DNA of 64,000 nt from Marinobacter sp. LA51 (lineage in GTDB: Bacteria; Pseudomonadota; Gammaproteobacteria; Pseudomonadales; Oleiphilaceae). The stretch lies in contig NZ_AP028070.1 in assembly GCF_030297175.1 (NCBI RefSeq), forward strand, positions 124,001 through 188,000, given 5' to 3'. Of the stretch, positions 1-64,000 are shown piece after piece; position 1 is the first letter of the stretch; every line of letters begins with the position of its first letter. The position numbers and the translations under genes are program-made. A model generated the notes under the pieces. The model saw only the letters and a list, made by a program, of their open reading frames with translations, made no database searches and was not told the DNA's origin.

Positions 1-61
1 CCTGGCTCACCCCCAGTGGCGCCTGACCCTGCAGATGCACAAGATCATCGGCATCGACTGA
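1..61 (+). CDS. C-terminal end of a gene cut by the window edge, possibly queE
   Basis: An open frame enters from the left edge and stops with TGA at 59-61. Only 19 residues are visible, ending QMHKIIGID. This ending resembles the tail of 7-carboxy-7-deazaguanine synthase (QueE), which often closes with a LQTHK-like stretch, but the fragment is too short to be sure. The AraC gene that follows is convergent, 9 bases away. The upstream sequence would settle the identity. Confidence 0.45.
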   Translation, partial: LAHPQWRLTLQMHKIIGID

Positions 62-70
62 ACCGCTGAC

Positions 71-1141
71 TCAGACGCTGGCGGCCATTGCCGCCGGCGC
101 TGGCTTCGCCTTGGGTTGCCGTGCCCAGTTGCGGTACCGGCTCGGACTGCTTCCGGTCCAGCGCTTGAAGGCGCGGGTAAAGTTGGCGGCGTCGGCGTAG
201 CCGAGGGCGTCGGCAATCTGGCTCAGGTTCATGCCGGTGGTGGTCAGCAAGGCTCGAGCCCGCTCCAGTCGTACCTCATCCACCAAATTCTGGAAGCTGG
301 CGGATTCCTCCTGCAAACGTCGTTTCAGCGTTCGTTCGGATACGAACAGGGTGGCGGCCACCCGCGCCAGTTTCGGCGGGAACGGGTAGCTGGTTTCAAT
401 TACCCGCCGTACCCGGCAGGCAAAGCCGGCGTCTTCCGTCAGTTCCCTGAGTGCTTCTTCGCACTTAATCCGAGAGGATTCGGCCAGCTGGTCGTCGCAG
501 AAGCGGATCGGCATATCGAGTTGGCTGACCGGGATCAGCAAGGCGTCCTCCAGAGCTCCATATTCCACCGGTACCGGCAGCGTCGGGCGGAAGCGCTGGA
601 AGAATGCGGGCTCCGGCCCCCGTCGTAAGATCCGGAAGCCGGGCACGGTAGAGCCGGTCAGTTGCGCACCCATGAAAATACAGCCGAACAACATGGCGTC
701 CATGATGAAGCCCTGCAGCGGCCCCAAATCCTGATCACAGGTCACCGAATAGCAGGCATTGCCATTGCTGTGCCGGTTGGTGACGTGCAGGTTCGGTGCC
801 CGCAGCGTCAGGTAGCGGGTCATCAGCTCCAGCGCCTGCTCCAGAGTTCGACTGCTCATGATCGCGATCCCGAGGGCACCATGCAGGGGCATCTTCAGTT
901 CCCGCGCCAGCATGACGCCAAGGCCAGGTTCGCCGCTTTCAATAATGGCCCGGGTGACAAATTCGCTGGCCTGGGCCTGGCTGACCCTGAGGTCGGGAGA
1001 ATTCAGCCTGAGCGGATCGAGACCAACCCGCAGCAGCAAGGCTTTTTCATCGATACCGATACTGTGAAGCAGGTCGGCCAGCAGGTGCAGGTAGATGGCC
1101 GGCATGCCCAGATCCTGTGCGGTGGAGGTGGACGCGCGCAT
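71..1141 (-). CDS. AraC family transcriptional regulator (arabinose-binding-like N-terminus)
   Basis: The 356-residue protein has the usual layout of the OruR/ArgR-like AraC group: an N-terminal ligand-sensing domain of about 200 residues and a C-terminal double helix-turn-helix. The second HTH is clear near residues 300-340, with the signature LSQIADALGYADAANFTRAF. Ligand and target cannot be read from the sequence. It stands alone between a convergent gene end and a nuclease gene on the same strand. The ATG at 1141 is preceded by a GAGGAAC-type ribosome site. The family is certain and the specific function unknown. Confidence 0.9.
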   Translation of the reverse strand: MRASTSTAQDLGMPAIYLHLLADLLHSIGIDEKALLLRVGLDPLRLNSPDLRVSQAQASEFVTRAIIESGEPGLGVMLARELKMPLHGALGIAIMSSRTLEQALELMTRYLTLRAPNLHVTNRHSNGNACYSVTCDQDLGPLQGFIMDAMLFGCIFMGAQLTGSTVPGFRILRRGPEPAFFQRFRPTLPVPVEYGALEDALLIPVSQLDMPIRFCDDQLAESSRIKCEEALRELTEDAGFACRVRRVIETSYPFPPKLARVAATLFVSERTLKRRLQEESASFQNLVDEVRLERARALLTTTGMNLSQIADALGYADAANFTRAFKRWTGSSPSRYRNWARQPKAKPAPAAMAASV

Positions 1142-1307
1142 GGAGGTTCCTCGTATTCAGGCTGTTGTTGTTATCAAAGGACGTCGTTTGCCAAGGATTA
1201 TGACCTGTCCCTGTGCTGCCCCCCATGACCCCGCTGACAGAGGAGTGGGCCAAAAGGGCCAATTGACCCATTCGGACAGGCATCGGTGAATCGCAGCGGG
1301 GTGGGGC

Positions 1308-3077
1308 TTAGTGGCCGAGACGGATGTCAGTGATTACCGGGTTGTGGTCGGAAGAGCGCCAGGGCAGAACTGATTTGATGCCCAGCGGGCCGTCATAGGC
1401 CAGCGCCCGGGGCTCGTCGGCGTTGAGTAGCCAGGTGGCAGCGGTGAGGATTCGTGGCTGCAAGGGGTCAGATGCCAGCGCGTAGTCGAGCGAGCCGCGG
1501 GCGCCCTTGTAGCGGTAGGTGTAGTGCGGGCAGGTGCTGGCATCGCAGGGCTGGAGCTGGTGCACCATGCTGGCGAAGCCGGCGCTGCGGAATACCTCAA
1601 GCGGTGTTTCCAGTGCGTATGCGTTGAGGTCACCGGTAATCAGGGTGCCCGCCAGATGGTCAGGCTTGGGCGATTCCGAGAGCCATTGCATGATAGCCTG
1701 GGCGGCCCGAACCCGGCGATCGTTGTAGCAGCCCTGGCCATCCCGTTGGTCCAGGTCGGCTCCGGTGGCGCCGCGGCAGGACTTGGATTTCAGGTGCAGG
1801 GCGGTGATTCGAACCCCGGTGTCGCCGTCTTTGGCGCGGAATACCTGAGTCACCGGTGGCCGACCCCGGTGCTGGAACAGTCCTGTGGTCAGGCGTTCGG
1901 CACGACCACTGGTTTGCACCCGATCGGAGCGGTACAACAAGGCCGTGCGGATCTCATCCTGGCCGTCGGCGCCGGGAGTAGTCACCACGCGCCAGCGTGG
2001 CCCCAGGGCCTCGGCCAGGGTGGCTACCGAGCTGGTGGCGCCATAGCCGTCGTTTTCCAGTTCGGTGAGCGCCAGGATGTCCGGGTCCGGCGCCCGCAAG
2101 GCGGCCAGAAGGCGCTGGTGCTGGTGTTCGTAGTCGGTTTGTGAGCGCGCGCCACGGCTGGTGGGAAATCCCTGGCCGTCGCCATTGCCGTTGAAGTAAT
2201 TGGCCAGGTTCAAGGTGACGAGTCGCAGGTGTGGCTGTTCCGGGCGTGCTGGCGGCGGCTGCCTGGGGTTGGCCTTCAGTAGTTCTGGCATTGCCTCGGG
2301 CTGCAGGCGCCAGTCGCCGAAGCGGAAGTCCAGAACGCCGGCCAGCTGACCGAAACGGTTGCCGGCACGCACGCTGTTGTTGGCTGTCAGTCCTCCTGGC
2401 GGCCAGGGTACTGGCCGGGGCTGCTGTTGCCGGCGGCCGTCATCCAGCACTACCCGGTGCAGGCGCTGCCGCTCATTGGCCTGCTGGGCCGACGGCCCGG
2501 GCTCCAGGTACTCGGTGGCGTTGACCTGATCGGCCTGGGCCAGGGTTAGTTCGCCGTAGCGGGCAAGGTTGTGACTGTCGATCACCGTTAGCGGCTGTTC
2601 GAAGCGCACCCGCATGTTTTCCAGGGATTCCGGGTGCTGTGGCCAGGGCAGGCTCAGGGCAACAGGAGCGGGTACTGGCTCGCGCCCGCAACGAGTCAGA
2701 GCCTTGATGCCAACCAGTTCGGTGAGCCCGTGAAACTCCTTCACAGTACCGGTAATGCGCAGGCGATCGCCGATGTCACCGGTGCTGCGCCGGGTGTACA
2801 CGAACAGGGCCTCGGAGGTGCGCGGATCGGAGTCGGTCTGGTGGTCGGCCTGCTGCAGGTAGAAACCCTGAAAGCCGCCCTTTTGACGGCTGTCGTGGCT
2901 CATGACGGCTTCGACGGTGACGGTTTGGCCGGCCATGGGCGAGTGGTCACCGGTACCCTGAATGCGGGCAATGGGGGTGGCCGGGTCACCACAGGACGCC
3001 GCTGCCGCGCCTGCCGGGGGCAGAAGCAACAGCGCCAGAGCGGTGGCACGAAGGAGAAAACGGGCGGTGGTGGTCAC
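1308..3077 (-). CDS. ExeM/NucH-type secreted endonuclease
   Basis: This 589-residue protein starts with a signal peptide (hydrophobic LLRATALALLLL, then Ala-rich cleavage region). An OB-fold-like region follows at about residues 30-140, and an endonuclease/exonuclease/phosphatase domain at about 280-585. Catalytic-type motifs are visible: LNLANYF, ALTELEND, TGDLNAY and the final SSDHNPV. The family includes ExeM of Shewanella and NucH, extracellular DNases used in biofilm turnover and phosphate scavenging. The listed start is GTG at 3077 with a weak ribosome site. It lies 9 bases after the WYL regulator and probably shares its transcript. Confidence 0.85.
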   Translation of the reverse strand: MTTTARFLLRATALALLLLPPAGAAAASCGDPATPIARIQGTGDHSPMAGQTVTVEAVMSHDSRQKGGFQGFYLQQADHQTDSDPRTSEALFVYTRRSTGDIGDRLRITGTVKEFHGLTELVGIKALTRCGREPVPAPVALSLPWPQHPESLENMRVRFEQPLTVIDSHNLARYGELTLAQADQVNATEYLEPGPSAQQANERQRLHRVVLDDGRRQQQPRPVPWPPGGLTANNSVRAGNRFGQLAGVLDFRFGDWRLQPEAMPELLKANPRQPPPARPEQPHLRLVTLNLANYFNGNGDGQGFPTSRGARSQTDYEHQHQRLLAALRAPDPDILALTELENDGYGATSSVATLAEALGPRWRVVTTPGADGQDEIRTALLYRSDRVQTSGRAERLTTGLFQHRGRPPVTQVFRAKDGDTGVRITALHLKSKSCRGATGADLDQRDGQGCYNDRRVRAAQAIMQWLSESPKPDHLAGTLITGDLNAYALETPLEVFRSAGFASMVHQLQPCDASTCPHYTYRYKGARGSLDYALASDPLQPRILTAATWLLNADEPRALAYDGPLGIKSVLPWRSSDHNPVITDIRLGH

Positions 3078-3086
3078 GCCGACAGT

Positions 3087-3989
3087 CTAGCAGACGCCGG
3101 CTACCGCTTTCAGTGCCCGCTCCCGTTTGCTGCCAAAGCCTAGCTGGTCCGGGTTGGCCAGCTCTAGCTGCTGTACCAGAGGGTCCGGGTGCTGGTTGTC
3201 GAGGGTGATGCCCAGGCGGGACAACACGTAAGGCGCCAGGGCTGCGCGGGTTTCAACCTCAAGCCGGCCCCGCTCCATGCCGTAATCCCGGGCAATGATG
3301 CGTTGCTGGGCTTCGGTCAGGCGCAGATCCGGAGTCAGCACCATGGTGACCTCGCGGTTCCAGTCGTTGTCCTGCTGGCGGTCGCGTTTGGCCCGCTGGC
3401 GCAGTGCCTCGGGCGGCCGATGGAAACGACTCAGGGCGAAATCCCGGAACTCCCGGTTGGATTCGCACCAGGCTCGCAGGTGCCAGCTGTTGCCGGTGCA
3501 CACCAGGGTGTGGGGTTCAAGAATGCTCTCGACCGCTTCCGGGCGACTCAGGGACACGTAGCTGGCCCGCAGCTGCCGGCCGTGACGTGTCGCCAGCACC
3601 ACCGCGCGCATGGTTTCCGGGGAAATGACCCGGTTCGGACCTTGCACAATGGTGCTCTCGGGCGGGCCGATATTGAGCGATTCGAAGGTGGTGCTCAGGT
3701 TCTGCTGGCGGGCCAGCAAGTCCCAGTACTCTGCCACCAGCCCGCGGGTTACCACCGGCTGGAAGTTGGGAGCCGGGACATAGCCTTTCAGGTGCCGGTC
3801 ATAGACCAGGTTGCCCGGGGCAAGTTCGCGCAGATAAGTGTTGATGTCCTTCGATGCCTGCTGACGACCAATGCCAAAGCTGTGGCAGATGTGGTTGGTG
3901 GTCAGGCGACCTTCCCACAGGGCAATGGTTTCAATCAGTCGGTAGCGAAGCAGCAAATCCCAGCGAATGGGCCAGTCCGTTTTTTTCAT
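3087..3989 (-). CDS. WYL-domain transcriptional regulator, BrxR/CapW-like
   Basis: The 300-residue protein has a winged helix-turn-helix N-terminus (RYRLIETIALWEGRLTTNHI, then a segment ending RQQASKDINTYLREL) and a WYL domain around residues 120-200 (PHTLVCTGNSWHLRAWCES, then REFRDFALSRF). A WCX-like C-terminal domain follows. This architecture and these motifs match the BrxR/CapW regulators that repress phage-defence operons. No defence gene is adjacent: downstream on the same strand is a secreted nuclease, and upstream an MFS transporter is divergent. Its ligand is unknown. The ATG at 3989 begins the conserved region directly, so the start is credible. Confidence 0.85.
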   Translation of the reverse strand: MKKTDWPIRWDLLLRYRLIETIALWEGRLTTNHICHSFGIGRQQASKDINTYLRELAPGNLVYDRHLKGYVPAPNFQPVVTRGLVAEYWDLLARQQNLSTTFESLNIGPPESTIVQGPNRVISPETMRAVVLATRHGRQLRASYVSLSRPEAVESILEPHTLVCTGNSWHLRAWCESNREFRDFALSRFHRPPEALRQRAKRDRQQDNDWNREVTMVLTPDLRLTEAQQRIIARDYGMERGRLEVETRAALAPYVLSRLGITLDNQHPDPLVQQLELANPDQLGFGSKRERALKAVAGVC

Positions 3990-4263
3990 AACGACGCGCT
4001 CACGAGTCTAATAAATAGCTGAAATTCATGTTACCTGCTCTCGTACGTGCAGTCTGTTACGACCCATTAATGTAAAACACTGTAAAACCGCGCGCTGGCG
4101 GAGTTGTAGAGGAGTCGACTACGCTTGCAGAGTGTTTCGGCAAGTGCTTAGTGGTGATGAATATTCGGTACTGATTTAATGCGCGTCCGGCCGATTCCGG
4201 ATCTTGATGTTGTCGGTTTTCTGTTACCACCTACCGTATCTGCAATACCCGGAGTCTGTCGTC

Positions 4264-5550
4264 ATGACCCAGATGGTCGCGTCCCTGTCTGCCCTGATTA
4301 TGAGCATCGTGCTGCTGGTCAGCGGCAACGCCTTTCTGATGACCCTGCTGGGCATCCGGTTGAGTATCGAGGCGGTGTCGCCTGACATCATCGGCTGGAT
4401 TCTGGTGTGTTACTCCATTGGTTTTGTGCTCGGCACCCTGTATGTGCACAAAATCATCGGTCGGGTTGGCCACATTCGGGCTTTTGCGGTTTTTGCCGCA
4501 GCTTCCGCCGTGGCGGCGCTGCTCTACCCGATGGCCGTATCCGAGCCGTTCTGGGCGGTACTCCGGGTTATTTCCGGATTCAGTATTGCCGGTGTGCTGG
4601 TGGTCATCGAAAGCTGGTTTTCCAGCCGCGCCACCAATACCAACCGGGGCGCACTGTTTGCGGTCTATCAGATCGTATTCTATTCCTCGGCCGCGGGCGG
4701 TCAGCTGATCGTCAACGTCGGCGACCCGGCCAACTTCATGCCCTTTTCACTGGCGGCGATCCTGCTCACCCTGGCACTGCTTCCGTTGTCGCTGACCCGG
4801 ATGGAGGCGCCGGCCATTCATCAGGTGGATCGGATCTCCATTTTTACGCTCGCCCGTGAATCGTTTACCGGTGTTGCCGGCGCCCTGACCTGTGGCGTGA
4901 TGATTGGCGGCTTTTATGCCCTGGGTCCGGTGTACGCCACCCTGGTGGGACTGGATGTGGCCAAAACCTCGACCTTCATGGCCAGCGCCATCGTTGCGGC
5001 CATGATCCTGGCCTGGCCCCTGGGGCGCCTGTGTGATCATTTTGACCGGCGTCGGGTGATGTTCTGGGTGGCCATACTGGCGGCCAGCTCTGCCGTTGCC
5101 GTGGCGGTCCTCGGGGCGGATAACATCTGGCAGCTGACCCTGTTCGTCGGGCTGTTTACCGGTCTGTCAGCAACCCTGTATCCGGTGGCGGTTGCCATCA
5201 CCAATGACCGGATGGAGAGCAGCCGGATTGTTGCCGCCAGTGCCACGCTGCTGCTCAGTTATGGCGTGGGTAGTGTGATTGGCCCGGTGGTCATGGCCGA
5301 ACTGATCAATGTGCTGGGGCCGTCAGGCCTGTTCTTCGGCAACGCCGGTTTCCTGCTGGTGCTGGCGGTGATTACCAGCTATCGCATCAGTCACACCGAC
5401 GATGTGGCGGTGCAGGATCAGGAGCATTATGTCCCGGCCATGCCAGAGACCTCATCGGTGTTGACGGAAATTGACCCCCGTAACGAGGAATTTCACGAGT
5501 CGCCCGAAATGGAGGACATTCAGCGGGCGACCCAAAACCCGGCGGGCTGA
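4264..5550 (+). CDS. MFS transporter, YcaD-like
   Basis: The product is a 12-helix major facilitator of 428 residues. An in-frame extension to 4204 exists, but the ATG at 4264 has a GGAG ribosome site at 4251-4254 and begins just before the first membrane helix, so it is preferred. The loop between helices 2 and 3 carries the MFS-type HKIIGRVGHIR segment. The C-terminal 50 residues are hydrophilic and acidic. The substrate is unknown; YcaD relatives are poorly characterised putative exporters. The gene is divergent from the WYL regulator across a 274-base gap, which could hold that regulator's operator. Confidence 0.85.
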   Translation: MTQMVASLSALIMSIVLLVSGNAFLMTLLGIRLSIEAVSPDIIGWILVCYSIGFVLGTLYVHKIIGRVGHIRAFAVFAAASAVAALLYPMAVSEPFWAVLRVISGFSIAGVLVVIESWFSSRATNTNRGALFAVYQIVFYSSAAGGQLIVNVGDPANFMPFSLAAILLTLALLPLSLTRMEAPAIHQVDRISIFTLARESFTGVAGALTCGVMIGGFYALGPVYATLVGLDVAKTSTFMASAIVAAMILAWPLGRLCDHFDRRRVMFWVAILAASSAVAVAVLGADNIWQLTLFVGLFTGLSATLYPVAVAITNDRMESSRIVAASATLLLSYGVGSVIGPVVMAELINVLGPSGLFFGNAGFLLVLAVITSYRISHTDDVAVQDQEHYVPAMPETSSVLTEIDPRNEEFHESPEMEDIQRATQNPAG

Positions 5551-5601
5551 CCCATCTCTCGGTTTTCTACGACGTTGTTTTTGTATTCACATCTGTATTT
5601 A

Positions 5602-5627
5602 TAGCAATGGTTAGCATACTATTGTTA
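5602..5627. promoter_or_regulatory. Candidate MarR operator
   Basis: TAGCAAT (5602-5608) and ATTGTTA (5621-5627) form an imperfect inverted repeat, 6 of 7 positions complementary, separated by 12 bases. It lies about 100 bases before the marR-type gene, where autoregulation is common. The match is weak and unproven. Confidence 0.3.
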
Positions 5628-5727
5628 CCTTTCCGATAAGGTCAGTTTTAAGATCAATTCGAGGTCGGCGTGTCAGTCCCGTTGGATGGCACTCCGCTGA
5701 CCCGCCTATTTGAGTGGAGTTTGAGGC

Positions 5728-6153
5728 ATGAGAGATCAGTTTCCCTTTGCCGTGGCCCGGGTTACCCGTCGCTGGAGAAAAATGCTCGACGAGCGCCTTA
5801 AGGATCTGGGCGTAACCCAGGCCCGTTGGAGCACCATGGTGTATCTGGACAAAGGCGGCGAAGGCCTGACCCAACGGGAGCTGGCTAGCCTGATGGCGAT
5901 TGAGAACCCGACCCTGGTGCGGTTGCTGGACAGTCTGGAAGAGCAGGGTTTGATCGAGCGCCGGCCTTGTCCCAATGACCGTCGCGCGCGCCGGTTACAC
6001 CTGACCCCGGCTGGCCGGGAGTTCATGGACGATCTGACTGTGCGGGCTGAGAAGCTGCGGGAACAGATGCTGGACGGCATCAGTGACGACGACATCGAAA
6101 CCACGGTCCGGGTATTCAACAAGATCCTGGAAAACGCTGAAAAGCAGAAGTAA
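5728..6153 (+). CDS. MarR family transcriptional regulator
   Basis: The 141-residue protein has a MarR winged helix-turn-helix, visible as LTQRELASLMAIENPTLVRL followed by the wing RRPCPNDRRARRLHLT. The N-terminal and C-terminal helices for dimerisation are present and the length is typical. The gene sits 3 bases before an EmrB-type efflux transporter and almost certainly controls it, as EmrR/SlyA-type regulators do for adjacent drug pumps. The inducer is unknown. A TTTGAGTGGAGTTTGAGGC leader gives a plausible ribosome site. Confidence 0.9.
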   Translation: MRDQFPFAVARVTRRWRKMLDERLKDLGVTQARWSTMVYLDKGGEGLTQRELASLMAIENPTLVRLLDSLEEQGLIERRPCPNDRRARRLHLTPAGREFMDDLTVRAEKLREQMLDGISDDDIETTVRVFNKILENAEKQK

Positions 6154-6156
6154 GTC

Positions 6157-7548
6157 TTGAGCGACAACACGGTCGAGGGTCTCCGGGCCCGATACGGGGA
6201 ACGCTGGCGTTGGCTGGCGGTGGCCACAGTGATGCTCGGCACCATGGCGACGGTGCTCAGTGCCACGGTGGTCAACGTCGCCCTGCACGACATCATGTTG
6301 GAGTTCGGCATTCGCCAGGGCCGGGTGCATTGGCTGGCGACCGGGTTTATTGCCGCCATGACCACCACCATGCTGGCATCGTCCTGGCTGCTGGACCATT
6401 TTGGCGTCCGCAAGACCCTGGCCTGCGCCATGTTCATGTTCACCGTAATTTCCATTGCCGGCGGCTTTGCTGCCACCCCGGAACAGCTTATAGCCGCCCG
6501 TGTTGGCCAAGGCGCGATGGCCGGTCTGATGCAGCCCATGGGCATGTACCTGGTGTTCCGCATCTTCCCCCGGGAGAAGCGGGGCCAGGCCATGGGCATC
6601 TACGGCATGGGGGTGATCCTGGCGCCCGCCCTGGGGCCGGTGCTGGGAGGCTTTCTGGTTGATCAGTTGAGCTGGCGTTACGTCATGTTTGCGCCGGCGC
6701 CGGTTACCATCATTGGTGTGGCCATGGCCTGGCGGTTCCTGCCCTTACCGCCCTCCCGCCCAGCGCCCTACCGCTTTGACCTGCTGGGCCTGATCCTGCT
6801 CGGCGTTACCCTGGCGCTGTCGCTCGACACCCTGAACCGGTTGCAGAATCTGGCTGGCCAGGAAGCGCGCGTGGCCATCGGTGGCGTGCTGTCGGCCCTG
6901 ACACTGGTGTTGTTCCTGTTCCGGGAGCGGCGCACCCGTCATCCCCTGGTCAATATATCGCTGTTGCGCAAGCCGGTGTTCCTGTACGCCAATATCGGCG
7001 CCCTGGCACTGGGTCTGGCGTTGTTCGGATCAACTTACCTGATACCGCTGTTTGTTCAGACTGCGCTGAATTACACCGCTACCGACGCCGGCTTGTTGAT
7101 GTTGCCGGCCGGTGTGGTTCTGGGTATGACCTTTCCCCTGGCCGGGCGTTTGGCCGACCGGCAAAGTTCGAGCAAACTGGTGGTGTTCGGCATCGTGCTG
7201 TTTGCCGCTTCGGCGGTGTTGTTTGCGGTGTCGGACCTGACGCTGGCGTTCGGCTGGCTGGCACTCTGGACTGTGGTCGGTCGCATTGGTATTGGTTTCA
7301 TGCTGCCGGCTCTTTCGACCGGTGCTCTGAATCCGCTGGCTCCGGAAGAATTGGGCGCTGGTTCCAGTACCATCAATTTCGCCCGCCAGTTGGGGGGTGC
7401 CTTTGGCGTCAACATGGTGGCATTGACCATCGAGTTTGGTGAACACCGCAATGGCATGCCCACTATTGAGGCGTTCCACACCGCCTGGTGGCTGGTGGCG
7501 GTGTTTGTCGCGCTGGCTGTCATCCCGGTCTGGAAAATGCGGGCCTAG
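6157..7548 (+). CDS. DHA2-type (EmrB/QacA) MFS efflux transporter
   Basis: This 463-residue protein is a 14-helix drug:proton antiporter by its opening motifs. LSATVVNVALHDI in helix 1 matches the DHA2 pattern TxVNVALP, and HFGVRKTL is motif A. GQGAMAGLMQPMGMYLVFRIFP and the following GPVLGGFLVD match motifs B and C. It starts with TTG at 6157, 3 bases after the marR stop, so the two genes form one operon. No EmrA-like membrane fusion partner follows, so export may stop at the inner membrane. The substrate is unknown. Confidence 0.88.
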   Translation: MSDNTVEGLRARYGERWRWLAVATVMLGTMATVLSATVVNVALHDIMLEFGIRQGRVHWLATGFIAAMTTTMLASSWLLDHFGVRKTLACAMFMFTVISIAGGFAATPEQLIAARVGQGAMAGLMQPMGMYLVFRIFPREKRGQAMGIYGMGVILAPALGPVLGGFLVDQLSWRYVMFAPAPVTIIGVAMAWRFLPLPPSRPAPYRFDLLGLILLGVTLALSLDTLNRLQNLAGQEARVAIGGVLSALTLVLFLFRERRTRHPLVNISLLRKPVFLYANIGALALGLALFGSTYLIPLFVQTALNYTATDAGLLMLPAGVVLGMTFPLAGRLADRQSSSKLVVFGIVLFAASAVLFAVSDLTLAFGWLALWTVVGRIGIGFMLPALSTGALNPLAPEELGAGSSTINFARQLGGAFGVNMVALTIEFGEHRNGMPTIEAFHTAWWLVAVFVALAVIPVWKMRA

Positions 7549-7580
7549 TTGCCTCCCGAGTGTCAAAAGCATACACTTTG

Positions 7581-7760
7581 CGCTCCTTCAGGGGAGTAGC
7601 CTCCGAGCCATGCAGTATTTGATGGCCGGACGGTAGTCAACACACTTGGGGCTCAATCTCCATGGCTATCGTGTTCCACGGAGTATCTGTGGAATTGGCA
7701 AGACCTGAGGCAGGGCATCTCCGTTGGGCGGAAGGTGCGCTGTCTCATGTCTGGTAATCC
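7581..7760 (+). ncRNA. Probable yybP-ykoY manganese riboswitch
   Basis: The 227-base leader before the UPF0016 gene carries hallmarks of the yybP-ykoY family. GGGGAGTAGCC at 7591-7601 follows a CTCCTTCA strand. AGTCAACACACTTGGGG at 7635-7651 resembles the conserved CAUCAACAUACUUGG loop. GGCAAGACC, then CCGTTGGGCGGA form a 3' half at 7698-7731. In other bacteria this element binds Mn2+ and turns on Mn exporters of exactly this family. The boundaries are approximate, and a covariance model (RF00080) would confirm them. Confidence 0.8.
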
Positions 7761-7775
7761 GCCCTGGAGCTCTTT

Positions 7776-8345
7776 ATGGAAGCCTTTCTGGCCTCAACGG
7801 CCGCTGTCGCCATTGCTGAAATTGGCGACAAGACCCAACTGTTGTCCCTGTTCCTCGTGGTGCGCTACGGCCAGCGCCTGCCGATTATCCTTGGCATCTT
7901 CATTTCGACCTTGCTCAACCATGCCTTGTCGGCCTGGCTCGGCGCCTGGATAGCCAATTTCCTACCGGAGGCTTGGCTGCCGTGGATTCTGGCCGTAAGT
8001 TTTGTCGCCATCGCCGCCTGGCTGCTGATTCCGGACAAAGACGACTCCGAAGATTCCCGCTTCCTGGGCATGGGTGCTTTCATGGCCACCACGGTGATGT
8101 TCTTCCTGGCGGAAATTGGCGACAAGACCCAGGTGGCCACCGTGGTGCTGGCAGCACGCTTTACCGAAACGGTATGGGTAGTTCTTGGTACTACCGTGGG
8201 GATGTTGATTGCCAATATACCGGTTATCATGGCAGGGCGCTGGCTGATGGATCGATTGCCCCTGGCCACCGCAAGAATCTGTGCCAGCGTTCTGTTCGTG
8301 GTGCTGGCGATTGTGACTATCGCCGCCACTCTCGTGAACTCCTGA
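7776..8345 (+). CDS. UPF0016/TMEM165/GDT1 family manganese exporter
   Basis: The 189-residue membrane protein has two repeats of three helices. Each carries the family signature: AEIGDKTQ at residues 14-21 and again at 112-119. These acidic motifs bind the metal in GDT1/TMEM165 proteins and in the Vibrio exporter MneA. The upstream leader looks like a Mn2+ riboswitch, which strongly supports manganese export over calcium or generic cation transport. The ATG follows a GGAGC ribosome site. The next gene, an L,D-transpeptidase, is on the same strand but appears functionally unrelated. Confidence 0.9.
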   Translation: MEAFLASTAAVAIAEIGDKTQLLSLFLVVRYGQRLPIILGIFISTLLNHALSAWLGAWIANFLPEAWLPWILAVSFVAIAAWLLIPDKDDSEDSRFLGMGAFMATTVMFFLAEIGDKTQVATVVLAARFTETVWVVLGTTVGMLIANIPVIMAGRWLMDRLPLATARICASVLFVVLAIVTIAATLVNS

Positions 8346-8398
8346 TGCTGGCGGTTGTCACTGTACCCGTGTCGACAAGACGGTTGGAAAGAATCTCT

Positions 8399-9454
8399 AT
8401 GTGGTTCAAATGTGTAAGTTTTGCCCTGATGGCTTTGGTTCTGGCGGTGGCGCCGCTGCAGGCATCCGAAGACAGCAAGTCCGGCCCCGACGCTAAAGCA
8501 AAAGGCGAGGAAGCGGCGGCTGATCGTTCCCCGCGCGTGCCAACATTTGAGCTGGAGGGCGACCTGGCGGGTCGGATCGATGTGTTCACTACCCGCTACG
8601 AGGACACCTTTGCCGGTATCGGAAACCGGATTGCACTGGGTTATCTGGAACTGGTCAAAGCCAACCCCGGAGTGGACCCCTGGCTGCCCGGAGAAGGCAC
8701 TGCAATTACTCTGCCCCGGCGTTACGTCATGCCGGATGCCCGGCGTGAAGGCATTGTCATCAACCTGGCGGAGTACCGCCTGTACTATTTCACCGAGAAC
8801 GGTGTGCAGGTATATCCGGTTGGCATCGGCAAGGCCGAAAACCCGTCACCGCTGACCGATGCCAAGGTGACCATGCCATTGGAATCACCAGCCTGGTATC
8901 CGCCTGCCAGCATTCGTGCCGAGTACGAGCGTGATGGCGATTATCTGCCAAGGATGATTCCACCCGGCCCCTCCAACCCTCTGGGCAGCCACGCCTTGCT
9001 GCTGAGCGAGAAGGGCTACCTGATCCACGGCACCAACAAGAAGTTTGGCGTGGGCATGGCGGTTAGCCATGGTTGTTTCCGCATGTACAACGAAGACATT
9101 TCGCGCTTTGTCTATCAGGTCGACAAGGGCACGTCGGTACAAGTTATCCGGGATCCGGTGAAGATCGGCCTGTCCGGTGGCGAGGTCTGGCTGGAGGTGC
9201 ACCGCCCGGACGAGGAATACCCACGTTCGGATCGCGACGAACTCTGGCGCCAGGCATTGGCCGAAGTAGAGGTCTTCCGCAAGCAGCACCCGGGCGTGGA
9301 AATTCAGCGCCGGGCGATCGAAATCACCGTTGACCAGGCCGATGGTATTCCCACCATGATCGGGGAGCGGGTCACCCAGGTGGCGGCCGACGAGAGCTCC
9401 GAAGACAAAGCCCCGAATACCGACCAAGAGTCGACATCCACACTGTATTTCTGA
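8399..9454 (+). CDS. L,D-transpeptidase of the ErfK/YbiS type
   Basis: The 351-residue periplasmic enzyme has a signal peptide (MWFKCVSFALMALVLAVA, cleaved near LQA-SE), a short LysM-like peptidoglycan-binding region around residues 45-100, and a YkuD catalytic domain. The active-site motif SHGCFRMYNED carries the catalytic Cys, with the upstream His in LIHGTN. Such enzymes cross-link peptidoglycan or attach Lpp to it. An Lpp-like lipoprotein ending in lysine is encoded 3 kb downstream. A longer in-frame extension exists upstream, but it overlaps the UPF0016 gene and the signal peptide fixes the start at 8399. Confidence 0.92.
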   Translation: MWFKCVSFALMALVLAVAPLQASEDSKSGPDAKAKGEEAAADRSPRVPTFELEGDLAGRIDVFTTRYEDTFAGIGNRIALGYLELVKANPGVDPWLPGEGTAITLPRRYVMPDARREGIVINLAEYRLYYFTENGVQVYPVGIGKAENPSPLTDAKVTMPLESPAWYPPASIRAEYERDGDYLPRMIPPGPSNPLGSHALLLSEKGYLIHGTNKKFGVGMAVSHGCFRMYNEDISRFVYQVDKGTSVQVIRDPVKIGLSGGEVWLEVHRPDEEYPRSDRDELWRQALAEVEVFRKQHPGVEIQRRAIEITVDQADGIPTMIGERVTQVAADESSEDKAPNTDQESTSTLYF

Positions 9455-9504
9455 GCCTTATGCACGGCTCTTCTCAATAAAAATGACAACAACAAGGAGA
9501 GCCC

Positions 9505-10257
9505 ATGGCTCGTACCATCCTGATTACCGGTGCCAGCTCCGGTCTCGGCGAGGGCATGGCCCGGGAATTTGCCGCCCGTGGTGACCGCCTGGCCCTGTGT
9601 GCCCGCCGAACGGAGCGCCTGGATCATCTGAAAGCGGAACTTGAACGGGATTATCCTGGCGTCACCGTCAGTGTCCGGGCCCTGGACGTAGACAATCACG
9701 ACCAGGTGTTTGAGGTGTTCCGTGCCTTCCAGAGCGAATTCAGCACTCTGGGTCGGGTCATCGTGAACGCCGGTATCGGTAGCGGTCAGGCACTGGGAAC
9801 CGGCAACTTCGAGGCCAACCGCCAGACCGCTGAAACCAACTTTGTCTCTGCCCTGGCCCAGATGGAAGCGGCGATGGAGATCTTCCGCCAGCAGGAGCAG
9901 GGTCACCTGGTGACCGTGTCCTCGGTATCGGCGGTAAGGGGCATGCCTGGCAGCATCAACACCTACGCCGCCACCAAGGTCGGCCTTGCGGCACTTTCGG
10001 AAGGACTGCGTGTCGAACTTGCAAAGGCGAAATCTCCGATTCGTGTGACTACACTGTATCCAGGCTACATAAAAACGGCCATAAACGAACAAATAAAGAA
10101 TGCGCCGTTTCGTGTGGATGCCAAAACCGGCTGCAAGGCCATGGTAAAAGCTATTGAATCTGGCCGGGCGGAGTGTTTCGTACCGGGCTGGCCATGGACG
10201 GCAGTCGGATTTCTGCTGCGCCGCCTACCCGTGTCGGCGCTGGCTAAGATGTTCTGA
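9505..10257 (+). CDS. Short-chain dehydrogenase/reductase (SDR)
   Basis: The 250-residue protein is a classical SDR. The cofactor motif TGASSGLGEGMA is at residues 8-19, followed by NAG in the middle and the catalytic Ser...Tyr-x-x-x-Lys (YAATK) near residue 155. The sequence LCARRTERLDHL after the nucleotide motif suggests NADP(H) preference. It resembles the YdfG/acyl-CoA-reductase-like SDRs with no visible substrate clue. A strong AAGGAGA ribosome site precedes ATG 9505. It stands 50 bases after the transpeptidase and 26 bases before nfeD. Confidence 0.88.
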   Translation: MARTILITGASSGLGEGMAREFAARGDRLALCARRTERLDHLKAELERDYPGVTVSVRALDVDNHDQVFEVFRAFQSEFSTLGRVIVNAGIGSGQALGTGNFEANRQTAETNFVSALAQMEAAMEIFRQQEQGHLVTVSSVSAVRGMPGSINTYAATKVGLAALSEGLRVELAKAKSPIRVTTLYPGYIKTAINEQIKNAPFRVDAKTGCKAMVKAIESGRAECFVPGWPWTAVGFLLRRLPVSALAKMF

Positions 10258-10283
10258 GCCTCAATCAGGGCCGGGGAGGTGGT

Positions 10284-11708
10284 ATGCAGGATTTCCAACC
10301 CTTGTCTTCAACCCGCGCCAAACGGCTCAAAATCTGGTGCGCGACCCTGGTCGCCGGTCTGCTGCTTGCACTCGGATCCCTGCTGCATCAGGTCCACGCC
10401 GAGCAGGAAGCCTCCAGCACCGCCCTGGTGCTGACCATCGATGGCGCGATTGGCCCGGCCACCATGGACTACATCACCCGCGGTATCCGGCGAGCAGAAG
10501 CCGATGGCGCCGCCCTGGTGGTGCTGGAAATGGATACCCCCGGCGGCCTGATGGATTCCATGCGCGATATCATCAAGGCGATCCTCTCCTCTGACGTGCC
10601 GGTCGCCACCTATGTCTCGCCCCAGGGCGCCCGGGCCGCCAGCGCCGGCACCTATATCCTGTATGCCAGCCACATCGCCGCCATGGCCCCGGCCACGAAC
10701 CTGGGCTCAGCAACGCCGGTGCAGATGGGCGGCCTGCCGGGTAGCCCAGAGGAGGAACCAGAGCCAGCGAATGGTGACCAGAACGAAGATGGCAAGCGCC
10801 GGGGCAACACCGCCATGGAGCGCAAGGTGCTCGAGGATGCCGTCAGCTACATTCGCGGGCTGGCCGAGCGCCACGGCCGCAACGCCGACTGGGCCGAGGA
10901 GGCCGTGCGTGAAGCGGTCAACCTCAGTGCCAATGCTGCTCTGGAGCAGAACGTGATAGATGTGGTGGCGCCCAGCCTGGGCGACTTGCTACGACAAATT
11001 GATGGCCGCACCGTGCGCATGGCCCGCGGTGACCTGGCGCTGGAAACCAGCTCGCTGGCCCTTGTGCGCTCACAACCAGACTGGCGTACCCGGCTGCTCT
11101 CTGTCATTACCGATCCCAATGTTGCTTACTTCCTGATGATCATCGGCTTCTACGGCATCATCTTCGAACTGGCCAATCCGGGCGCTGTGGTGCCCGGGGT
11201 GATTGGTGCTATCAGCCTGATCCTGGCGTTGTTCGCCTTCCAGGTGTTGTCTGTGAATTACGCCGGCCTGGCGCTGATTCTGCTCGGGCTGGCCTTTATT
11301 GTCGGCGAGGCCTTTGTGCCCAGCTTCGGCATTCTGGGCGTGGGCGGCATTGTCGCCTTTGTTACCGGCTCGGTGATCCTGATGGATGGCTCGCACCGGG
11401 ACATCTCACTCCCCACCATTGGCGGCACCGCCGTAGTCGCCGCGGGCTTCATCCTGTGGACCGTGACCAAGTTTATCGGCCTGCGACGCAAGGGACCGGT
11501 CAGCGGCAGTGAGCTGATGAGCCAGGAGCAGGGCCTGGCGTTGGACGATTTCGCCCAGGACCACGACCGGTTCAGCGGTCATGTGCGGCTCAATGGCGAG
11601 CGCTGGAAGGCCGTCAGCTCCGGCCCGGTCAGCGAGGGCGACTCGGTTCAGGTCAAGGCAATGGAAGGATTGACAGTAACTGTCGAGGTCATGGACGAAA
11701 ACGGCTGA
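10284..11708 (+). CDS. NfeD-family membrane serine protease (long form)
   Basis: The 474-residue protein has a signal/anchor helix and a ClpP-like serine protease domain at about 45-250. The nucleophile region is [12 protein letters not shown], and MERKVLEDA holds the likely partner Lys. Several membrane helices follow (about 275-400), then a C-terminal OB-fold NfeD domain. Long NfeD proteases cleave the C-terminus of partner stomatins. The next gene, 40 bases away, is such a slipin, so the classic nfeD-slipin operon is complete. It is likely in the inner membrane with the protease domain outside the cytoplasm. Confidence 0.93.
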
Positions 11709-11748
11709 CCCGGCGCAGACAAGCTCACGGCATACTCAAGGAGGCCGT

Positions 11749-12537
11749 ATGATTGGTGAACTGATTCCCTACCTGGCACCGACCCTGGTGTTGTTGCTGA
11801 TTCTTGGCTCGGCGATCAAGATTCTGCCGGAATACGAGCGCGGCGTGGTGTTTTTCCTGGGGCGCTTTCAGGGGGTCAAAGGGCCCGGCCTGATTATCGT
11901 GATCCCGGGTATCCAACAACTGGTCAGGGTTGATCTCCGGGTCATTGTCCTGGACGTACCCAGCCAGGACGTGATTTCCCGCGACAACGTCACGGTTCGG
12001 GTTAACGCCGTGCTCTATTTCCGGGTGGTGGACCCCGAGCGCGCCATCATTCGGGTTGAGGATTTCAACTCCGCCACCAGCCAACTGGCCCAGACCACCC
12101 TGCGTTCGGTGTTGGGCAAGCACGATCTGGATGAAATGCTGTCGGAACGGGACAAACTGAACTCAGACATTCAGGAAATCATCGATGCCCAGACCGAGGA
12201 ATGGGGTATCAAAGTGGCCAATGTCGAGATCAAGCACGTGGATCTGAACGAATCCATGATTCGGGCCATTGCCCGTCAGGCCGAGGCCGAGCGCGAACGT
12301 AGGGCCAAGGTTATTCACGCGGAAGGGGAATTGCAGGCGTCGAAGAAACTGGTAGAAGCGGCCAACGTGATGTCGGCGAACTCGGGTTCGATGCAGCTCA
12401 GATATATGCAGACATTGGCCGATATGAGCAACACCAATACCTCGACCATCGTCTTCCCGCTGCCGATGGAACTGATGACGACGTTTCTGAAGGAGAACGC
12501 GCCAGCTTCACCTGAAAAGCCTGAACCGGAGGCATAA
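11749..12537 (+). CDS. Slipin (SPFH/stomatin family protein)
   Basis: This 262-residue protein has one N-terminal membrane helix and an SPFH/Band 7 domain ([20 protein letters not shown], then [16 protein letters not shown]). A coiled-coil segment rich in Ala, Glu and Arg ([15 protein letters not shown]) follows. Slipins oligomerise in membranes and pair with NfeD proteases such as the one encoded just upstream. An AGGAGG ribosome site precedes ATG 11749. A bidirectional hairpin terminator follows the stop. A second, distinct SPFH/NfeD pair lies at 53584-55079. Confidence 0.94.
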
Positions 12538-12540
12538 AAA

Positions 12541-12564
12541 AAGGCCGGATTACCCGGCCTTTTT
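12541..12564. terminator. Rho-independent terminator, probably bidirectional
   Basis: AAGGCCGG (12541-12548) pairs with CCGGCCTT (12554-12561) around a 5-base loop, with an A run before and a T run after. It lies between the convergent slipin and Lpp genes and can serve both. Confidence 0.9.
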
Positions 12565-12585
12565 AGCATCAGCGTAAGCTGAGCT

Positions 12586-12864
12586 TCACTTCATGCTAGA
12601 ACGCTCGAGCATACGCTTGGCGCGCTCGTTCGCTTCGTTAGCAGACTTCTGAGCTGCCTTGGCAGCGGCCAGAGCTTCTTCGGCGGTCTGCTGGGCAGTA
12701 CGTGCAGAGCTGGCAGCGCTGTTAGCGGTGTTCAGTGCATTCTCTGCAGTTTGCTCTGCGGAATTCGCAGTTGCATTGGCTTCGTCGATAGCTGCCTGGT
12801 TAGAGGCGCAACCGGCCGTCAGTACAGTAGCCATTGCAAACCCGGCGATCGTCAGTTTACGCAT
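12586..12864 (-). CDS. Lpp/OprI-like major outer membrane lipoprotein
   Basis: The 92-residue protein has a lipoprotein signal peptide with lipobox LTAGC (Cys19). An alanine-rich heptad coiled coil follows (repeated AEQTAE, SSARTAQQTAEEAL). It ends in ERSSMK, so the C-terminal residue is lysine, the side chain used in Lpp of Escherichia coli for covalent linkage to peptidoglycan. Pseudomonas OprI is the closest family I recognise. Two L,D-transpeptidases that might make such a link are encoded within 4 kb on either side. It probably trimerises in the periplasm. High expression is likely for this family. Confidence 0.9.
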   Translation of the reverse strand: MRKLTIAGFAMATVLTAGCASNQAAIDEANATANSAEQTAENALNTANSAASSARTAQQTAEEALAAAKAAQKSANEANERAKRMLERSSMK

Positions 12865-13068
12865 TGTAAATCCCCTTATTGGTCGAGTTATTTCCTAAGA
12901 TCCGGAAGTCAGTTCAGTACATGGACGACTTCCTGTCAAACCGGCCCGATAGGCGTTGACTACCGGAGTCGTTAAACAGTGTAAAACACTCTGAGACAAA
13001 ATGTTAACTGGGGATACGTATATTTTCACGGCTTATGACAACAACTTAATGCAGTTGTCAGTGAACGG

Positions 13069-13629
13069 TCAGGGCAGGATGCGAATCGGGGTGCCGTTGG
13101 CGACCAATTGCCAGATTTCGTCCATCTCCTCGTTGGTTACCGCAATGCAGCCATCGGTCCAGTCCAGGCCGCGGTAGGCGAACGCCATGTCTTCGGCGTC
13201 GTTGGGCAGGCCGTGAATCATGATGCTGCCACCGGGACTCAGGCCCCATGAATGTGCCAGTTCACGGTCTTTTTCGCTGGGATAGGAGATGTGGATGGAT
13301 TTGTAGAAGTCGCTGCTGGCATTGCGCCAGTCCAGGGTGTAATCACCTTCAGGGGTGCGCTCGTCGCCTTCGTAGAGCTTGTGGCCTTCCGGGTTGTCAC
13401 CCAGGGAGATGCGATAACTCTTCACCACCTGGTCATCGTCCATCAGGTACAACCGGCGCTCGCTCTTGCGCACCAGCACCTTGTTGATGTCTACCGAGTC
13501 GTGGTCAAACACCTCTGCTCCGGGCATGATCAGGTCGGCCCGTGCCAGCAGTTCGCTGGCCGCACCGGTAAGGGGGGCGAGAGCAGTGATTGCAATTAGA
13601 CAGACGGTAATCAGAAAACGGGTCAACAT
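13069..13629 (-). CDS. L,D-transpeptidase (short YkuD protein)
   Basis: The 186-residue protein has a signal peptide (FLITVCLIAITALAPL) and a YkuD catalytic domain starting near residue 47. The conserved His is in IMIHGLPN and the catalytic Cys is in WTDGCIAV, matching the family pattern HGxx...(S/T)xGC. It lacks the LysM region seen in the 8399-9454 enzyme. Short members of this group may cross-link peptidoglycan or act as amidases. It lies next to the lpp-like gene on the same strand, after a 204-base gap. Confidence 0.88.
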   Translation of the reverse strand: MLTRFLITVCLIAITALAPLTGAASELLARADLIMPGAEVFDHDSVDINKVLVRKSERRLYLMDDDQVVKSYRISLGDNPEGHKLYEGDERTPEGDYTLDWRNASSDFYKSIHISYPSEKDRELAHSWGLSPGGSIMIHGLPNDAEDMAFAYRGLDWTDGCIAVTNEEMDEIWQLVANGTPIRILP

Positions 13630-13737
13630 GGCCTTAACTTACCAATGGTTAATGTTCGAATAGCCACTTTTATAACATAGCTCGTCGACGGAATGTTGAG
13701 GGCTTTTGTTAACTTTTTCAGTTATCTCTTTTCAGGA

Positions 13738-15465
13738 TCAGAGATTTTGTGAACCCTCCATCTTGAGACCCACCTTGGTGACCTGGTCGGATTCGGTAGC
13801 CCGGGCAACCAGCACCACCGGCCCCAGCGTCACGGTATCACCGACAACCGGGTGACCTTTGGTGCGCTTGGCAAAGCACTCGGCCAGGGACAGTTCCGGT
13901 GGCAGGTCGTCAAACTCGATACCGTACACCTGCTCGACATCCCCCAGCAGGGCATCGCCGTTGAGCACGAAGTCCCCGAAGAAGGCCCGTTCGGCCAGGT
14001 ATCGGGGTGCATGACGGCCACTCAGGGCCTTGCTCAGCTCGGGTAACACCCCTGGGGTGGCGAACATGGCCACCATGTCGCCACTGGACACTTCCAGGTC
14101 ACCCTTGGGCTGCAGGCACACCCGGTTGCGGAATACACCGGCGACGGTGGTATTTTCCGGGAATCGCAGTTGGCTCAGCGGGCGTGGGGTCTCCCAGGGC
14201 TCGCCGCGCAGGGGAAACAGCATCAGTTCGTGATCGCCGGCGCCGGGCGCATCCAGCGGCAGGCGCCGATAAGGGTCTTCGCCCGCTGGAACTTCAAGCC
14301 GAAGCTTACGAGCCAGCGGTGCCATGGTGGTACCCTGCACCACCAGTGATACCAGAACGATAAAGAAGGCAACGTGGAACACCAGCTGTGCTTCCGGCAG
14401 ATCGGCGATGATTGGAAACAAGGCCAGCACGATGGGTACAGCACCCCGCAGTCCAACCCAGCTGATAAAGCCCAGCTCTCGTCGGTTAAAGCCGAATGGC
14501 CAGAGTGTCAGCAGCACCGTCAGTGGCCGGATCACAAAGATCAGCGCCAGCGCCAGGATCAGGCCGCCGCCCAGCAGGGGCAGCAGATCGGAAGGCGTGA
14601 CCAGTAACCCCAGCATCAGGAACAGGCACAGCTGTGCCAGCCACGCGAGGCCGTCGTGGACCTGCAGGATCATCGGCATCATCCGCACCTGGCGGTTGCC
14701 GATAACCACACCGGTCAGATAAATCGCCAGGAAACCGCTGCCGCCCAAGGCGTTGGTGGCGGAGAACACTGAGATACCGCCGGCGGCAACCAGCAGCGGG
14801 TATAGCGACGGTGTCAGCCGGATTCGGTTGGCCAGTTCCACCACCAGGTAGCCGCCCAGAATCCCGGCCACGCTGCCAATGCCGAATTGCTTGATCAGCA
14901 TGATCAGGGCTGACCAGGTGGGACTGTCACCGCTGTTACCGATCAGGGTGACCAGCATCAACGTCAGGAAAATGGCCATCGGGTCGTTGCTGCCGGATTC
15001 GATTTCCAGGGTCGCGCTGACCCGTTCGTTCAGGTGCAGGCCCCGGCCCTGCAGCAGCGAGAATACGGCGGCGGCGTCGGTGGAGGAAATGATCGCTCCT
15101 ACTAAAAGTGCGGTCAGCCATTCCAGGTCAAAGACCCAGCGCGCCACTACGGCGGCGCCGGCCGCGGTCATGAACACGCCCAGGGTGGCCAGTACCAGTG
15201 CCGGGCGTAAGCCCACCCGGAAGGTCTCGGCCCGCGTGCGCATGCCGCCATCGAGCAGGATCACCCCGAGCGCCAGATTGGCAATCAGGAATGCCAGTTC
15301 GAAGTTGTCGAACTGAATGCCGCCCGGGCCGTCCTCACCCATCATCATGCCGACCCCAAGGAAAATCAGCAGCACCGGCATGCCCACCCGGCTCGACAAC
15401 GGGCTAAGCACAATACTGATGACCAGCATCAGGGCGCCAATCAGGGTTAGGGTGGGATCCATCAA
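13738..15465 (-). CDS. Potassium/proton antiporter, NhaP2/CvrA-like
   Basis: The 575-residue protein has a CPA1 Na+/H+ exchanger domain of about 12 helices (residues 1-390), including the ISSTDAAAVFS motif with the membrane Asp. A cytoplasmic RCK_C/TrkA_C-type domain follows at about 400-480, then a CorC/HlyC-like transporter-associated domain to the end. The length matches Escherichia coli NhaP2 (CvrA), which exports K+ (and Rb+) at high osmolarity. This suits a marine osmoadapting organism. The upstream neighbour is a divergent tRNA gene. Specificity for K+ is inferred from the family. Confidence 0.9.
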   Translation of the reverse strand: MMDPTLTLIGALMLVISIVLSPLSSRVGMPVLLIFLGVGMMMGEDGPGGIQFDNFELAFLIANLALGVILLDGGMRTRAETFRVGLRPALVLATLGVFMTAAGAAVVARWVFDLEWLTALLVGAIISSTDAAAVFSLLQGRGLHLNERVSATLEIESGSNDPMAIFLTLMLVTLIGNSGDSPTWSALIMLIKQFGIGSVAGILGGYLVVELANRIRLTPSLYPLLVAAGGISVFSATNALGGSGFLAIYLTGVVIGNRQVRMMPMILQVHDGLAWLAQLCLFLMLGLLVTPSDLLPLLGGGLILALALIFVIRPLTVLLTLWPFGFNRRELGFISWVGLRGAVPIVLALFPIIADLPEAQLVFHVAFFIVLVSLVVQGTTMAPLARKLRLEVPAGEDPYRRLPLDAPGAGDHELMLFPLRGEPWETPRPLSQLRFPENTTVAGVFRNRVCLQPKGDLEVSSGDMVAMFATPGVLPELSKALSGRHAPRYLAERAFFGDFVLNGDALLGDVEQVYGIEFDDLPPELSLAECFAKRTKGHPVVGDTVTLGPVVLVARATESDQVTKVGLKMEGSQNL

Positions 15466-15533
15466 TGCTCCAGCTAGAGTGCTTGCTCATTTGCGGTCTG
15501 GCTGCTTACATTGCTTACGCAGTCACCGCAAAG

Positions 15534-15607
15534 GCGGGTGTAGTTCAATGGTAGAACGGCAGCTTCCCAAGCTGCATACGAGGGTTCGATTCCCTTCACC
15601 CGCTCCA
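15534..15607 (+). tRNA. tRNA-Gly (anticodon CCC)
   Basis: The 74-base cloverleaf includes an encoded CCA end. The acceptor stem GCGGGTG pairs with CACCCGC. The anticodon arm is GCAGC-TTCCCAA-GCTGC, giving anticodon CCC for codon GGG. The T arm is AGGGTTCGATTCCCT. No duplicated 3' end or integrase is nearby, so it shows no sign of being an integration site here. Confidence 0.97.
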
Positions 15608-15776
15608 TCATGCTTCCAAAATCGTTGCCGGTGCCGTCGGCAAAAGTGATGCACTCCTATCTCATACCGACTATTTTGAATAATAGGACGGGCCGTGAAC
15701 AGGGCCGGGGCGCCCTGAAAGATCAAAAAAACCAGTCTATTCGGGCATGAAAAAAATACAACAATGACGACAGCCT

Positions 15777-18059
15777 ATGAGCAGCAATTATCCCGAAGAT
15801 TTGCGCTTCGGTGAAGCAGCCCTGAGGAACCTGGAACCACAGGAGCGCGAACGTGATGGGGCAGCCCTTATACGTTCGTTAGGCAATGGATTAATTGCGA
15901 GTGTGGTGGGAGTCCTGCTGTGCGTGGCAGCGATTGTCATTGTTGTTTTTTTTGCCGCCAACAGGCTTGACGACTATGCCGGGGAGAAGTCGCTGGAGAA
16001 GACTCAGCGCCTTCTGGATGTCGAGGTCCGGAGGTTAGCAGATCTATGCCTTGAATACGGCTGGTGGAACGAAGCCGTTGACATGGTGATCTACAAGCGT
16101 GACCTGGAGTGGTCGGAGACTTATGTCGGCGTTTATCTACAGGAACGCTATGGCCTTGAAGCTATTATCAGTTTGGGGGCAGATGGTGAGCTGGTCTATG
16201 GGCGTTACGGGGACGAGGTCCTGCAACAGGATCGGCCTGGCGAATTGAAGTCTGCCAATCTGGATACTCTGATCCAGGCAGCTGTTGATACTGATTTCAA
16301 TGATCCCGTGCCTGCAGTGGGATTCGTCGATGTCGGCGGTACACCCGCAATTGCCGCGGTGACAACCTACGCGGTATACGAGCCCACTGAATTTAACGTC
16401 AATGAATCCCATGGCTCGCTGATCCTGATCAAACTGCTGGATCAGGAGTTGCTGTCTGCCTGGTCAGATGACTTTCACATAACGGGATTGACGTTTTCGC
16501 CCAAAAAATCTGGAGCTGACAACGAACACTCGATTGCACTGAGCGGCCCAGGCGAGCAAGTACTGGGGCATTTGGAATGGTCACCGGAACGCCCAGGACA
16601 ACAGTTTTTGGCCCTGGTGCTGCCCTGGGCCGGTGGCGCAGGCCTGCTCATGACATTGGCGTGTCTGTTCTTCTACACCAAATTGCGAACTTACGGCCGT
16701 ATTGCACACGCCCATTTCGAGGAGTTAGTGAGCAGCCGAGAGGTACTGTACCAGCAGGCACAATTCGATTTTCTGACCGGACTGGTGAACCGCCCTCTTT
16801 TTCTGGAATTGGTGTCGCGGGAGATGAATCGGTGTTTCCGCCACAAGGAAAAAGCGGCGGTAGTTTACATCGATCTCGACGGATTCAAGGCGGTCAATGA
16901 CTCCCTGGGTCATGATGTTGGTGACGAACTGCTCTGCCTTGTCTCTGAGGAACTGAGCAACAGCGTCAGAGGGGAAGATGTCGTCGCACGTTTTGGTGGC
17001 GACGAGTTCTGCTTGCTGCTTACCGGGATAACGGATGCCAGTGACATTGAACGTGTGTTGGGCAAGATTCAGAGCCAGTTTCTTCGGCCAGTGAGCCTTG
17101 GAAGCCACAGGGTCGTCATCGGAGTTAGCGCCGGAATCGTGATTATCCCTGACGACACAGCGGACTGCTCCACCGTCTTCCGGTACGCGGACATGGCCAT
17201 GTACGCTGCCAAAAAACATGGCCAGAACGGCTACCGTTTTTACAGCGAAGAGATGGAAACCCACTCTCGGCAACGCAATGCTTTGAAATCCCAGCTGCTT
17301 ACTTCCTTGGCTAACCAAGAGCTTTATCTGGTGTATCAACCGGTTTATGACCTTCGTGATCGAAGTGTGCGCGGGTTGGAAGCGTTGCTTCGATGGCGCA
17401 GTGCGGAACTAGGCGACGTTTCGCCCAGTGATTTCATTCCTGTTGCTGAGGAGAGTGGCGCCATTGAGCACATCGGGCTCTGGGTCGCCGGGAAGGTACT
17501 GGAAGATTTAACAGAAATGGATCAACGAACTGGTCAGAAGCTGACCGTATCCATCAATGTTTCAGTCAAGCAATTGCGCGATCCAAAATTCCCCGACCGG
17601 TTGGATGAACTGTTGCGCAAATATGATCATGATTCCTCGCGGCTGAAGCTCGAGATCACTGAAAGTCTGTTGATCACAGAGCAGGACAGCGAACACACCG
17701 TGCTAATGGAGCTTAGTAGCAGGGGGTACCGCTTAGTTCTCGATGATTTTGGTACCGGCTACTCCGCGCTTGGGTATTTGCAACTGTATCCGCTGGAGAC
17801 CATCAAGATCGACAAGTCGTTTGTTAGTGGGGGCAGCGCCTCAGGAAGTCACATGCCCCTGGTGAAAAGCATTGTTTACATGGCGCAAACCATGGGCATG
17901 ACCACTGTCGCTGAAGGGATAGAAACAGAGGAGCAGGAGGCATTTGTCGCTGCCTTGGGCTGCACCTTCGGGCAAGGCTTTTTGTTCAGTCGGCCGGAAC
18001 GTCTCGAGCGGATTCTTGAGATCATTGAACGTGCGGACGACGATCAAACCTCCCCTTGA
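15777..18059 (+). CDS. CHASE4-GGDEF-EAL cyclic-di-GMP protein
   Basis: The 760-residue protein has a cytoplasmic N-terminal tail of about 35 residues, a membrane helix, a CHASE4-like periplasmic sensor (residues about 60-270, with LCLEYGWWNEAVDM), a second helix, then GGDEF and EAL domains. The GGDEF signature RFGGDEF is intact near residue 407. EAL is intact near 535 (GLEALLRW), and DDFGTGYS, a catalytic EAL motif, is also present. Both synthase and phosphodiesterase activities are therefore possible. The unusual polar stretch before the first helix has no known motif. The gene is monocistronic. Confidence 0.92.
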   Translation: MSSNYPEDLRFGEAALRNLEPQERERDGAALIRSLGNGLIASVVGVLLCVAAIVIVVFFAANRLDDYAGEKSLEKTQRLLDVEVRRLADLCLEYGWWNEAVDMVIYKRDLEWSETYVGVYLQERYGLEAIISLGADGELVYGRYGDEVLQQDRPGELKSANLDTLIQAAVDTDFNDPVPAVGFVDVGGTPAIAAVTTYAVYEPTEFNVNESHGSLILIKLLDQELLSAWSDDFHITGLTFSPKKSGADNEHSIALSGPGEQVLGHLEWSPERPGQQFLALVLPWAGGAGLLMTLACLFFYTKLRTYGRIAHAHFEELVSSREVLYQQAQFDFLTGLVNRPLFLELVSREMNRCFRHKEKAAVVYIDLDGFKAVNDSLGHDVGDELLCLVSEELSNSVRGEDVVARFGGDEFCLLLTGITDASDIERVLGKIQSQFLRPVSLGSHRVVIGVSAGIVIIPDDTADCSTVFRYADMAMYAAKKHGQNGYRFYSEEMETHSRQRNALKSQLLTSLANQELYLVYQPVYDLRDRSVRGLEALLRWRSAELGDVSPSDFIPVAEESGAIEHIGLWVAGKVLEDLTEMDQRTGQKLTVSINVSVKQLRDPKFPDRLDELLRKYDHDSSRLKLEITESLLITEQDSEHTVLMELSSRGYRLVLDDFGTGYSALGYLQLYPLETIKIDKSFVSGGSASGSHMPLVKSIVYMAQTMGMTTVAEGIETEEQEAFVAALGCTFGQGFLFSRPERLERILEIIERADDDQTSP

Positions 18060-18111
18060 GCAACGTCTATGGTCGATGCCTGAGACGCCGCCATCCGGGG
18101 CTCGGTACAAA

Positions 18112-19422
18112 CTAGTGGAGTTTCAGGCGCGGCTGCATCGCGCGGCTGATTTTGTCCATCAGCCAGATAACGCCGGCTCTAATCGGGCCATGCAGGGCGA
18201 CCTGATGCATGCGATACAGCGATACATAGAACAGCCGTGCGACTTTGCCCTCAATGTACATGCTGCGCCCGGACAGGTTGCCCATCAGGTTGCCGACGGT
18301 GGTGTAGTGGCTGAAATTGATCAGCGAACCGTGATCGTTGTAGACGAATGGCACCGCGTCGCCGCCGTTGATACGGTTGCGTAAGGTTTTGAACAACGCA
18401 TCAGCCTGCTGGTGCGCGGCCTGGGCCCGGGGCGGCACCGGCCGGTCGCTATCCGGTTGTGGGCAGGCGGCACAGTCACCCAGGGCGAAGACATTGTCGT
18501 CGCGGGTGGCCTGTAGGGTCTGCTCGACCACCAGTTGGTTGCCCTTGTTGGCTTCCAGTCCATCCAGATCCGCCAGGAACGCCGGTGCCTTGATACCGGC
18601 TGCCCAGATGGTCATTTCCGAGGGTAGCTCGGTGCCGTCTTTCATGACGATGCTGGCACTCCGCACTTCGTTGACCGGCTGGCCAGTAAGCACGTTGATG
18701 TGCTGATGCTCCAGCTCCCGATTGGCAGCGGCCGACAACCTGGCCGGCAATGCAGGCAGAATGCGGTCGGCCGCTTCGATCACGGTGATCGAAACATCCG
18801 AGGGCTGCAGATGGTTCATCCCGTAAACCGGCAATTCCCGGGACGCCAGACGTAACTCGGCGGCCAGCTCGACACCGGTGGCGCCGGCACCAATGATGCT
18901 GATGTTCAGGCTGTGATTCTGGCCCTGCAGCGCCTCGTGGTTTTTGCGCAGGAACGCATTGAGCAACAGGTTGTGGAACCGGCGGGCCTGACTGAGGCTG
19001 TCCAGGAACAGGCAGTGGTCCTGCGCGCCCGGAGTGCCAAAATCGTTGGCGGTGCTGCCGACAGCGATAACCAGGGTGTCGTAACGGATGCGCCGCTCGG
19101 GCACAACTTCGGCACCGTCCTGATCGTGAAAGGCGGATATCAGCAGCTGTCCGGCGTCACGGTCCAGACCATTCATGCGGCCGAGCTGAAATTCGTAATG
19201 GTGCTTGCGGGCGTGGGCCCGATAATTGATTTCGTTGGCGTTGGCATCCAGCGAACCGGAGGCAACTTCGTGTAGCAGTGGTTTCCAGACGTGGGTCAGC
19301 CCGGCATCCACCAAGGTCACGCGAGCTTTACCTTTTTTGCCCAGCTTGTTGCCGAGCCGGGTTACCAGTTCCAGCCCGCCGGCGCCCCCGCCGACCACCA
19401 CGATGTGATGAAGGTTTTCCAT
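18112..19422 (-). CDS. ndh: Type II NADH:quinone oxidoreductase (NDH-2)
   Basis: The 436-residue flavoprotein opens with the FAD-binding motif VVVGGGAGGLELVTRL, has a second nucleotide motif GAGATGVELAAEL around residue 180, and GDCAACPQ near residue 305. It ends with an amphipathic segment that would sit on the membrane. NDH-2 passes electrons from NADH to quinone without pumping protons. An in-frame extension to 19557 exists, but the ATG at 19422 has an AGGGG ribosome site and begins directly at the FAD motif. The last gene upstream on the same strand is a TetR regulator 177 bases away. Confidence 0.88.
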   Translation of the reverse strand: MENLHHIVVVGGGAGGLELVTRLGNKLGKKGKARVTLVDAGLTHVWKPLLHEVASGSLDANANEINYRAHARKHHYEFQLGRMNGLDRDAGQLLISAFHDQDGAEVVPERRIRYDTLVIAVGSTANDFGTPGAQDHCLFLDSLSQARRFHNLLLNAFLRKNHEALQGQNHSLNISIIGAGATGVELAAELRLASRELPVYGMNHLQPSDVSITVIEAADRILPALPARLSAAANRELEHQHINVLTGQPVNEVRSASIVMKDGTELPSEMTIWAAGIKAPAFLADLDGLEANKGNQLVVEQTLQATRDDNVFALGDCAACPQPDSDRPVPPRAQAAHQQADALFKTLRNRINGGDAVPFVYNDHGSLINFSHYTTVGNLMGNLSGRSMYIEGKVARLFYVSLYRMHQVALHGPIRAGVIWLMDKISRAMQPRLKLH

Positions 19423-19598
19423 AACAATCAGCCCCTGAAGTGAAGAAAGCCAAGCACTCTCCGGACAAAATGCTTGGCTGTCGTCACTGGGACGGGGCAG
19501 AAAATGTAGGGTACTGATGCTGAAGGAATAGAGTAACGCGGAGGGCACCCCAGGCACAATTGGACGGAAGTGCTATGGGTGCCCGAAGGGCGATGGTA

Positions 19599-20204
19599 TT
19601 AGTGCCGGGTGCGGTAGCTCTCCAGAATGCTGGCGACATCGGCGCCCAGGTCCGACAGCTCATCCGGTGCCAGGTCCCGTTCGGCCATGGAGCGGATCGC
19701 AACAATTTGAGCCTGCAGCAGGCGCGCCAGACGATGGCAGTCGGTGGATGCCAGCAGTTCACCCCGGGCCTTGGCGGTTTCCAGGGCCGCGCACAGGGCC
19801 TGCTGAATGTTGGCCAGTATCCGGTTGGCCTGCTCAGCCAGCGCCGGGTGGGTGTTACTGGATTCCAGCAGGGTTTTTACAATCATGCAGGCCCGGGAGG
19901 GCTTGGCCTGGGTTTGATTGCCGGTCTGGGCGATACCGCGCAGGTACGCCTCCAGACCATCGACGATGGACTCTGCCGGCTCCAGGTAGGTCTTCAACTC
20001 CTGGCTGCCTTGTTCGGCGTACGCTGCCAGGGCTTCGGAAAATAACCCATCCTTACTGCCAAAAGTTGCGTAGATACTACCCGGGCGCATATCCAGAGCC
20101 TGTTCAATCTGCTTCATGGAGCTGCCGTGGTAACCACGCTCCCAGAACAGGGCAATGGCTTTTGCCAATGCGGTTTGTCGATCGTAGCGGGCGTGCCTGG
20201 CCAT
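19599..20204 (-). CDS. TetR family transcriptional regulator
   Basis: The 201-residue protein has a TetR_N helix-turn-helix at residues 9-55 (ALAKAIALFWERGYHGSSMK, then QALDMRPGSIYATFGSKDGL). It has a C-terminal ligand domain resembling TetR_C of the AcuR/YxaF-like regulators. It is divergent from a carboxymuconolactone decarboxylase-like gene, and three matching palindromes fill the space between them. Autoregulation and repression of the divergent gene are therefore very likely. The inducer may be an electrophile or peroxide given the partner, but that is inference. Confidence 0.9.
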   Translation of the reverse strand: MARHARYDRQTALAKAIALFWERGYHGSSMKQIEQALDMRPGSIYATFGSKDGLFSEALAAYAEQGSQELKTYLEPAESIVDGLEAYLRGIAQTGNQTQAKPSRACMIVKTLLESSNTHPALAEQANRILANIQQALCAALETAKARGELLASTDCHRLARLLQAQIVAIRSMAERDLAPDELSDLGADVASILESYRTRH

Positions 20205-20235
20205 AACTTCGGTCCGTTCGGGTCTTCGAGAGATA

Positions 20236-20314
20236 TTGAATGAATGCTCAAATTATAACTTGAATGATCACTCAATAACAGATAGTGTGAATGTGTTGTT
20301 GAGCAATCACTCAA
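20236..20314. promoter_or_regulatory. Three tandem TetR-type operators
   Basis: Three 16-base imperfect palindromes share the ends TTGA and CTCAA: TTGAATGAATGCTCAA (20236-20251), TTGAATGATCACTCAA (20260-20275) and TTGAGCAATCACTCAA (20299-20314). Start-to-start spacing is 24 and 39 bases. They lie between the divergent tetR and CMD-family genes and are the natural binding sites for this repressor. Confidence 0.8.
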
Positions 20315-20328
20315 ATTAGGAGTCTGAT

Positions 20329-20883
20329 ATGACCGACTTTACTCTGCACGATAAAGATTCAGCACCGGAAAACTCCAAGCCGCTGCTCGAAAACTCTCAG
20401 AAGGCATTCGGAATGATTCCTGGGCTACATGCGGTCATGGCTGATGCGCCCACCGTTCTTGATGGTTACCAAAAGCTCCATGAACTGGTACTGAATACCA
20501 GCTTTGATAACGACGAGACTACAGTGGTGTGGCAGACCATCAACGTTGAGCACGCCTGCCATTACTGCGTCCCAGCGCACACCGGCATCGCCAAGAGCAT
20601 GAAGGTGTCGGATGACATCATCAACGCCCTGCGTGATGAGACGCCGCTGCCCAGCGACAAGCTGGAAGCGCTGCGGACCTTCACCCTGGCTGTCGTTCGC
20701 AAGCGTGGCGAAGTGAATAGCGAAGACCTTAATGCCTTCTACGAGGCGGGTTATAAGCGCAGTCACGTGCTGGAAGTGATTCTGGTGCTGTCGCAAAAGG
20801 TGATGAGTAACTACATCAACCACATCGCCGAAACCCCGGTCGACGAGCCGTTCCAGAAGTTCGCCTGGAAAAAAGCCAAGTAA
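20329..20883 (+). CDS. Carboxymuconolactone decarboxylase/AhpD-like protein
   Basis: The 184-residue all-helical protein belongs to the AhpD-like superfamily. The redox motif CHYCVPAHT (CxxC plus downstream His) lies at residues 78-86, in the position of the AhpD peroxidase site. The chain begins with about 25 residues before the fold (MIPGLHAVMADAPTVLDGY is typical). It probably reduces peroxides or acts as a thiol-dependent antioxidant. An AGGAG ribosome site precedes ATG 20329. Control by the divergent TetR protein through three operators is likely, and a terminator follows. Confidence 0.87.
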   Translation: MTDFTLHDKDSAPENSKPLLENSQKAFGMIPGLHAVMADAPTVLDGYQKLHELVLNTSFDNDETTVVWQTINVEHACHYCVPAHTGIAKSMKVSDDIINALRDETPLPSDKLEALRTFTLAVVRKRGEVNSEDLNAFYEAGYKRSHVLEVILVLSQKVMSNYINHIAETPVDEPFQKFAWKKAK

Positions 20884-20899
20884 TATTCTTGGTCAATAA

Positions 20900-20935
20900 C
20901 GAGGATGCGGGCCCGGCCTGCATCCTCGTTTGTCT
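20900..20935 (+). terminator. Terminator after the CMD-family gene
   Basis: CGAGGATGC (20900-20908) pairs with GCATCCTCG (20920-20928) around a GC-rich loop, followed by TTTGTCTGTT. The rest of the gap to 21120 shows no convincing gene. Confidence 0.75.
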
Positions 20936-21120
20936 GTTGCCCGCCCTTTTTACTGCCCTGATCTTAAGACCTCTGCTGTCCACGCTGCCCTGTCGCTGTC
21001 TGCGCGGCGTAACCCTGCGAACACCTCTAACAACGCTCTCTTCTCCCTCTGTGCCTGCGCTCTGCTACTGTTTTAGGAACAGCCGGATGTTGGCGTTGGT
21101 AAGAAATCAGTGAGGGTTTG

Positions 21121-21681
21121 ATGAAAATTGCAGTCTATTGCGGTTCCCGTTCGGGCTCAGACCCGAAATTTGCGCGCGCAGCCGAAGCATTAGGCGCCTA
21201 TTTGGGCAGCCACGGTATCGATGTGGTGTTCGGGGGCGGCCATGTCGGCCTGATGGGGATTGTTGCCGATGCGGTGTTGGCTCACGGTGGCAAGGTTTAC
21301 GGCGTGATTCCCGAGCATCTGCGGGACCGGGAGTTGGCCCACCCCGGCCTGACCGAGCTGTTTGTGGTGGCGGACATGCACGAGCGCAAGGCCAAGATGG
21401 CTGAGCTGGCGGACGGCTTTGTCGCCTTGCCCGGTGGCATTGGCACCCTGGAGGAAATTTTCGAAGCCTGGACCTGGGGGCAGCTCGGTTTTCATCACAA
21501 GCCCTGTGCGCTCTATAACGTGGATGGCTTCTATGACCCTCTGCTGGCCATGGCGCAGCGCATGGAAGAGAAGGGTTTTCTGAAACAGGAATACATCGAC
21601 ATGCTGGTGTTGGCGGACACGCCTGAACAGCTGGTGGATGGATTCCGTCGATACTGCCCGCCCCATGAGAAATGGAGCTGA
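21121..21681 (+). CDS. LOG family protein (nucleoside 5'-monophosphate phosphoribohydrolase)
   Basis: The 186-residue Rossmann-like protein has the two LOG signatures: GGGHVGLMG near residue 39 and PGGIGTLEE near residue 102. The family includes plant cytokinin-activating LOG enzymes and the bacterial TIGR00730 proteins, which hydrolyse AMP or cytokinin ribotides to the free base. In most non-plant-associated bacteria the physiological role is unclear. The start is taken at the second of two adjacent start codons (TTG ATG), 21121. It is convergent with a small gene whose stop lies 5 bases away. Confidence 0.88.
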   Translation: MKIAVYCGSRSGSDPKFARAAEALGAYLGSHGIDVVFGGGHVGLMGIVADAVLAHGGKVYGVIPEHLRDRELAHPGLTELFVVADMHERKAKMAELADGFVALPGGIGTLEEIFEAWTWGQLGFHHKPCALYNVDGFYDPLLAMAQRMEEKGFLKQEYIDMLVLADTPEQLVDGFRRYCPPHEKWS

Positions 21682-21685
21682 ATCA

Positions 21686-21862
21686 TTACTCCGCTTCGTT
21701 ACGGGCCTTCTCTAGCTGTTCCAGTTTTTCGTGCAGCAGCGCTTCCAGTTTGATCAGCTTTTCCCGGTTTTTTTCATCGGGCCGGTTGGTGTACAGGCCA
21801 ACGTAGGTCTGGGTGACCTCGTTCAGGATCGGGTGAAGCTTTTTGTACTCTTCGTCAGGCAT
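21686..21862 (-). CDS. Small acidic/basic coiled-coil protein of unknown function
   Basis: A 58-residue frame starts with ATG at 21862 and stops at 21686. It begins MPDEEYKKLHPILNEVTQTY and ends in a charged helical stretch (KLIKLEALLHEKLEQLEKA). Upstream on the minus strand is GAGGACGTGGACC, a plausible ribosome site. No family is recognised. The coding periodicity and charged coiled-coil character, plus its neat fit between two genes, suggest it is real. It has no signal peptide and is probably cytoplasmic. Confidence 0.65.
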   Translation of the reverse strand: MPDEEYKKLHPILNEVTQTYVGLYTNRPDEKNREKLIKLEALLHEKLEQLEKARNEAE

Positions 21863-21937
21863 GGTCCACGTCCTCCCGTGGCGGGATTGTTACCTATAAC
21901 TATGGAACATCCTGGCCATTGATCAAGGCGGAAGCGT

Positions 21938-22678
21938 TCACAGGGGCATGACCTTGGTCATCAGCTTGCGCCAGTCAATAGGTAGCTTCTGCTCCAGCGC
22001 GAGTAGAGCAGGATCGCGGCTGTGCAGGGCTTCGAAAGGCTGCTTGCTGGCGTAGATCACGGTGTTGTTGGTTTTGCTCCGAAACATCAGCAGCTTGGCA
22101 AACTGCTGCCGGAGCTGGCGCAAATAGACACTGCCCGGCTCCGGTGGCCGGTGGTAGTTCAGGGTCAGCCAGCCGTTCGGGCTGAGCACCCGGCTGCACT
22201 GGTCGATAAACATCCGCTGGGCCTGGGCCGGACTCATCCGGTCGCCGCTGTAGAGGTCGGCCAACACCAGATCGGTGCTGGCATCCGGCAGTTTCGAGAG
22301 CGCATCGCGGGCGTCGGCAATGGTCACGGTCAGCCGGTCACTCTCGGGCAGTCCAAAGTATTCCCGGGACACCGCCACAACCTCCGGACGCAACTCCACG
22401 GCGTGGATGTGGCAGTTCGGATACAGGTGGTGGAAGGCACTGGCCATCACGCCACCGCCAAGACCTAAAATGGTGACATGGCGGGGCTGGGCAAAGGCCG
22501 CCGGCAACATCATGGCACGGTTATACTCGTGCACCGGCAGATGCGGGCGACGCCGGTCGATCTTGCTTTGCTCGAATGCCGAGTTGAAGGTCAGCACCCG
22601 GTGCTTGCGGTAATCAATCACCAGGATGCTGCCGAGGGCGTCCTTGGCGTGGTGAATAATCTCTCCCTGGTTGAACAC
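21938..22678 (-). CDS. Spermidine synthase-like SAM-binding protein
   Basis: The 246-residue protein has a class I methyltransferase fold: motif I ILGLGGGVMASAFHHLYP near residue 72, then HAVELRPEVV and DLVLADLYSGD. Together these match the spermidine synthase-like branch (often fused to MFS domains elsewhere). The polyamine-binding residues cannot be checked by eye, so true aminopropyl transfer is uncertain. It lies 5 bases after a small ankyrin protein gene on the same strand, so the two are probably co-transcribed. Confidence 0.78.
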   Translation of the reverse strand: MFNQGEIIHHAKDALGSILVIDYRKHRVLTFNSAFEQSKIDRRRPHLPVHEYNRAMMLPAAFAQPRHVTILGLGGGVMASAFHHLYPNCHIHAVELRPEVVAVSREYFGLPESDRLTVTIADARDALSKLPDASTDLVLADLYSGDRMSPAQAQRMFIDQCSRVLSPNGWLTLNYHRPPEPGSVYLRQLRQQFAKLLMFRSKTNNTVIYASKQPFEALHSRDPALLALEQKLPIDWRKLMTKVMPL

Positions 22679-22683
22679 AGGCG

Positions 22684-23115
22684 TCAGGCACTTAGCCTGG
22701 CGATGGCCGATTCCGCCCCGGCCGCGCGGGCATGGTCGAGCGCGGTCGCGCCTTTGTCGTCGGTCAGTTCCAGCGTGGCGCCAGCGGTCAGTAATGGCTC
22801 AATCAGATGAACCGCGTTGTTGTCGGCCGCGATCATCAGGGGCGTCCGGCCCTGGTTGTCTGCCAGGTTCGGGTTGGCGCCCTGCTCCAGTAGCACCTCA
22901 ACGGTCTGGGTGTGGTCGTTGGCGGTGGCCAGCATCAGCAGGCTCTCACCCTCACTGGTACGGATATCCACCGGCACGCCGGCGCCCAGTAGCGGCATTA
23001 GCAGTCCGGCGGCGCCGTTTCGGGCCAGTTCGAAGATGCCCTGGGCGAAGGCAACGGCGTCTTCATCTTTCTGGTTGTCCGGTGCCTGCGGCTGGCCGGG
23101 TTGCTGTTTGCTCAT
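22684..23115 (-). CDS. Ankyrin repeat protein
   Basis: The 143-residue protein has about three ankyrin repeats: DIRTSEGESLLMLATANDHT, then NLADNQGRTPLMIAADNN and LTDDKGATALDHARAAG. The N-terminal 25 residues are hydrophilic and lack a signal peptide. It probably mediates a protein contact in the cytoplasm. The gene immediately precedes the spermidine synthase-like gene (5-base gap), a likely operon. The partner is unknown. Confidence 0.85.
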   Translation of the reverse strand: MSKQQPGQPQAPDNQKDEDAVAFAQGIFELARNGAAGLLMPLLGAGVPVDIRTSEGESLLMLATANDHTQTVEVLLEQGANPNLADNQGRTPLMIAADNNAVHLIEPLLTAGATLELTDDKGATALDHARAAGAESAIARLSA

Positions 23116-23308
23116 GGTGACTCCCCTGGTAGGTCAGGATGGTTGCAAGAAGTTTGTACGGTGGCTGCGATCAGTCTCGTGCTTCGATCCTCTGGACAGA
23201 CGTGCAGCTGCATTGCTACAACCGCTGTATCACACACGTATGATTGAACAGGCCGGCTTAAGACACAATGTCTGTAAGGTGAGCCCACGATCAACAGGAG
23301 GCAACGTC

Positions 23309-23932
23309 GTGAAATTAGAAGTTCGAGGCATCGAAGAAGGTCAGCCAGTTCCGGAGAAATTCGCGTTTGGTGTCTACAGCGACACCGATCATATGAGTTT
23401 TGGCCCCAATCGCAACCCGGAAACCCTCTGGGAGGGCGCGCCGGAAGAAACCAAGAGCTTTGTGGTCATGATGTTTGATCCGGACGTTCCCAGCGTGGCG
23501 GATGATGTGAACCAGGAAGGCAAGACCGTGGCCAAAGACCTGCCCCGGGTAGATTTCTTCCACTGGCTACTGGTCGATGTGCCCGCCGGAATCAGCCGTA
23601 TCCCTGAGGGTGAGGACAGCGATGGCGTGATTCCGAAAGGAAAGGAATTCGGCCCTGGCCCCATCGGTATTCGTGGTGTGAACAGCTACACCCAGTTCCT
23701 GGCCGGTAATCCGGACATGGCGGGCACCTACGCCGGTTATGACGGCCCGTGCCCGCCCTGGAATGACGAGATCATGCATCACTACCACTTCGAGGTACAT
23801 GCGCTGGATGTCGAAAGTCTGGGCCTCACCGGCGAATTCGATGGTAATGCCGTGCGCGAAGCCATGGCTGGACACGTTCTGGCCAGTGCCCGGGTAACGG
23901 GTACCTATACGCTCAACCCGGCCCTTCGCTGA
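23309..23932 (+). CDS. YbhB/YbcL family (PEBP, Raf kinase inhibitor-like) protein
   Basis: The 207-residue protein matches the phosphatidylethanolamine-binding fold: VVMMFDPDVPS and FFHWLLVDVPAGI carry the conserved ligand-pocket Asp and His, and YDGPCPPWND matches the GPxPP motif. The frame is open much further upstream, but GTG at 23309 has a perfect AGGAGG at 23296-23301 and begins the conserved sequence, so that is the start. Bacterial members are of unclear function, possibly small-molecule or lipid binding. It is longer than YbhB of Escherichia coli (158 residues). Confidence 0.88.
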   Translation: MKLEVRGIEEGQPVPEKFAFGVYSDTDHMSFGPNRNPETLWEGAPEETKSFVVMMFDPDVPSVADDVNQEGKTVAKDLPRVDFFHWLLVDVPAGISRIPEGEDSDGVIPKGKEFGPGPIGIRGVNSYTQFLAGNPDMAGTYAGYDGPCPPWNDEIMHHYHFEVHALDVESLGLTGEFDGNAVREAMAGHVLASARVTGTYTLNPALR

Positions 23933-24028
23933 GCGCGCAGTCATTGAACTGTCTTGAGGCTGTCACCCTGCCGTCATTCGTCCGTGCAAAGATTCTGTTA
24001 TCCGGGCGGATTGATGGCAGGAGATACC

Positions 24029-24880
24029 ATGCGAGACTACCGCAGCGTTTTTATTTCCGATGTGCATTTAGGCACCGCAGATTGCCAGGCGGCTTATCTG
24101 TTGGATTTCCTGAATCAGGTGCGTTGTGAAACCTTGTATCTGGTCGGCGATATCGTTGACCTGATCGCGATGCAGAAGCGGGTACATCTGCCGCCGGAGC
24201 ATCAGGCCGTCGTGCAGCGGTTGATGGAACTTGCCGCCACCGGAACCCGAGTCGTGTATGTGCCCGGCAATCACGACGAATTCTTTCGTAAATTCTGTGG
24301 CCAGACCATCGCCGGCATAGAGCTCAAGCACAAGGTAGTGCACACCACCGCAGATGGTCGCCGGTTCATGGTCTGCCACGGCGATCAGTTTGATCAGGTG
24401 GTGCGTTGCAGTCCCCTCATGCTGCTGGTGGGGGATCGTGCCCATGGGTTGCTGCTTAGACTGAATCGCTGGGTCAATGGATTGCGGCGGCTGCAGGGCA
24501 AGCCCTACTGGTCGATGGCGGCCTGGGTTAAATCCCGCATTGGCAAGGCCCGGACCTTCATTCGTCGCTTCGAGCTGGCGGCGCTGACGGTGGCTGAAAA
24601 GGGCCATTACGACGGTTTTATTTGTGGTCATATCCATTCCGCTGGCTTTCTGCGCAGCGAAAACGGGTTGTATTGCAACGATGGTGACTGGGTGGAGCAT
24701 TGTACGGCTCTGGTGGAGCATGGGAACGGTCGGCTGGAGTTGCTGCACTGGTCCGAATCCCCAACCACACTGGCCTGGGAGCCGGACGCTCCAAATCCTG
24801 AAATGTCTGGAGATGTCCGGCCAGCACTGGATCATGTGCCGGCCGGATTCGTGGAACAGCTCAATCGTCTAGTGAGTTAG
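24029..24880 (+). CDS. LpxH-like UDP-2,3-diacylglucosamine diphosphatase family phosphoesterase
   Basis: The 283-residue calcineurin-like phosphoesterase has metal motifs FISDVHLG, LVGDIVD, VPGNHDEFF and CGHIHSAGF. Family members include LpxH (lipid A synthesis) and related LpxH-like proteins that act on unknown substrates. A CxxxH-type zinc or heme motif is not seen. The start at 24029 has a GGAG ribosome site at 24019-24022, 6 bases away; an alternative ATG at 24014 is in frame. It overlaps the convergent small secreted protein gene by 4 bases. Confidence 0.85.
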   Translation: MRDYRSVFISDVHLGTADCQAAYLLDFLNQVRCETLYLVGDIVDLIAMQKRVHLPPEHQAVVQRLMELAATGTRVVYVPGNHDEFFRKFCGQTIAGIELKHKVVHTTADGRRFMVCHGDQFDQVVRCSPLMLLVGDRAHGLLLRLNRWVNGLRRLQGKPYWSMAAWVKSRIGKARTFIRRFELAALTVAEKGHYDGFICGHIHSAGFLRSENGLYCNDGDWVEHCTALVEHGNGRLELLHWSESPTTLAWEPDAPNPEMSGDVRPALDHVPAGFVEQLNRLVS

Positions 24881-25020
24881 TTGTCCTCCCCGACCATGGG
24901 TGTTTCGAGGCAGATCCGGTTGTTTCCGCACTCGATGTCTTCGTCGCTGACGCCTTCGGCGAAAGCCGTTGAGCCCAGCGCGAACGCCAGTAAAAGCCCG
25001 GTTAGTGTCAAGATTTTCAT
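24877..25020 (-). CDS. Small secreted protein with two cysteines
   Basis: A 47-residue protein starts at ATG 25020, after a GGACAGG-type leader. It has a signal peptide (MKILTLTGLLLAFALGSTA, cleaved near AFA-EG). The mature part is only about 25 residues and acidic, with Cys in DIECGNN and RICLETP spaced to form one disulfide. The frame is open to 25083 but the signal sequence fixes the start. No family is recognised. It is convergent with, and overlaps by 4 bases, the phosphoesterase gene. Confidence 0.65.
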   Translation of the reverse strand: MKILTLTGLLLAFALGSTAFAEGVSDEDIECGNNRICLETPMVGEDN

Positions 25021-25201
25021 CGTCCTGTCCCCTTTGTCGCCAATTGCCACCCGTTCTGTGTCACCCCAGGTCGCCGGTACCACCGAGTGGCTTACACAAC
25101 ATGGACACCCGAACGGGCGAAGGATTACGCCTGCAACGCATAAATCATGGTTGCCATTCGATCAGGCTTTCTTGGGCGAGCAGGACGGGTAGAATACCCG
25201 G

Positions 25202-25894
25202 ATGCGCCACACCCAATGGGTTTTCCGTTTTTCCTTTCTGATCTTTGTCGGGCTCCTGATGGCTGCCATCTGGCTGGTATTGCGCCAGCTGGGCATGCCT
25301 GCCAGCCTGGCACCAGACGCGTTGTCCCAGTGGCTCAGTCAGCAGGATGGCTTGGGCATGGTGCTGCTGATGCTGCTGATGGTGCTGGCCGTAGTGATAG
25401 GCCCGATACCGACCCTGCCGATCAGCGCCACTGCCGGCCTGGTTTATGGCACTGCCATGGGCACCGCGGTTGCCGTAGCGGGCGCCCTGGCCGGAGCCAT
25501 CATTGCGTTTTATCTGGCGCGAATCCTTGGGCGGGAACTGGTGCGGCGCAAGCTGGATCAGAACCCTGTGTTTTCAGCCCGCGGTTCCCAGCGTTTCCTG
25601 TTCGTTGCGGTGCTCCTAACCCGCCTGATACCGCTGTTTTCGTTTGCCCTGATCAGTTACGCCGCCGGCGTGACCGCCATCTCGCTCTGGCGCTACGCTC
25701 TAGCCACCACCCTGGGCATGCTGCCGATGACGTTTGTCTTCGCCGGGCTCGGCCATACCTTCGAATTCAACCCGGTACTGACTGTCATCGCTGCCGCTGT
25801 CATTCTGGTGGTTATGAGCACCCTGCCCCTGTATCTCAGTCGCCGCCCCCAGTCCCGGCTGGCGCGTTGGTTGCAACTGGACGGTCAGGTCTGA
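25202..25894 (+). CDS. TVP38/TMEM64 family (VTT/DedA-like) membrane protein
   Basis: The 230-residue protein has several membrane helices and the VTT domain signature in GPIPTLPISATAGLVYG and the central GALAGAIIAFYLARILGREL, ending near helices with LTRLIPLFSF. DedA/VTT proteins are linked to lipid flipping and proton-coupled stress resistance; undecaprenyl phosphate transport is shown for some members. The exact substrate here is unknown. A second VTT domain is fused to a flavoprotein at 36452-38641. Confidence 0.87.
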   Translation: MRHTQWVFRFSFLIFVGLLMAAIWLVLRQLGMPASLAPDALSQWLSQQDGLGMVLLMLLMVLAVVIGPIPTLPISATAGLVYGTAMGTAVAVAGALAGAIIAFYLARILGRELVRRKLDQNPVFSARGSQRFLFVAVLLTRLIPLFSFALISYAAGVTAISLWRYALATTLGMLPMTFVFAGLGHTFEFNPVLTVIAAAVILVVMSTLPLYLSRRPQSRLARWLQLDGQV

Positions 25895-25998
25895 TTCGAT
25901 AGACCTTGAACCTTTGCCCCCGGCGGCAATCCAACTAGGCACGCTGGCGAAACCAAGTCTATATTTCAGTCCAATCGCATCCACAGACAGGTGATCTT

Positions 25999-26952
25999 AT
26001 GGCGCGTTTCTTCGCAATCATCCTTTTTCTGGCGGGGTCGCTGGCCCACGCCGAAACCCAGCCACCAGCTCTGGTAGACGCCAACTGGCTGAATCAGAAT
26101 TTGGGAAAGGACCAGCTGGTGGTGCTGGATGTTCGTTCCGGTATCGACAATGGCGGTGATCGCAGCAGCTTTCAGCAGGCCCACATTCCCGGTTCCCGTT
26201 ACAGCAGCTACACCGGCGATGGCTGGCGGGAGAGTCGTGACGGTGTGCAGGGGGTGTTGCCCCCGACCGCAAGCCTGGAGCGCCTGATTGGCAGCCTGGG
26301 TATCGGTAATGACAACACCGTGGTGATCGTGCCGGCCGGCACTGGAGCGACCGATTTCGGCAGTGCGGCCCGGGTCTACTGGACCTTCCGGGTGTTGGGT
26401 CATGATCAGGTCACCATTCTCAATGGCGGTTTCGCCGGCTGGCGTGCGGCCGGCTACGAGGTGGTCAGCGGAGCGGGCGCAGACTTTGAACTGGCGAACT
26501 TTGAGGGCGCCCTGCAGGCGGACCTGATTGCCACCCTGGAGGAAGTCGAAGAGGCACGGGAGTCCCAGGCCCAGCTGGTGGACGCGCGGCCATCGGATTA
26601 TTTCCGGGGCGAGACCAAGTCGCCGGCAGCCAAGGCTCCGGGCACCATTCCCGGCGCCAAGAATCTGCCCCATCACGAGTTTGTTGGTCAGCAGGATGAG
26701 GTCTGGTACCTGAATGCCGATCGCATCACCGCCCAGGTGAATGCCGCCGAGCTGGACCCGAATGCCCGCACAATTTCCTTCTGCAACACCGGACACTGGG
26801 CCGCCACCGATTGGTTCGTGCTGAGTGAACTGGCCGGCTTCCAGGAAGTGGCCTTGTACGACGGCTCCATGTCGGAGTGGTCCCAGGACAGCAGTCGGCC
26901 GATTCAGGTAGCCCGTAAGGGCTTGGGTAAGATTCTGAACCTGTTTGACTGA
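25999..26952 (+). CDS. Periplasmic thiosulfate-type sulfurtransferase (two rhodanese domains)
   Basis: The 317-residue protein has a signal peptide (MARFFAIILFLAGSLAHA). It has two rhodanese domains: the first (residues about 27-145) lacks a catalytic Cys, and the second has the active loop CNTGHWA near residue 262. The CNTGHW loop suggests a rhodanese rather than mercaptopyruvate-specific enzyme. It is secreted, whereas most double-domain sulfurtransferases are cytoplasmic. A YeeE/YedE thiosulfate transporter follows 11 bases downstream, so the two likely move or process sulfane sulfur at the membrane. Confidence 0.87.
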   Translation: MARFFAIILFLAGSLAHAETQPPALVDANWLNQNLGKDQLVVLDVRSGIDNGGDRSSFQQAHIPGSRYSSYTGDGWRESRDGVQGVLPPTASLERLIGSLGIGNDNTVVIVPAGTGATDFGSAARVYWTFRVLGHDQVTILNGGFAGWRAAGYEVVSGAGADFELANFEGALQADLIATLEEVEEARESQAQLVDARPSDYFRGETKSPAAKAPGTIPGAKNLPHHEFVGQQDEVWYLNADRITAQVNAAELDPNARTISFCNTGHWAATDWFVLSELAGFQEVALYDGSMSEWSQDSSRPIQVARKGLGKILNLFD

Positions 26953-26963
26953 GAGCCCGACTC

Positions 26964-28178
26964 ATGACCGAATCCGCTGTTGCCCAGCCACCCTCGTATA
27001 GCGGCCGCTGGCAGATAGACCGTTTTGTCGTCAGCACTGCCCTGGCCGGTGTCGCCCTGTTGGGCGGGTTGATCTGGCTGGAAACTGCCCCATTCATGGT
27101 GGCGCTGTTTGTGATTGGCACCGTGCTGGGCATTGCCCTGTATCACGGTGCCTTCGGTTTTACCGCCGGCTGGCGCAACCTGGTGGTGCACCGCAAGGGC
27201 GCCGGTATGCGGGCACAGTTGCTGTTGTTTGGTTTGAGCTCCTTGATCATGGTGCCGCTGCTGCACAGTGGCCAGGACGGGTTGATTGGCGCGGTGGCGC
27301 CGGTGGGCACCTCCCTGGTGGTGGGCTCATTTCTATTTGGTCTGGGCATGCAGCTGGGCGGCGGCTGTGGTTCCGGCACGCTGTTTACTGTCGGCGCCGG
27401 TAATATCCGCATGGTGATCACCCTGGTGTTTTTCATCCTCGGCACGGTGATGGGCTCCATCCACCTGCCCTGGTGGCTGGACCAGCCCGGCGTGGATCCC
27501 ATATCCCTGGTCACGCCCCTCGGCGTCAGCGGTGCGATTCTGGCCCAGTGGCTGGGCCTGGGGTTGATTGCGCTTTGGGTGAATCGCATCGAGCGTAAGG
27601 CCCATGGTTCGGTGGAGCGTGCAGCGTTGCTCTGGCAAGCGCCCAGTCACGGGCCAGTTCGAACACTGCTGACCGGGCGCTGGCCGTTTGCCTGGGCGAT
27701 CCTGGTGCTGGCCCTGGGCAACGCCCTGACTCTGGCCATTGGCGGTTCGCCCTGGAGTATTACCTTTGCCTTTAACGTCTGGGGGGCCAAGGCATTGGAA
27801 GCCGTGGGTGTGAACATGGGCCAGTTCGAGTTCTGGCAGTGGGAGTACCCGGCCATGGCGCTGAAGGATTCGGTGTTGACCAACATCCCTTCGGTGATGA
27901 ACTTTGGCTTGCTGCTGGGTGCCATGCTGGCGGCCGGCTTGGCCAACCGCTTCAATGAGGCCAGTCGCAATCGCCCGGAACCCCGGCAGTTCTATGCGGC
28001 CGTGGTGGGCGGTTTGTTGCTGGGTTATGGCGCCCGCCTGGGCTTCGGCTGCAACATTGGCGCTCTGTTCTCCGGTATCGCCTCGGCCAGCGTGCACGCC
28101 TGGATCTGGTTCGCCTGTGCCTTTGTTGGCTCGTTGGTAGGCATCCGCTTGCGGCCCTGGTTCCGCCTGCCAAACTGA
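26964..28178 (+). CDS. YeeE/YedE (TsuA-like) sulfur transporter
   Basis: The 404-residue multi-spanning protein contains two inverted repeats with conserved cysteines, in LGMQLGGGCGSGTLFTVGAG (residues about 127-146) and GYGARLGFGCNIGALFSG near residue 355. TsuA of this family imports thiosulfate by relaying it between such cysteines. The partner rhodanese upstream and a small Cys-containing membrane protein downstream support a thiosulfate or sulfane-sulfur role. The usual companion TusA-like protein is not in the cluster. Confidence 0.88.
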   Translation: MTESAVAQPPSYSGRWQIDRFVVSTALAGVALLGGLIWLETAPFMVALFVIGTVLGIALYHGAFGFTAGWRNLVVHRKGAGMRAQLLLFGLSSLIMVPLLHSGQDGLIGAVAPVGTSLVVGSFLFGLGMQLGGGCGSGTLFTVGAGNIRMVITLVFFILGTVMGSIHLPWWLDQPGVDPISLVTPLGVSGAILAQWLGLGLIALWVNRIERKAHGSVERAALLWQAPSHGPVRTLLTGRWPFAWAILVLALGNALTLAIGGSPWSITFAFNVWGAKALEAVGVNMGQFEFWQWEYPAMALKDSVLTNIPSVMNFGLLLGAMLAAGLANRFNEASRNRPEPRQFYAAVVGGLLLGYGARLGFGCNIGALFSGIASASVHAWIWFACAFVGSLVGIRLRPWFRLPN

Positions 28179-28194
28179 TAGGGAAAGAGAACCG

Positions 28195-28392
28195 ATGGTG
28201 GAGCAAGCTTACAGTCGAACCCGAATTCTGGTGGTCCTGGCTATCCTGCTGGTGTTGATTCTGGCCGATCACCTGAAAAGCCCGACGTTCGCATTTAATT
28301 CAGGCCAGGGCAATGTGGAAACCGCCCTGACCCAGCGTGACGAAACTGCGTGCGCGCCCTGCGGTGCACCGTGTCCGTCTACTCGAGACTGA
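28195..28392 (+). CDS. Small membrane-anchored protein with CAPCGAPC motif
   Basis: The 65-residue protein has one N-terminal helix (ILVVLAILLVLILADHL), a polar linker and the C-terminal motif CAPCGAPCPS carrying three cysteines. No family is recognised. It is 16 bases after the YeeE gene, in the same operon, and could be a thiol partner or chaperone for sulfur passed by the rhodanese and transporter. That role is inference. ATG 28195 follows GGGAAAGAGAACCG, a fair ribosome site. Confidence 0.7.
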   Translation: MVEQAYSRTRILVVLAILLVLILADHLKSPTFAFNSGQGNVETALTQRDETACAPCGAPCPSTRD

Positions 28393-28422
28393 GCCTGCCG
28401 GGTGACCGGCCGGAGGTATGAG

Positions 28423-29121
28423 ATGAACAAGGTTTGTGTGGTGATTGGTGTCGGCCCGGGCAATGGTGAAGCCCTGGTGCGCCGGTTCTGCCAGGAAGGC
28501 TATGACGTTGCCATGCTGGCGCGAAGCAAGGATTTTACCGAACGTCTGGCGGGGCAGTTGTCCAGTGCCCATGCTTTCGTCCACGACGCCAGCGATCTGG
28601 AAGCGGCGGCCTCGGTGTTTGCCCGGATCGAACAGCAACTGGGCGCTGTCTCAGTGTTGCTGTACAACGCCGGCGGTGGTGTGTTCAAGAGTGCCGAGGA
28701 CGCCAGCGTAGACGACTTTGAAGCCAACTGGCGTATCAATGTCGGTGGCCTGGTCGCCGCCTTTCAGGCGGTGCTGCCCCAACTGCGCCAGCATGACACG
28801 GCGAGCATCGTGATCACCAGTGCGTCGGCGGCCTTGAGGGGGCGCGCCAATACTGCGCCGTTTGCGTCTGCCAAGGCGGCCCAACGCAGCCTCGCGCAAT
28901 CGATGGCACGACAGCTAGGCCCCGAGCGCATCCATGTAGCTAACGTGATCATCGATGGCGTGGTGGATTTGCCGCGCACCCGCCAGGCCATGGGCGACAA
29001 ACCGGACGACTTCTTCGTCCAACCCGCCGCCGTTGCCGATGCGGTGTGGATGCTGACCCAGCAGGCACCGTCGGCCTGGACCTTTGAGCTGGATCTGCGA
29101 CCGTTCGGTGAGACCTGGTAG
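28423..29121 (+). CDS. Short-chain dehydrogenase/reductase
   Basis: The 232-residue SDR begins with the cofactor motif VIGVGPGNGEALVRRF, an atypical version of GxxxGxG. YNAGGG matches the NAG region. The usual catalytic Tyr-x-x-x-Lys is altered: the region reads NTAPFASAKAAQRS, where Phe-Ala-Ser-Ala-Lys replaces it, so normal dehydrogenase activity is doubtful. The frame is open from 28402 but ATG 28423 has GGAGG 8 bases upstream. It closes the sulfur operon. Confidence 0.8.
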   Translation: MNKVCVVIGVGPGNGEALVRRFCQEGYDVAMLARSKDFTERLAGQLSSAHAFVHDASDLEAAASVFARIEQQLGAVSVLLYNAGGGVFKSAEDASVDDFEANWRINVGGLVAAFQAVLPQLRQHDTASIVITSASAALRGRANTAPFASAKAAQRSLAQSMARQLGPERIHVANVIIDGVVDLPRTRQAMGDKPDDFFVQPAAVADAVWMLTQQAPSAWTFELDLRPFGETW

Positions 29122-29135
29122 GCGTTGTGCCTGAT

Positions 29136-29173
29136 GGGCTGAGTGAGGCCAGGTTAAGGGCCGGACTCAGCCC
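29136..29173. terminator. Stem-loop between convergent genes
   Basis: GGGCTGAGT (29136-29144) pairs perfectly with ACTCAGCCC (29165-29173) over a 20-base loop. The right arm overlaps the stop codon of the ABC ATPase gene. There is no T run, so termination efficiency is uncertain. Confidence 0.5.
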
Positions 29174-29913
29174 TGGTGCGTCGCCAGAATTTTCTGCAGG
29201 AAGTCCTGAGTGCGGGGATCTTTCGGGTGGTAGAAAATCTCGCTCGGAGGGCCCTGTTCCACAATCCGCCCGTCGTCGATGAAGATCACCCGGTCGGCGA
29301 CGTCGCGGGCGAAGGACATCTCGTGGGTGACCAGCATCATGGTCTGGCGTTCCGCCGCCAGTTGCTTCATCAATGCCAGTACCTCTTCGACCCATTCCGG
29401 GTCGAGGGATGAGGTGGGTTCGTCGAACAGGATCACTTCCGCGCCGGCCGCCATGGCCCGGCCAATGCCCACGCGCTGCTGCTGACCACCGGACATGGAC
29501 GCCGGGTAGGCGTCGGCTTTGTCTTCCAAACCAATGCGCCGCAAGATTTCCCGGGCCCGCTCGTAAGCTTTGGCTTTCGGCCAGCGATCAACCACCAATA
29601 ACCGCTCGGCGATATTCTGCAGGGCGGTCTTGTTGGCAAACAGAGCGTAGTTCTGAAACACGAACGCGGTCTGCTGACGCAACGACAGGATGTTCTTCTT
29701 ACTGGCCCGGTTTACGTCCACGGTCAGATCGCCGACGGTGATCTCGCCAGCGGTGGGCTGTTCGAGGAAATTCACGCAGCGTAACAAGGTGGACTTACCG
29801 GTGCCTGAGGGCCCGATAATCACCACGATCTCGCCTTTCTCGATGGTCAGGTCGATGCCGTCGAGCACCACCGCATCGCCAAACTGCTTGCGCAGCCCCT
29901 TGAGTTCAATCAT
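29167..29913 (-). CDS. Polar amino acid (cystine-type) ABC transporter ATPase
   Basis: The 248-residue protein has a full nucleotide-binding domain: Walker [10 protein letters not shown] at residues about 34-42, signature [14 protein letters not shown], Walker [13 protein letters not shown] and the switch His in MLVTHEMSF. It belongs to the GlnQ/HisP group that serves polar amino acids. It overlaps the permease gene by 4 bases (ATGA), so the two are translationally coupled. Together with the binding protein it forms a complete importer of the TcyJLN type. Confidence 0.93.
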
Positions 29914-30584
29914 CGGCTATAGGCCTTGTTCAGACGGGTTTCCAGATTACCCTGCAGCCAGGACAGCATCTCCACCACGATCCAGTACATGATCGCTGCC
30001 ACGATGAAGGCCTCGAAGTACAGGAAGCTGCCGGACGCCTCTTTCTGGGTGGCGCCCATCAGCTCGGTGACGCCCAGGGTGAAGGCCAGTGACGTCGCCT
30101 TGATCATGTCGATGAAGTAATTCATCAGTGTGGGCAGGGCGACCCGGGTAGCCTGCGGCAGGATGATCCGGCGCATCAGTTGGCTGTTGGTCATGCCGAT
30201 GGACAGTGCAGCTTCGGTCTGACTGCGATCCACCCCGACAATGGCGGCCCGGATGGACTCGGCCATGTACGCCGAGAAATGCATGGTTAGACCCATGATG
30301 GTGGCGGTGATGCCGTCGATGACGGTGAGCGCACTGAACAGCTGGGGCAACCCGTAGTAGAACAGGAACAGCTGGACCAGCAGCGGCGTGCCGCGGAAAA
30401 AGGAAATGAACACCACGGTGAACTGGTTCAGCACCGGAATCCGCTGCACCCGAATGACCGCAAACAGGCACGCCAGGATCAGCGCCAGCACCATGCCCAG
30501 CGACGCCAGCTGCAGGGTCAGGGGCAGGTAGCCCAGTAGCACGGGGACCAGACCGAGCATGTAGTCGACGTCGAGAGCGCCCAT
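29910..30584 (-). CDS. Polar amino acid (cystine-type) ABC transporter permease
   Basis: The 224-residue inner membrane protein has about five helices and the EAA coupling loop near residues 130-155 ([22 protein letters not shown]). It resembles the TcyL/YecS and HisM families. It sits 18 bases after the binding-protein gene and overlaps the ATPase gene by 4 bases, an operon in the order binding protein, permease, ATPase. As only one permease is encoded, it probably forms a homodimer. Confidence 0.93.
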
Positions 30585-30602
30585 AGCGTGTTTCCTGTGT
30601 GA

Positions 30603-31355
30603 TTAGGGCGCGGTGATGTCGGTGCCGAACCAGTCCTCGGAAATGGCTTTCAGGGTGCCATTGTCCCGCAGTGTTTTCAGGGCGGCGTTCACTTCATCCC
30701 GCAAGGCCCGGCCACGCTCGGTGTCTTTGAACGGGTAGGCGTTAGTGATCTGGGAGAAGGTTGGTCCGGCCAGTGCCAGCGGCAGCGGCTTTTCCTTGAT
30801 GATCTGGCTGGCACTGACCCGGTCCATCACGAAGGCATCGACCCGGCCCAGGGCGGTATCGCGCTCGATGTTGCTCTCGTAAGTCTTGATGTCGATCTCG
30901 TCAGCGTAAGGCAGGTCACGCAGCAGCGCCTCGAAGTTTGAGCCCAGGTTAACCGCAACCGTCTTGCCCTTGAGGTCTTCCACACCGTTGATATCTTCGT
31001 TGCCGGCCTTGGTGACCACCTGGGCACCGTCGTAAACGTACGGCTCGCTGAACAGGTAGGCCCGCTGGCGTTCTTCGGTAATGGTGATCTGGTTGGCCAC
31101 GGTATCAATGCGGCCGGCGCCGAGCATGCCAAACAGGCCGGAGAAGGCAGCGGTCTGGTACTCGACCTCACGGCCCATTTCCTTCGCGATGGCGTCCATA
31201 ACGTCCACTTCAAAGCCCTTCAGGGTGTCCTGTTCAACGAACGTGAATGGGAAGTACTGGCCAGACATGCCGACCCGGATGGTGTCGTCCTGGGCATGAA
31301 CGGAAGTCGTTACCAGTGACAGGATCACCAGTGCAGAAGCTAGCAGGGTTTTCAT
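30603..31355 (-). CDS. Periplasmic cystine-type amino acid binding protein
   Basis: The 250-residue protein has a signal peptide (MKTLLASALVILSLVTTSVHA) and an SBP_bac_3 fold: RVGMSGQYFPFTFVEQ, GFEVDVMDAIAKEMG and ANQITITEERQRAYLFSEPY. The overall sequence resembles FliY/TcyJ cystine-binding proteins. Substrate assignment comes from this resemblance and from the nearby sulfur genes, not from proven residues. The gene is first in the operon. A 155-base upstream region with AT-rich stretches probably holds the promoter. Confidence 0.88.
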   Translation of the reverse strand: MKTLLASALVILSLVTTSVHAQDDTIRVGMSGQYFPFTFVEQDTLKGFEVDVMDAIAKEMGREVEYQTAAFSGLFGMLGAGRIDTVANQITITEERQRAYLFSEPYVYDGAQVVTKAGNEDINGVEDLKGKTVAVNLGSNFEALLRDLPYADEIDIKTYESNIERDTALGRVDAFVMDRVSASQIIKEKPLPLALAGPTFSQITNAYPFKDTERGRALRDEVNAALKTLRDNGTLKAISEDWFGTDITAP

Positions 31356-31510
31356 AATCTCGTCCTTTCCGGTTTGTTGCCGTGTTGTCGTCAGTGACGA
31401 TTGCGCAGGCGCATAAGAATGAAGATTGAAATCGAATTTGCCAATAGTTTAGCAAGCCTGGACCGGTCATCGATACGGGCTTTCCTAGAGGTTGGTTTGC
31501 TCTGGGTGCG

Positions 31511-32296
31511 TTATGGCGTTTGCGGGGGATGTTTCAAGCGATCTTCCCAAGCCAGTCCGTGATAGTCAAAGTCTGGCGTCAGAGTCGGCTTGATTATCTG
31601 GAAAAACGGCGAGGCATCGAAATCTCGGGGTGTGAACAGGGAGTGATGTCGGACTCGATAGGCGACCCGGGTACAATCCGCGCAGTCGGGGTCGTCGGCA
31701 GGCACCATCCGGATCAGGGGCAGGATAGGGTAGCGTAGCTGTTGGAAAGCTTCGGCCAGGAAGGTGGAGCAGATCGCCCGAGTCGGATCGCCACTGCCGA
31801 ACGCCAGAAGCCGATGGCGGTACTGGGTGGGCACTGGCGGTGTGGGTAAGAGGTACCGGGCCAGGTCGAAAACGTTTTTGAGGTCGTAAGTGTTGCCGAG
31901 CCGACTGAGTGCAAAGCCGGTCAGTTGCTGAATGTCGTCACTGTTCAAACCCACCGGACGGCAGATCCGGGTATGGCTGTGGCGATAGTACGACAGCGGC
32001 AGCGCGCGAATGCCTTGTTCCAGGTCGGCTTCAATCAGGACATTGGGCTCACCAGTGTTGCTCTGGCCCAAGCCAGCATCGGGGCCCAGATACAGGGCGC
32101 TGTGAGACCAGGTGGATTGGGTCAGGTATTTGATCGCGACGCTGATACGGGTGTCGCCCTCCACCAGAAGCACATCAGCGGGTCGCAATGCCTGCTCCAG
32201 CTGCCGATAGGTGGAGGTCGGTATCGATTTCTCGGTGATCTGCTTGGTCAGGTACTTGGCAAGCCAACCTGACAGCCAGCGCAAAATGCTGCCCAT
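31511..32296 (-). CDS. YiiX/YebB-like NlpC/P60-fold cysteine hydrolase
   Basis: The 261-residue protein has features of the permuted papain-like YiiX group: the catalytic His lies in STWSHSALYLG near residue 72 and the Cys follows late in RAICSTFLAEAF near residue 196. It lacks a clear signal peptide, though the first 25 residues are amphipathic (WLAKYLTKQITE). The substrate of this group is unclear, with peptide or lipid amide bonds proposed. It stands alone between the cystine ABC operon and the DUF3179 gene. Confidence 0.75.
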   Translation of the reverse strand: MGSILRWLSGWLAKYLTKQITEKSIPTSTYRQLEQALRPADVLLVEGDTRISVAIKYLTQSTWSHSALYLGPDAGLGQSNTGEPNVLIEADLEQGIRALPLSYYRHSHTRICRPVGLNSDDIQQLTGFALSRLGNTYDLKNVFDLARYLLPTPPVPTQYRHRLLAFGSGDPTRAICSTFLAEAFQQLRYPILPLIRMVPADDPDCADCTRVAYRVRHHSLFTPRDFDASPFFQIIKPTLTPDFDYHGLAWEDRLKHPPQTP

Positions 32297-32367
32297 GTAT
32301 TCCTCTCCTGTTTCCTAGCCCTACTTTAGCGGACAGAGGGGGGCCGTGCCGACCTCGGATCACGGCC

Positions 32368-32393
32368 GTAACAAAACCAGCCTTCGTGTGTCG
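32368..32393 (+). promoter_or_regulatory. Candidate ECF sigma promoter before the DUF3179 gene
   Basis: GTAACAA (32368-32374), 14 bases, then TGTCG (32389-32393). The same arrangement, GTAACAA-N14-CGTCG, occurs at 36392-36417 before the DedA fusion gene. GTAAC-type -35 and CGTC-type -10 elements are typical for several ECF groups. A second GTAACAA copy overlaps the end of the site at 32393-32399. Untested. Confidence 0.45.
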
Positions 32394-32464
32394 TAACAAA
32401 GATGCCCTAATGAAAACAAAGGGTGCGGTTCGGTGTTAGTCGTGCTGAGGCCAGGAGGTGGACG

Positions 32465-33433
32465 ATGGATACGAGAACGGAGCGGCTTCGCGGAATACCT
32501 CTCTGGCAATGGGTTTGGTCTGCCGGGCTGTGTCTGCTACTGGGACCGATGGAGTTGCTGGCCCAGCAGAAGAACGGCTTTAATCTGGAATCGGCACTGA
32601 TTCCGCCGGAGCAGATTATGCGCGGGGGACCGCCCCGGGACGGTATCCCGGCGATACAGCGGCCCAGGTTTGAGCGCCCTGACGGCAGCCAGCCCTGGCA
32701 GCCCAAGGACCTGATGCTGACCTACGACGGTGCGGGCGTTAGCCGGGCTTTTCCGATTGGTATCCTGAACTGGCACGAGATCGTCAACCTGCCCAATCAG
32801 GTGCCGCCCCTGGTGATTACTTTCTGCCCGCTGTGCGGCACCGGCATTGGCTTTGATCCGGTGGTCGACGGCCAACACCTGACCTTTGGCGTTTCCGGTC
32901 TGCTCTACAACAGCGACCTTTTGATGTACGACCACCAGACCGAGTCCCTGTGGTCGCAGATTGAGGGGCGCGCGGTATCAGGCCCAATGGCAGGCCAGGA
33001 ATTGCAGCACGTGCCGGTCCGGCACGAGCGCTGGCAGGCGTGGCAGGCGCGGGCTGCCGACAACGGGGAAGTGCTGTCGACCGACACCGGCTACGGCCGG
33101 GATTACCGAAAATCGCCCTACGGCAACTACGAGCAGTCGGAGCGGATCTATTTCCCGGTGACCCAGACCAGTCGCAAATACCACCCCAAAACCTGGGTGC
33201 TGGGCTGGCGTCACAACGGCGAGGCCAAGGCCTGGCCGTTTCCGGAGCTGGCCGAGCACGATGGCGTGCTGCAGGACTCCGTTGGTGGCAAGCCGGTCAC
33301 CGTTCACTACGATCCGGATACCCCCTCTGCGGAACTCCGGGATGAAGATGGATCGCTGCTGCCCGCCACCCGGGCGTTCTGGTTCGCCTGGTACACCTTC
33401 CATCCGGACACCGGAATCTTCGAGAGCAATTAA
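32465..33433 (+). CDS. DUF3179 domain protein, exported
   Basis: The 322-residue protein has an N-terminal signal or anchor helix (QWVWSAGLCLLLGPMELLA) and the DUF3179 family core. The key motif is FCPLCGTGIGFD, with two cysteines, near residue 123. The conserved C-terminus ATRAFWFAWYTFHPDT is also present. The function of this widespread family is unknown; the Cys pair suggests metal or redox chemistry. The start at 32465 has AGGAGG 5 bases upstream. It is the first gene of a rightward set with the Cys-rich cytochrome and a possible ECF promoter. Confidence 0.85.
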   Translation: MDTRTERLRGIPLWQWVWSAGLCLLLGPMELLAQQKNGFNLESALIPPEQIMRGGPPRDGIPAIQRPRFERPDGSQPWQPKDLMLTYDGAGVSRAFPIGILNWHEIVNLPNQVPPLVITFCPLCGTGIGFDPVVDGQHLTFGVSGLLYNSDLLMYDHQTESLWSQIEGRAVSGPMAGQELQHVPVRHERWQAWQARAADNGEVLSTDTGYGRDYRKSPYGNYEQSERIYFPVTQTSRKYHPKTWVLGWRHNGEAKAWPFPELAEHDGVLQDSVGGKPVTVHYDPDTPSAELRDEDGSLLPATRAFWFAWYTFHPDTGIFESN

Positions 33434-33480
33434 TTTGCCTGCATTCTGTAATGGTTGAGTAAATCATGTGTCTCACTGAT

Positions 33481-33500
33481 AACCGCCTGATAAGGCGGTT
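33481..33500 (+). other. Hairpin between DUF3179 and cytochrome genes
   Basis: AACCGCC (33481-33487) pairs with GGCGGTT (33494-33500). No T run follows. It may partially terminate or stabilise the message between the two genes. Confidence 0.4.
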
Positions 33501-33549
33501 GCGGAGCTTTGAGGCTTCGCCACTAACTCTGTGATCAGGGAGAGATGTC

Positions 33550-34440
33550 ATGACTAAAATCCACCCACTACGACAAGCGATTCGCGCCAGTCAGCAACAC
33601 CGGCACAGCAACTGGTGGTCGGCGTTGCTGGTGACCGCCTTGCTGACCGGTGGCGGCGGTGTTGCAGCAGCCTGTAACCCGTGTTCGCCATGCAAGGGTA
33701 AATGCGGTGCGTCGCAGCAGTGTAAGGCAGGGTGCAACCCCTGCGCCGGAAAGAATCCCTGCGCGGCCAAGAATCCCTGCGCTAGCAAAAACCCATGCGC
33801 GGTGAAGAATCCGTGTGCCACTAAGGGCTGCAACCCCTGTGCGGTCAAGGGCTGTAACCCTTGTGCCACGAAAGGCTGTAATCCCTGTGCCGCGGCTGGC
33901 AAGTGCGCCGCCAAGCCAAATCCCTGCGCCGCCAAACGGGTAACGCGACCGGCCGGCTATCAGCCGTATGAGGGCAACCCTTGCGCCCTGGTGGCCATGG
34001 GTAAGAAGCTGTTCAACGACACCTCGCTGAGCAGCAACGGCCTGGCCTGCTCTACTTGCCACAACAACGGCGCCGGCTATAACGCCACCTTTGCCGAAGC
34101 CTATCCGCACTCGGTGGCCATGGCCCGGGATGTCTTTGGCATGGGAACCGTGCACCTCGACGAAATGGTCCAGATCTGCATGGTTCGCCCCATGGCCACG
34201 GAACCTTTGCCCTGGGACGGCGAGCAACTGGCGGCGTTAACGGCGTATATGGCCAAGGTACAGACTGAACTGGCGGCCAATCCCTGCGCCCTGAAAGGCG
34301 GTAAATGCGGTGCCTGCAACCCGTGTGCGGGCAAGAACCCTTGCGCCACGAAGAACCCGTGTGCCACCAAAAACCCGTGCGCGGCCAAGAATCCATGCGC
34401 ATCGGCACAGCTGAAAGCCACGGCAGCATCGGCGGCTTGA
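33550..34440 (+). CDS. Cysteine-rich Asn-Pro-Cys repeat protein with a c-type cytochrome core
   Basis: The 296-residue exported protein has a signal peptide (SALLVTALLTGGGGVAAA). A first Cys-rich block covers residues 42-128, with units such as CNPCAVKG and KNPCAAK. A class I cytochrome c core covers about 140-242, and a second block about 243-283. About 31 cysteines and 17 NPC triplets are present. The single heme motif is C167-S-T-C170-H171; a candidate axial Met is in the RPMAT segment near 215. Ala-Ala-Ala-Cys42 could make it a lipoprotein. Many Cys-Pro units suggest copper or other metal binding. Function unknown. Confidence 0.85.
   Translation: MTKIHPLRQAIRASQQHRHSNWWSALLVTALLTGGGGVAAACNPCSPCKGKCGASQQCKAGCNPCAGKNPCAAKNPCASKNPCAVKNPCATKGCNPCAVKGCNPCATKGCNPCAAAGKCAAKPNPCAAKRVTRPAGYQPYEGNPCALVAMGKKLFNDTSLSSNGLACSTCHNNGAGYNATFAEAYPHSVAMARDVFGMGTVHLDEMVQICMVRPMATEPLPWDGEQLAALTAYMAKVQTELAANPCALKGGKCGACNPCAGKNPCATKNPCATKNPCAAKNPCASAQLKATAASAA
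33673..34398 (+). repeat. In-frame DNA repeats encoding K-N-P-C-A units
   Basis: Short coding repeats of 12-18 bases fill 33673-33933 and 34276-34398, interrupted by the unrepeated cytochrome core. The codons vary between copies (for example AATCCCTGC and AACCCGTGT), so the repeat is kept at the protein level rather than by recent duplication. It is not a CRISPR array. Confidence 0.8.
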
Positions 34441-34527
34441 GGCGAGATGCTGACCGGAATCCGGTGGCGCTTGGTTCATTAAGGCCACACGCCATCGGAA
34501 CCGGCGCAATGGAAGAGGGAGACAGGT

Positions 34528-35289
34528 ATGACGCAGAAAACACTGATTAAGCTTCAGTCACCGGAGCTCACCAGCATCAGTGACCAGCAGATTCGAACCA
34601 GCCTGGCGGCGATCAGCGAGATTCGGGAATGCTACCGGGTGCTGGAAAAAGGCGGCCTGAACATCGTCGGAGAGGTGTTGCGGGGCCAGGGGCCGTTCTA
34701 CGAACTGGATCACTACCCCAAGGACGATGTTTTCGATGCCGCTACGGCATCTCAGTACTACTACCATGCCCACCGCAGCGACCATGACGAGCATGGCCAT
34801 TTCCATCTGTTTTTGCGGAATTCGGCGTTGCCCGGCGAGGCGGAGCCTGTGCTGGGCCCTGTGGGCAAGGATCGGGTCGCGCACCTGGTGGCGATCGCCA
34901 TGGATGCCTGGGGGTTTCCTACCGAGTTGTTTGCGGTCAATCGCTGGGTTACCGATGAAAGCTGGCTCGGGGCTGCATCGGTAATTGCGTCGTTGGATCG
35001 GTTCAATCTTGACCACGCTTACCCGAGTTGGCCAGTCAATCGCTGGCTCACGGCGATGGTGCGTTGCTACCGACCCCAGGTCGAAGCGTTGCTGCGCCAC
35101 CGTGACCAGGTGCTGGCCGAGGACAGCGGGCGATCACTGGCAGACGTTCTGGAAGATCGGCGGCTGGAAGTGACCGGCACCATTCCGGTGGATCTGGATA
35201 GCTGGGCGGCGGCGCTCACCGGGGAGCAACAGCGACGGGCCCTGTCCTGGTTGCCATCGCCTGAACCGGCATTGGCGAACAAGGCTTAA
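34528..35289 (+). CDS. DUF6969-like conserved protein of unknown function
   Basis: The 253-residue cytoplasmic protein has no signal peptide or membrane helix. Visible features are YYYHAHRSDHDEHGHFHLFL (His-rich, possible metal site, residues about 77-96) and WPVNRWLTAMVRCYRPQVE near residue 168. I recall this pattern as the DUF6969 family, but with limited certainty. It follows the Cys-rich cytochrome by 87 bases in the same direction. It overlaps the convergent anti-sigma gene by 4 bases. Confidence 0.7.
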   Translation: MTQKTLIKLQSPELTSISDQQIRTSLAAISEIRECYRVLEKGGLNIVGEVLRGQGPFYELDHYPKDDVFDAATASQYYYHAHRSDHDEHGHFHLFLRNSALPGEAEPVLGPVGKDRVAHLVAIAMDAWGFPTELFAVNRWVTDESWLGAASVIASLDRFNLDHAYPSWPVNRWLTAMVRCYRPQVEALLRHRDQVLAEDSGRSLADVLEDRRLEVTGTIPVDLDSWAAALTGEQQRRALSWLPSPEPALANKA

Positions 35290-35558
35290 CGGTCCGAATC
35301 TGGGTCTGCGTCAGGAGCCTCGGGGCGGTGGCTCAAGGCCTCAGTGACGCAATGGTTGATGCGATCAATCACTGACTGTTCAACGCGCGCGGACGAATGC
35401 CCCCGCAGCAGTTCCGTGCTCGCCCGTAGATTGCCGATGAATGAGCGGCAGTGGCGGCACATCATCAGGTGCATTTGCACGGACAGGCGTCTGCCGGTGC
35501 TCAATTCGCCGTCTATGTAGTCGCTGGCAATCCCCGCCAGCTCGCGGCACATTAGCAT
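35286..35558 (-). CDS. Zinc-finger anti-sigma factor (zf-HC2 type)
   Basis: The 90-residue protein has the zinc-binding anti-sigma motif HLMMCRHC at residues 30-37 (H30, C34, C37) with Cys4 completing a His-Cys3 site. No membrane helix follows, so it is a soluble ZAS-type factor. Such proteins release their sigma factor on oxidation or metal stress. It overlaps the sigma gene by 7 bases, a translational coupling typical for sigma/anti-sigma pairs. The short acidic C-terminal tail has no known domain. Confidence 0.88.
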   Translation of the reverse strand: MLMCRELAGIASDYIDGELSTGRRLSVQMHLMMCRHCRSFIGNLRASTELLRGHSSARVEQSVIDRINHCVTEALSHRPEAPDADPDSDR

Positions 35559-36169
35559 TCGCCGGTCTCCTGAAACGTTTCCACCATCAGAAAGATTTTC
35601 TGACGCGCACGATGAAGCATAACCCGCAGGTTAGATGCACTGACATCGAGAATGTTACAGACGTCATCGGATTTGTGCTGGTGCGCTTCGTACAGGATCA
35701 AAGCCGAACGCTGATTTTCCGGCAGGTGGCCAAGGTGCTTGTCGAGGCAATCGCTCAGGGCGCCGTTCTCCAGCAGAGCGTCGGCGGATTCGTCAAACCG
35801 CAACTTTGGTGGCGTGGCCCAGCGGCCCGAGGCTTTGAACCGGCTGTCCAGCTCTGGTTCCAGGCGTTCTGAAAAGTCGGTAGTGATCTCGCGGTGGCTG
35901 GTCCGCAGCTGGTTTTTGCAGCGATTGGCCACAATCCGGTGGAGCCAGGTTTTCAGGCCCGAGCGGCCCTCGAAACGTCGAATGGCGTCGATCACCGTGA
36001 CCCAGCAGTCCTGCACGATTTCCTCGGCGTTGGCGGGATCAACATAGTAGCGTGCAACCGCGAGCATGCCGGCGGTATAGGTCGAGACGGCCTCGGTAAA
36101 GGCGGCTTGTTCGCCACGCTTCAGGGCTTCAACCAGTCTGCTTTCATCAAGATCCGGGTGCGCGTTCAC
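35552..36169 (-). CDS. ECF RNA polymerase sigma factor
   Basis: The 205-residue sigma factor has region 2 (DPANAEEIVQDCWVTVIDAI, then FEGRSGLKTWLHRIVANRC) and region 4 (LPENQRSALILYEAHQHKSD, then ILDVSASNLRVMLHRARQK). These are the two ECF domains, with an ordinary linker between them. It is paired with the downstream zinc-finger anti-sigma gene. The genes on both sides run away from it. The motif shared by their upstream regions suggests that it controls them. Confidence 0.93.
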   Translation of the reverse strand: MNAHPDLDESRLVEALKRGEQAAFTEAVSTYTAGMLAVARYYVDPANAEEIVQDCWVTVIDAIRRFEGRSGLKTWLHRIVANRCKNQLRTSHREITTDFSERLEPELDSRFKASGRWATPPKLRFDESADALLENGALSDCLDKHLGHLPENQRSALILYEAHQHKSDDVCNILDVSASNLRVMLHRARQKIFLMVETFQETGEC

Positions 36170-36391
36170 GGTCGCTCTCTGCCGATTGGTGGTTGTTCAG
36201 CCATTGGTCCGCGCTGGGCGGCTCAGGTTCCCGATAAATTGGCCTGAACGTGGATTTTGTTCTCAAGCTTAGATCAGGAACCAGATTTTTGAGGGGATTG
36301 TTATTAATTTGTGACCTTTACTGCTTCTGACTCACGTACTCTGTACTTAATGCGAATTATGTCAGTACGGGAACTTTTTTCTCGAGGAACT

Positions 36392-36417
36392 GTAACAACG
36401 GCTCCATTTTAGCGTCG
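36392..36417 (+). promoter_or_regulatory. Candidate ECF sigma promoter before the DedA fusion gene
   Basis: GTAACAA (36392-36398), 14 bases, then CGTCG (36413-36417), matching the site at 32368-32393 in both parts and spacing. It lies 35 bases before the start of the DedA fusion gene. Untested. Confidence 0.45.
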
Positions 36418-36451
36418 ATGACGTAACCAATGTTTAGCAAAGGATGATGTG

Positions 36452-38641
36452 ATGAACGCGAAAAAGTGGCTGACGATTCTGGCCATCGTGGTTGTAGTGG
36501 CGGCCTTCTGGAGCAGCGGAGCCCAGGAATACCTGACCCTCGATGCCCTGAAAGCCCACCAGCAGAGCCTGGATGCCTGGATTGTCGACCATGCCTGGAT
36601 GGCGGTTGGCGGCTACATGGTAATTTACATTGCGGTGACGGCGCTGTCGTTGCCGGGCGCGACCATCATGACCCTCGCTGGTGGTGCGTTCTTTGGCAAT
36701 GTCTATGGCCTGGCGGCGGTGTCTGTCGCCTCCACCATCGGCGCTTCCATCGCCTTCCTGGTGGCTCGCTTCCTGGCCCGCGACACCCTGCGGGAAAAAT
36801 ACGCCAGCACGGTGGCGCGAATGGATCGGGGCATCGAAAAAGACGGCGCTTTCTACCTGGCCACCCTGCGGCTGGTGCCGGCCTTCCCGTTTTTCCTGAT
36901 CAACATCGCCATGGGCCTGACCGCCATGAAACTGCGCACTTACGCGCTGGTCAGTTGGGCCGCCATGCTGCCGGGTACCTTCGTGTATGTGAACGCCGGC
37001 ACTCAACTGGCGCAGATCGAGTCCACCGGTGACATCGTTTCGGCCGACCTGCTGCTGTCCTTTGCCTTGCTGGGCCTGTTTCCGCTGATTGCGAAATTCG
37101 TGGTCGGCTTTATCCGCCGGCGCCGGGTGTATGCCGGCTGGCAGAAACCGGCGTCGTTTGATTACAACCTGCTGGTAATCGGTGGTGGCTCCGCCGGCCT
37201 GGTGTCGGCCTATATTGCGGCCGCGGTGAAGGCCAAGGTGGCTTTGATTGAGCAGCACAAGATGGGCGGTGACTGCCTGAACACCGGCTGTGTACCGTCC
37301 AAGGCGCTGATTCGCAGTGCCAAGGCGGCGGACACCCTGCGCCATGCCAACCGATATGGCCTTGAGGCAGTGCCGGTCAAAGGCTCGTTCAAGGCCATTA
37401 TGGATCGGGTGCAAAACGTCATTGCCAAGGTCGAGCCCCACGATTCGCCGGAGCGTTACCGGAAACTTGGCGTCGACTGCATCTCGGGCCACGCCAGTTT
37501 CGTATCGCCCTGGGAGTTGGAAGTTACCCACAGCGATGGCCATACCGAGCGCCTGACGGCTCGCAGTATTGTTGTTGCCACCGGCGGCAAGCCGGCGATG
37601 CCGCCGATTCCCGGTCTGGCCGAGATGGAGCCGCTGAATTCCGACAACCTCTGGTCCCTGGAAACCCAGCCGGAACGGTTGCTGGTACTGGGTGGAGGGC
37701 CGATCGGTTCGGAGCTGGCCCATGCCTTTGCCCGCCTCGGTAGCCAGGTGATTCAGGTGGAGATGGCGGACCGGTTACTGATGAAAGAGGACAGTGACGT
37801 TTCCGAGTTGATCAAGAGCCAGTTTGAGCAAGATGGCATCGACGTGCGCCTGGGGCATGCGGCCAAGGAGTTCGCCATCGAAGACGGTGAGAAGGTGGTG
37901 TACTGCGAGCATCAGGGCGAACGGGTGCGTATAGCCTTTGACCAGGTACTGGTCGCTGTTGGTCGTGCGGCCAATACCCGGGATCTGGGTCTGGACAAGA
38001 TCGGGGTCGAAACCCTGCCCAACGGCACGGTGCCGGTGGAAGAAGATATGAGCATGCGCTACCCGAATGTGTTTGCCTGTGGCGATGTGGCTGGCCCGTA
38101 TCAGTTCACTCACGCCGCTGCGCATCAGGCCTGGTATGCGGCGGTGAACGGACTGTTTGGCCAGTTCAAGCGGTTCCAGGTGGATTATCGGGTTATGCCC
38201 TGGGTGACGTTCACCTCGCCGGAGGTGGCCCGGGTTGGGCTGAGTGAAACGGAAGCCAAGGAGCAGGGCGTGGCCTACGAGGTGACTCGGTACGGTCTGG
38301 ATGATCTCGATCGCGCCATTGCCGAAAGTGCCGATCATGGCTTTATCAAGGTGCTGACGCAGCCGGGCAAGGACAAGATCCTGGGCGCGGTGGTCGTCGG
38401 GACTCACGCCGGTGAAATTCTGGCGGAATTTACCCTGGCCATGAAGCATGGTCTGGGGCTGAACAAGATTCTGGGCACCATTCATCCCTATCCCACCTGG
38501 AACGAGTCGGCCAAGTTTGCCGCCGGGGAATGGAAACGGGCCCACGCGCCTCAGGGCGTGTTGAATCTGCTGGAAAAACTGCACGGCTGGCGCCGTGGCA
38601 AAGACACCAAAGAATCTCGGAGCGTATATGCCCCTGACTGA
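36452..38641 (+). CDS. DedA/VTT domain fused to a pyridine nucleotide-disulfide oxidoreductase
   Basis: The 729-residue protein joins two families. Residues about 1-215 are a VTT (DedA/TVP38) membrane module with several helices, including ALSLPGATIMTLAGGAFFGN. Residues about 235-710 are a flavoprotein of the mercuric reductase/lipoamide dehydrogenase group: FAD motif VIGGGSAGLVSA, redox pair in GGDCLNTGCVPSK near residues 274-279, NAD motif LVLGGGPIGSELA, and HPYPTWNE at the dimer end. It probably reduces a disulfide or small thiol substrate at the membrane. It overlaps the radical SAM gene by 14 bases. A possible ECF promoter lies upstream. Confidence 0.9.
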   Translation: MNAKKWLTILAIVVVVAAFWSSGAQEYLTLDALKAHQQSLDAWIVDHAWMAVGGYMVIYIAVTALSLPGATIMTLAGGAFFGNVYGLAAVSVASTIGASIAFLVARFLARDTLREKYASTVARMDRGIEKDGAFYLATLRLVPAFPFFLINIAMGLTAMKLRTYALVSWAAMLPGTFVYVNAGTQLAQIESTGDIVSADLLLSFALLGLFPLIAKFVVGFIRRRRVYAGWQKPASFDYNLLVIGGGSAGLVSAYIAAAVKAKVALIEQHKMGGDCLNTGCVPSKALIRSAKAADTLRHANRYGLEAVPVKGSFKAIMDRVQNVIAKVEPHDSPERYRKLGVDCISGHASFVSPWELEVTHSDGHTERLTARSIVVATGGKPAMPPIPGLAEMEPLNSDNLWSLETQPERLLVLGGGPIGSELAHAFARLGSQVIQVEMADRLLMKEDSDVSELIKSQFEQDGIDVRLGHAAKEFAIEDGEKVVYCEHQGERVRIAFDQVLVAVGRAANTRDLGLDKIGVETLPNGTVPVEEDMSMRYPNVFACGDVAGPYQFTHAAAHQAWYAAVNGLFGQFKRFQVDYRVMPWVTFTSPEVARVGLSETEAKEQGVAYEVTRYGLDDLDRAIAESADHGFIKVLTQPGKDKILGAVVVGTHAGEILAEFTLAMKHGLGLNKILGTIHPYPTWNESAKFAAGEWKRAHAPQGVLNLLEKLHGWRRGKDTKESRSVYAPD

Positions 38642-39596
38642 AACACGGCCGGCTCGGAAGCGCATTCCGGCGGTTGAAGTGCTTGAACCCCGAGCGCGGG
38701 ACAGCTGGACCCACACCCGCAACGGCGATCCGCGTGGCTACATTGACGCCGATCGCCTGAAGGAGCTGTGGATCCACACCGGCACCGCCTGCAATCTGGC
38801 GTGTCCGTTCTGCCTCGAGGGCTCACACCCGGGCGATGGCCGTATTCCGGGCATGAAGCTTAGCGATGTGGAGCCGTTTATCCACGAAGCCCTGGAGATG
38901 GGTGTGGAGCAGTTTTCGTTCACCGGCGGCGAGCCGTTCGTGATCCGGGATTTCGTCAATATTCTCGATTACGCCAGCCAGCACCGGCCCTGTTTCGTGC
39001 TGACCAACGCCACCGAGCCATTGCTCAAGCGCAAGCACCAGGTGCTGCCGCTGCTGGATAATCCCTACCCGATCCATTTTCGGGTCAGTCTCGATTTCCC
39101 CAGCCGGGCACGCCACGACAAGGATCGGGGTGATGGCAGTTTTGATCAGGCGCTGGAGGGAATCCATTGGCTGCTGGAACAGGGCTTCAAGGTTTCCATC
39201 GCTCGTCAGACCGATCCGGATGAGATTCCGGCGGAAGTGGAGGCGGAGTTCCGCGCCATCTTCCGGGAGTGGAACATTGCCGAAAACCTGGCCTTTACCG
39301 CGTTTCCGGATCTCGGAACGCCAGGATCCGAGGACGGCAGTCCGGAAATTACCGAGACCTGCATGGAGAAGTTCCCGACCAAAGACAGCCGGGGCCACTT
39401 CATGTGCACCTATACCCGGATGCTGGTGAAGAAGGGCGATCAGGTTCGGGTATTTGCCTGCACGCTGGTGGATGACGATCCGCAGTACGATTTGGGCGGT
39501 ACGCTGGCCGAGAGTATGGATGAGCGGGTTATGTTGCGGCATCACCGGTGCTTTTCCTGTTACCGGTTTGGGGCGAGTTGTTCGGCGCCTGGCTGA
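38628..39596 (+). CDS. Radical SAM protein with extra C-terminal cysteines
   Basis: The 322-residue enzyme has the radical SAM cluster motif CNLACPFC (C55, C59, C62) and the SAM-binding FTGGEPF near residue 98. Further cysteines near the C-terminus (MCTYTR, VFACTL, CFSCYRFGASC) look like SPASM-type ligands for an auxiliary cluster. The product is unknown; sequence resemblance to peptide- or cofactor-modifying enzymes is loose. The start at 38628 overlaps the end of the flavoprotein gene by 14 bases and follows CGGAG, so the pair is translationally coupled. Confidence 0.85.
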   Translation: MPLTETRPARKRIPAVEVLEPRARDSWTHTRNGDPRGYIDADRLKELWIHTGTACNLACPFCLEGSHPGDGRIPGMKLSDVEPFIHEALEMGVEQFSFTGGEPFVIRDFVNILDYASQHRPCFVLTNATEPLLKRKHQVLPLLDNPYPIHFRVSLDFPSRARHDKDRGDGSFDQALEGIHWLLEQGFKVSIARQTDPDEIPAEVEAEFRAIFREWNIAENLAFTAFPDLGTPGSEDGSPEITETCMEKFPTKDSRGHFMCTYTRMLVKKGDQVRVFACTLVDDDPQYDLGGTLAESMDERVMLRHHRCFSCYRFGASCSAPG

Positions 39597-39625
39597 TAAT
39601 CGTAGCCTGCTAGTTGGGTATTGGC

Positions 39626-39718
39626 GGCCTGTGGGGCGGGAACTTTTCTCCTTGGGAAAAGAACTCGCTTTGCTCAGACACCTTTTCCTGGCGGAGAAAA
39701 GTTCCCGCCCCACAGACC
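39626..39718. repeat. Palindromic repeat, copy 1
   Basis: A 26-base arm (39626-39651) is complementary to 39693-39718 with one mismatch over 26. The inner segment carries GGGAAAAG, AACTCGCTTTGCTCAGACA and CTTTTCC. The AACTCGCTTYGCTCAGACA core occurs again, inverted, at 60550-60656 between nirB and nirD, with different outer arms. It lies between the radical SAM gene and the symporter gene and could act as a terminator or RNA-stability element. Confidence 0.85.
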
Positions 39719-39765
39719 GCGCTGACCTTGGTGCGGTCTTCTAAATACAAGAGTGGAAGTGAGAG

Positions 39766-41169
39766 ATGACAACTTTTGAAGGCGCCCTGTTCTGGGGCTT
39801 TTTGGTGGTGTACGGCGTTGTGATGTACGTGCTGTCGCCCAAGAGCAAGAACGCCAATTCGTTTTACAAGGGCGCCGATGATCAGGGCAATCCGGTTGGT
39901 CAGTGGTCACTGACCGCCAGTATCTTCATCAGTTGGATTTTCGCCAAGTCGGTGACCAATGCCGCTAACCTGGGTGCTGCCTACGGGGTGACCGGCGGCC
40001 TGGCTTACGCCAGTTACTGGCTGTCGATTCCGGTGGCCGGCTACATCATCTACCTGATCCGGACCCAGACCGGGGCCCGTTCGCTTCAGGACTTCCTGAC
40101 TTCGCGCTTTGGGCGGCTGGCGTCACTGGCGTTCGCCGCGGCGATTCTGATCCGGTTGTACAACGAGGTCTGGAGTAACACCGCCGTCGTGGGCGGTTAC
40201 TTTGGCCTGCCGGGGCAATGGGAGTACTACGTCTCGGCCATGCTGTTCACTATCTTCACCCTGGCCTACAGCCTGAAAGGCGGGCTGCGGTCGTCGATCT
40301 TCACCGATGTGATTCAGGCGGTGGTGTTCGTGTTCTTTGTCGGGGCCGTGCTGTTCCTGATCATTCCTGCCAACGACACCAGTGCCCTGCTTAATAACGG
40401 CGAGTTCCGGCTGGATGCCGGTTTTGACCTGTTGCTGGTCGCGCTGTTGCAGATGTTCAGCTACCCGTTCCACGATCCGGTCCTGACCGACCGGGGTTTC
40501 GTGAACAAGGAAAAGACGATGCTGAAGAGTTTTGTGGTGGCGGGTCTGCTCGGCTTTGTTGCGGTCTTTATCTTTAGTCTGGTGGGCGTGCACGCCCGTC
40601 TGAACGGCATTGACGCCATGGGCAATGCCCCGGCCGCAGTGGGTCAGTCGCTGGGTCTGGCGGCGCTGTTCTTCATGAGCGTGGTGATGATGACCTCAGC
40701 GGGCTCGACGCTGGATTCCACCTTTACCTCGTTGGCCAAATCGTTGGCGGTGGATCTGCCGCGGCTGGCGCGTCGGGCCAAGGACCGGCTGCCCAGTATC
40801 CGGGTTGGCGCGGTGGTGATGGTAATATTTGCCTTTGCCGGTAACCTGCCGATGTTCGCCGGCACCGATATCCTCAAGGCCACCACCATCTCCGGCACCA
40901 TGGTGATGGGGCTGGGTCCGGTGTTCCTGTTCTACGGCTTTACCCAGTGGTCGCCGTGGAGTTTCCACCTCAGTTTCTGGACCGGGCTGACGCTTGGCGT
41001 GTTGCTGGCGGTGGGGCTGATTCCGGCCAGCTGGGCCATTGGCGAGGGCAAGTACGCCATGTTGCTGGGTGTGAACGCCTACGGCTTCCTGATCTGCTCT
41101 GGTGGCTTCTTCCTGCCCCTGTTGCTGCGTCGCCTGGCCGGTCGCTCGCTCGCAGCTGGCGAGGCCTGA
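39766..41169 (+). CDS. Sodium:solute symporter (SSS family)
   Basis: The 467-residue protein has about 12-13 membrane helices. A predicted Na+-site helix shows SASIFISWIFAKS-like residues near position 50 (LTASIFISWIFAKSVTNAAN), and further on is a stretch with SAGSTLDSTFTSLAKSLAVD. The fold matches the SSS family, which imports sugars, amino acids, vitamins or urea with Na+. Substrate cannot be assigned. The next gene, 9 bases away, is a metallophosphoesterase, and the preceding radical SAM gene is separated only by the palindromic repeat. Confidence 0.87.
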   Translation: MTTFEGALFWGFLVVYGVVMYVLSPKSKNANSFYKGADDQGNPVGQWSLTASIFISWIFAKSVTNAANLGAAYGVTGGLAYASYWLSIPVAGYIIYLIRTQTGARSLQDFLTSRFGRLASLAFAAAILIRLYNEVWSNTAVVGGYFGLPGQWEYYVSAMLFTIFTLAYSLKGGLRSSIFTDVIQAVVFVFFVGAVLFLIIPANDTSALLNNGEFRLDAGFDLLLVALLQMFSYPFHDPVLTDRGFVNKEKTMLKSFVVAGLLGFVAVFIFSLVGVHARLNGIDAMGNAPAAVGQSLGLAALFFMSVVMMTSAGSTLDSTFTSLAKSLAVDLPRLARRAKDRLPSIRVGAVVMVIFAFAGNLPMFAGTDILKATTISGTMVMGLGPVFLFYGFTQWSPWSFHLSFWTGLTLGVLLAVGLIPASWAIGEGKYAMLLGVNAYGFLICSGGFFLPLLLRRLAGRSLAAGEA

Positions 41170-41178
41170 GGCCGCGTT

Positions 41179-42129
41179 ATGACCGAAGGTCGAAGTTGTC
41201 CACTGGCATACCGGTACCGGGCCGACCAATTGTGTGCCGAGCCAATACCCGTCTCGGAAGACGTGATCTACGTTATTGGCGGTCTGTACGGCAACCCCCA
41301 AGCCCTGACGGAGATCGAACGCATGGCCCGGGCCGAGGAGCAGGCCGGGCGCCGGGTGCGGCTGGTATTCAACGGCGATTTCAACTGGTTCAACGCTAGT
41401 GACGAGCTGTTTCAGGACATTAACCGTCGGGTGCTCCGGCACACTGTCAGCTTGGGTAATGTCGAGTTCGAGCTGGCCAATCCCAGCGACGAGGCCGGGT
41501 GTGGTTGTGCCTACCCGGACTTTGTTGACCAGGGCGTGGTAGAGCGGTCGAACCGCATCATGACCCGACTTCAGGGTATAGCCGCCCACCACCCGGAACT
41601 TCAGGATCAGTTGGCGCGCCAGCCCCGCTATCTGTGCCTGATGTTTGGAGGCCTAAAGATTCTGGTTGTGCATGGTGACCCGGACTCCCTGGCTGGTTGG
41701 GGTCTGGCCCATGAGGCCTTCAGTGCCGGCAACGATTCTGCCGTGCAGGCCTGGTTTCAGGCCACGGATGCCGATGTCATTGCCTCCACCCATACCTGCC
41801 TGCCGGTGCTGTGGTCGGGACGGGTTGGGGAGCGGACGCGGACGGTGGTCAATAACGGGTCGGCCGGCATGGGTAATCTGTACGCCGATGCCCGCGGCCT
41901 GATTACCCGCATCAGCACCGAAGCCCCTGTAGGTGGCGCTGTTGTCGGCCATGATCAGGGCAGCGTCCGGATTTCCCTGGTGCCCGTGGCCTTCGATCTC
42001 GAGGCCTGGCTGCCGCAGTTTGATGGCTTATGGCCGGCCGGTTCAGATGCGGCTCTCTCCTATCGATCCCGCATCGTTCAGGGCGCGTCCCTGGCACCGG
42101 AGCAGGCGGTTTTTGGTTCGGTCTTCTAA
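41179..42129 (+). CDS. Metallophosphoesterase-like protein
   Basis: The 316-residue protein has degenerate calcineurin-like phosphoesterase motifs: GGLYGNPQAL (usually GDxHG), FNGDFNWF, VHGDPDSL and STHTCLPV. The first acidic metal ligand seems replaced, so metal content or catalysis may differ from the family norm. It has no signal peptide and is probably cytoplasmic. Placed directly after a sodium:solute symporter, it may act on the imported compound. The function is otherwise unknown. Confidence 0.75.
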   Translation: MTEGRSCPLAYRYRADQLCAEPIPVSEDVIYVIGGLYGNPQALTEIERMARAEEQAGRRVRLVFNGDFNWFNASDELFQDINRRVLRHTVSLGNVEFELANPSDEAGCGCAYPDFVDQGVVERSNRIMTRLQGIAAHHPELQDQLARQPRYLCLMFGGLKILVVHGDPDSLAGWGLAHEAFSAGNDSAVQAWFQATDADVIASTHTCLPVLWSGRVGERTRTVVNNGSAGMGNLYADARGLITRISTEAPVGGAVVGHDQGSVRISLVPVAFDLEAWLPQFDGLWPAGSDAALSYRSRIVQGASLAPEQAVFGSVF

Positions 42130-42216
42130 CCAATTTGTCACTGGCGAAAGCGACAAACCGGGCTATTCTGAATAGATGAATTCGGGGGCCGCAGGTGGGT
42201 GCAGCGAATCGCTGAC

Positions 42217-42244
42217 TTGATATATATTTTGTGGTCTATATAAT
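42217..42244 (+). promoter_or_regulatory. Sigma-70 promoter before ectA
   Basis: TTGATA (42217-42222), 16 bases, TATAAT (42239-42244): near consensus. It lies 35 bases before the ectA ATG in an AT-rich patch. Osmotically induced ect promoters of this form are known in halophiles. Confidence 0.65.
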
Positions 42245-42279
42245 TCTGCACTAACTTTTTAAGACAAAAAGATCACGCT

Positions 42280-42795
42280 ATGACATCTGAAGGCTCGAAT
42301 ACCACCGCCATCACCCTCCGTACACCGGTTAAGGATGATGGCTTCCGTTTGCACCAGTTGGTGGCTGAATGCCCGCCTCTGGACCCCAATTCTATTTACT
42401 GCAACCTCTTGCAGTGCAGCCACTTTGCCGAAACCGGCGTGGCCGCGGAGAAGGAAGGCGATCTGGTCGGCTTTATCTCCGGATACATCCCTCCCCAACA
42501 GCCCGAGACCGTGTTTGTCTGGCAGGTGGCCGTTCACGAGAAAGGTCGTGGTCAAGGCCTGGCCAAGCGGATGCTGAAAGAAATCGTTGGCCGTGATGCG
42601 TGCAAAGCTGTGACGCACATGGAGACGACGATCACCGCTGACAACGAGGCTTCCTGGGCGCTGTTCCGCTCATTCGCCCGTGATCTGGGAGCTGAGCTCA
42701 CCTATCACGAGCACTTCGAGAAAGAGACCCACTTTGGTGGGCAGCACGATTCTGAGTTCCTGCTGCGCATCGGGCCCTTCACGAAGCCTGTCTGA
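42280..42795 (+). CDS. ectA: L-2,4-diaminobutyrate acetyltransferase
   Basis: The 171-residue GNAT-family enzyme makes N-gamma-acetyl-2,4-diaminobutyrate, the ectoine precursor. The acetyl-CoA region VHEKGRGQGLAKRML near residue 88 and AVHEK before it match EctA. The conserved EctA features TPVKDDGFRLHQLV and DPNSIYCNLLQCSHF are intact. It heads the cluster ectA-ectB-ask. The ribosome site is weak, and the promoter above is near consensus. Confidence 0.95.
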   Translation: MTSEGSNTTAITLRTPVKDDGFRLHQLVAECPPLDPNSIYCNLLQCSHFAETGVAAEKEGDLVGFISGYIPPQQPETVFVWQVAVHEKGRGQGLAKRMLKEIVGRDACKAVTHMETTITADNEASWALFRSFARDLGAELTYHEHFEKETHFGGQHDSEFLLRIGPFTKPV

Positions 42796-42806
42796 GAGCC
42801 CCGGTC

Positions 42807-42833
42807 CACCACGCCGGCCCATGTCCGGTGGTG
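42807..42833 (+). other. Hairpin between ectA and ectB
   Basis: CCACCACGCCGG and CCGGTGGTG can pair with one bulge. It sits just after the ectA stop in a 213-base gap that is longer than usual for ectA-ectB. No T run follows, so attenuation or RNA processing is possible. No second promoter was recognised. Confidence 0.4.
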
Positions 42834-42996
42834 AACGACTGTGAGACTGTGTTTGGACAAGCTGGCAGACCGCTGAGGTAGGTCTGCCATTCAGCTTTAA
42901 CCAACGCACGGCGGGCTTTATTGCGATCGGCACTTCACTGTTTGACGCACTGCTAGATTGGCCCCCCGCGCATTTACCTCGAACCTTACATGCTAA

Positions 42997-44277
<1,281 letters not shown>

Positions 44278-44338
44278 GACGCTCCGCCTCCCCGGCCAGC
44301 CCAGATCTTTCAAACTGCAGGATAGCGAAGGCAAACCT

Positions 44339-45790
44339 ATGACTACGCAACAGCACACCGTTGAGAAAATCGGCGGCACCTCGATGAGCAATTACGAGGC
44401 TGTCCGAGACAACATCATTATTGGTAATCGCAGCAAGGACGAGCTTTACCAGCGTATTTTCGTGGTATCCGCCTATGGCGGCGTTACCAACGAGTTGCTG
44501 GAGCACAAGAAAACGGGCGAGCCCGGGGTCTATGCCCTGTTTGCTGATGCCGAGTCGGACTGGGCCTGGGGCGACGATCTCACCAAGCTGGTGAAGTTTC
44601 TCACCGACCTGAACGGTGATCTGTTCGAAGATCCGATGCTCAAGCAGCAGGCCGACCAGTTCATTACCGACCGGATCGAAGGCGTCCGGGGTTGCCTGAT
44701 CGACTTGCAGCGTCTGTGTTCCTACGGCCAGTTCCAGCTCGAGGAACATCTGCTGACGGTACGGGAGATGCTCGCCGGCATCGGTGAGGCCCACAGTGCC
44801 TTCAACACCGCACTCAAGCTGCAACAGGAAGGTATCAACGCCCGGTTTGTCGACCTGACCGGCTGGCGTGATGCCGAGCTGCTGCCGCTGGACCAGAAGC
44901 TCAAGCAGGCGTTTGACGCTGTCGACCTGACCCGGGAACTGCCTATCGTCACCGGTTATGCCCAGTGCAAAGAAGGTCTGATGCGTACCTTCGACCGCGG
45001 CTACAGCGAGATGACCTTCAGCCGTGTCGCGGTGATCACCGAGGCCCGGGAAGCGATCATCCACAAGGAATATCACCTGAGCTCCGCCGATCCCAACATT
45101 GTTGGTGAGGACAAGGTGGTACCGCTGGGTCGTACCAACTACGACGTTGCTGACCAGCTGGCCAATCTGGGCATGGAAGCGATCCATCCCCGTGCCGGTA
45201 AGGGCATGCGCCAGAATGAAATTCCTTTGCGGGTGATGAACACCTTCGAGCCCGAGCACACCGGCACCCTGATCACCGGCGATTACGTCAGTGAGACGCC
45301 TCAGGTGGAAATCATCGCCGGCGCCAAGGGTGCGTTTGCCATCGAAGTGTTCGACCAGGACATGCAGGGCGAGCCCGGTTCCGACCGCCGGATTCTGGAT
45401 GTGCTTAGTCGCCTGAAGGTGCGCTTCATGGCCAAGGACACCAACGCCAACACCATCACTCACTATGTGGGCAGCACGCTCAAGCACGTGAAGCGGGTGG
45501 TGCGCGCATTGAAGGAAGAGTTCCCGAACGCTGAGATCAGCACTCGCAAGGTGTCACTGGTGTCTGCGATTGGCAGTGACATCAAGGTGCCGGGTATTCT
45601 GGCCCGGTCGGTGAAGTCGCTGGCGGACAACGAGATCAGCGTGCTGGCGATTCACCAGTGCATGCGCCAGGTGGACATTCAGTTTGTGGTGGATGAAGAC
45701 CATTACGAGAAGGCGATTGCGGCCCTCCATGAGGTTCTGATCGAACCCCATAATCACGAGTACGCGATCGTCGCGGCCTCAATCGAGTAA
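44339..45790 (+). CDS. Ectoine-type aspartate kinase
   Basis: The 483-residue enzyme is the Ask_Ect form, recognised by the start VEKIGGTSMSNYEAVRDNII and by the C-terminal ACT domains (ISTRKVSLVSAIGSDIK). It feeds aspartyl phosphate to the ectoine pathway and is usually insensitive to lysine and threonine. The frame is open to 44237, inside ectB, but ATG 44339 has AAGG upstream and begins the conserved part. A strong terminator follows, closing the cluster. In most genomes with this gene, ectC lies between ectB and ask; here it does not. Confidence 0.94.
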   Translation: MTTQQHTVEKIGGTSMSNYEAVRDNIIIGNRSKDELYQRIFVVSAYGGVTNELLEHKKTGEPGVYALFADAESDWAWGDDLTKLVKFLTDLNGDLFEDPMLKQQADQFITDRIEGVRGCLIDLQRLCSYGQFQLEEHLLTVREMLAGIGEAHSAFNTALKLQQEGINARFVDLTGWRDAELLPLDQKLKQAFDAVDLTRELPIVTGYAQCKEGLMRTFDRGYSEMTFSRVAVITEAREAIIHKEYHLSSADPNIVGEDKVVPLGRTNYDVADQLANLGMEAIHPRAGKGMRQNEIPLRVMNTFEPEHTGTLITGDYVSETPQVEIIAGAKGAFAIEVFDQDMQGEPGSDRRILDVLSRLKVRFMAKDTNANTITHYVGSTLKHVKRVVRALKEEFPNAEISTRKVSLVSAIGSDIKVPGILARSVKSLADNEISVLAIHQCMRQVDIQFVVDEDHYEKAIAALHEVLIEPHNHEYAIVAASIE

Positions 45791-45804
45791 CCGCATCTCC
45801 TCTG

Positions 45805-45838
45805 AAAAGCCTGGCCGCCATGCGGTCGGGCTTTTTTG
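45805..45838 (+). terminator. Terminator after the ectoine cluster
   Basis: AAAGCC...GGGC stem with internal GGCCGC/GCGGT pairing and a T run (CTTTTTTG) at 45831-45838. It matches a rho-independent terminator. Confidence 0.85.
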
Positions 45839-45950
45839 TTTTCAGGCCCCCTGATTCCTGTCCAAAACGCCGGCTCCGGCCCCTCTGCTGATAAATCCAT
45901 CAGTGCCCCTCGGACGTATTCTTGTTAAATTTCTGACCGGTACCAAAGCT

Positions 45951-46949
45951 ATGCGTAAGACCGATAAGCTAGGACCGTCTCCGACTACAGCCAACGATGG
46001 CGAAAGGGATTCCCTGGTTGGGTTGTACTTCAGGGATGCGTCCCGGTATGAACTCTTAACCGATGTGGCAGAGCGCCGCCTCTGTCGCAAACTGATCTTG
46101 TGTTACCGCGTGCTTAGCACCGAACTGGCGCTGCCGGAGGATACGCCCCAGACCTTCAGGGCCGTTGTCGGCAGCCTGGGCGATGCGTGTGCCTTCTCAT
46201 CGCGCAGCCGTCGGGCCTTTCATCTGGCCACCGCCTGTCGCCGCAAGCTGATTCAGAGCAACCTGAGACTGGCGGTGCACATTGCCCGTCGCTATTCCCA
46301 GTACGGTATTCCGATGTCGGATCTGATCCAGGATGCCAATGTTGGCCTGATCAAGGGCGCCGAACGGTTTGATCCCACCAAGGGCTTCCGGTTTTCCACC
46401 TACGCCTACTGGTGGATCAGCGAAGAAGTGAAGCGTTGCCTGCAGCGGGGCAACCGCCTGGTGCATACCCCGGAAAACGTCGTTGACGAGATCCGGCAAT
46501 TGCAGAAGGTGTCGTTGAGCATGCATCAGCATCTGGGCCGCACGCCGTCGCAATCGGAGCTGGCTCAGGAGATGGAAGCGTCGCCGTCACGAATCGGTGA
46601 GCTCAGAGCCCTGGCGTTGAGGGAAATTTCCACGGACGTACCGCTGGTTGAGGACGGCTCGGTTACGCTGGGTGACAGTCTGGAAAGTGGCGAGCAGGCC
46701 GCGCCAGACCATTCGATGTCTGAGCGCGACAACACCCGCACTCTGGCCGCGATGTTGAGTGAACTCAATGATCGGGAAAAAACGATACTGTCGCGCCGAT
46801 ACGGTCTGGGCCTGCCCGAACCGGACACCCTGCAGGTCATCTCTGACGACCTGGGCATCAGTCGGGAGCGGGTGCGTCAAATCGAGAAGACCGCGTTGAA
46901 AAAGCTGCAAGCCAGCTTCAACGGCTTGGAAGATATGTTGGGAGCCTGA
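45951..46949 (+). CDS. Group 2 sigma-70 family RNA polymerase sigma factor
   Basis: The 332-residue protein has regions 2 to 4 of a sigma-70 but no region 1.1. Region 2 is clear: NLRLAVHIARRYSQYGIPMS, then DANVGLIKGAERFDP, FRFSTYAYWWI. Region 4 carries YGLGLPEPDTLQVISDDLGI and ERVRQIEKTALKKLQ. It resembles RpoS/RpoH-like group 2 factors but matches neither perfectly. Its place right after the ectoine genes hints at a stress role. The ATG at 45951 is favoured; GTG at 45903 is an alternative. No anti-sigma gene is adjacent. Confidence 0.9.
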   Translation: MRKTDKLGPSPTTANDGERDSLVGLYFRDASRYELLTDVAERRLCRKLILCYRVLSTELALPEDTPQTFRAVVGSLGDACAFSSRSRRAFHLATACRRKLIQSNLRLAVHIARRYSQYGIPMSDLIQDANVGLIKGAERFDPTKGFRFSTYAYWWISEEVKRCLQRGNRLVHTPENVVDEIRQLQKVSLSMHQHLGRTPSQSELAQEMEASPSRIGELRALALREISTDVPLVEDGSVTLGDSLESGEQAAPDHSMSERDNTRTLAAMLSELNDREKTILSRRYGLGLPEPDTLQVISDDLGISRERVRQIEKTALKKLQASFNGLEDMLGA

Positions 46950-46969
46950 AGGTTCAAACCAATAGCCGG

Positions 46970-46988
46970 TAAGGGCGTGAAGCCCTTA
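46970..46988. terminator. Hairpin between convergent genes
   Basis: TAAGGGC (46970-46976) pairs with GCCCTTA (46982-46988). It sits between the sigma factor and DUF3429 genes and may work in both directions; the T run is missing. Confidence 0.55.
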
Positions 46989-46992
46989 TCGA

Positions 46993-47448
46993 TCAGACAC
47001 CATGCAGCAGCACATACCACGTCCCGACCGTCAGCTGGCAGACCAGAACGACCAGCGTTAGTACCAGCCTCATGCGCAAATACCAGGACGGCCAGTACAC
47101 CCGCATCCAGCGCACATCAACTGCGTACAGCGCCAGATAGGCGATGCTGTAGAGCACCACCTGCCCGAGTGTCGGCAGCAGCAGCCCAACCCCTGCGATG
47201 ATGAAAAAGATTTGGCTTAGCACCATAGTAACGAAGGGCGATTGCGGGTAGGAGCAATTCTCCAGCTGCATCGCAATCGGCCAGTACACCCCCGCCATGA
47301 ATGCCAGGATGCCGGCGCTGTAGACATAGAACCATGAGATCGCCGTGACACTGAATTGTGGCAACAGGAACAGGCTAGCGACGGCGGCAATGAACGGAAA
47401 GAGCCCAGCGATGCCAACGACGATCGCCAGTCGCGCTACGGCGATCAC
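46993..47448 (-). CDS. DUF3429 membrane protein
   Basis: The 151-residue protein is almost entirely membrane, with about five helices and short loops. It matches the DUF3429 pattern in FYVYSAGILAFMAGVYWPIA (residues about 40-60) and the following charged loop. Function unknown; some relatives are proposed to affect membrane stress tolerance. It overlaps the preceding DUF6482-like gene by 4 bases and so is co-translated. Confidence 0.8.
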   Translation of the reverse strand: MIAVARLAIVVGIAGLFPFIAAVASLFLLPQFSVTAISWFYVYSAGILAFMAGVYWPIAMQLENCSYPQSPFVTMVLSQIFFIIAGVGLLLPTLGQVVLYSIAYLALYAVDVRWMRVYWPSWYLRMRLVLTLVVLVCQLTVGTWYVLLHGV

Positions 47449-47765
47449 GGTTGTTCCCTCTGCTCTTTCTCTTTCTGAACACGGATGCGCAGGGGTTCAA
47501 TTTCCGCAGGCTCCATGCCCACCATTTCGTGGTAGGCGGAAGGATGGACGACCTGGGTTTCCCGCACCCGAATGGCGGCAAGGGTATCCTGCAACTGCCA
47601 TGCGCTGCGGAACAGACTGGTGATGCCGCGCTTGTCCGACAGCAGCAGTTGGCGCCCACTCACGGTCAGGCGTGCCATGTAGTGCTGGCCTTCCAGGGAG
47701 ATGATTTCCAGCAGGTCAATGACCAGGTCATTGCTGGTTCTCAGTTCTTCCAGGGTGATTCTCAC
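47445..47765 (-). CDS. Conserved hypothetical protein, DUF6482-like
   Basis: The 106-residue protein begins MRITLEELRTSNDLVIDLLE and has a central pattern LEGQHYMARLTVSGRQLLLS with a C-terminal charged tail (VQKEKEQREQP). I associate this with the DUF6482 family of Pseudomonas and Marinobacter, but this is not certain. No signal peptide or membrane helix is present. It is coupled to the DUF3429 gene through an ATGA overlap. Confidence 0.65.
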   Translation of the reverse strand: MRITLEELRTSNDLVIDLLEIISLEGQHYMARLTVSGRQLLLSDKRGITSLFRSAWQLQDTLAAIRVRETQVVHPSAYHEMVGMEPAEIEPLRIRVQKEKEQREQP

Positions 47766-47824
47766 GATGACGCTCCGAGGAGTTGAAGATATAGGCAGTC
47801 TTACGACCCTGGAGCGTTATGGGA

Positions 47825-48406
47825 TCAGTCACCGAGCAACTGGCAGGCCTCGTGCTGGGGGCAGCACAGCAGGTGGTCATTCACCATCCCGGTGGCCTGC
47901 ATGAAGGCATAGACGATGGTGGGGCCGACAAACGTGAAGCCGGCGCGCTTGAGGGCCGCGGACATGGCCTCGGATTCGGGAGTGGTGACCGGGACCTGGT
48001 CGATGCGGTTCCAGCGGTTCTGAATCGGGCTGCCACCCACGAACGACCACAGGAAATCGCTGAACCCGATACCCTGCTCCCGGAGCTCGAGAAAGCCCCG
48101 GGCATTCTTGATGATTGAATTGACTTTCAGCCGGTTACGGATGATGCCAGGGTTGGTGAGCAGGTCTTCGATCCGGGCCTGATCGTAGTGCACAATCTGT
48201 TCCGGGTCGAAGTGGTCGTAGGCTTCCCGGTAACTGCCCTGTTTGCGCAGGATGGTAATCCAGCTGAGCCCGGCCTGCTGGCCGTCCAGGCACAGTTTTT
48301 CGAACAGCGCCAAGTCGTCGTACTCCGGCCGGCCCCAGACCGTGTCGTGGTAGTGTACATAGAGCGGGTCGGTGCCGCACCAGGGGCAGCGTTCCATGTC
48401 TGGCAT
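47825..48406 (-). CDS. tag: DNA-3-methyladenine glycosylase I
   Basis: The 193-residue enzyme removes 3-methyladenine from alkylated DNA (EC 3.2.2.20). It is recognised from ERCPWCGTDPLYVHYHDTVW, then KLCLDGQQAGLSWITIL, and FVGPTIVYAFMQATGMVNDH. The C-terminal His and Cys residues (HLLCCPQHEAC) and the N-terminal Cys give the zinc site typical of Tag. Length is normal. It lies 46 bases from pdxH on the same strand. Confidence 0.95.
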   Translation of the reverse strand: MPDMERCPWCGTDPLYVHYHDTVWGRPEYDDLALFEKLCLDGQQAGLSWITILRKQGSYREAYDHFDPEQIVHYDQARIEDLLTNPGIIRNRLKVNSIIKNARGFLELREQGIGFSDFLWSFVGGSPIQNRWNRIDQVPVTTPESEAMSAALKRAGFTFVGPTIVYAFMQATGMVNDHLLCCPQHEACQLLGD

Positions 48407-48452
48407 CGGGTGTTGTACTCCTATTTTCCGGCGAGTCGCTGCCAGGGTCAGA

Positions 48453-49088
48453 TCAGGGCTGGAGACGCTGGATCAACCAGCCATCGCCATTGCGCAGGTA
48501 TTCGAATCGGTCGTGCAATCGGCTCGGGCGGCCCTGCCAGAATTCGATGCGCTCGGGCACCACCCGGTAACCGCCCCAGAAGCTGGGCAGCGGTATCTCG
48601 CCTTCGCTGAACTTGTGTTTCAGCTCTGCCACTTTCTGCTCCAGCAAGCCCCGGGAGGTGACGACCTTGCTTTGCTCAGAGACCCAGGCTCCAATCTGGC
48701 TGCCCCGTGGGCGGGAGGCAAAGTAACGCAGGGACTCGGCCTTGCTGACCTTTTCTACTTTGCCCTGAATGCACACCTGACGATTCAGACCAATCCAGGG
48801 AAATAACAGGGCTGCCCGAGGGTTCTCATCGATCTCCCGGGCCTTTCGGCTGCCGTAGTTGGTGTAGAACACAAAACCCTTGTCGTCGAAGTACTTCAAC
48901 AGCACGGTGCGCAGATCGGGCATGCCGTCGCTGCCGGCGGTGGCCAGGGACATGGCGTTTGGCTCCAGGATGCCGGCTTCCCGGGCGTCCTCAAACCAGT
49001 GGTGGAACTGACGCACAGGGTTGTCATTGAGGGCGTCGCGATCGAGCCCCTCGCTTTCAAAATCACGACGCATATCGCCGATGTCCAT
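48453..49088 (-). CDS. pdxH: Pyridoxamine 5'-phosphate oxidase
   Basis: The 211-residue FMN enzyme oxidises pyridoxine or pyridoxamine phosphate to pyridoxal phosphate (EC 1.4.3.5). The motifs VLLKYFDDKGFVFYTNYGSR and RKAREIDENPRAALLFPW match PdxH, as does the C-terminal end FWQGRPSRLHDRFEY. Length is typical. It is divergent from the DUF748 gene and runs ahead of tag. Confidence 0.96.
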   Translation of the reverse strand: MDIGDMRRDFESEGLDRDALNDNPVRQFHHWFEDAREAGILEPNAMSLATAGSDGMPDLRTVLLKYFDDKGFVFYTNYGSRKAREIDENPRAALLFPWIGLNRQVCIQGKVEKVSKAESLRYFASRPRGSQIGAWVSEQSKVVTSRGLLEQKVAELKHKFSEGEIPLPSFWGGYRVVPERIEFWQGRPSRLHDRFEYLRNGDGWLIQRLQP

Positions 49089-49238
49089 AGAACGTTCCTC
49101 GCCATCACGTAACGATGTCCTTTACGATCGCTGAGCATATCGGGTTCAGCAGCGGCTGACAAAACGGGTCCCGCCCGACTATCCTATTGAGCAGAGGGGG
49201 CGCACGCCCCGTATCCCGCTGTTGAGAAGGAGAAATCT

Positions 49239-52037
49239 GTGGCCGCGAGCCGTCGAGCAAACCGCCTGATTGGTTACCTGACGATGGGATTATTGGTGCT
49301 CATCGCGCTGTATGTATTGGCGGGTTTCCTGTTGGTGCCCTGGTGGCTGGAGCGGGCGTTGCCCGATCAGCTGGCTGAGCGACTGGGCTGGCAGGTCGAG
49401 GTCGACGATGTTTCGTTCAATCCGCTCACCTTCACCGTTGGCGCTGAAGGGCTGTCGGCGCAGGACAGCGATGACGCCAAGGTGCTCAGTTTTGAGCGCC
49501 TGGCGCTGGATCTGAACCTGGTTCAGCTGGTCAGTGGCACGGTAGGCTTTGAAGCCATTGAGCTTCAGGAGCCGTTCGTTCGTCTGGACCTTCTGGAGGA
49601 TTACAACGTCAATTTTGTCCGGGACTGGCAGCGCAATAATCCGGCCCCGGACCAGCCTGCCGACCGCGACGCGACCGATGACGAGTCTGCCCTGCCCCGG
49701 TTCTATTTCGGCCAGATCAGTATCAATGGCGGTGAGCTTCTATTTCGCGATTTCAGCAAGGCGGAGCCGGCCGAATTCCGGATCAGCCCGCTCGACCTGA
49801 GTCTGAATGACCTCGCCAGCTGGCCCCGGGATGAGCAGGTCAGTGATGACAGCCTGCAAGCCGCTTTTGGCGATGAGACTATCGACTGGCAGGGCGACCT
49901 CAGCCTGGCGCCGCTTTACTCCAAGGGCTCGGTCAAGGTCAGTGGGATTGGATTCAAAACCCTGGAGCATTTCCTGGCACCCTATCTGCCCTACGATTTG
50001 CGCGGTGGCAAGGTCAGCCTGAGTTCCGATTACGAATTGCAGATCGGGCAACGGTTCCTGCTGGTGACCCGCAATGGCAGTCTGTCACTGGATGAGCTGG
50101 CCATCGCCATTGATGAGGACAGTGAGGAAGCGGAATTGACCTCGGGCACCATTGGTGTCGATGAGATCGGTTTTGACCTCAATGCTCTGGAGGCCGACGT
50201 GGGCCAGGTAAGCCTGAAAGGACTTCGGCTCGCCGTGACCCGGGGTCAGTCCGGCGCCATCGACTGGCTGGCGCCCTTCTCGCAGACCGCCGATGAGTCG
50301 GCATCGGAAACCGAGGCGTCAGAGTCCGGGGCATCGGCATTCCGTTGGTCAGTCGCGGGAATCGCCCTGTCTGAGAGCCAGTTGCGGTGGCGGGATCAGC
50401 AAACGGAAACGCCGGTGGATCTGGCTTTGGAGCAGTTGTCGCTGTCGGTCGGGTCTCTGGATCACACTCTGAATGAGCCGGTGAACTACCGGGCCGAGGC
50501 AACCCTGGCCAGCGGTGGCCGGCTCACCGTCGACGGTCAGCTGACGCCAAAACCCTTCACCCTGGAAGCGGCGGTGTCCGGCTCAGAGATTGCGTTGACT
50601 GCCTTCGAGCCCTATCTCCAGGAGGGCGCCAACCTGAGCATTGCCGGTGGCACCCTCGGGCTGGATGGCAACCTGGATCTCGATGGCCAGCAGGAGCCCT
50701 TAACAGGGACCTTTAGCGGCACTGCAGAGGTGGCCGGGCTGGCAGTTCAGCTCCAGGACCAGGACAACCGGCTCCTGTCCTGGCAGACCCTGCGCCTGGC
50801 ACCGATTGAATACAACGTTGCCCCGGCCCGGCTTGAGATCGGCACGGTGACGCTGACCGGGCCGAAGGTTAATGTGGTTCGCAACGCCAGCGGTAGTCAT
50901 AACCTGGCCCGGATATTCCGTTCCAGTCCGGACGATGCTGCCGGGGACGATGGCGACAGCGAGCCAGGCTTCATTTTCCGGATCGAGCAACTGATGCTGG
51001 AGCAGGGCGAGATCGCCTACACCGATCGCTCCATCGAACCGGTATTCACCACGCTCTTTGACCAGCTGTCCGGCAGCGTGACCGGGCTCAGTAACATTCC
51101 TCCGCAACAGGGCAAGGTCAGAATCAGCGGTCGTGTCGGTGAGGTGGCCAAGCTCGATTTTTCAGGTAATCTCGGCACACTGGGCACCGACGATGTCAGT
51201 CAGATGAAACTGGCCATGACCGAATTGTCATTGCCGGAACTGGGCCCCTATTTCGGCCGTTACATTGGCTATGAGGTCGACAGTGGCAAGCTCAATCTGG
51301 ATCTGAATTATGAAATCACTGGCACCCGGCTGGACGGAACCAACCTGGTGGTGATGGACCGTCTCGAGCTTGGCGAGCCAGTAGTCAGCGCTGAGGCCGT
51401 CGATGCCCCGGTGTCACTGGGGCTGGCGCTGCTCCGGGACCGGGACGGGGTTATCGAAGTAAAGCTGCCAATCAGCGGTGATTTTTCTGATCCGCAGTTC
51501 AACATTAGCCGGGTGGTCATGCGGGCCTTTGTGAATGTGCTTGCGAAAGCGGCCTCTTCGCCATTCGGCATGCTGGGGTCTATCGCCGACCTGGCTGGTT
51601 TTAACAGCAACGAATTGGGGCAGGTCAGTTTCAGGCCCGGCAGCACTGAACTGGCGGAGGATGAGCCCGCCAAGTTGGCGGCGCTGGCTGATGCCCTTCT
51701 GGACCGTCCCAATCTGCTGCTGAGTGTTCGTGGCGGAATCGCGCCCGAAGCCGATGGCCTGGCACTGCTGCGCAAAGAACTGACCGCAGGCGGTACCAGG
51801 CCGTTGTCGGAGAGTGATTGGCAGGCTGCCCGTCAGGCTTACCTGGCTGGTGAACGCACCTTGCCGCCAGAGGCCTTGAACAATCTGGCTTCAGCCCGGG
51901 GCCGGGCGGTCAGAACCGTGTTGCTGGATACTCATGAAGTACCGGCGGACCAGCTGTTCATGCTCGATCCGTCGCGTCAGGCGTCGGTGGATGAACGTGG
52001 CGCGGTGACCGTGCAATTCAGCCTGGACGTCCGTTAG
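49239..52037 (+). CDS. DUF748 (AsmA-like) envelope protein
   Basis: The 932-residue protein has one N-terminal membrane helix (YLTMGLLVLIALYVLAGFLL) followed by a long beta-rich periplasmic part made of DUF748 domains, which belong to the AsmA-like/bridge-type lipid-transfer group. Near the end, FRPGSTELAEDEPAKLAALA (residues about 795-815) resembles an OmpA-like peptidoglycan-binding motif. Such proteins are thought to help phospholipid traffic to the outer membrane. The start is GTG at 49239 with AAGGAG upstream. Confidence 0.85.
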   Translation: MAASRRANRLIGYLTMGLLVLIALYVLAGFLLVPWWLERALPDQLAERLGWQVEVDDVSFNPLTFTVGAEGLSAQDSDDAKVLSFERLALDLNLVQLVSGTVGFEAIELQEPFVRLDLLEDYNVNFVRDWQRNNPAPDQPADRDATDDESALPRFYFGQISINGGELLFRDFSKAEPAEFRISPLDLSLNDLASWPRDEQVSDDSLQAAFGDETIDWQGDLSLAPLYSKGSVKVSGIGFKTLEHFLAPYLPYDLRGGKVSLSSDYELQIGQRFLLVTRNGSLSLDELAIAIDEDSEEAELTSGTIGVDEIGFDLNALEADVGQVSLKGLRLAVTRGQSGAIDWLAPFSQTADESASETEASESGASAFRWSVAGIALSESQLRWRDQQTETPVDLALEQLSLSVGSLDHTLNEPVNYRAEATLASGGRLTVDGQLTPKPFTLEAAVSGSEIALTAFEPYLQEGANLSIAGGTLGLDGNLDLDGQQEPLTGTFSGTAEVAGLAVQLQDQDNRLLSWQTLRLAPIEYNVAPARLEIGTVTLTGPKVNVVRNASGSHNLARIFRSSPDDAAGDDGDSEPGFIFRIEQLMLEQGEIAYTDRSIEPVFTTLFDQLSGSVTGLSNIPPQQGKVRISGRVGEVAKLDFSGNLGTLGTDDVSQMKLAMTELSLPELGPYFGRYIGYEVDSGKLNLDLNYEITGTRLDGTNLVVMDRLELGEPVVSAEAVDAPVSLGLALLRDRDGVIEVKLPISGDFSDPQFNISRVVMRAFVNVLAKAASSPFGMLGSIADLAGFNSNELGQVSFRPGSTELAEDEPAKLAALADALLDRPNLLLSVRGGIAPEADGLALLRKELTAGGTRPLSESDWQAARQAYLAGERTLPPEALNNLASARGRAVRTVLLDTHEVPADQLFMLDPSRQASVDERGAVTVQFSLDVR

Positions 52038-52039
52038 CG

Positions 52040-52858
52040 TCACTTGAAGTTGGTCAGGAAACTGGGGGGGAGTTGCAGCCCCCACTTTTCGACCATCATC
52101 CGGTAAGAACCGTCGGCCACCAGCGGTTCTAACCGACGCATCATGTCGCTGGCGCTGACCGGGCCGTGTTTGCGGGCAATAATTCGGAGTTCGTAACGCT
52201 GATCGAGCCGGTCAGAAATCAATAGCTGCCGCCAGTCTTCCGGTTGCTTCGACAGGTGCCGCTGCAGGTAGGCCCGGCTGATAATCGCCACCTCCGCCAC
52301 CGAGGGGCGATCAGCCTTGATCAATTTGAGGTTACGGCTGTGGCTGTCGGAAAACTCGATTCTAAAGTTGTTCTGCAGCGTTTTGGTGTTGTTTTCGAGG
52401 TCGGCAAATCCGTAGTGGTAGCCGGATATGGCAATCAGATTACGGTTGCGGATGTCTTCGAAAAAATCCAGGTCCCGGCCGGGCTTTCTCAGGGCAACGT
52501 AGAAGTCTTCATCGGTCAGGATTGGACGGCTTACGGTGATATCCCGGTTGGTCCAGCCCCAGTCCGGGCTTTCGAAGAACATCACATCGTACAGGCCGGC
52601 GTCGAAATCGAGGTGCCGGCGCTTGGGCGAGGTGTGAAAGATTTGAAGGTCGATGTCGTCGTGGGCCGCTTTGAGTCCCTGGATCAGATCGGCCAGCAAT
52701 CCCTGAGGTTTATGGTCTTTATCAACCTCTGCAACCGGAGGGAAATGGTAGGCACCCACGGTAATCACGGTTTTTGCCTGTACCGTCGAAAGTCCGCCCA
52801 GAAAGAGTGCGGCAACGACCAGTGTCAGGATTCGGTTTAGTCTGTAAAGGACTGACAT
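52040..52858 (-). CDS. Extracellular solute-binding protein, SBP_bac_3-like
   Basis: The 272-residue protein has a signal peptide (NRILTLVVAALFLGGLSTVQA) and a periplasmic binding fold: ITVGAYHFPPVAEVDKD and GLLADLIQGLKAAHDDIDLQ match the family start. It has no adjacent permease or ATPase, so it may be an orphan sensor or receptor rather than an importer subunit. A frame extension to 52966 exists, but MSVLYRLNRI at 52858 begins the signal peptide. It is divergent from yfbR across a short gap. Confidence 0.8.
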   Translation of the reverse strand: MSVLYRLNRILTLVVAALFLGGLSTVQAKTVITVGAYHFPPVAEVDKDHKPQGLLADLIQGLKAAHDDIDLQIFHTSPKRRHLDFDAGLYDVMFFESPDWGWTNRDITVSRPILTDEDFYVALRKPGRDLDFFEDIRNRNLIAISGYHYGFADLENNTKTLQNNFRIEFSDSHSRNLKLIKADRPSVAEVAIISRAYLQRHLSKQPEDWRQLLISDRLDQRYELRIIARKHGPVSASDMMRRLEPLVADGSYRMMVEKWGLQLPPSFLTNFK

Positions 52859-52964
52859 GCTTGACCCAGATTGTGTAGCAGATTGGTACATGTTCAGGCT
52901 AACACCCGGCATACCAAGACTGAACCTTTCAATTATAAAGTTATGCAAAATAGGAAAGTGCAAC

Positions 52965-53558
52965 ATGGTTCACGCCGCAAGCCACTTCTTTGCTTACGTT
53001 TCACGCCTGCGTTGGATCAGACGTTGGGGATTGATGCGCAATGCCATTGAGGAAAATGTGGCTACCCACTCCTGGGAAGTGGCCACCCTCGCCCACGCCC
53101 TGGCCCTGATCCGTAACCGCCACTTTGGCGGCCAGGTCAACGCCGATCGGATCGCTGCGGCAGCGCTTTACCACGATGCTACGGAAGTGATCACCGGCGA
53201 TATGCCAACGCCGGTCAAATATCACTCAAAAGTGATGCGTGAAGCCTTTGGCGACATTGAGCACAAGGCGGAAGGGGAATTATTGGCGCTGTTACCTGAG
53301 GATCTGCGCGCCGATTTCGCGCCTTACGTCCGGGAATCCAAACTGCCAGCGGAAGACAAGGAGTTGATCAAGGCGGCCGACCGGTTGTCGGCGTGGCTGA
53401 AATGCCAGGCGGAAATTCGTGCCGGCAACAGTGAGTTCGAGCCGGCAGCGGATCAGATCAAGGCCCGTCTCGACGAGGACGGGCTGCGAGAAGTGGCGTA
53501 TTTCATGGACGTATTCGCGCCCAGTTATGACAAGCCACTGGATAACCTGCTGGAGTAA
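52965..53558 (+). CDS. yfbR: 5'-deoxynucleotidase
   Basis: The 197-residue HD-domain enzyme dephosphorylates deoxyribonucleoside 5'-monophosphates. The metal-binding residues are in NVATHSWEVATLAHAL and AALYHDATEVITGD, and the pattern KAADRLSAWLKC matches YfbR. The frame is open back to 52857, but ATG 52965 begins the conserved part (MVHAASHFFAYVSRLRWI). A 10-base perfect hairpin overlaps the stop. Confidence 0.92.
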   Translation: MVHAASHFFAYVSRLRWIRRWGLMRNAIEENVATHSWEVATLAHALALIRNRHFGGQVNADRIAAAALYHDATEVITGDMPTPVKYHSKVMREAFGDIEHKAEGELLALLPEDLRADFAPYVRESKLPAEDKELIKAADRLSAWLKCQAEIRAGNSEFEPAADQIKARLDEDGLREVAYFMDVFAPSYDKPLDNLLE

Positions 53559-53571
53559 TTGCTCCAGCAGG
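53546..53571. terminator. Perfect hairpin over the yfbR stop
   Basis: CCTGCTGGAG (53546-53555) pairs completely with CTCCAGCAGG (53562-53571) around a 6-base loop containing the TAA stop region. No T run. It lies between the convergent yfbR and SPFH genes. Confidence 0.6.
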
Positions 53572-53583
53572 CAGCCCCTGCTC

Positions 53584-54618
53584 TCAGGCGTCGGCGGCGG
53601 AACCGACCAGGCCACCACGCAGGCCATCACGATTTAGCGACTGGCGCACAGTGTCCTCCGGGCTACCGGCGAGCTCCCGGAACATGCCCATGGAGCCGAG
53701 CAGGGCGGAAGACTCGTAGGGCACGAATACCCGTTCACCGTCTTTGGCCATGGTCGGCAGGGCCTTGATGTAGCTTTGACCCAGCAGGTAGCCGATAACG
53801 GTTTGCTTGTTGTCTTCGGAGTCGCCCATGGCGCTAAGGACCAGACGGATGGATTCCTGCTCACCCTGAGCGCGCAGAATGGCGGATTCCTTGTCGCCCT
53901 GGGCGTTGAGGATTGCCGATTCCCGTTGACCCTGGGCCATGGCGATGGCTGCCGCCTTCTCACCCTCGGCCTCGGTAACGGTGGCGCGGCGTTTGCGCTC
54001 GGCGGCCATTTGCAGGCGCATGGCCTCTTCAACTTCTTCCGGCATGCTGATGTCCTGAACTTCCACCCGGGTCAGTTTTACGCCCCATTTTGAGGCCGGC
54101 TCTTCCATCTCGGCCTGGATGGCGTTGTTTACTTCGCTGCGGGATTCAAACAGCTTATCCAGCTCCATCTTGCCGACCACAGAACGCAGGGTGGTCTTGG
54201 CCAGAACCTCAACCGCCTGGCTCATGTTGGCCACCTCGTATACGGCGCGACGCGGATCGATGATCTGGTAGTAGAGTGCGCCGTTGATCTTGACCGTGAC
54301 GTTATCAGTGGTGACCACCGGCTGGCCGGGGAAATCCATTACGGTTTCCCGGCGATCGATACGGGTCTCGTCACTGGTGACCGGATGATAGTCCTCGCCC
54401 ATGCGCACGTAGCGAATCATGGTGATCGGGCGGGGCCGCTCGATGAATGGAATGATGATATTGACGCCACTTTCCAGAACCCGATTGAACGATCCCAGAC
54501 GTTCGATGACCATTACCTCTGACTGGCGAATAATCACCAGGCCTTTGGCAATGATAAAAATACCGATGACTACAAAAACCAGGCTGAGCACCAGCCCCGG
54601 TGAGATGAACGACTCCAT
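53584..54618 (-). CDS. SPFH/stomatin-like membrane protein (QmcA/paraslipin group)
   Basis: The 344-residue protein has an N-terminal helix (LVFVVIGIFIIAKGLVII), an SPFH domain (SEVMVIERLGSFNRVLESGV) and a long repeat of QGEQESI/QGDKESAIL units at about 225-270, a pattern of paraslipin and QmcA-like proteins. It pairs with a short NfeD gene 2 bases away on the same strand, forming a membrane module distinct from the slipin/long NfeD pair at 10284-12537. Confidence 0.93.
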   Translation of the reverse strand: MESFISPGLVLSLVFVVIGIFIIAKGLVIIRQSEVMVIERLGSFNRVLESGVNIIIPFIERPRPITMIRYVRMGEDYHPVTSDETRIDRRETVMDFPGQPVVTTDNVTVKINGALYYQIIDPRRAVYEVANMSQAVEVLAKTTLRSVVGKMELDKLFESRSEVNNAIQAEMEEPASKWGVKLTRVEVQDISMPEEVEEAMRLQMAAERKRRATVTEAEGEKAAAIAMAQGQRESAILNAQGDKESAILRAQGEQESIRLVLSAMGDSEDNKQTVIGYLLGQSYIKALPTMAKDGERVFVPYESSALLGSMGMFRELAGSPEDTVRQSLNRDGLRGGLVGSAADA

Positions 54619-54620
54619 GT

Positions 54621-55079
54621 TTACTGCTCCGTGTGAGTGATGGTTTCAACGACGGCGGTCGTGCCGTCAAAGTGCTTGAAGAGAACCTCGGTGCCTGGCG
54701 GAAGCTCTGTGCTGCCGGTGCTTTCGACCCGCAGGCGATAGAAATCACCGTTTACCTTAATGCCACTAGCGCTGTCGAAGTCCCGGGTCAGGGTGCGGTA
54801 GCGTCGGCCGTGTTCAACGCCCGTACCAGTGGTGCCATAGGCTACGCCCTTGGGGGAGAATCGTGGCCGGATCCAGCGGATGGCAACGGGCACCAGTACG
54901 CCGGAGAAAATTCCCATGCCCACCAGTTGCCACTCGAACGGCAAACCAATGAAGGCCAGCACTGCAGTCAGGGCTGAAGCAATGCCCAGCGCCAGCAACA
55001 GCAGAACACCGGAAGTCAGCTCGGCCAGGCTGAGAACCAGCGCCAGTATCAGCCAGAAATGTGTAAGACTCCATTCCAT
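54621..55079 (-). CDS. Short NfeD family protein
   Basis: The 152-residue protein has three or four membrane helices and a C-terminal OB-fold NfeD domain with GIKVNGDFYRLRVESTGSTE. It lacks the N-terminal ClpP-like protease of the long form. It immediately precedes the paraslipin gene (2-base gap) and likely stabilises it (the qmcA-ybbK arrangement). Confidence 0.92.
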   Translation of the reverse strand: MEWSLTHFWLILALVLSLAELTSGVLLLLALGIASALTAVLAFIGLPFEWQLVGMGIFSGVLVPVAIRWIRPRFSPKGVAYGTTGTGVEHGRRYRTLTRDFDSASGIKVNGDFYRLRVESTGSTELPPGTEVLFKHFDGTTAVVETITHTEQ

Positions 55080-55297
55080 ATACAGCTACCATTGTCCAGA
55101 GGTGGAGGGCTGACGGTACTCGCCGGCCGACGGAAATCGATTGTACCCAATTCCGGCAATGGCGTCCCAAGGTGGCCGCAGTGTCTGTTGGTGATGTCGA
55201 CTGGGGCCATATTCAGCGTCCAGGCAACTGGTAAGGTATCAGTCTGTTTGAATACTCACCAAGCTTTCCGAACACCTACAAAAGGGGTCGTGTGACC

Positions 55298-56113
55298 ATG
55301 AAGGATCTGACCAATAGGGTTGCCGTTGTTACTGGCGCGGGCTCGGGTATCGGGCGTGCACTGGCCAAAGCCCTGGCGGCCCGGGGCTGCCGGTTGGCGC
55401 TGTCGGACGTTGATGAAATCGGGCTGGCGGAGACGGTAGCCGGGCTGGAAGAAGTGGAAGTCAGAAGTTATCAGCTGGACGTGTCCGACCGGGATGCCAT
55501 CTACGCCCATGCAGACGCGGTGGCGGCGGATTTTGGTCAGGTCAATCTGGTGATCAACAACGCCGGAGTGGCGCTGTCGGCCTCGATCCGGGAAATGACC
55601 GACGACGACTTCAAGTGGGTCATGGACATTGATTTCTGGGGCGTTGCCCACGGCACCCGGGCCTTCCTGCCGCATCTGATTGCCTCCGGTGATGGTCATG
55701 TGGTGAACGTATCCAGCGTATTTGGCCTGATTGGTGTGCCCAAGCAGAGTGCCTACAACTCTGCCAAGTTCGCGGTGCGCGGTTTTACCGAGGCTCTGCG
55801 TCAGGAAATGAAGCTGGAGGAGCAACCAGTTGCGGTCAGCTGCGTTCACCCCGGTGGCATTCGCACCAACATCGCCAACTCGGCGCGTATGGGCAAGTCC
55901 GAGAACGCCGCGGCGCAGCGCAAGGGCTTTGACAAGATGGCGCTCACCACACCGGAGAAGGCCGCAGCCACTATCGTGAAGGGCATCCTCAAGGACGAAT
56001 CCCGGATTTTGGTGGGGCCGGACGCCTGGGGTATCGAGGCCATCAACCGTTTGCTGGGCGCCGCCTACCAGCCGCTGGTGGAGCGATTCTCCCGCAAGAA
56101 CCTATATCGCTGA
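55298..56113 (+). CDS. Short-chain dehydrogenase/reductase
   Basis: The 271-residue enzyme has the SDR motif TGAGSGIGRALA at residues 12-23, NNAGVA, and the catalytic SVFGLIGVPKQSAYNSAKFA segment with Tyr and Lys. The cofactor acid after strand 2 is in LSDVDEIGL, pointing to NAD(H). The sequence resembles acyl or hydroxyacyl-type SDRs of Marinobacter, but the substrate is unknown. ATG 55298 follows AAAGGGG. It is monocistronic. Confidence 0.88.
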   Translation: MKDLTNRVAVVTGAGSGIGRALAKALAARGCRLALSDVDEIGLAETVAGLEEVEVRSYQLDVSDRDAIYAHADAVAADFGQVNLVINNAGVALSASIREMTDDDFKWVMDIDFWGVAHGTRAFLPHLIASGDGHVVNVSSVFGLIGVPKQSAYNSAKFAVRGFTEALRQEMKLEEQPVAVSCVHPGGIRTNIANSARMGKSENAAAQRKGFDKMALTTPEKAAATIVKGILKDESRILVGPDAWGIEAINRLLGAAYQPLVERFSRKNLYR

Positions 56114-56216
56114 GGGCCTCTGGACCCTGTTTTGATTGCTGTGCAGACCGAAAACGGGTGAGTTTACAGGCTCGAAGTACGGTCTATACTTGCTGATCAG
56201 CCAGGGAAGACACAGC

Positions 56217-57323
56217 ATGAAAACGCCGAACCATACGGATTTGGGGGCGACCCTCGAACAAAGTCGTTCAGGCCTCAGGGACAGCCATCGCCGCTCCCTG
56301 ATGCGTCTGCTTTTTTCCATCACCGGTGCGGCGCTGCTTGTGTTTTCGTGCCTGCAGGTCCTGAACGGTTACTGGTGGGTAGCAGCCGGAGAGCTGGTGG
56401 CCAGTGCATTTTTGTTTTTTGGGGTCTGGCGCCTGCAGGTTACCGATTTCCTGCAGCAGTGGATCTACGCCTACCTGGTACTGCTGTTCTCATTTTTCCT
56501 GATCATCATGGTGCTGCCTGAGGCTTCGGTTTCGGCCTTCGTCTGGGTTTTGATGATTCCGGTCCTGGCGTACCTTTTATTAGGAAAGCACGAGGGCATG
56601 ATTCTTTCGCTGCCATTCATGCTGGTGGGAGCATTCATCTACTACCGCCACCTTGGCGACATGGGCGACGCCAAGGTATTGATTGATCTGCTCAACTTGT
56701 TGCTGTGCGCGGTACTCATGCTGACCTTCATGCATGTCTACGAACAGCGCCGGGAAGAATCGGAGCAGCGGTTGGTGGATATGGCTCAGACCGATGCCCT
56801 CACCGGCCTGGCCAATCGAAGCAGTTTCCAGAGTACGCTCAACCGGACCATTGCCGAATGCGAGCGCAGCGGCACTGAGTTTGCGCTGGTGCTCATGGAT
56901 ATTGATCACTTCAAGCTGGTTAACGATACCCTCGGCCACGAGGCCGGGGACAGGGTGCTGCAAAGTATCGGGCAACGCCTGAGCGAACGGCTGCGAGTCA
57001 CCGATTCGGTCGGTCGCCTGGGCGGTGAGGAATTTGGTTTAATAATCCGGGATGTGAAGTCTGCGGTCGCCTTTGAATTGGTTGATGAACTGCGTCAGCG
57101 CATTGCTGACCGGCAGTTGTCATACGGTGAGGCCCGCATTCGGGTGACCGCCTCCTTTGGCATCGCCCAATGGCCGGAACACGGCCGAAGTGCAGAGGCC
57201 TTGTTCCGCATGGCGGATCGGGGTCTGTACACTGGCAAGCGCGCCGGCCGTAACTGCGTCGCCCGGGCCGATGGCGCCAGGCTGACCCCGGCGCGAGGGA
57301 TTTCCGCTGGCCGGACGGGCTAA
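56217..57323 (+). CDS. Membrane diguanylate cyclase
   Basis: The 368-residue protein has an N-terminal set of about six helices (residues about 25-180) followed by a GGDEF domain. The active motif is GGEEF in GRLGGEEFGLII, with an inhibitory I-site R-V-T-D five residues earlier. DIDHFKLVNDTLGHEAGD is the metal-binding region. It makes cyclic di-GMP with product inhibition. The signal sensed by the membrane part is unknown. A GGGAAG ribosome site precedes ATG 56217. Confidence 0.94.
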   Translation: MKTPNHTDLGATLEQSRSGLRDSHRRSLMRLLFSITGAALLVFSCLQVLNGYWWVAAGELVASAFLFFGVWRLQVTDFLQQWIYAYLVLLFSFFLIIMVLPEASVSAFVWVLMIPVLAYLLLGKHEGMILSLPFMLVGAFIYYRHLGDMGDAKVLIDLLNLLLCAVLMLTFMHVYEQRREESEQRLVDMAQTDALTGLANRSSFQSTLNRTIAECERSGTEFALVLMDIDHFKLVNDTLGHEAGDRVLQSIGQRLSERLRVTDSVGRLGGEEFGLIIRDVKSAVAFELVDELRQRIADRQLSYGEARIRVTASFGIAQWPEHGRSAEALFRMADRGLYTGKRAGRNCVARADGARLTPARGISAGRTG

Positions 57324-57373
57324 ATCGGTTACTCTTGGGGCATTACCTATATCCTGGAGGAATAGCCCCGATT

Positions 57374-58162
57374 ATGTGCGAACTGCTGGCGATGAGTGCC
57401 AACACTCCCACCGATCTCTGTTTCAGCTTCACCGGCCTGACCCGCCGTGGTGGTGACACCGGGCCCCACAAAGACGGCTGGGGCGTGGCGTTCTACGAGG
57501 GCAAGGGTGTGCGGGCGTTCCACGATGCTGACGCCAGTGCCAATTCGCGCCTGGCCGAAGTAGTGCAGACCCACCCGATCAAGAGTGAAGTGGCCGTCTG
57601 CCATATCCGGCAGGCAAACGTTGGTGAAATCTGCCTGGCCAATACCCATCCCTTCATCCGGGAGTTGTGGGGACGCTACTGGGTATTTGCCCACAATGGC
57701 CAGCTCACCGGCTTCCGGCCGTCGCCTGGATTCTACGAACCGGTCGGCGCAACCGACAGCGAGACGCTGTTTTGCGACATCCTCAACCACCTGCGCCGGG
57801 ACTGTGATCGCGATACCGCGACTGAGGTCATCGTCGAGCGTCTGGTGGGTTTGGCCCGGGACTACGCCCGCCAGGGCGTGTTCAATCTCCTTCTGAGCAA
57901 CGGCGACTGGTTGTTCACCTACTGCAGCACCAAGATGGCCAGCATCACCCGCCGAGCGCCGTTTGGCCCGGCGCGTCTGAAAGATGCCGATGTCATTGTC
58001 GATTTCGAATCCGAGACCACCCACAACGACATCGTCAGTGTGATCGTGACCGAGCCGCTCACCACCGACGAGGTCTGGGATATCTATCAGCCCGGTGAAT
58101 GGCGTTTGTGGCGTAAGGGCGAGGTGGTGATGACCGGTGCCGCGGCGGCCTCCGCTTCATAG
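57374..58162 (+). CDS. Class II glutamine amidotransferase, YafJ-like
   Basis: The 262-residue protein starts with Met-Cys2, and Cys2 would be the nucleophile of an N-terminal glutaminase. KDGWGVAFYEG, HIRQANVGEICLANTHPF and FAHNGQLTGF are the family motifs. YafJ-type proteins lack a synthase partner domain and their physiological product is unknown. ATG 57374 is required to expose Cys2, and the longer frame from 57335 is therefore rejected. GGAGG lies upstream. Confidence 0.92.
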   Translation: MCELLAMSANTPTDLCFSFTGLTRRGGDTGPHKDGWGVAFYEGKGVRAFHDADASANSRLAEVVQTHPIKSEVAVCHIRQANVGEICLANTHPFIRELWGRYWVFAHNGQLTGFRPSPGFYEPVGATDSETLFCDILNHLRRDCDRDTATEVIVERLVGLARDYARQGVFNLLLSNGDWLFTYCSTKMASITRRAPFGPARLKDADVIVDFESETTHNDIVSVIVTEPLTTDEVWDIYQPGEWRLWRKGEVVMTGAAAASAS

Positions 58163-58272
58163 CGATGTTCCGACCGGGCCACAAGATCCTGAAACACTTG
58201 TGAAAGCTGAGGTTGTCACCACATAGTGAAAAGCAGAGATTTCACGTAACTGGCAAGGAAAACGGGAGAGTA

Positions 58273-58677
58273 ATGGACAGAACCGATACCCACAGCAAAC
58301 TCTTTGGCTACCTGCTTTGGATCTTCGGATTCCTCGGCTCCCACCGCTTTTACTACGGCAAGCCGATCACCGGCACCATCTGGTTTTTCACCCTGGGCCT
58401 GTTCTTCATCGGCTGGATCATTGACCTGTTTCTGATTCCGGCCATGGATCGGGAAGCGGACCTGAAGTTCCGGGACGGCGAGGTCAGCTACAACATTGGC
58501 TGGCTGTTGCTGACCTTCACCGGGGTCTTTGGTCTGCACCGGATGTACCAGGGTAAGTGGATCACCGGCATTATCTACCTTCTGACCGGCGGCCTGTTCC
58601 TGCTGGGTGTGCTGTTCGATTTCTGGACCCTCAATGACCAGATCTCCGAGCGCAACAGGGAACGGCGGTTCGGCTGA
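58273..58677 (+). CDS. TM2 domain protein with two TM2 units
   Basis: The 134-residue membrane protein has two TM2-like repeats: GFLGSHRFYYGKPITGTIWF with the following helices, and GVFGLHRMYQGKWITGIIYL. TM2 proteins occur in many bacteria; their function is not established. The frame is open from 58213, but ATG 58273 after GGGAGAGT gives the expected N-terminus. It is convergent with the wax ester synthase gene, 0 bases apart. Confidence 0.88.
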   Translation: MDRTDTHSKLFGYLLWIFGFLGSHRFYYGKPITGTIWFFTLGLFFIGWIIDLFLIPAMDREADLKFRDGEVSYNIGWLLLTFTGVFGLHRMYQGKWITGIIYLLTGGLFLLGVLFDFWTLNDQISERNRERRFG

Positions 58678-60045
58678 TCACCGGGCGGCCGCTTGCTCCA
58701 GCTCGGTCAAACCCTCTTCCAGGTAATCCAGCATGCGCTGGAGGCTGGGCAGAGTGCGGCGGCAGCCGATGAGGCCAAACTCCACCTGGTCGTTGTAGCT
58801 GGTGAGTGTCATGTTCAGGGCCAGCCGGTCCATGGCAATGGAGACCGGGTACATGCCTTCAAGTTTGGCGCCGTTCCAATAACTGGTTTCCTTGGGACCG
58901 GGCACGTTGGAAATCACCACGTTGTAGGTCTGCCATTTCGGGGCCAGGCCCGTGAGCAGGTGGAAAGCGGCAGGCGAGAGCAGCATCGCCGTGTAGTTGA
59001 TGATTTCCTCGGATGACATGTTGGCGTAGCGTTCTTTCGCGGCGCGAATGCCCTGATGAATCTTGATCAGCCGTTCCACCGGGTCAGGTTCATCGGTATG
59101 CAGATTGGCCAGAATAACGCCGACCTGGTTGCCCTCCGCACTGTCATCCTTGCGCAGCGACACCGGCACCATGGCGATCAATGGCTTCTCCGGCAGTGCA
59201 TCCTGGTTCATCAGATAGGTTCGCAGGGCATTGGCGCACATGGCGGTAACCACATCGTTGACGGTGGTGTCGAAGGCCTGGCAAATACCCCGGATCCGCG
59301 ACAGCGAATAGGACTGGGCGGCGAAGCGGCGGGAACCGGTGATCTTCTCGTTCAGCACACAGCGGGGGGCATGGAAGATGGAATCGTAGGCCGGATCCTT
59401 GCGGGCCTCGTTCACCGTACGCAGCAGCTCCCGGGTCACCTTGGGCAGCGTGCCAAGTTGTTTGCCCGATGCTCCCAGAATTTGTCCGATGGTCTGCCAG
59501 AGAGAAGGCTGGCCATCATCCGTTTTCCTGCCACTGCGCCGGGGTAGAGCCCAGATTGGCGGCATATTGCGCTTGGAAGGGTCGGTGGACAGCATGCGCT
59601 GGAACATGCGCATGGCGGAAACACCATCTACCAGGGAATGGTGAATCTTGCTGTACAGCGCGAACTGACGATTACCCAACCCCTCGATCAGGTGAAACTC
59701 CCACAGCGGCCGCTCCCGATCCATCAGGTGAGAGTGCTCGGCCGAGACAAACCTCAGCAGCTCACGAACCCCGCCCGGCGTGGGCAGGGCATCAAAGCGG
59801 AAATGGTGCTCCAGATCCAGGTGTTCATCGTGCACCCAGACTGGCTGTCCCAACCGACTGTTCAGACGCCGGTCAAACGGTGCGGTAACCTGGGTTTGCT
59901 GGCGGAGCTGCTCAGCCAGTTGGGCAACATAGTCATCGGGCGCATCTTCTGGAAATGAAAACAGCTGCAAGCCACCTACGTGCATGGGCTGTTGACGTTT
60001 TTCGAGCCAAAGGAACAACTGGTCGGTGGGACTGAGTGACTTCAC
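58678..60045 (-). CDS. Wax ester synthase/diacylglycerol acyltransferase (WS/DGAT)
   Basis: The 455-residue acyltransferase condenses fatty acyl-CoA with a fatty alcohol to make wax esters, and may also make triacylglycerol. The catalytic motif HHSLVDG is at residues 135-141; ERPLWEFHLIEGL and TTVNDVVTAMC are other conserved blocks. From memory the sequence strongly resembles Marinobacter WS2 (the start SPTDQLFLWLEKRQQPMHVG is nearly the same). It underlies the genus assignment. No fatty alcohol-forming reductase is in the window. Confidence 0.95.
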   Translation of the reverse strand: MKSLSPTDQLFLWLEKRQQPMHVGGLQLFSFPEDAPDDYVAQLAEQLRQQTQVTAPFDRRLNSRLGQPVWVHDEHLDLEHHFRFDALPTPGGVRELLRFVSAEHSHLMDRERPLWEFHLIEGLGNRQFALYSKIHHSLVDGVSAMRMFQRMLSTDPSKRNMPPIWALPRRSGRKTDDGQPSLWQTIGQILGASGKQLGTLPKVTRELLRTVNEARKDPAYDSIFHAPRCVLNEKITGSRRFAAQSYSLSRIRGICQAFDTTVNDVVTAMCANALRTYLMNQDALPEKPLIAMVPVSLRKDDSAEGNQVGVILANLHTDEPDPVERLIKIHQGIRAAKERYANMSSEEIINYTAMLLSPAAFHLLTGLAPKWQTYNVVISNVPGPKETSYWNGAKLEGMYPVSIAMDRLALNMTLTSYNDQVEFGLIGCRRTLPSLQRMLDYLEEGLTELEQAAAR

Positions 60046-60134
60046 AGAGGCATCCTTGTTCTTGGTGTTTGCCTTGATCTTACACGAGAAAACTGCCTCG
60101 CGAAGTCACTGCCCTGTTTATCCTCAAAGCCTGA

Positions 60135-60503
60135 TCAGGCCGCCTCGGTCTCTGATTGCTTGATCGGAACCTCAAGCCGAATCTCATTGCCGTCCAGCAA
60201 CACCGGGTAGGTTTGAACAGATACTGAATCGTCCTCCAGGCACTGGCCGGTCACCAGATTGAAATGCTGTTTGTACAATGGCGAAGCCACTACCGGCTGT
60301 CCCTTCAGATCGCCAGTCAGCCCCCGGGCCAGTACATTGGCGCCGCTGAACGGATCGGTATGGCTGATGGCGAACAACGCCGGCAGCCGATGCGGCAGAT
60401 AAAACACCGCTACTGGTCCGTCCTCCGTCCAGACCGCGATGCCCGATTCCGGCACCAGATCCTCTACCGTACAAACTGATTCCCAACAAGTCCGAGCTTT
60501 CAT
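60135..60503 (-). CDS. nirD: Nitrite reductase (NADH) small subunit
   Basis: The 122-residue protein has the Rieske-like NirD fold (AISHTDPFSGANVLARGLTG and VASPLYKQHFNLVTGQCLED). The Rieske Cys and His ligands are absent, as is normal for many NirD proteins, so it carries no cluster. It partners NirB. It is separated from nirB by 164 bases containing a large palindromic repeat, whereas nirB and nirD are usually nearly contiguous. Confidence 0.93.
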   Translation of the reverse strand: MKARTCWESVCTVEDLVPESGIAVWTEDGPVAVFYLPHRLPALFAISHTDPFSGANVLARGLTGDLKGQPVVASPLYKQHFNLVTGQCLEDDSVSVQTYPVLLDGNEIRLEVPIKQSETEAA

Positions 60504-60552
60504 GATTGTTCTCCCTAATTCTTTTGCTTTCTATCTTCGAAAGTTCACTGAG

Positions 60553-60655
60553 TGGGGGGGTATGGGGATGCTTTTCTGTCAGGGAAAAAGATGTCTGAGC
60601 GAAGCGAGTTATTTTTCCCAGAAGAAAAGCATCCCCGTGCCCCTCGCTCCACCCC
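60553..60655. repeat. Palindromic repeat, copy 2
   Basis: GTGGGG... (60553 on) pairs with ...CCACCCC (to 60655), and GGGGATGCTTTTCT (60564-60577) pairs with AGAAAAGCATCCCC near 60622-60635 with small interruptions. The core TGTCTGAGCGAAGCGAGTT (60592-60610) is the reverse of that in the 39626-39718 copy. It lies between nirB and nirD. The same core with other arms marks a dispersed repeat family. Confidence 0.85.
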
Positions 60656-60667
60656 GAGGCCAGCAGG

Positions 60668-63175
60668 CTAGGCCGACTCAAGCACCGGCCGCCGCTGATC
60701 CCGCTCCGTAGTCCACTGCTGCACCGGATCCTTCTGCGCCGGCGCATTCACAAACTCCCGGAACCGCTTCCGTTTCTCCGGATCCTCCACTGCCGTCTTC
60801 CACTCACACTGGTATGTGCCAACAATGCCATCCATGTGCTCCTCCAGTTCCGCACAGATCCCCAGACTGTCCTCCAGCACCACCTGCTTGAGGTACTCCA
60901 GGCCACCCTCCAGATTTTCCATCCAGACACTGGTGCGCTGCAGCCGGTCGGCGGTGCGCACATAGAGCATCACCACCCGGTCGATGGTGCGGATCAGTTC
61001 CTCGTCCGACAGGTCGGTGGCAAACAGATCGGCGTGGCGCGGACGCATGCCGCCATTGCCACAGACATACAGATTCCAGCCATTTTCGGTGGCGATCACC
61101 CCGAAGTCCTTGCTCTGGGCCTCGGCGCATTCCCGAGTACAGCCGGAAACCGCCATCTTGACCTTGTGCGGTGCCCGCAGGCCCTTGTAGCGGTCTTCCA
61201 GACGGATCGCCATGCCGACACTGTCCTGCACGCCGTAGCGGCACCAGGTGCTGCCGACACAGGATTTCACCGTACGCAGGGACTTGCCGTAAGCGTGACC
61301 GGTCTCGAAGCCGGCGGCGATCAGCTTTTCCCAGATCTCCGGCAGCTCACTCAGGGTGGCGCCAAAAAGATCGACCCGCTGGCCGCCGGTGATTTTGGTG
61401 TACAGGTTGTACTGTTTGGCCACCTCTCCCAGCACGATCAGCTTGTCCGGGGTGATCTCGCCACCGGGAATGCGCGGCACGATGGAATAGGTGCCGTTCT
61501 TCTGCATGTTGGCCATGAAGGTGTCGTTAGTGTCCTGTAGCGGCACATGGTCGGTGGCCAGGATATGTTCGTTCCAGCAGCTGGCAAGGATTGAGCCCAC
61601 CGCCGGCTTGCAGATGTCGCAGCCGTGACCACGGCCGTGCTGGCGGATCAGGGTGGAAAAGGTTCGGATTCCGTTCACTTTAACCAGATGGAACAGCTCC
61701 TGGCGGCTGTACGGAAAGTGTTCGCACAGGTCCTTGCTGACCTCCACGCCGCGTTTTTCCAGTTCGCTGTCGACCACGTTTTTCAGCAGTGCGGTGCAGC
61801 CGCCACAGCCGGTGCTGGCCTTGGTTTCGGCCTTGACGCTGCCGAGGTCGCCGCAGCCGGCATCAATAGCGCCACAGATGTCGCCCTTGGTGACGTTGTG
61901 GCAGGAACAGATCGACGCCGTTTCCGGCAAGGCATCCGGGCCCAGGGCCGGGGCGCCGCCCTGGCTCTCCGGCAGGATCAGGGTTTCCGGGTTGTCCGGC
62001 AGGGCAATGCCGTTGAGGGCGTATTGCAGCAGGGTGTCGTAGTGGCTGTTGTCGCCGACCAGGATGGCCCCGAGCAGTTTCTTGCCATCCTCGCTGATGA
62101 CCATGCGGCGGTAGTGGCCGATTTGTTCGTCGTTGAAACGGATGTTGCGGGCGCCCGGAGTCTGGCCGTGGGCATCGCCGATGGAGCCGACATCCACACC
62201 CAGCAGTTTCAGCTTGGTGCTCATGTCGGCGCCGGTGAAGGCGGCGTCGGTATCGCCGTTCAGAACCGACGCCAGGGTGCGGGCCATGGTGTAGCCGGGG
62301 GCAACCAGGCCGAAAATGCGCTGATCCCAGAGCGCACACTCGCCAATGGCGTGGATGTGCGGGTCTGAGGTGGTGCACTGATCGTTCACCACGATACCGC
62401 CCCGTTCGCCGACCTCCAGACCGCTGGCTCGGGCCAGCGCATCCTGGGGCCGGATACCGGCGGAGAACACGATCAGGTCGGTTTCCAGGTGGCTGTCATC
62501 GCTGAAGTTCATACGCAGGCGAGCTTCTTCGCCGGCGACAATGGCGGTAGTGGCCTTTTCGGTGTGTACCTGCACGCCAAGTTCTTCGATCTTGTGGCGC
62601 AGCAGCGCGCCGCCGTCGCTGTCCAGCTGTACCGGCATCAGCCGGTGTGCAAACTCCACTACATGGGCCTGCAGGCCCAGACTTTTGAGCGCATTGGCGG
62701 CTTCGAGACCCAGCAGGCCGCCGCCGACCACCACGCCGGACTTGCCAGCCTGGGCGCTGGCACGGATAGCATCCAGATCTTCCAGGGTGCGGTAAACAAA
62801 GCAGTGCGGGTGCTCTTTGCCTTCAATGGGCGGCACGAACGGGTAGGAACCGGTGGCCAGCACCAGCTCATCGTAGTTGTAATCGCCCTTGGGGGTGGTC
62901 ACCGTGCGCTGGTCGCGATCCAGCCCCGTGACCGGCTCGTTTAGCAGCAGTTGGATGCCCTGTTCGGTGTACCAGTCCGCGGTGCCCATGGCGAGATCGG
63001 CGTGGGTGGACCCGGCAAAGTATTCCGACAGATGCACCCGGTCATAGGCCAGCTGTTTCTCTTCGCCAAAGACCAGGATGTTGTAGTTTGCGGCGGCCGG
63101 GCTGGCGACCAGCTGTTCGAGGAAGTGATGGCCAACCATGCCATTGCCAACGACGATCAGGGTTTTCTTGCTCAT
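60668..63175 (-). CDS. nirB: Nitrite reductase (NADH) large subunit
   Basis: The 835-residue enzyme reduces nitrite to ammonia with NADH. An N-terminal FAD/NAD domain starts with VVGNGMVGHHFLE. A BFD-like [2Fe-2S] region follows around residues 415-460 (SICSCHNVTKGD, then TGCGGC). Siroheme and [4Fe-4S] ligands lie in SCVGSTWCRYG and SGCTRECAEAQ in the last third. Length and order are normal for assimilatory NirB. An FAD oxidoreductase gene precedes it by 27 bases and is cut by the window end. Confidence 0.96.
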   Translation of the reverse strand: MSKKTLIVVGNGMVGHHFLEQLVASPAAANYNILVFGEEKQLAYDRVHLSEYFAGSTHADLAMGTADWYTEQGIQLLLNEPVTGLDRDQRTVTTPKGDYNYDELVLATGSYPFVPPIEGKEHPHCFVYRTLEDLDAIRASAQAGKSGVVVGGGLLGLEAANALKSLGLQAHVVEFAHRLMPVQLDSDGGALLRHKIEELGVQVHTEKATTAIVAGEEARLRMNFSDDSHLETDLIVFSAGIRPQDALARASGLEVGERGGIVVNDQCTTSDPHIHAIGECALWDQRIFGLVAPGYTMARTLASVLNGDTDAAFTGADMSTKLKLLGVDVGSIGDAHGQTPGARNIRFNDEQIGHYRRMVISEDGKKLLGAILVGDNSHYDTLLQYALNGIALPDNPETLILPESQGGAPALGPDALPETASICSCHNVTKGDICGAIDAGCGDLGSVKAETKASTGCGGCTALLKNVVDSELEKRGVEVSKDLCEHFPYSRQELFHLVKVNGIRTFSTLIRQHGRGHGCDICKPAVGSILASCWNEHILATDHVPLQDTNDTFMANMQKNGTYSIVPRIPGGEITPDKLIVLGEVAKQYNLYTKITGGQRVDLFGATLSELPEIWEKLIAAGFETGHAYGKSLRTVKSCVGSTWCRYGVQDSVGMAIRLEDRYKGLRAPHKVKMAVSGCTRECAEAQSKDFGVIATENGWNLYVCGNGGMRPRHADLFATDLSDEELIRTIDRVVMLYVRTADRLQRTSVWMENLEGGLEYLKQVVLEDSLGICAELEEHMDGIVGTYQCEWKTAVEDPEKRKRFREFVNAPAQKDPVQQWTTERDQRRPVLESA

Positions 63176-63202
63176 GGTGATGTCCTCTCTCCTGGCAGCG
63201 GC

Positions 63203-64000
63203 TCAGGCCGCCGCCTCACAAAATGGTTTGCCAAAGGGCAGTTGGGCGCGGATGCCGGTGATGTCGGTGTGGTCGGTAATCAGCTCCTGGTACCAGGGGC
63301 CCTGGCTGGTGTTGCCAATGAGCACCACGCCTATCAGGCGGTTTTCGCGGACCAGTAGATGGCTGTAACTGCCGTTGTCGAAATCCCGGAAGATTAGTGA
63401 TTCGGTGGCCTCATCTGGGTTCTGCTGACCGCAGGAAAACACCGGCACGTCGCTGATCTTGAGCCGGGTGGCGATGACCGATGGGGCCCAGCCCGCAGCA
63501 CCGGTGTCGTTGGCAAGCACCCGGGCGAGTATTCGGGCCTGCTGGTAGCCGGGCTCCACCAGGCCAAAGGTTTCGTTGTTCAGTTCACAGCACTCGCCCA
63601 GGGCGTAGATGTCAGGGTCGCTGGTGCGCAGCTGAGGACTCACCCGAATACCTCGGCCGCAGTCCAGGCCTGCGGTCTCGGCCAGTTCCCGGTTCGGCAC
63701 TATGCCGGTGGCAATGACCACCAGATCGGTGCTGATCAGGGTCTGGTCACTCAGTTGCACGGCCCGGACCCGGTCCCGGCCCAACAACTGAAGCGGGGCG
63801 GTTCCGGTGAGAATGTTCAGGCCCTTGCGTTCCAGTGCCTCGGCCAACAGTTGGCCGCCCACGGTATCCAGCTGCCGGTTCAACAGGTAGTTGCTGCGGT
63901 GCAGCACGGTGACGGTAACGCCGCGACGGAGTAGGCCGGCGGCCGCCTCCAGGCCCAGAAATCCGCCGCCGACCACGACCGCGCGCTGCCGGGTTTCGCT
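63203..64000 (-). CDS. FAD/NAD(P)-dependent oxidoreductase, N-terminus outside the window
   Basis: The 266 visible codons continue to the window edge. The visible part has the second nucleotide motif VVVGGGFLGLEAAAG, then GIRVSPQLRTSDPDIYALGE, which binds FAD. It resembles the N-terminal half of NirB and rubredoxin/nitrite-type reductases, and its first FAD domain lies beyond the edge. Its position just before nirB suggests it supplies electrons for nitrate or nitrite assimilation. Any C-terminal domain is absent, as it ends within the fold. Confidence 0.85.
   Translation of the reverse strand, partial: SETRQRAVVVGGGFLGLEAAAGLLRRGVTVTVLHRSNYLLNRQLDTVGGQLLAEALERKGLNILTGTAPLQLLGRDRVRAVQLSDQTLISTDLVVIATGIVPNRELAETAGLDCGRGIRVSPQLRTSDPDIYALGECCELNNETFGLVEPGYQQARILARVLANDTGAAGWAPSVIATRLKISDVPVFSCGQQNPDEATESLIFRDFDNGSYSHLLVRENRLIGVVLIGNTSQGPWYQELITDHTDITGIRAQLPFGKPFCEAAA

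Follow-up and report, generated by a model that had tools for sequence, protein, structure and literature searches.

A cysteine-armed mono-heme cytochrome and its DUF6969 partner: a conserved two-gene module with a possible role in sulfane-sulfur handling

A Cys-rich exported cytochrome

The window, a stretch of 64,000 nucleotides from Marinobacter sp. LA51 (contig NZ_AP028070.1), harbours on its + strand an open reading frame of 296 residues (33550..34440) coding for a Cys-armed mono-heme cytochrome. The gene is present in one copy in the genome (3.77 Mb, one contig). Its product has 31 Cys, and the exact triplet NPC occurs in it 17 times, in agreement with the initial annotation, which had reported about 31 Cys and about 17 Asn-Pro-Cys repeats. 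A putative signal region (33550..33672, + strand; residues 1-41), read from the sequence as a hydrophobic stretch followed by VAAA ahead of the first Cys, precedes an N-terminal NPC arm (33673..33933, + strand; residues 42-128), a SoxA/TsdA-like heme domain (33934..34275, + strand; residues 129-242) and a C-terminal NPC arm (34279..34398, + strand; residues 244-283). The N arm holds 19 Cys and, counted over residues 41-128, no acidic residues and 12 Lys/Arg; the C arm, counted over residues 244-296, holds 8 Cys. The two arms together thus present 27 thiols. The four remaining Cys are C145, located inside an NPC triplet, C167 and C170 of the CSTCH motif, and C210.

Export, which had been proposed together with possible lipidation, plausibly occurs by Sec. 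Lipidation is doubtful, because AAA ahead of the first Cys does not form a usual lipobox, and because the Pseudomonas relatives and those with acidic arms, described below, have no Cys at that position. The reading of the protein as a lipoprotein is doubtful for the same AAA sequence.

A database search for the same layout yielded 1241 matches, of which the best 120 were inspected and the others may include some that match by their arms alone. The protein is therefore not an orphan. The same architecture was found in loci named Marinobacter, Pseudomonas, Halomonas-group, Accumulibacter, Rokubacteria and Magnetococcales, and relatives that share up to 96% identity carry the name Marinobacter. 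The layout, for which the initial annotation knew no characterised protein, is thus common, although we found no homologue whose function has been tested.

The arms are under purifying selection

The initial annotation had argued that the repeats keep their motif through selection as their codons differ. Third codon positions indeed differ in 241 of 408 comparisons among the 17 NPC units, and the identity of positions 1 and 2 provides no evidence because it is forced by the choice of NPC units. The comparison of codons with nine orthologues is a fairer test. The arm dN/dS ranges from 0.028 to 0.066 in the four orthologue pairs for which arm dS could be computed (dS being saturated in the other five), and these values are approximate, since repeat alignments may slip by whole units. 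The core dN/dS ranges from 0.019 to 0.115 across the nine pairs. Counting only Cys aligned to a residue, and hence excluding parts of the arms absent from a relative, all aligned arm Cys are kept in eight of the nine pairs (27/27 in L031 and 26/26 in L002, for instance), the exception being L039 with 19/21. The low arm dN/dS values and the retention of arm Cys in the orthologues support purifying selection on the Cys arms.

A single-heme core of the SoxA/TsdA family

The region between the arms matches the SoxA/TsdA cytochrome c domain PF21342 over residues 151-237 (31.7 bits for a gathering cut-off of 27), and a relative with acidic arms reaches 36.0 bits. The AlphaFold2 model of positions 33922-34293 of the window is of high confidence (pLDDT 92.7, pTM 0.87), and SoxA/TsdA proteins were the best rows in the fold comparison, which places the predicted structure with that fold. 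The core is a mono-heme variant of this domain family. Its CSTCH heme-attachment motif (34048..34062, + strand; C167, C170 and H171), His187 in a YPH motif (34108..34110, + strand) and Cys210 in DEMVQIC (34177..34179, + strand) are each conserved in 120/120 of the best homologues. Conservation was taken from these homologues because the rows of our core alignment (A2) were picked by motif, which makes the invariance of its M82 and C86 partly circular.

Cys210 aligns with the Cys of 'MINACRTSRM' in SoxA, which we take to be an axial heme ligand in that protein. It is also retained in the acid-arm forms that have three Cys only; its persistence where all arm Cys are gone fits a structural or ligand role. 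Cys210 is thus a candidate axial thiolate, and the heme is probably His/Cys-ligated. A Met had been put forward as the heme ligand; this is unlikely given the invariant Cys210 and its alignment with the SoxA Cys. The description of the core as a single-heme cytochrome is correct as to its one CSTCH motif. Its SoxA/TsdA-type domain and the invariant Cys that may ligate the heme point to sulfur chemistry more than to an ordinary Met-ligated cytochrome.

The protein nevertheless differs from SoxA and TsdA proper. There is a single CxxCH in its 296 residues and hence no second heme motif, no SoxX-like gene was found among the six neighbours scanned, and the score against the SoxA equivalog TIGR04484 of NCBIfam (29.9 bits) is far below the cut-off of 110. 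TsdA binds thiosulfate through Arg109, Arg119 and Ser127; the positions of Arg119 and Ser127 (C-4 and C+4), assigned by offset and not by alignment, are occupied here by Met206 and Pro214. Some homologues are named 'cytochrome c peroxidase' in databases. We rejected this assignment, since the protein has one heme and its PF03150 match, located around the heme motif (residues 147-179), covers only positions 3-36 of the 149 of the profile. The TIGR03791 score is 18 bits for a cut-off of 443.85.

The arms are an exchangeable module

In a second Marinobacter group, in Halomonas and in a few others, the same core carries acidic EAEGEAEG repeats on its N side, usually with three Cys in total. The core being shared between both types of proteins, the arms are an exchangeable module. 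The acid-arm loci are mostly from Marinobacter (L014-L024, L064-L069, L072-L083 and L087-L089) or mostly from Halomonas (L092-L110). The Marinobacter ones belong to a run of genes for TTL/ATP-grasp and DinB-family proteins, sometimes with TANGO2-like and GGDEF-EAL-like genes.

Conversely, NPC arms are found on other domains. They accompany cytochrome P460 domains, with PF16694 over cut-off in L205, L210 and L213, and P460-similar proteins in which a C-terminal CxxCH was identified by eye (L112, L171/L224, L214, L221, L229, L232, L235 and L238); the L221 protein itself had no match in Pfam or NCBIfam. They are also present on PTP-NADK/BLH_phosphatase-type domains (L029 and L236, and L220 by eye). 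Many small, exported-looking proteins consist of arms alone, e.g. in L127-L129, L145-L147, L189-L191, L211 and L215-L218. The idea that the arms follow the cytochrome was dropped in view of the acid-arm form and of the arms on other domains. In L219 (genome G1041), a tandem repeat fits the NPC pattern at the DNA level, but all of its listed units contain a stop codon; it is probably non-coding.

DUF6969 accompanies the Cys arms

The next gene (34528..35289, + strand), separated from the cytochrome ORF by 87 nt, codes for a DUF6969 protein (PF22308, E 2.4e-80), the candidate partner or maturase. Of the 49 Cys-arm loci that were parsed, 39 have a DUF6969 gene immediately after the core on the same strand, as against 0/52 acid-arm loci; these counts leave out L039, L055, L093 and L100 and include some species twice. 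In 61 Marinobacter genomes, among 97 searched, DUF6969 is present in 15/15 genomes with a Cys-arm protein and in 0/46 of the others (p 1.4e-14), and of 385 genomes of another class, that of G111, 89 have DUF6969 and 54 match a DNA pattern for NPCxxxNPC, with 46 genomes containing both, 8 NPC only, 43 DUF6969 only and 288 neither (Fisher p 1.9e-26), these tests disregarding shared ancestry. Requiring at least two pattern matches gave 39, 3, 50 and 293 genomes, respectively. One of the three NPC-only genomes that remain is G1041, whose repeat frame contains a stop codon and does not look coding.

Among the 15 DUF6969-positive Marinobacter genomes, 13 have the Cys core, in some cases without the C arm. 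In G005 (L027), the Cys core and DUF6969 are both decayed, side by side, and in G038 the core is absent and an NPC-armed PTP-like protein directly precedes DUF6969. Of the 46 DUF6969-free genomes, 12 have the acid-arm core and two (G004 and G026) a degraded copy. In G016 (L008, L273), the core lacks the C arm and the adjoining DUF6969 match covers only positions 2-87 of the profile; a second, fuller DUF6969 is found in that genome beside another NPC-like protein.

Starting from DUF6969, ORFs with strictly defined Cys repeats lie beside it in 45/78 loci, compared with 11/184 control tiles (p 2.6e-19). This control is conservative, as five of the 11 tiles are in loci that encode genuine NPC proteins (L070, L085, L091 and L205). 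A looser scoring was too noisy, with 53/78 DUF6969 loci and 67/184 control tiles, and a motif-filtered scan flagged 52/77 loci. By manual reading, a Cys-repeat ORF is found within about 1.5 kb in 50/78 loci, after L111, L139, L169 and L170 were judged to be spurious flags and L124 and L126, the latter weak, were added. Longer stretches, read for 20 of the loci that had no convincing match, brought in L113, L114, L116 and L184, for 54/78 loci by manual reading; nine further such loci (L119, L140, L151, L161, L162, L165, L170, L178 and L182) were read over the shorter distance. The more distant DUF6969 genes adjoin other Cys repeats, namely SPCGL, CAAC, GAAKCGAK and CCAAEG. Thus, DUF6969 tracks the Cys arms, not the cytochrome, and Cys-arm protein and DUF6969 form a conserved two-gene module.

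DUF6969 is His-rich and probably a metalloprotein, with no evident signal peptide. In our alignment (A1), H72, H74, G82, H83, H85, N130 and W132 are invariant, in part circularly since rows were picked by motif; H111 lies outside of the motif used, and L124, found by HMM, has NRF where the others have NRW. The fold search matched DUF6969 to none of the solved structures. In the open-access literature we found no paper on DUF6969, the NPCAAK repeat or Cys-rich P460 repeats and, among the papers listed on related topics, nothing on a Cys-armed SoxA-type cytochrome. By literature and fold searches, we thus found no characterised member of the system.

These associations bear on the role of the Cys. 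The arms might serve as spacers, anchors or crowding elements whose Cys content is incidental, given that the same core carries acidic arms in other species, that arm length varies among relatives and that several of these lack the C arm. However, purifying selection acts on the Cys positions, and Cys arms on several kinds of proteins are accompanied by one specific second gene, which makes incidental Cys very unlikely.

A conserved promoter motif and an adjacent sigma factor

An ECF-type promoter motif, TGTAAY-N15-GTGTCT (33447..33473, + strand), ends 76 nt before the start codon of the cytochrome gene. It is located upstream of the core in 32/32 Marinobacter Cys-core loci, among which some species are represented twice, and in 2/38 loci of the acid-core group (L026 and L107) and 0/14 other Cys-core loci (L050-L063). 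When 13 upstream regions are aligned, the motif stands out as a conserved block. In the genome of LA51 it has a single exact match; with up to one mismatch it occurs in 12 places, compared with 15 for the reversed control.

Downstream of DUF6969, on the opposite strand, are genes for a 90-residue zf-HC2 anti-sigma factor (35286..35558, - strand; PF13490, 37.5 bits for a cut-off of 22.2; NF052368, 59.3 bits for a cut-off of 50) and for an ECF sigma factor (35552..36169, - strand; Pfam Sigma70_r2 and r4_2), the putative regulator of the operon. As the ECF gene adjoins the operon, this pair is likely to be the user of the motif. Relatives of both proteins also adjoin Cys cores in the Pseudomonas-group loci L051 and L053.

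We examined 96 sites of the motif in related loci: 31 lie ahead of Cys cores, and 13 have no ORF within 400 nt. Others precede genes for VTT/FAD-disulfide oxidoreductases (13), a gene read by eye as GGDEF-EAL (12), DUF3179 (8), the TTL/ATP-grasp gene before the acid core (6), radical SAM (3) and glutaredoxin-like proteins (3; Pfam Glutaredoxin). Some zinc-finger anti-sigma factors sense thiol oxidation. The zinc-finger type of the adjacent anti-sigma factor and the presence of the motif before disulfide oxidoreductase and glutaredoxin-like genes are consistent with the arms being a thiol-oxidant sink or disulfide store, which would scavenge reactive chlorine, thiocyanate or electrophiles and be re-reduced by the heme or a periplasmic glutaredoxin. 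This explanation nevertheless accounts neither for a dedicated partner gene nor for sulfur transporters, and the LA51 genome has no second exact site of the motif. We consider it unlikely.

Further downstream, the window encodes a fusion of a VTT domain with a MerA/dihydrolipoyl-dehydrogenase-like FAD oxidoreductase (36449-38641), then a radical SAM protein (38595-39596) and a sodium/solute symporter (39766-41169). These three are found again downstream of the Cys-core operon in many other Marinobacter loci. They are followed by a protein with no match in Pfam or NCBIfam (41179-42129), and a relative-looking protein of the last one, identified by eye, is found beside DUF6969 in L131.

Sulfur, metal and arsenic genes in the neighbourhoods

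Using Pfam Sulf_transp and Rhodanese to assign families, we found YeeE/YedE and/or SseA-like rhodanese genes beside DUF6969 in 20/78 loci, distributed unevenly across DUF6969 sub-groups. Both are present in 17 of these, and L132, L137 and L158 have one only. L127-L129 also encode an ArsR-type regulator, and in L029 a YeeE/YedE pair is followed by the NPC-PTP protein and then by DUF6969. A small rhodanese-like gene was seen by eye in three loci. When 100 neighbour ORFs from 20 NPC/DUF6969 loci were scanned with Pfam, Sulf_transp (4) and Rhodanese (3) were the commonest families. YeeE/YedE proteins import thiosulfate or related sulfur (PMC11582611). About 5.4 kb upstream of the operon, the window itself harbours a rhodanese gene (25999-26952) followed by a gene for a sulfur transporter of the YeeE/YedE type (26964-28178). 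Elsewhere, such genes directly flank DUF6969 (L130, L148-L151, L153-L157 and L160).

FGE-sulfatase-like proteins, possibly a second Cys-modifying partner, adjoin DUF6969 in 21/78 loci, also unevenly across sub-groups (L113, L114, L116, L132, L161, L164-L166, L168, L170, L172, L174, L176, L179, L181-L183 and L185-L188).

A serious rival to sulfur as the cargo is soft metal. The arms and DUF6969 would then form a bufferin-like periplasmic sponge for Cu(I) or some other thiophilic metal, with the heme oxidizing, reducing or reporting the metal. The 27 arm thiols are set in Lys-containing repeats, with an N arm free of acidic residues, and the layout resembles that of bufferins (PMC12452194). FGE-sulfatase-like genes adjoin DUF6969 at the frequency given above, and one MNIO gene (PF05114) is present among the 100 neighbour ORFs. 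By contrast, no copper transporter, chaperone or oxidase family is among the 25 most frequent of the 82 Pfam families of these ORFs. Furthermore, DUF6969 is not an MNIO enzyme by Pfam, the Cys-armed protein has no DUF2282 match, a metal role is not apparent for the SoxA-like core and the spacing of the NPC units (6) is unlike a CxxC or CxC metal motif. We regard this role as rather unlikely. Of the suggested copper or soft-metal sponge coupled to a redox centre, the exported polythiol with a redox centre, maintained by selection, is supported, and the most frequent neighbour families give no specific indication of copper.

Arsenic or other metalloids could be handled instead, the thiols binding arsenite. 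The Pseudomonas-group operon is flanked by glycosyltransferases that resemble the arsenosugar families TIGR04282/TIGR04283 (L051 and L053) and a low-molecular-weight phosphatase/arsC-like gene, and glycosyltransferase relatives by BLAST clustering are also found in Litchfieldella (L058 and L060). Nevertheless, the NCBIfam matches of the L051 proteins to TIGR04282 and TIGR04283 are below cut-offs, the arrangement is confined to a few genera, and nothing similar was found in the 100-ORF scan except two Glycos_transf_2 matches. Such a function is highly improbable.

A possible periplasmic sulfur store

Of these readings, we rank first an exported polythiol that is matured by DUF6969 and uses a Cys-ligated heme for handling sulfane sulfur, followed by soft metals, an oxidant sink, spacer arms and arsenic. 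The chemistry of the first reading is inferred, and we hold this reading to be possible rather than probable. While the arms are still in the cytosol, DUF6969 would modify, load or protect their Cys. Once exported to the periplasm, they would take up sulfane sulfur and keep it as persulfide or thiosulfonate, and the Cys-ligated heme might add or remove it by one-electron steps, such that one chain would combine the enzyme role of SoxA and the carrier role of SoxY. In Marinobacter, the operon would be transcribed from the ECF-type motif, probably by means of the ECF/zf-HC2 pair, upon thiol-reactive stress.

More broadly, and more speculatively, NPC or other Cys-repeat arms and DUF6969 may represent an undescribed, widespread proteobacterial system, in which a His-rich metalloenzyme of new fold acts on the Cys of Sec-exported arms; carried by heme domains (SoxA-like or P460) or sulfurtransferase-like domains, or alone, these arms would constitute a periplasmic polypersulfide store wired to heme. 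We hold this proposal to be somewhat unlikely as formulated. The occurrence of Cys arms on several unrelated proteins, usually together with DUF6969, points to an undescribed extracytoplasmic handling of sulfur or soft metals.

DUF6969, a domain of unknown function without a solved relative, thereby gains a testable role, and exported Cys-repeat proteins, which are frequent and partly masked by names such as 'cytochrome c peroxidase', gain a common frame. The swap between Cys and acidic arms on one core offers a ready-made natural comparison. If the arms carry sulfane sulfur, the protein would unite a polyvalent sulfur carrier with its heme enzyme in a single fusion; if they carry metal, the pair would be a second bufferin-like system, without MNIO.

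Comparison with known systems

The Cys-armed cytochrome differs from SoxA and TsdA by having one heme, not two, and by its fused polythiol arms. With cytochrome c peroxidase and MauG it shares the names of some homologues and the partial PF03150 match, but not the two hemes. As for metallothioneins, no Pfam family of this kind matched the protein at E 0.01. Metallothionein-3 is described as a Cys-rich protein that holds sulfane sulfur, illustrating that thiols can hold metal or sulfane sulfur (PMC12618007); unlike the protein described here, it is a mouse protein without heme. In SoxYZ, by analogy only, a periplasmic thiol would likewise carry sulfane sulfur beside a SoxA-type heme. SoxY carries sulfur on a single C-terminal Cys, whereas here 27 thiols are arranged in repeats on the same chain as the heme.

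Bufferins are a parallel in organization. They are Cys proteins that Sec exports and an iron enzyme modifies, sigma-factor genes are present in Buf1 clusters, and a few bufferins are fused to cytochrome c and FGE-sulfatase domains (PMC12452194). Like the bufferin/MNIO (DUF692) systems, the module comprises an exported Cys protein, an adjoining gene for a candidate His-rich metalloprotein and a nearby ECF gene. It differs in that the protein lacks DUF2282, the partner is DUF6969 with no MNIO gene (PF05114) among the six neighbours scanned, and the arms are tandem NPC repeats. The Cys-repeat/DUF6969 pair thus lacks the features of bufferin membership that we tested, but by analogy it would work, in outline, like a bufferin and its MNIO enzyme.
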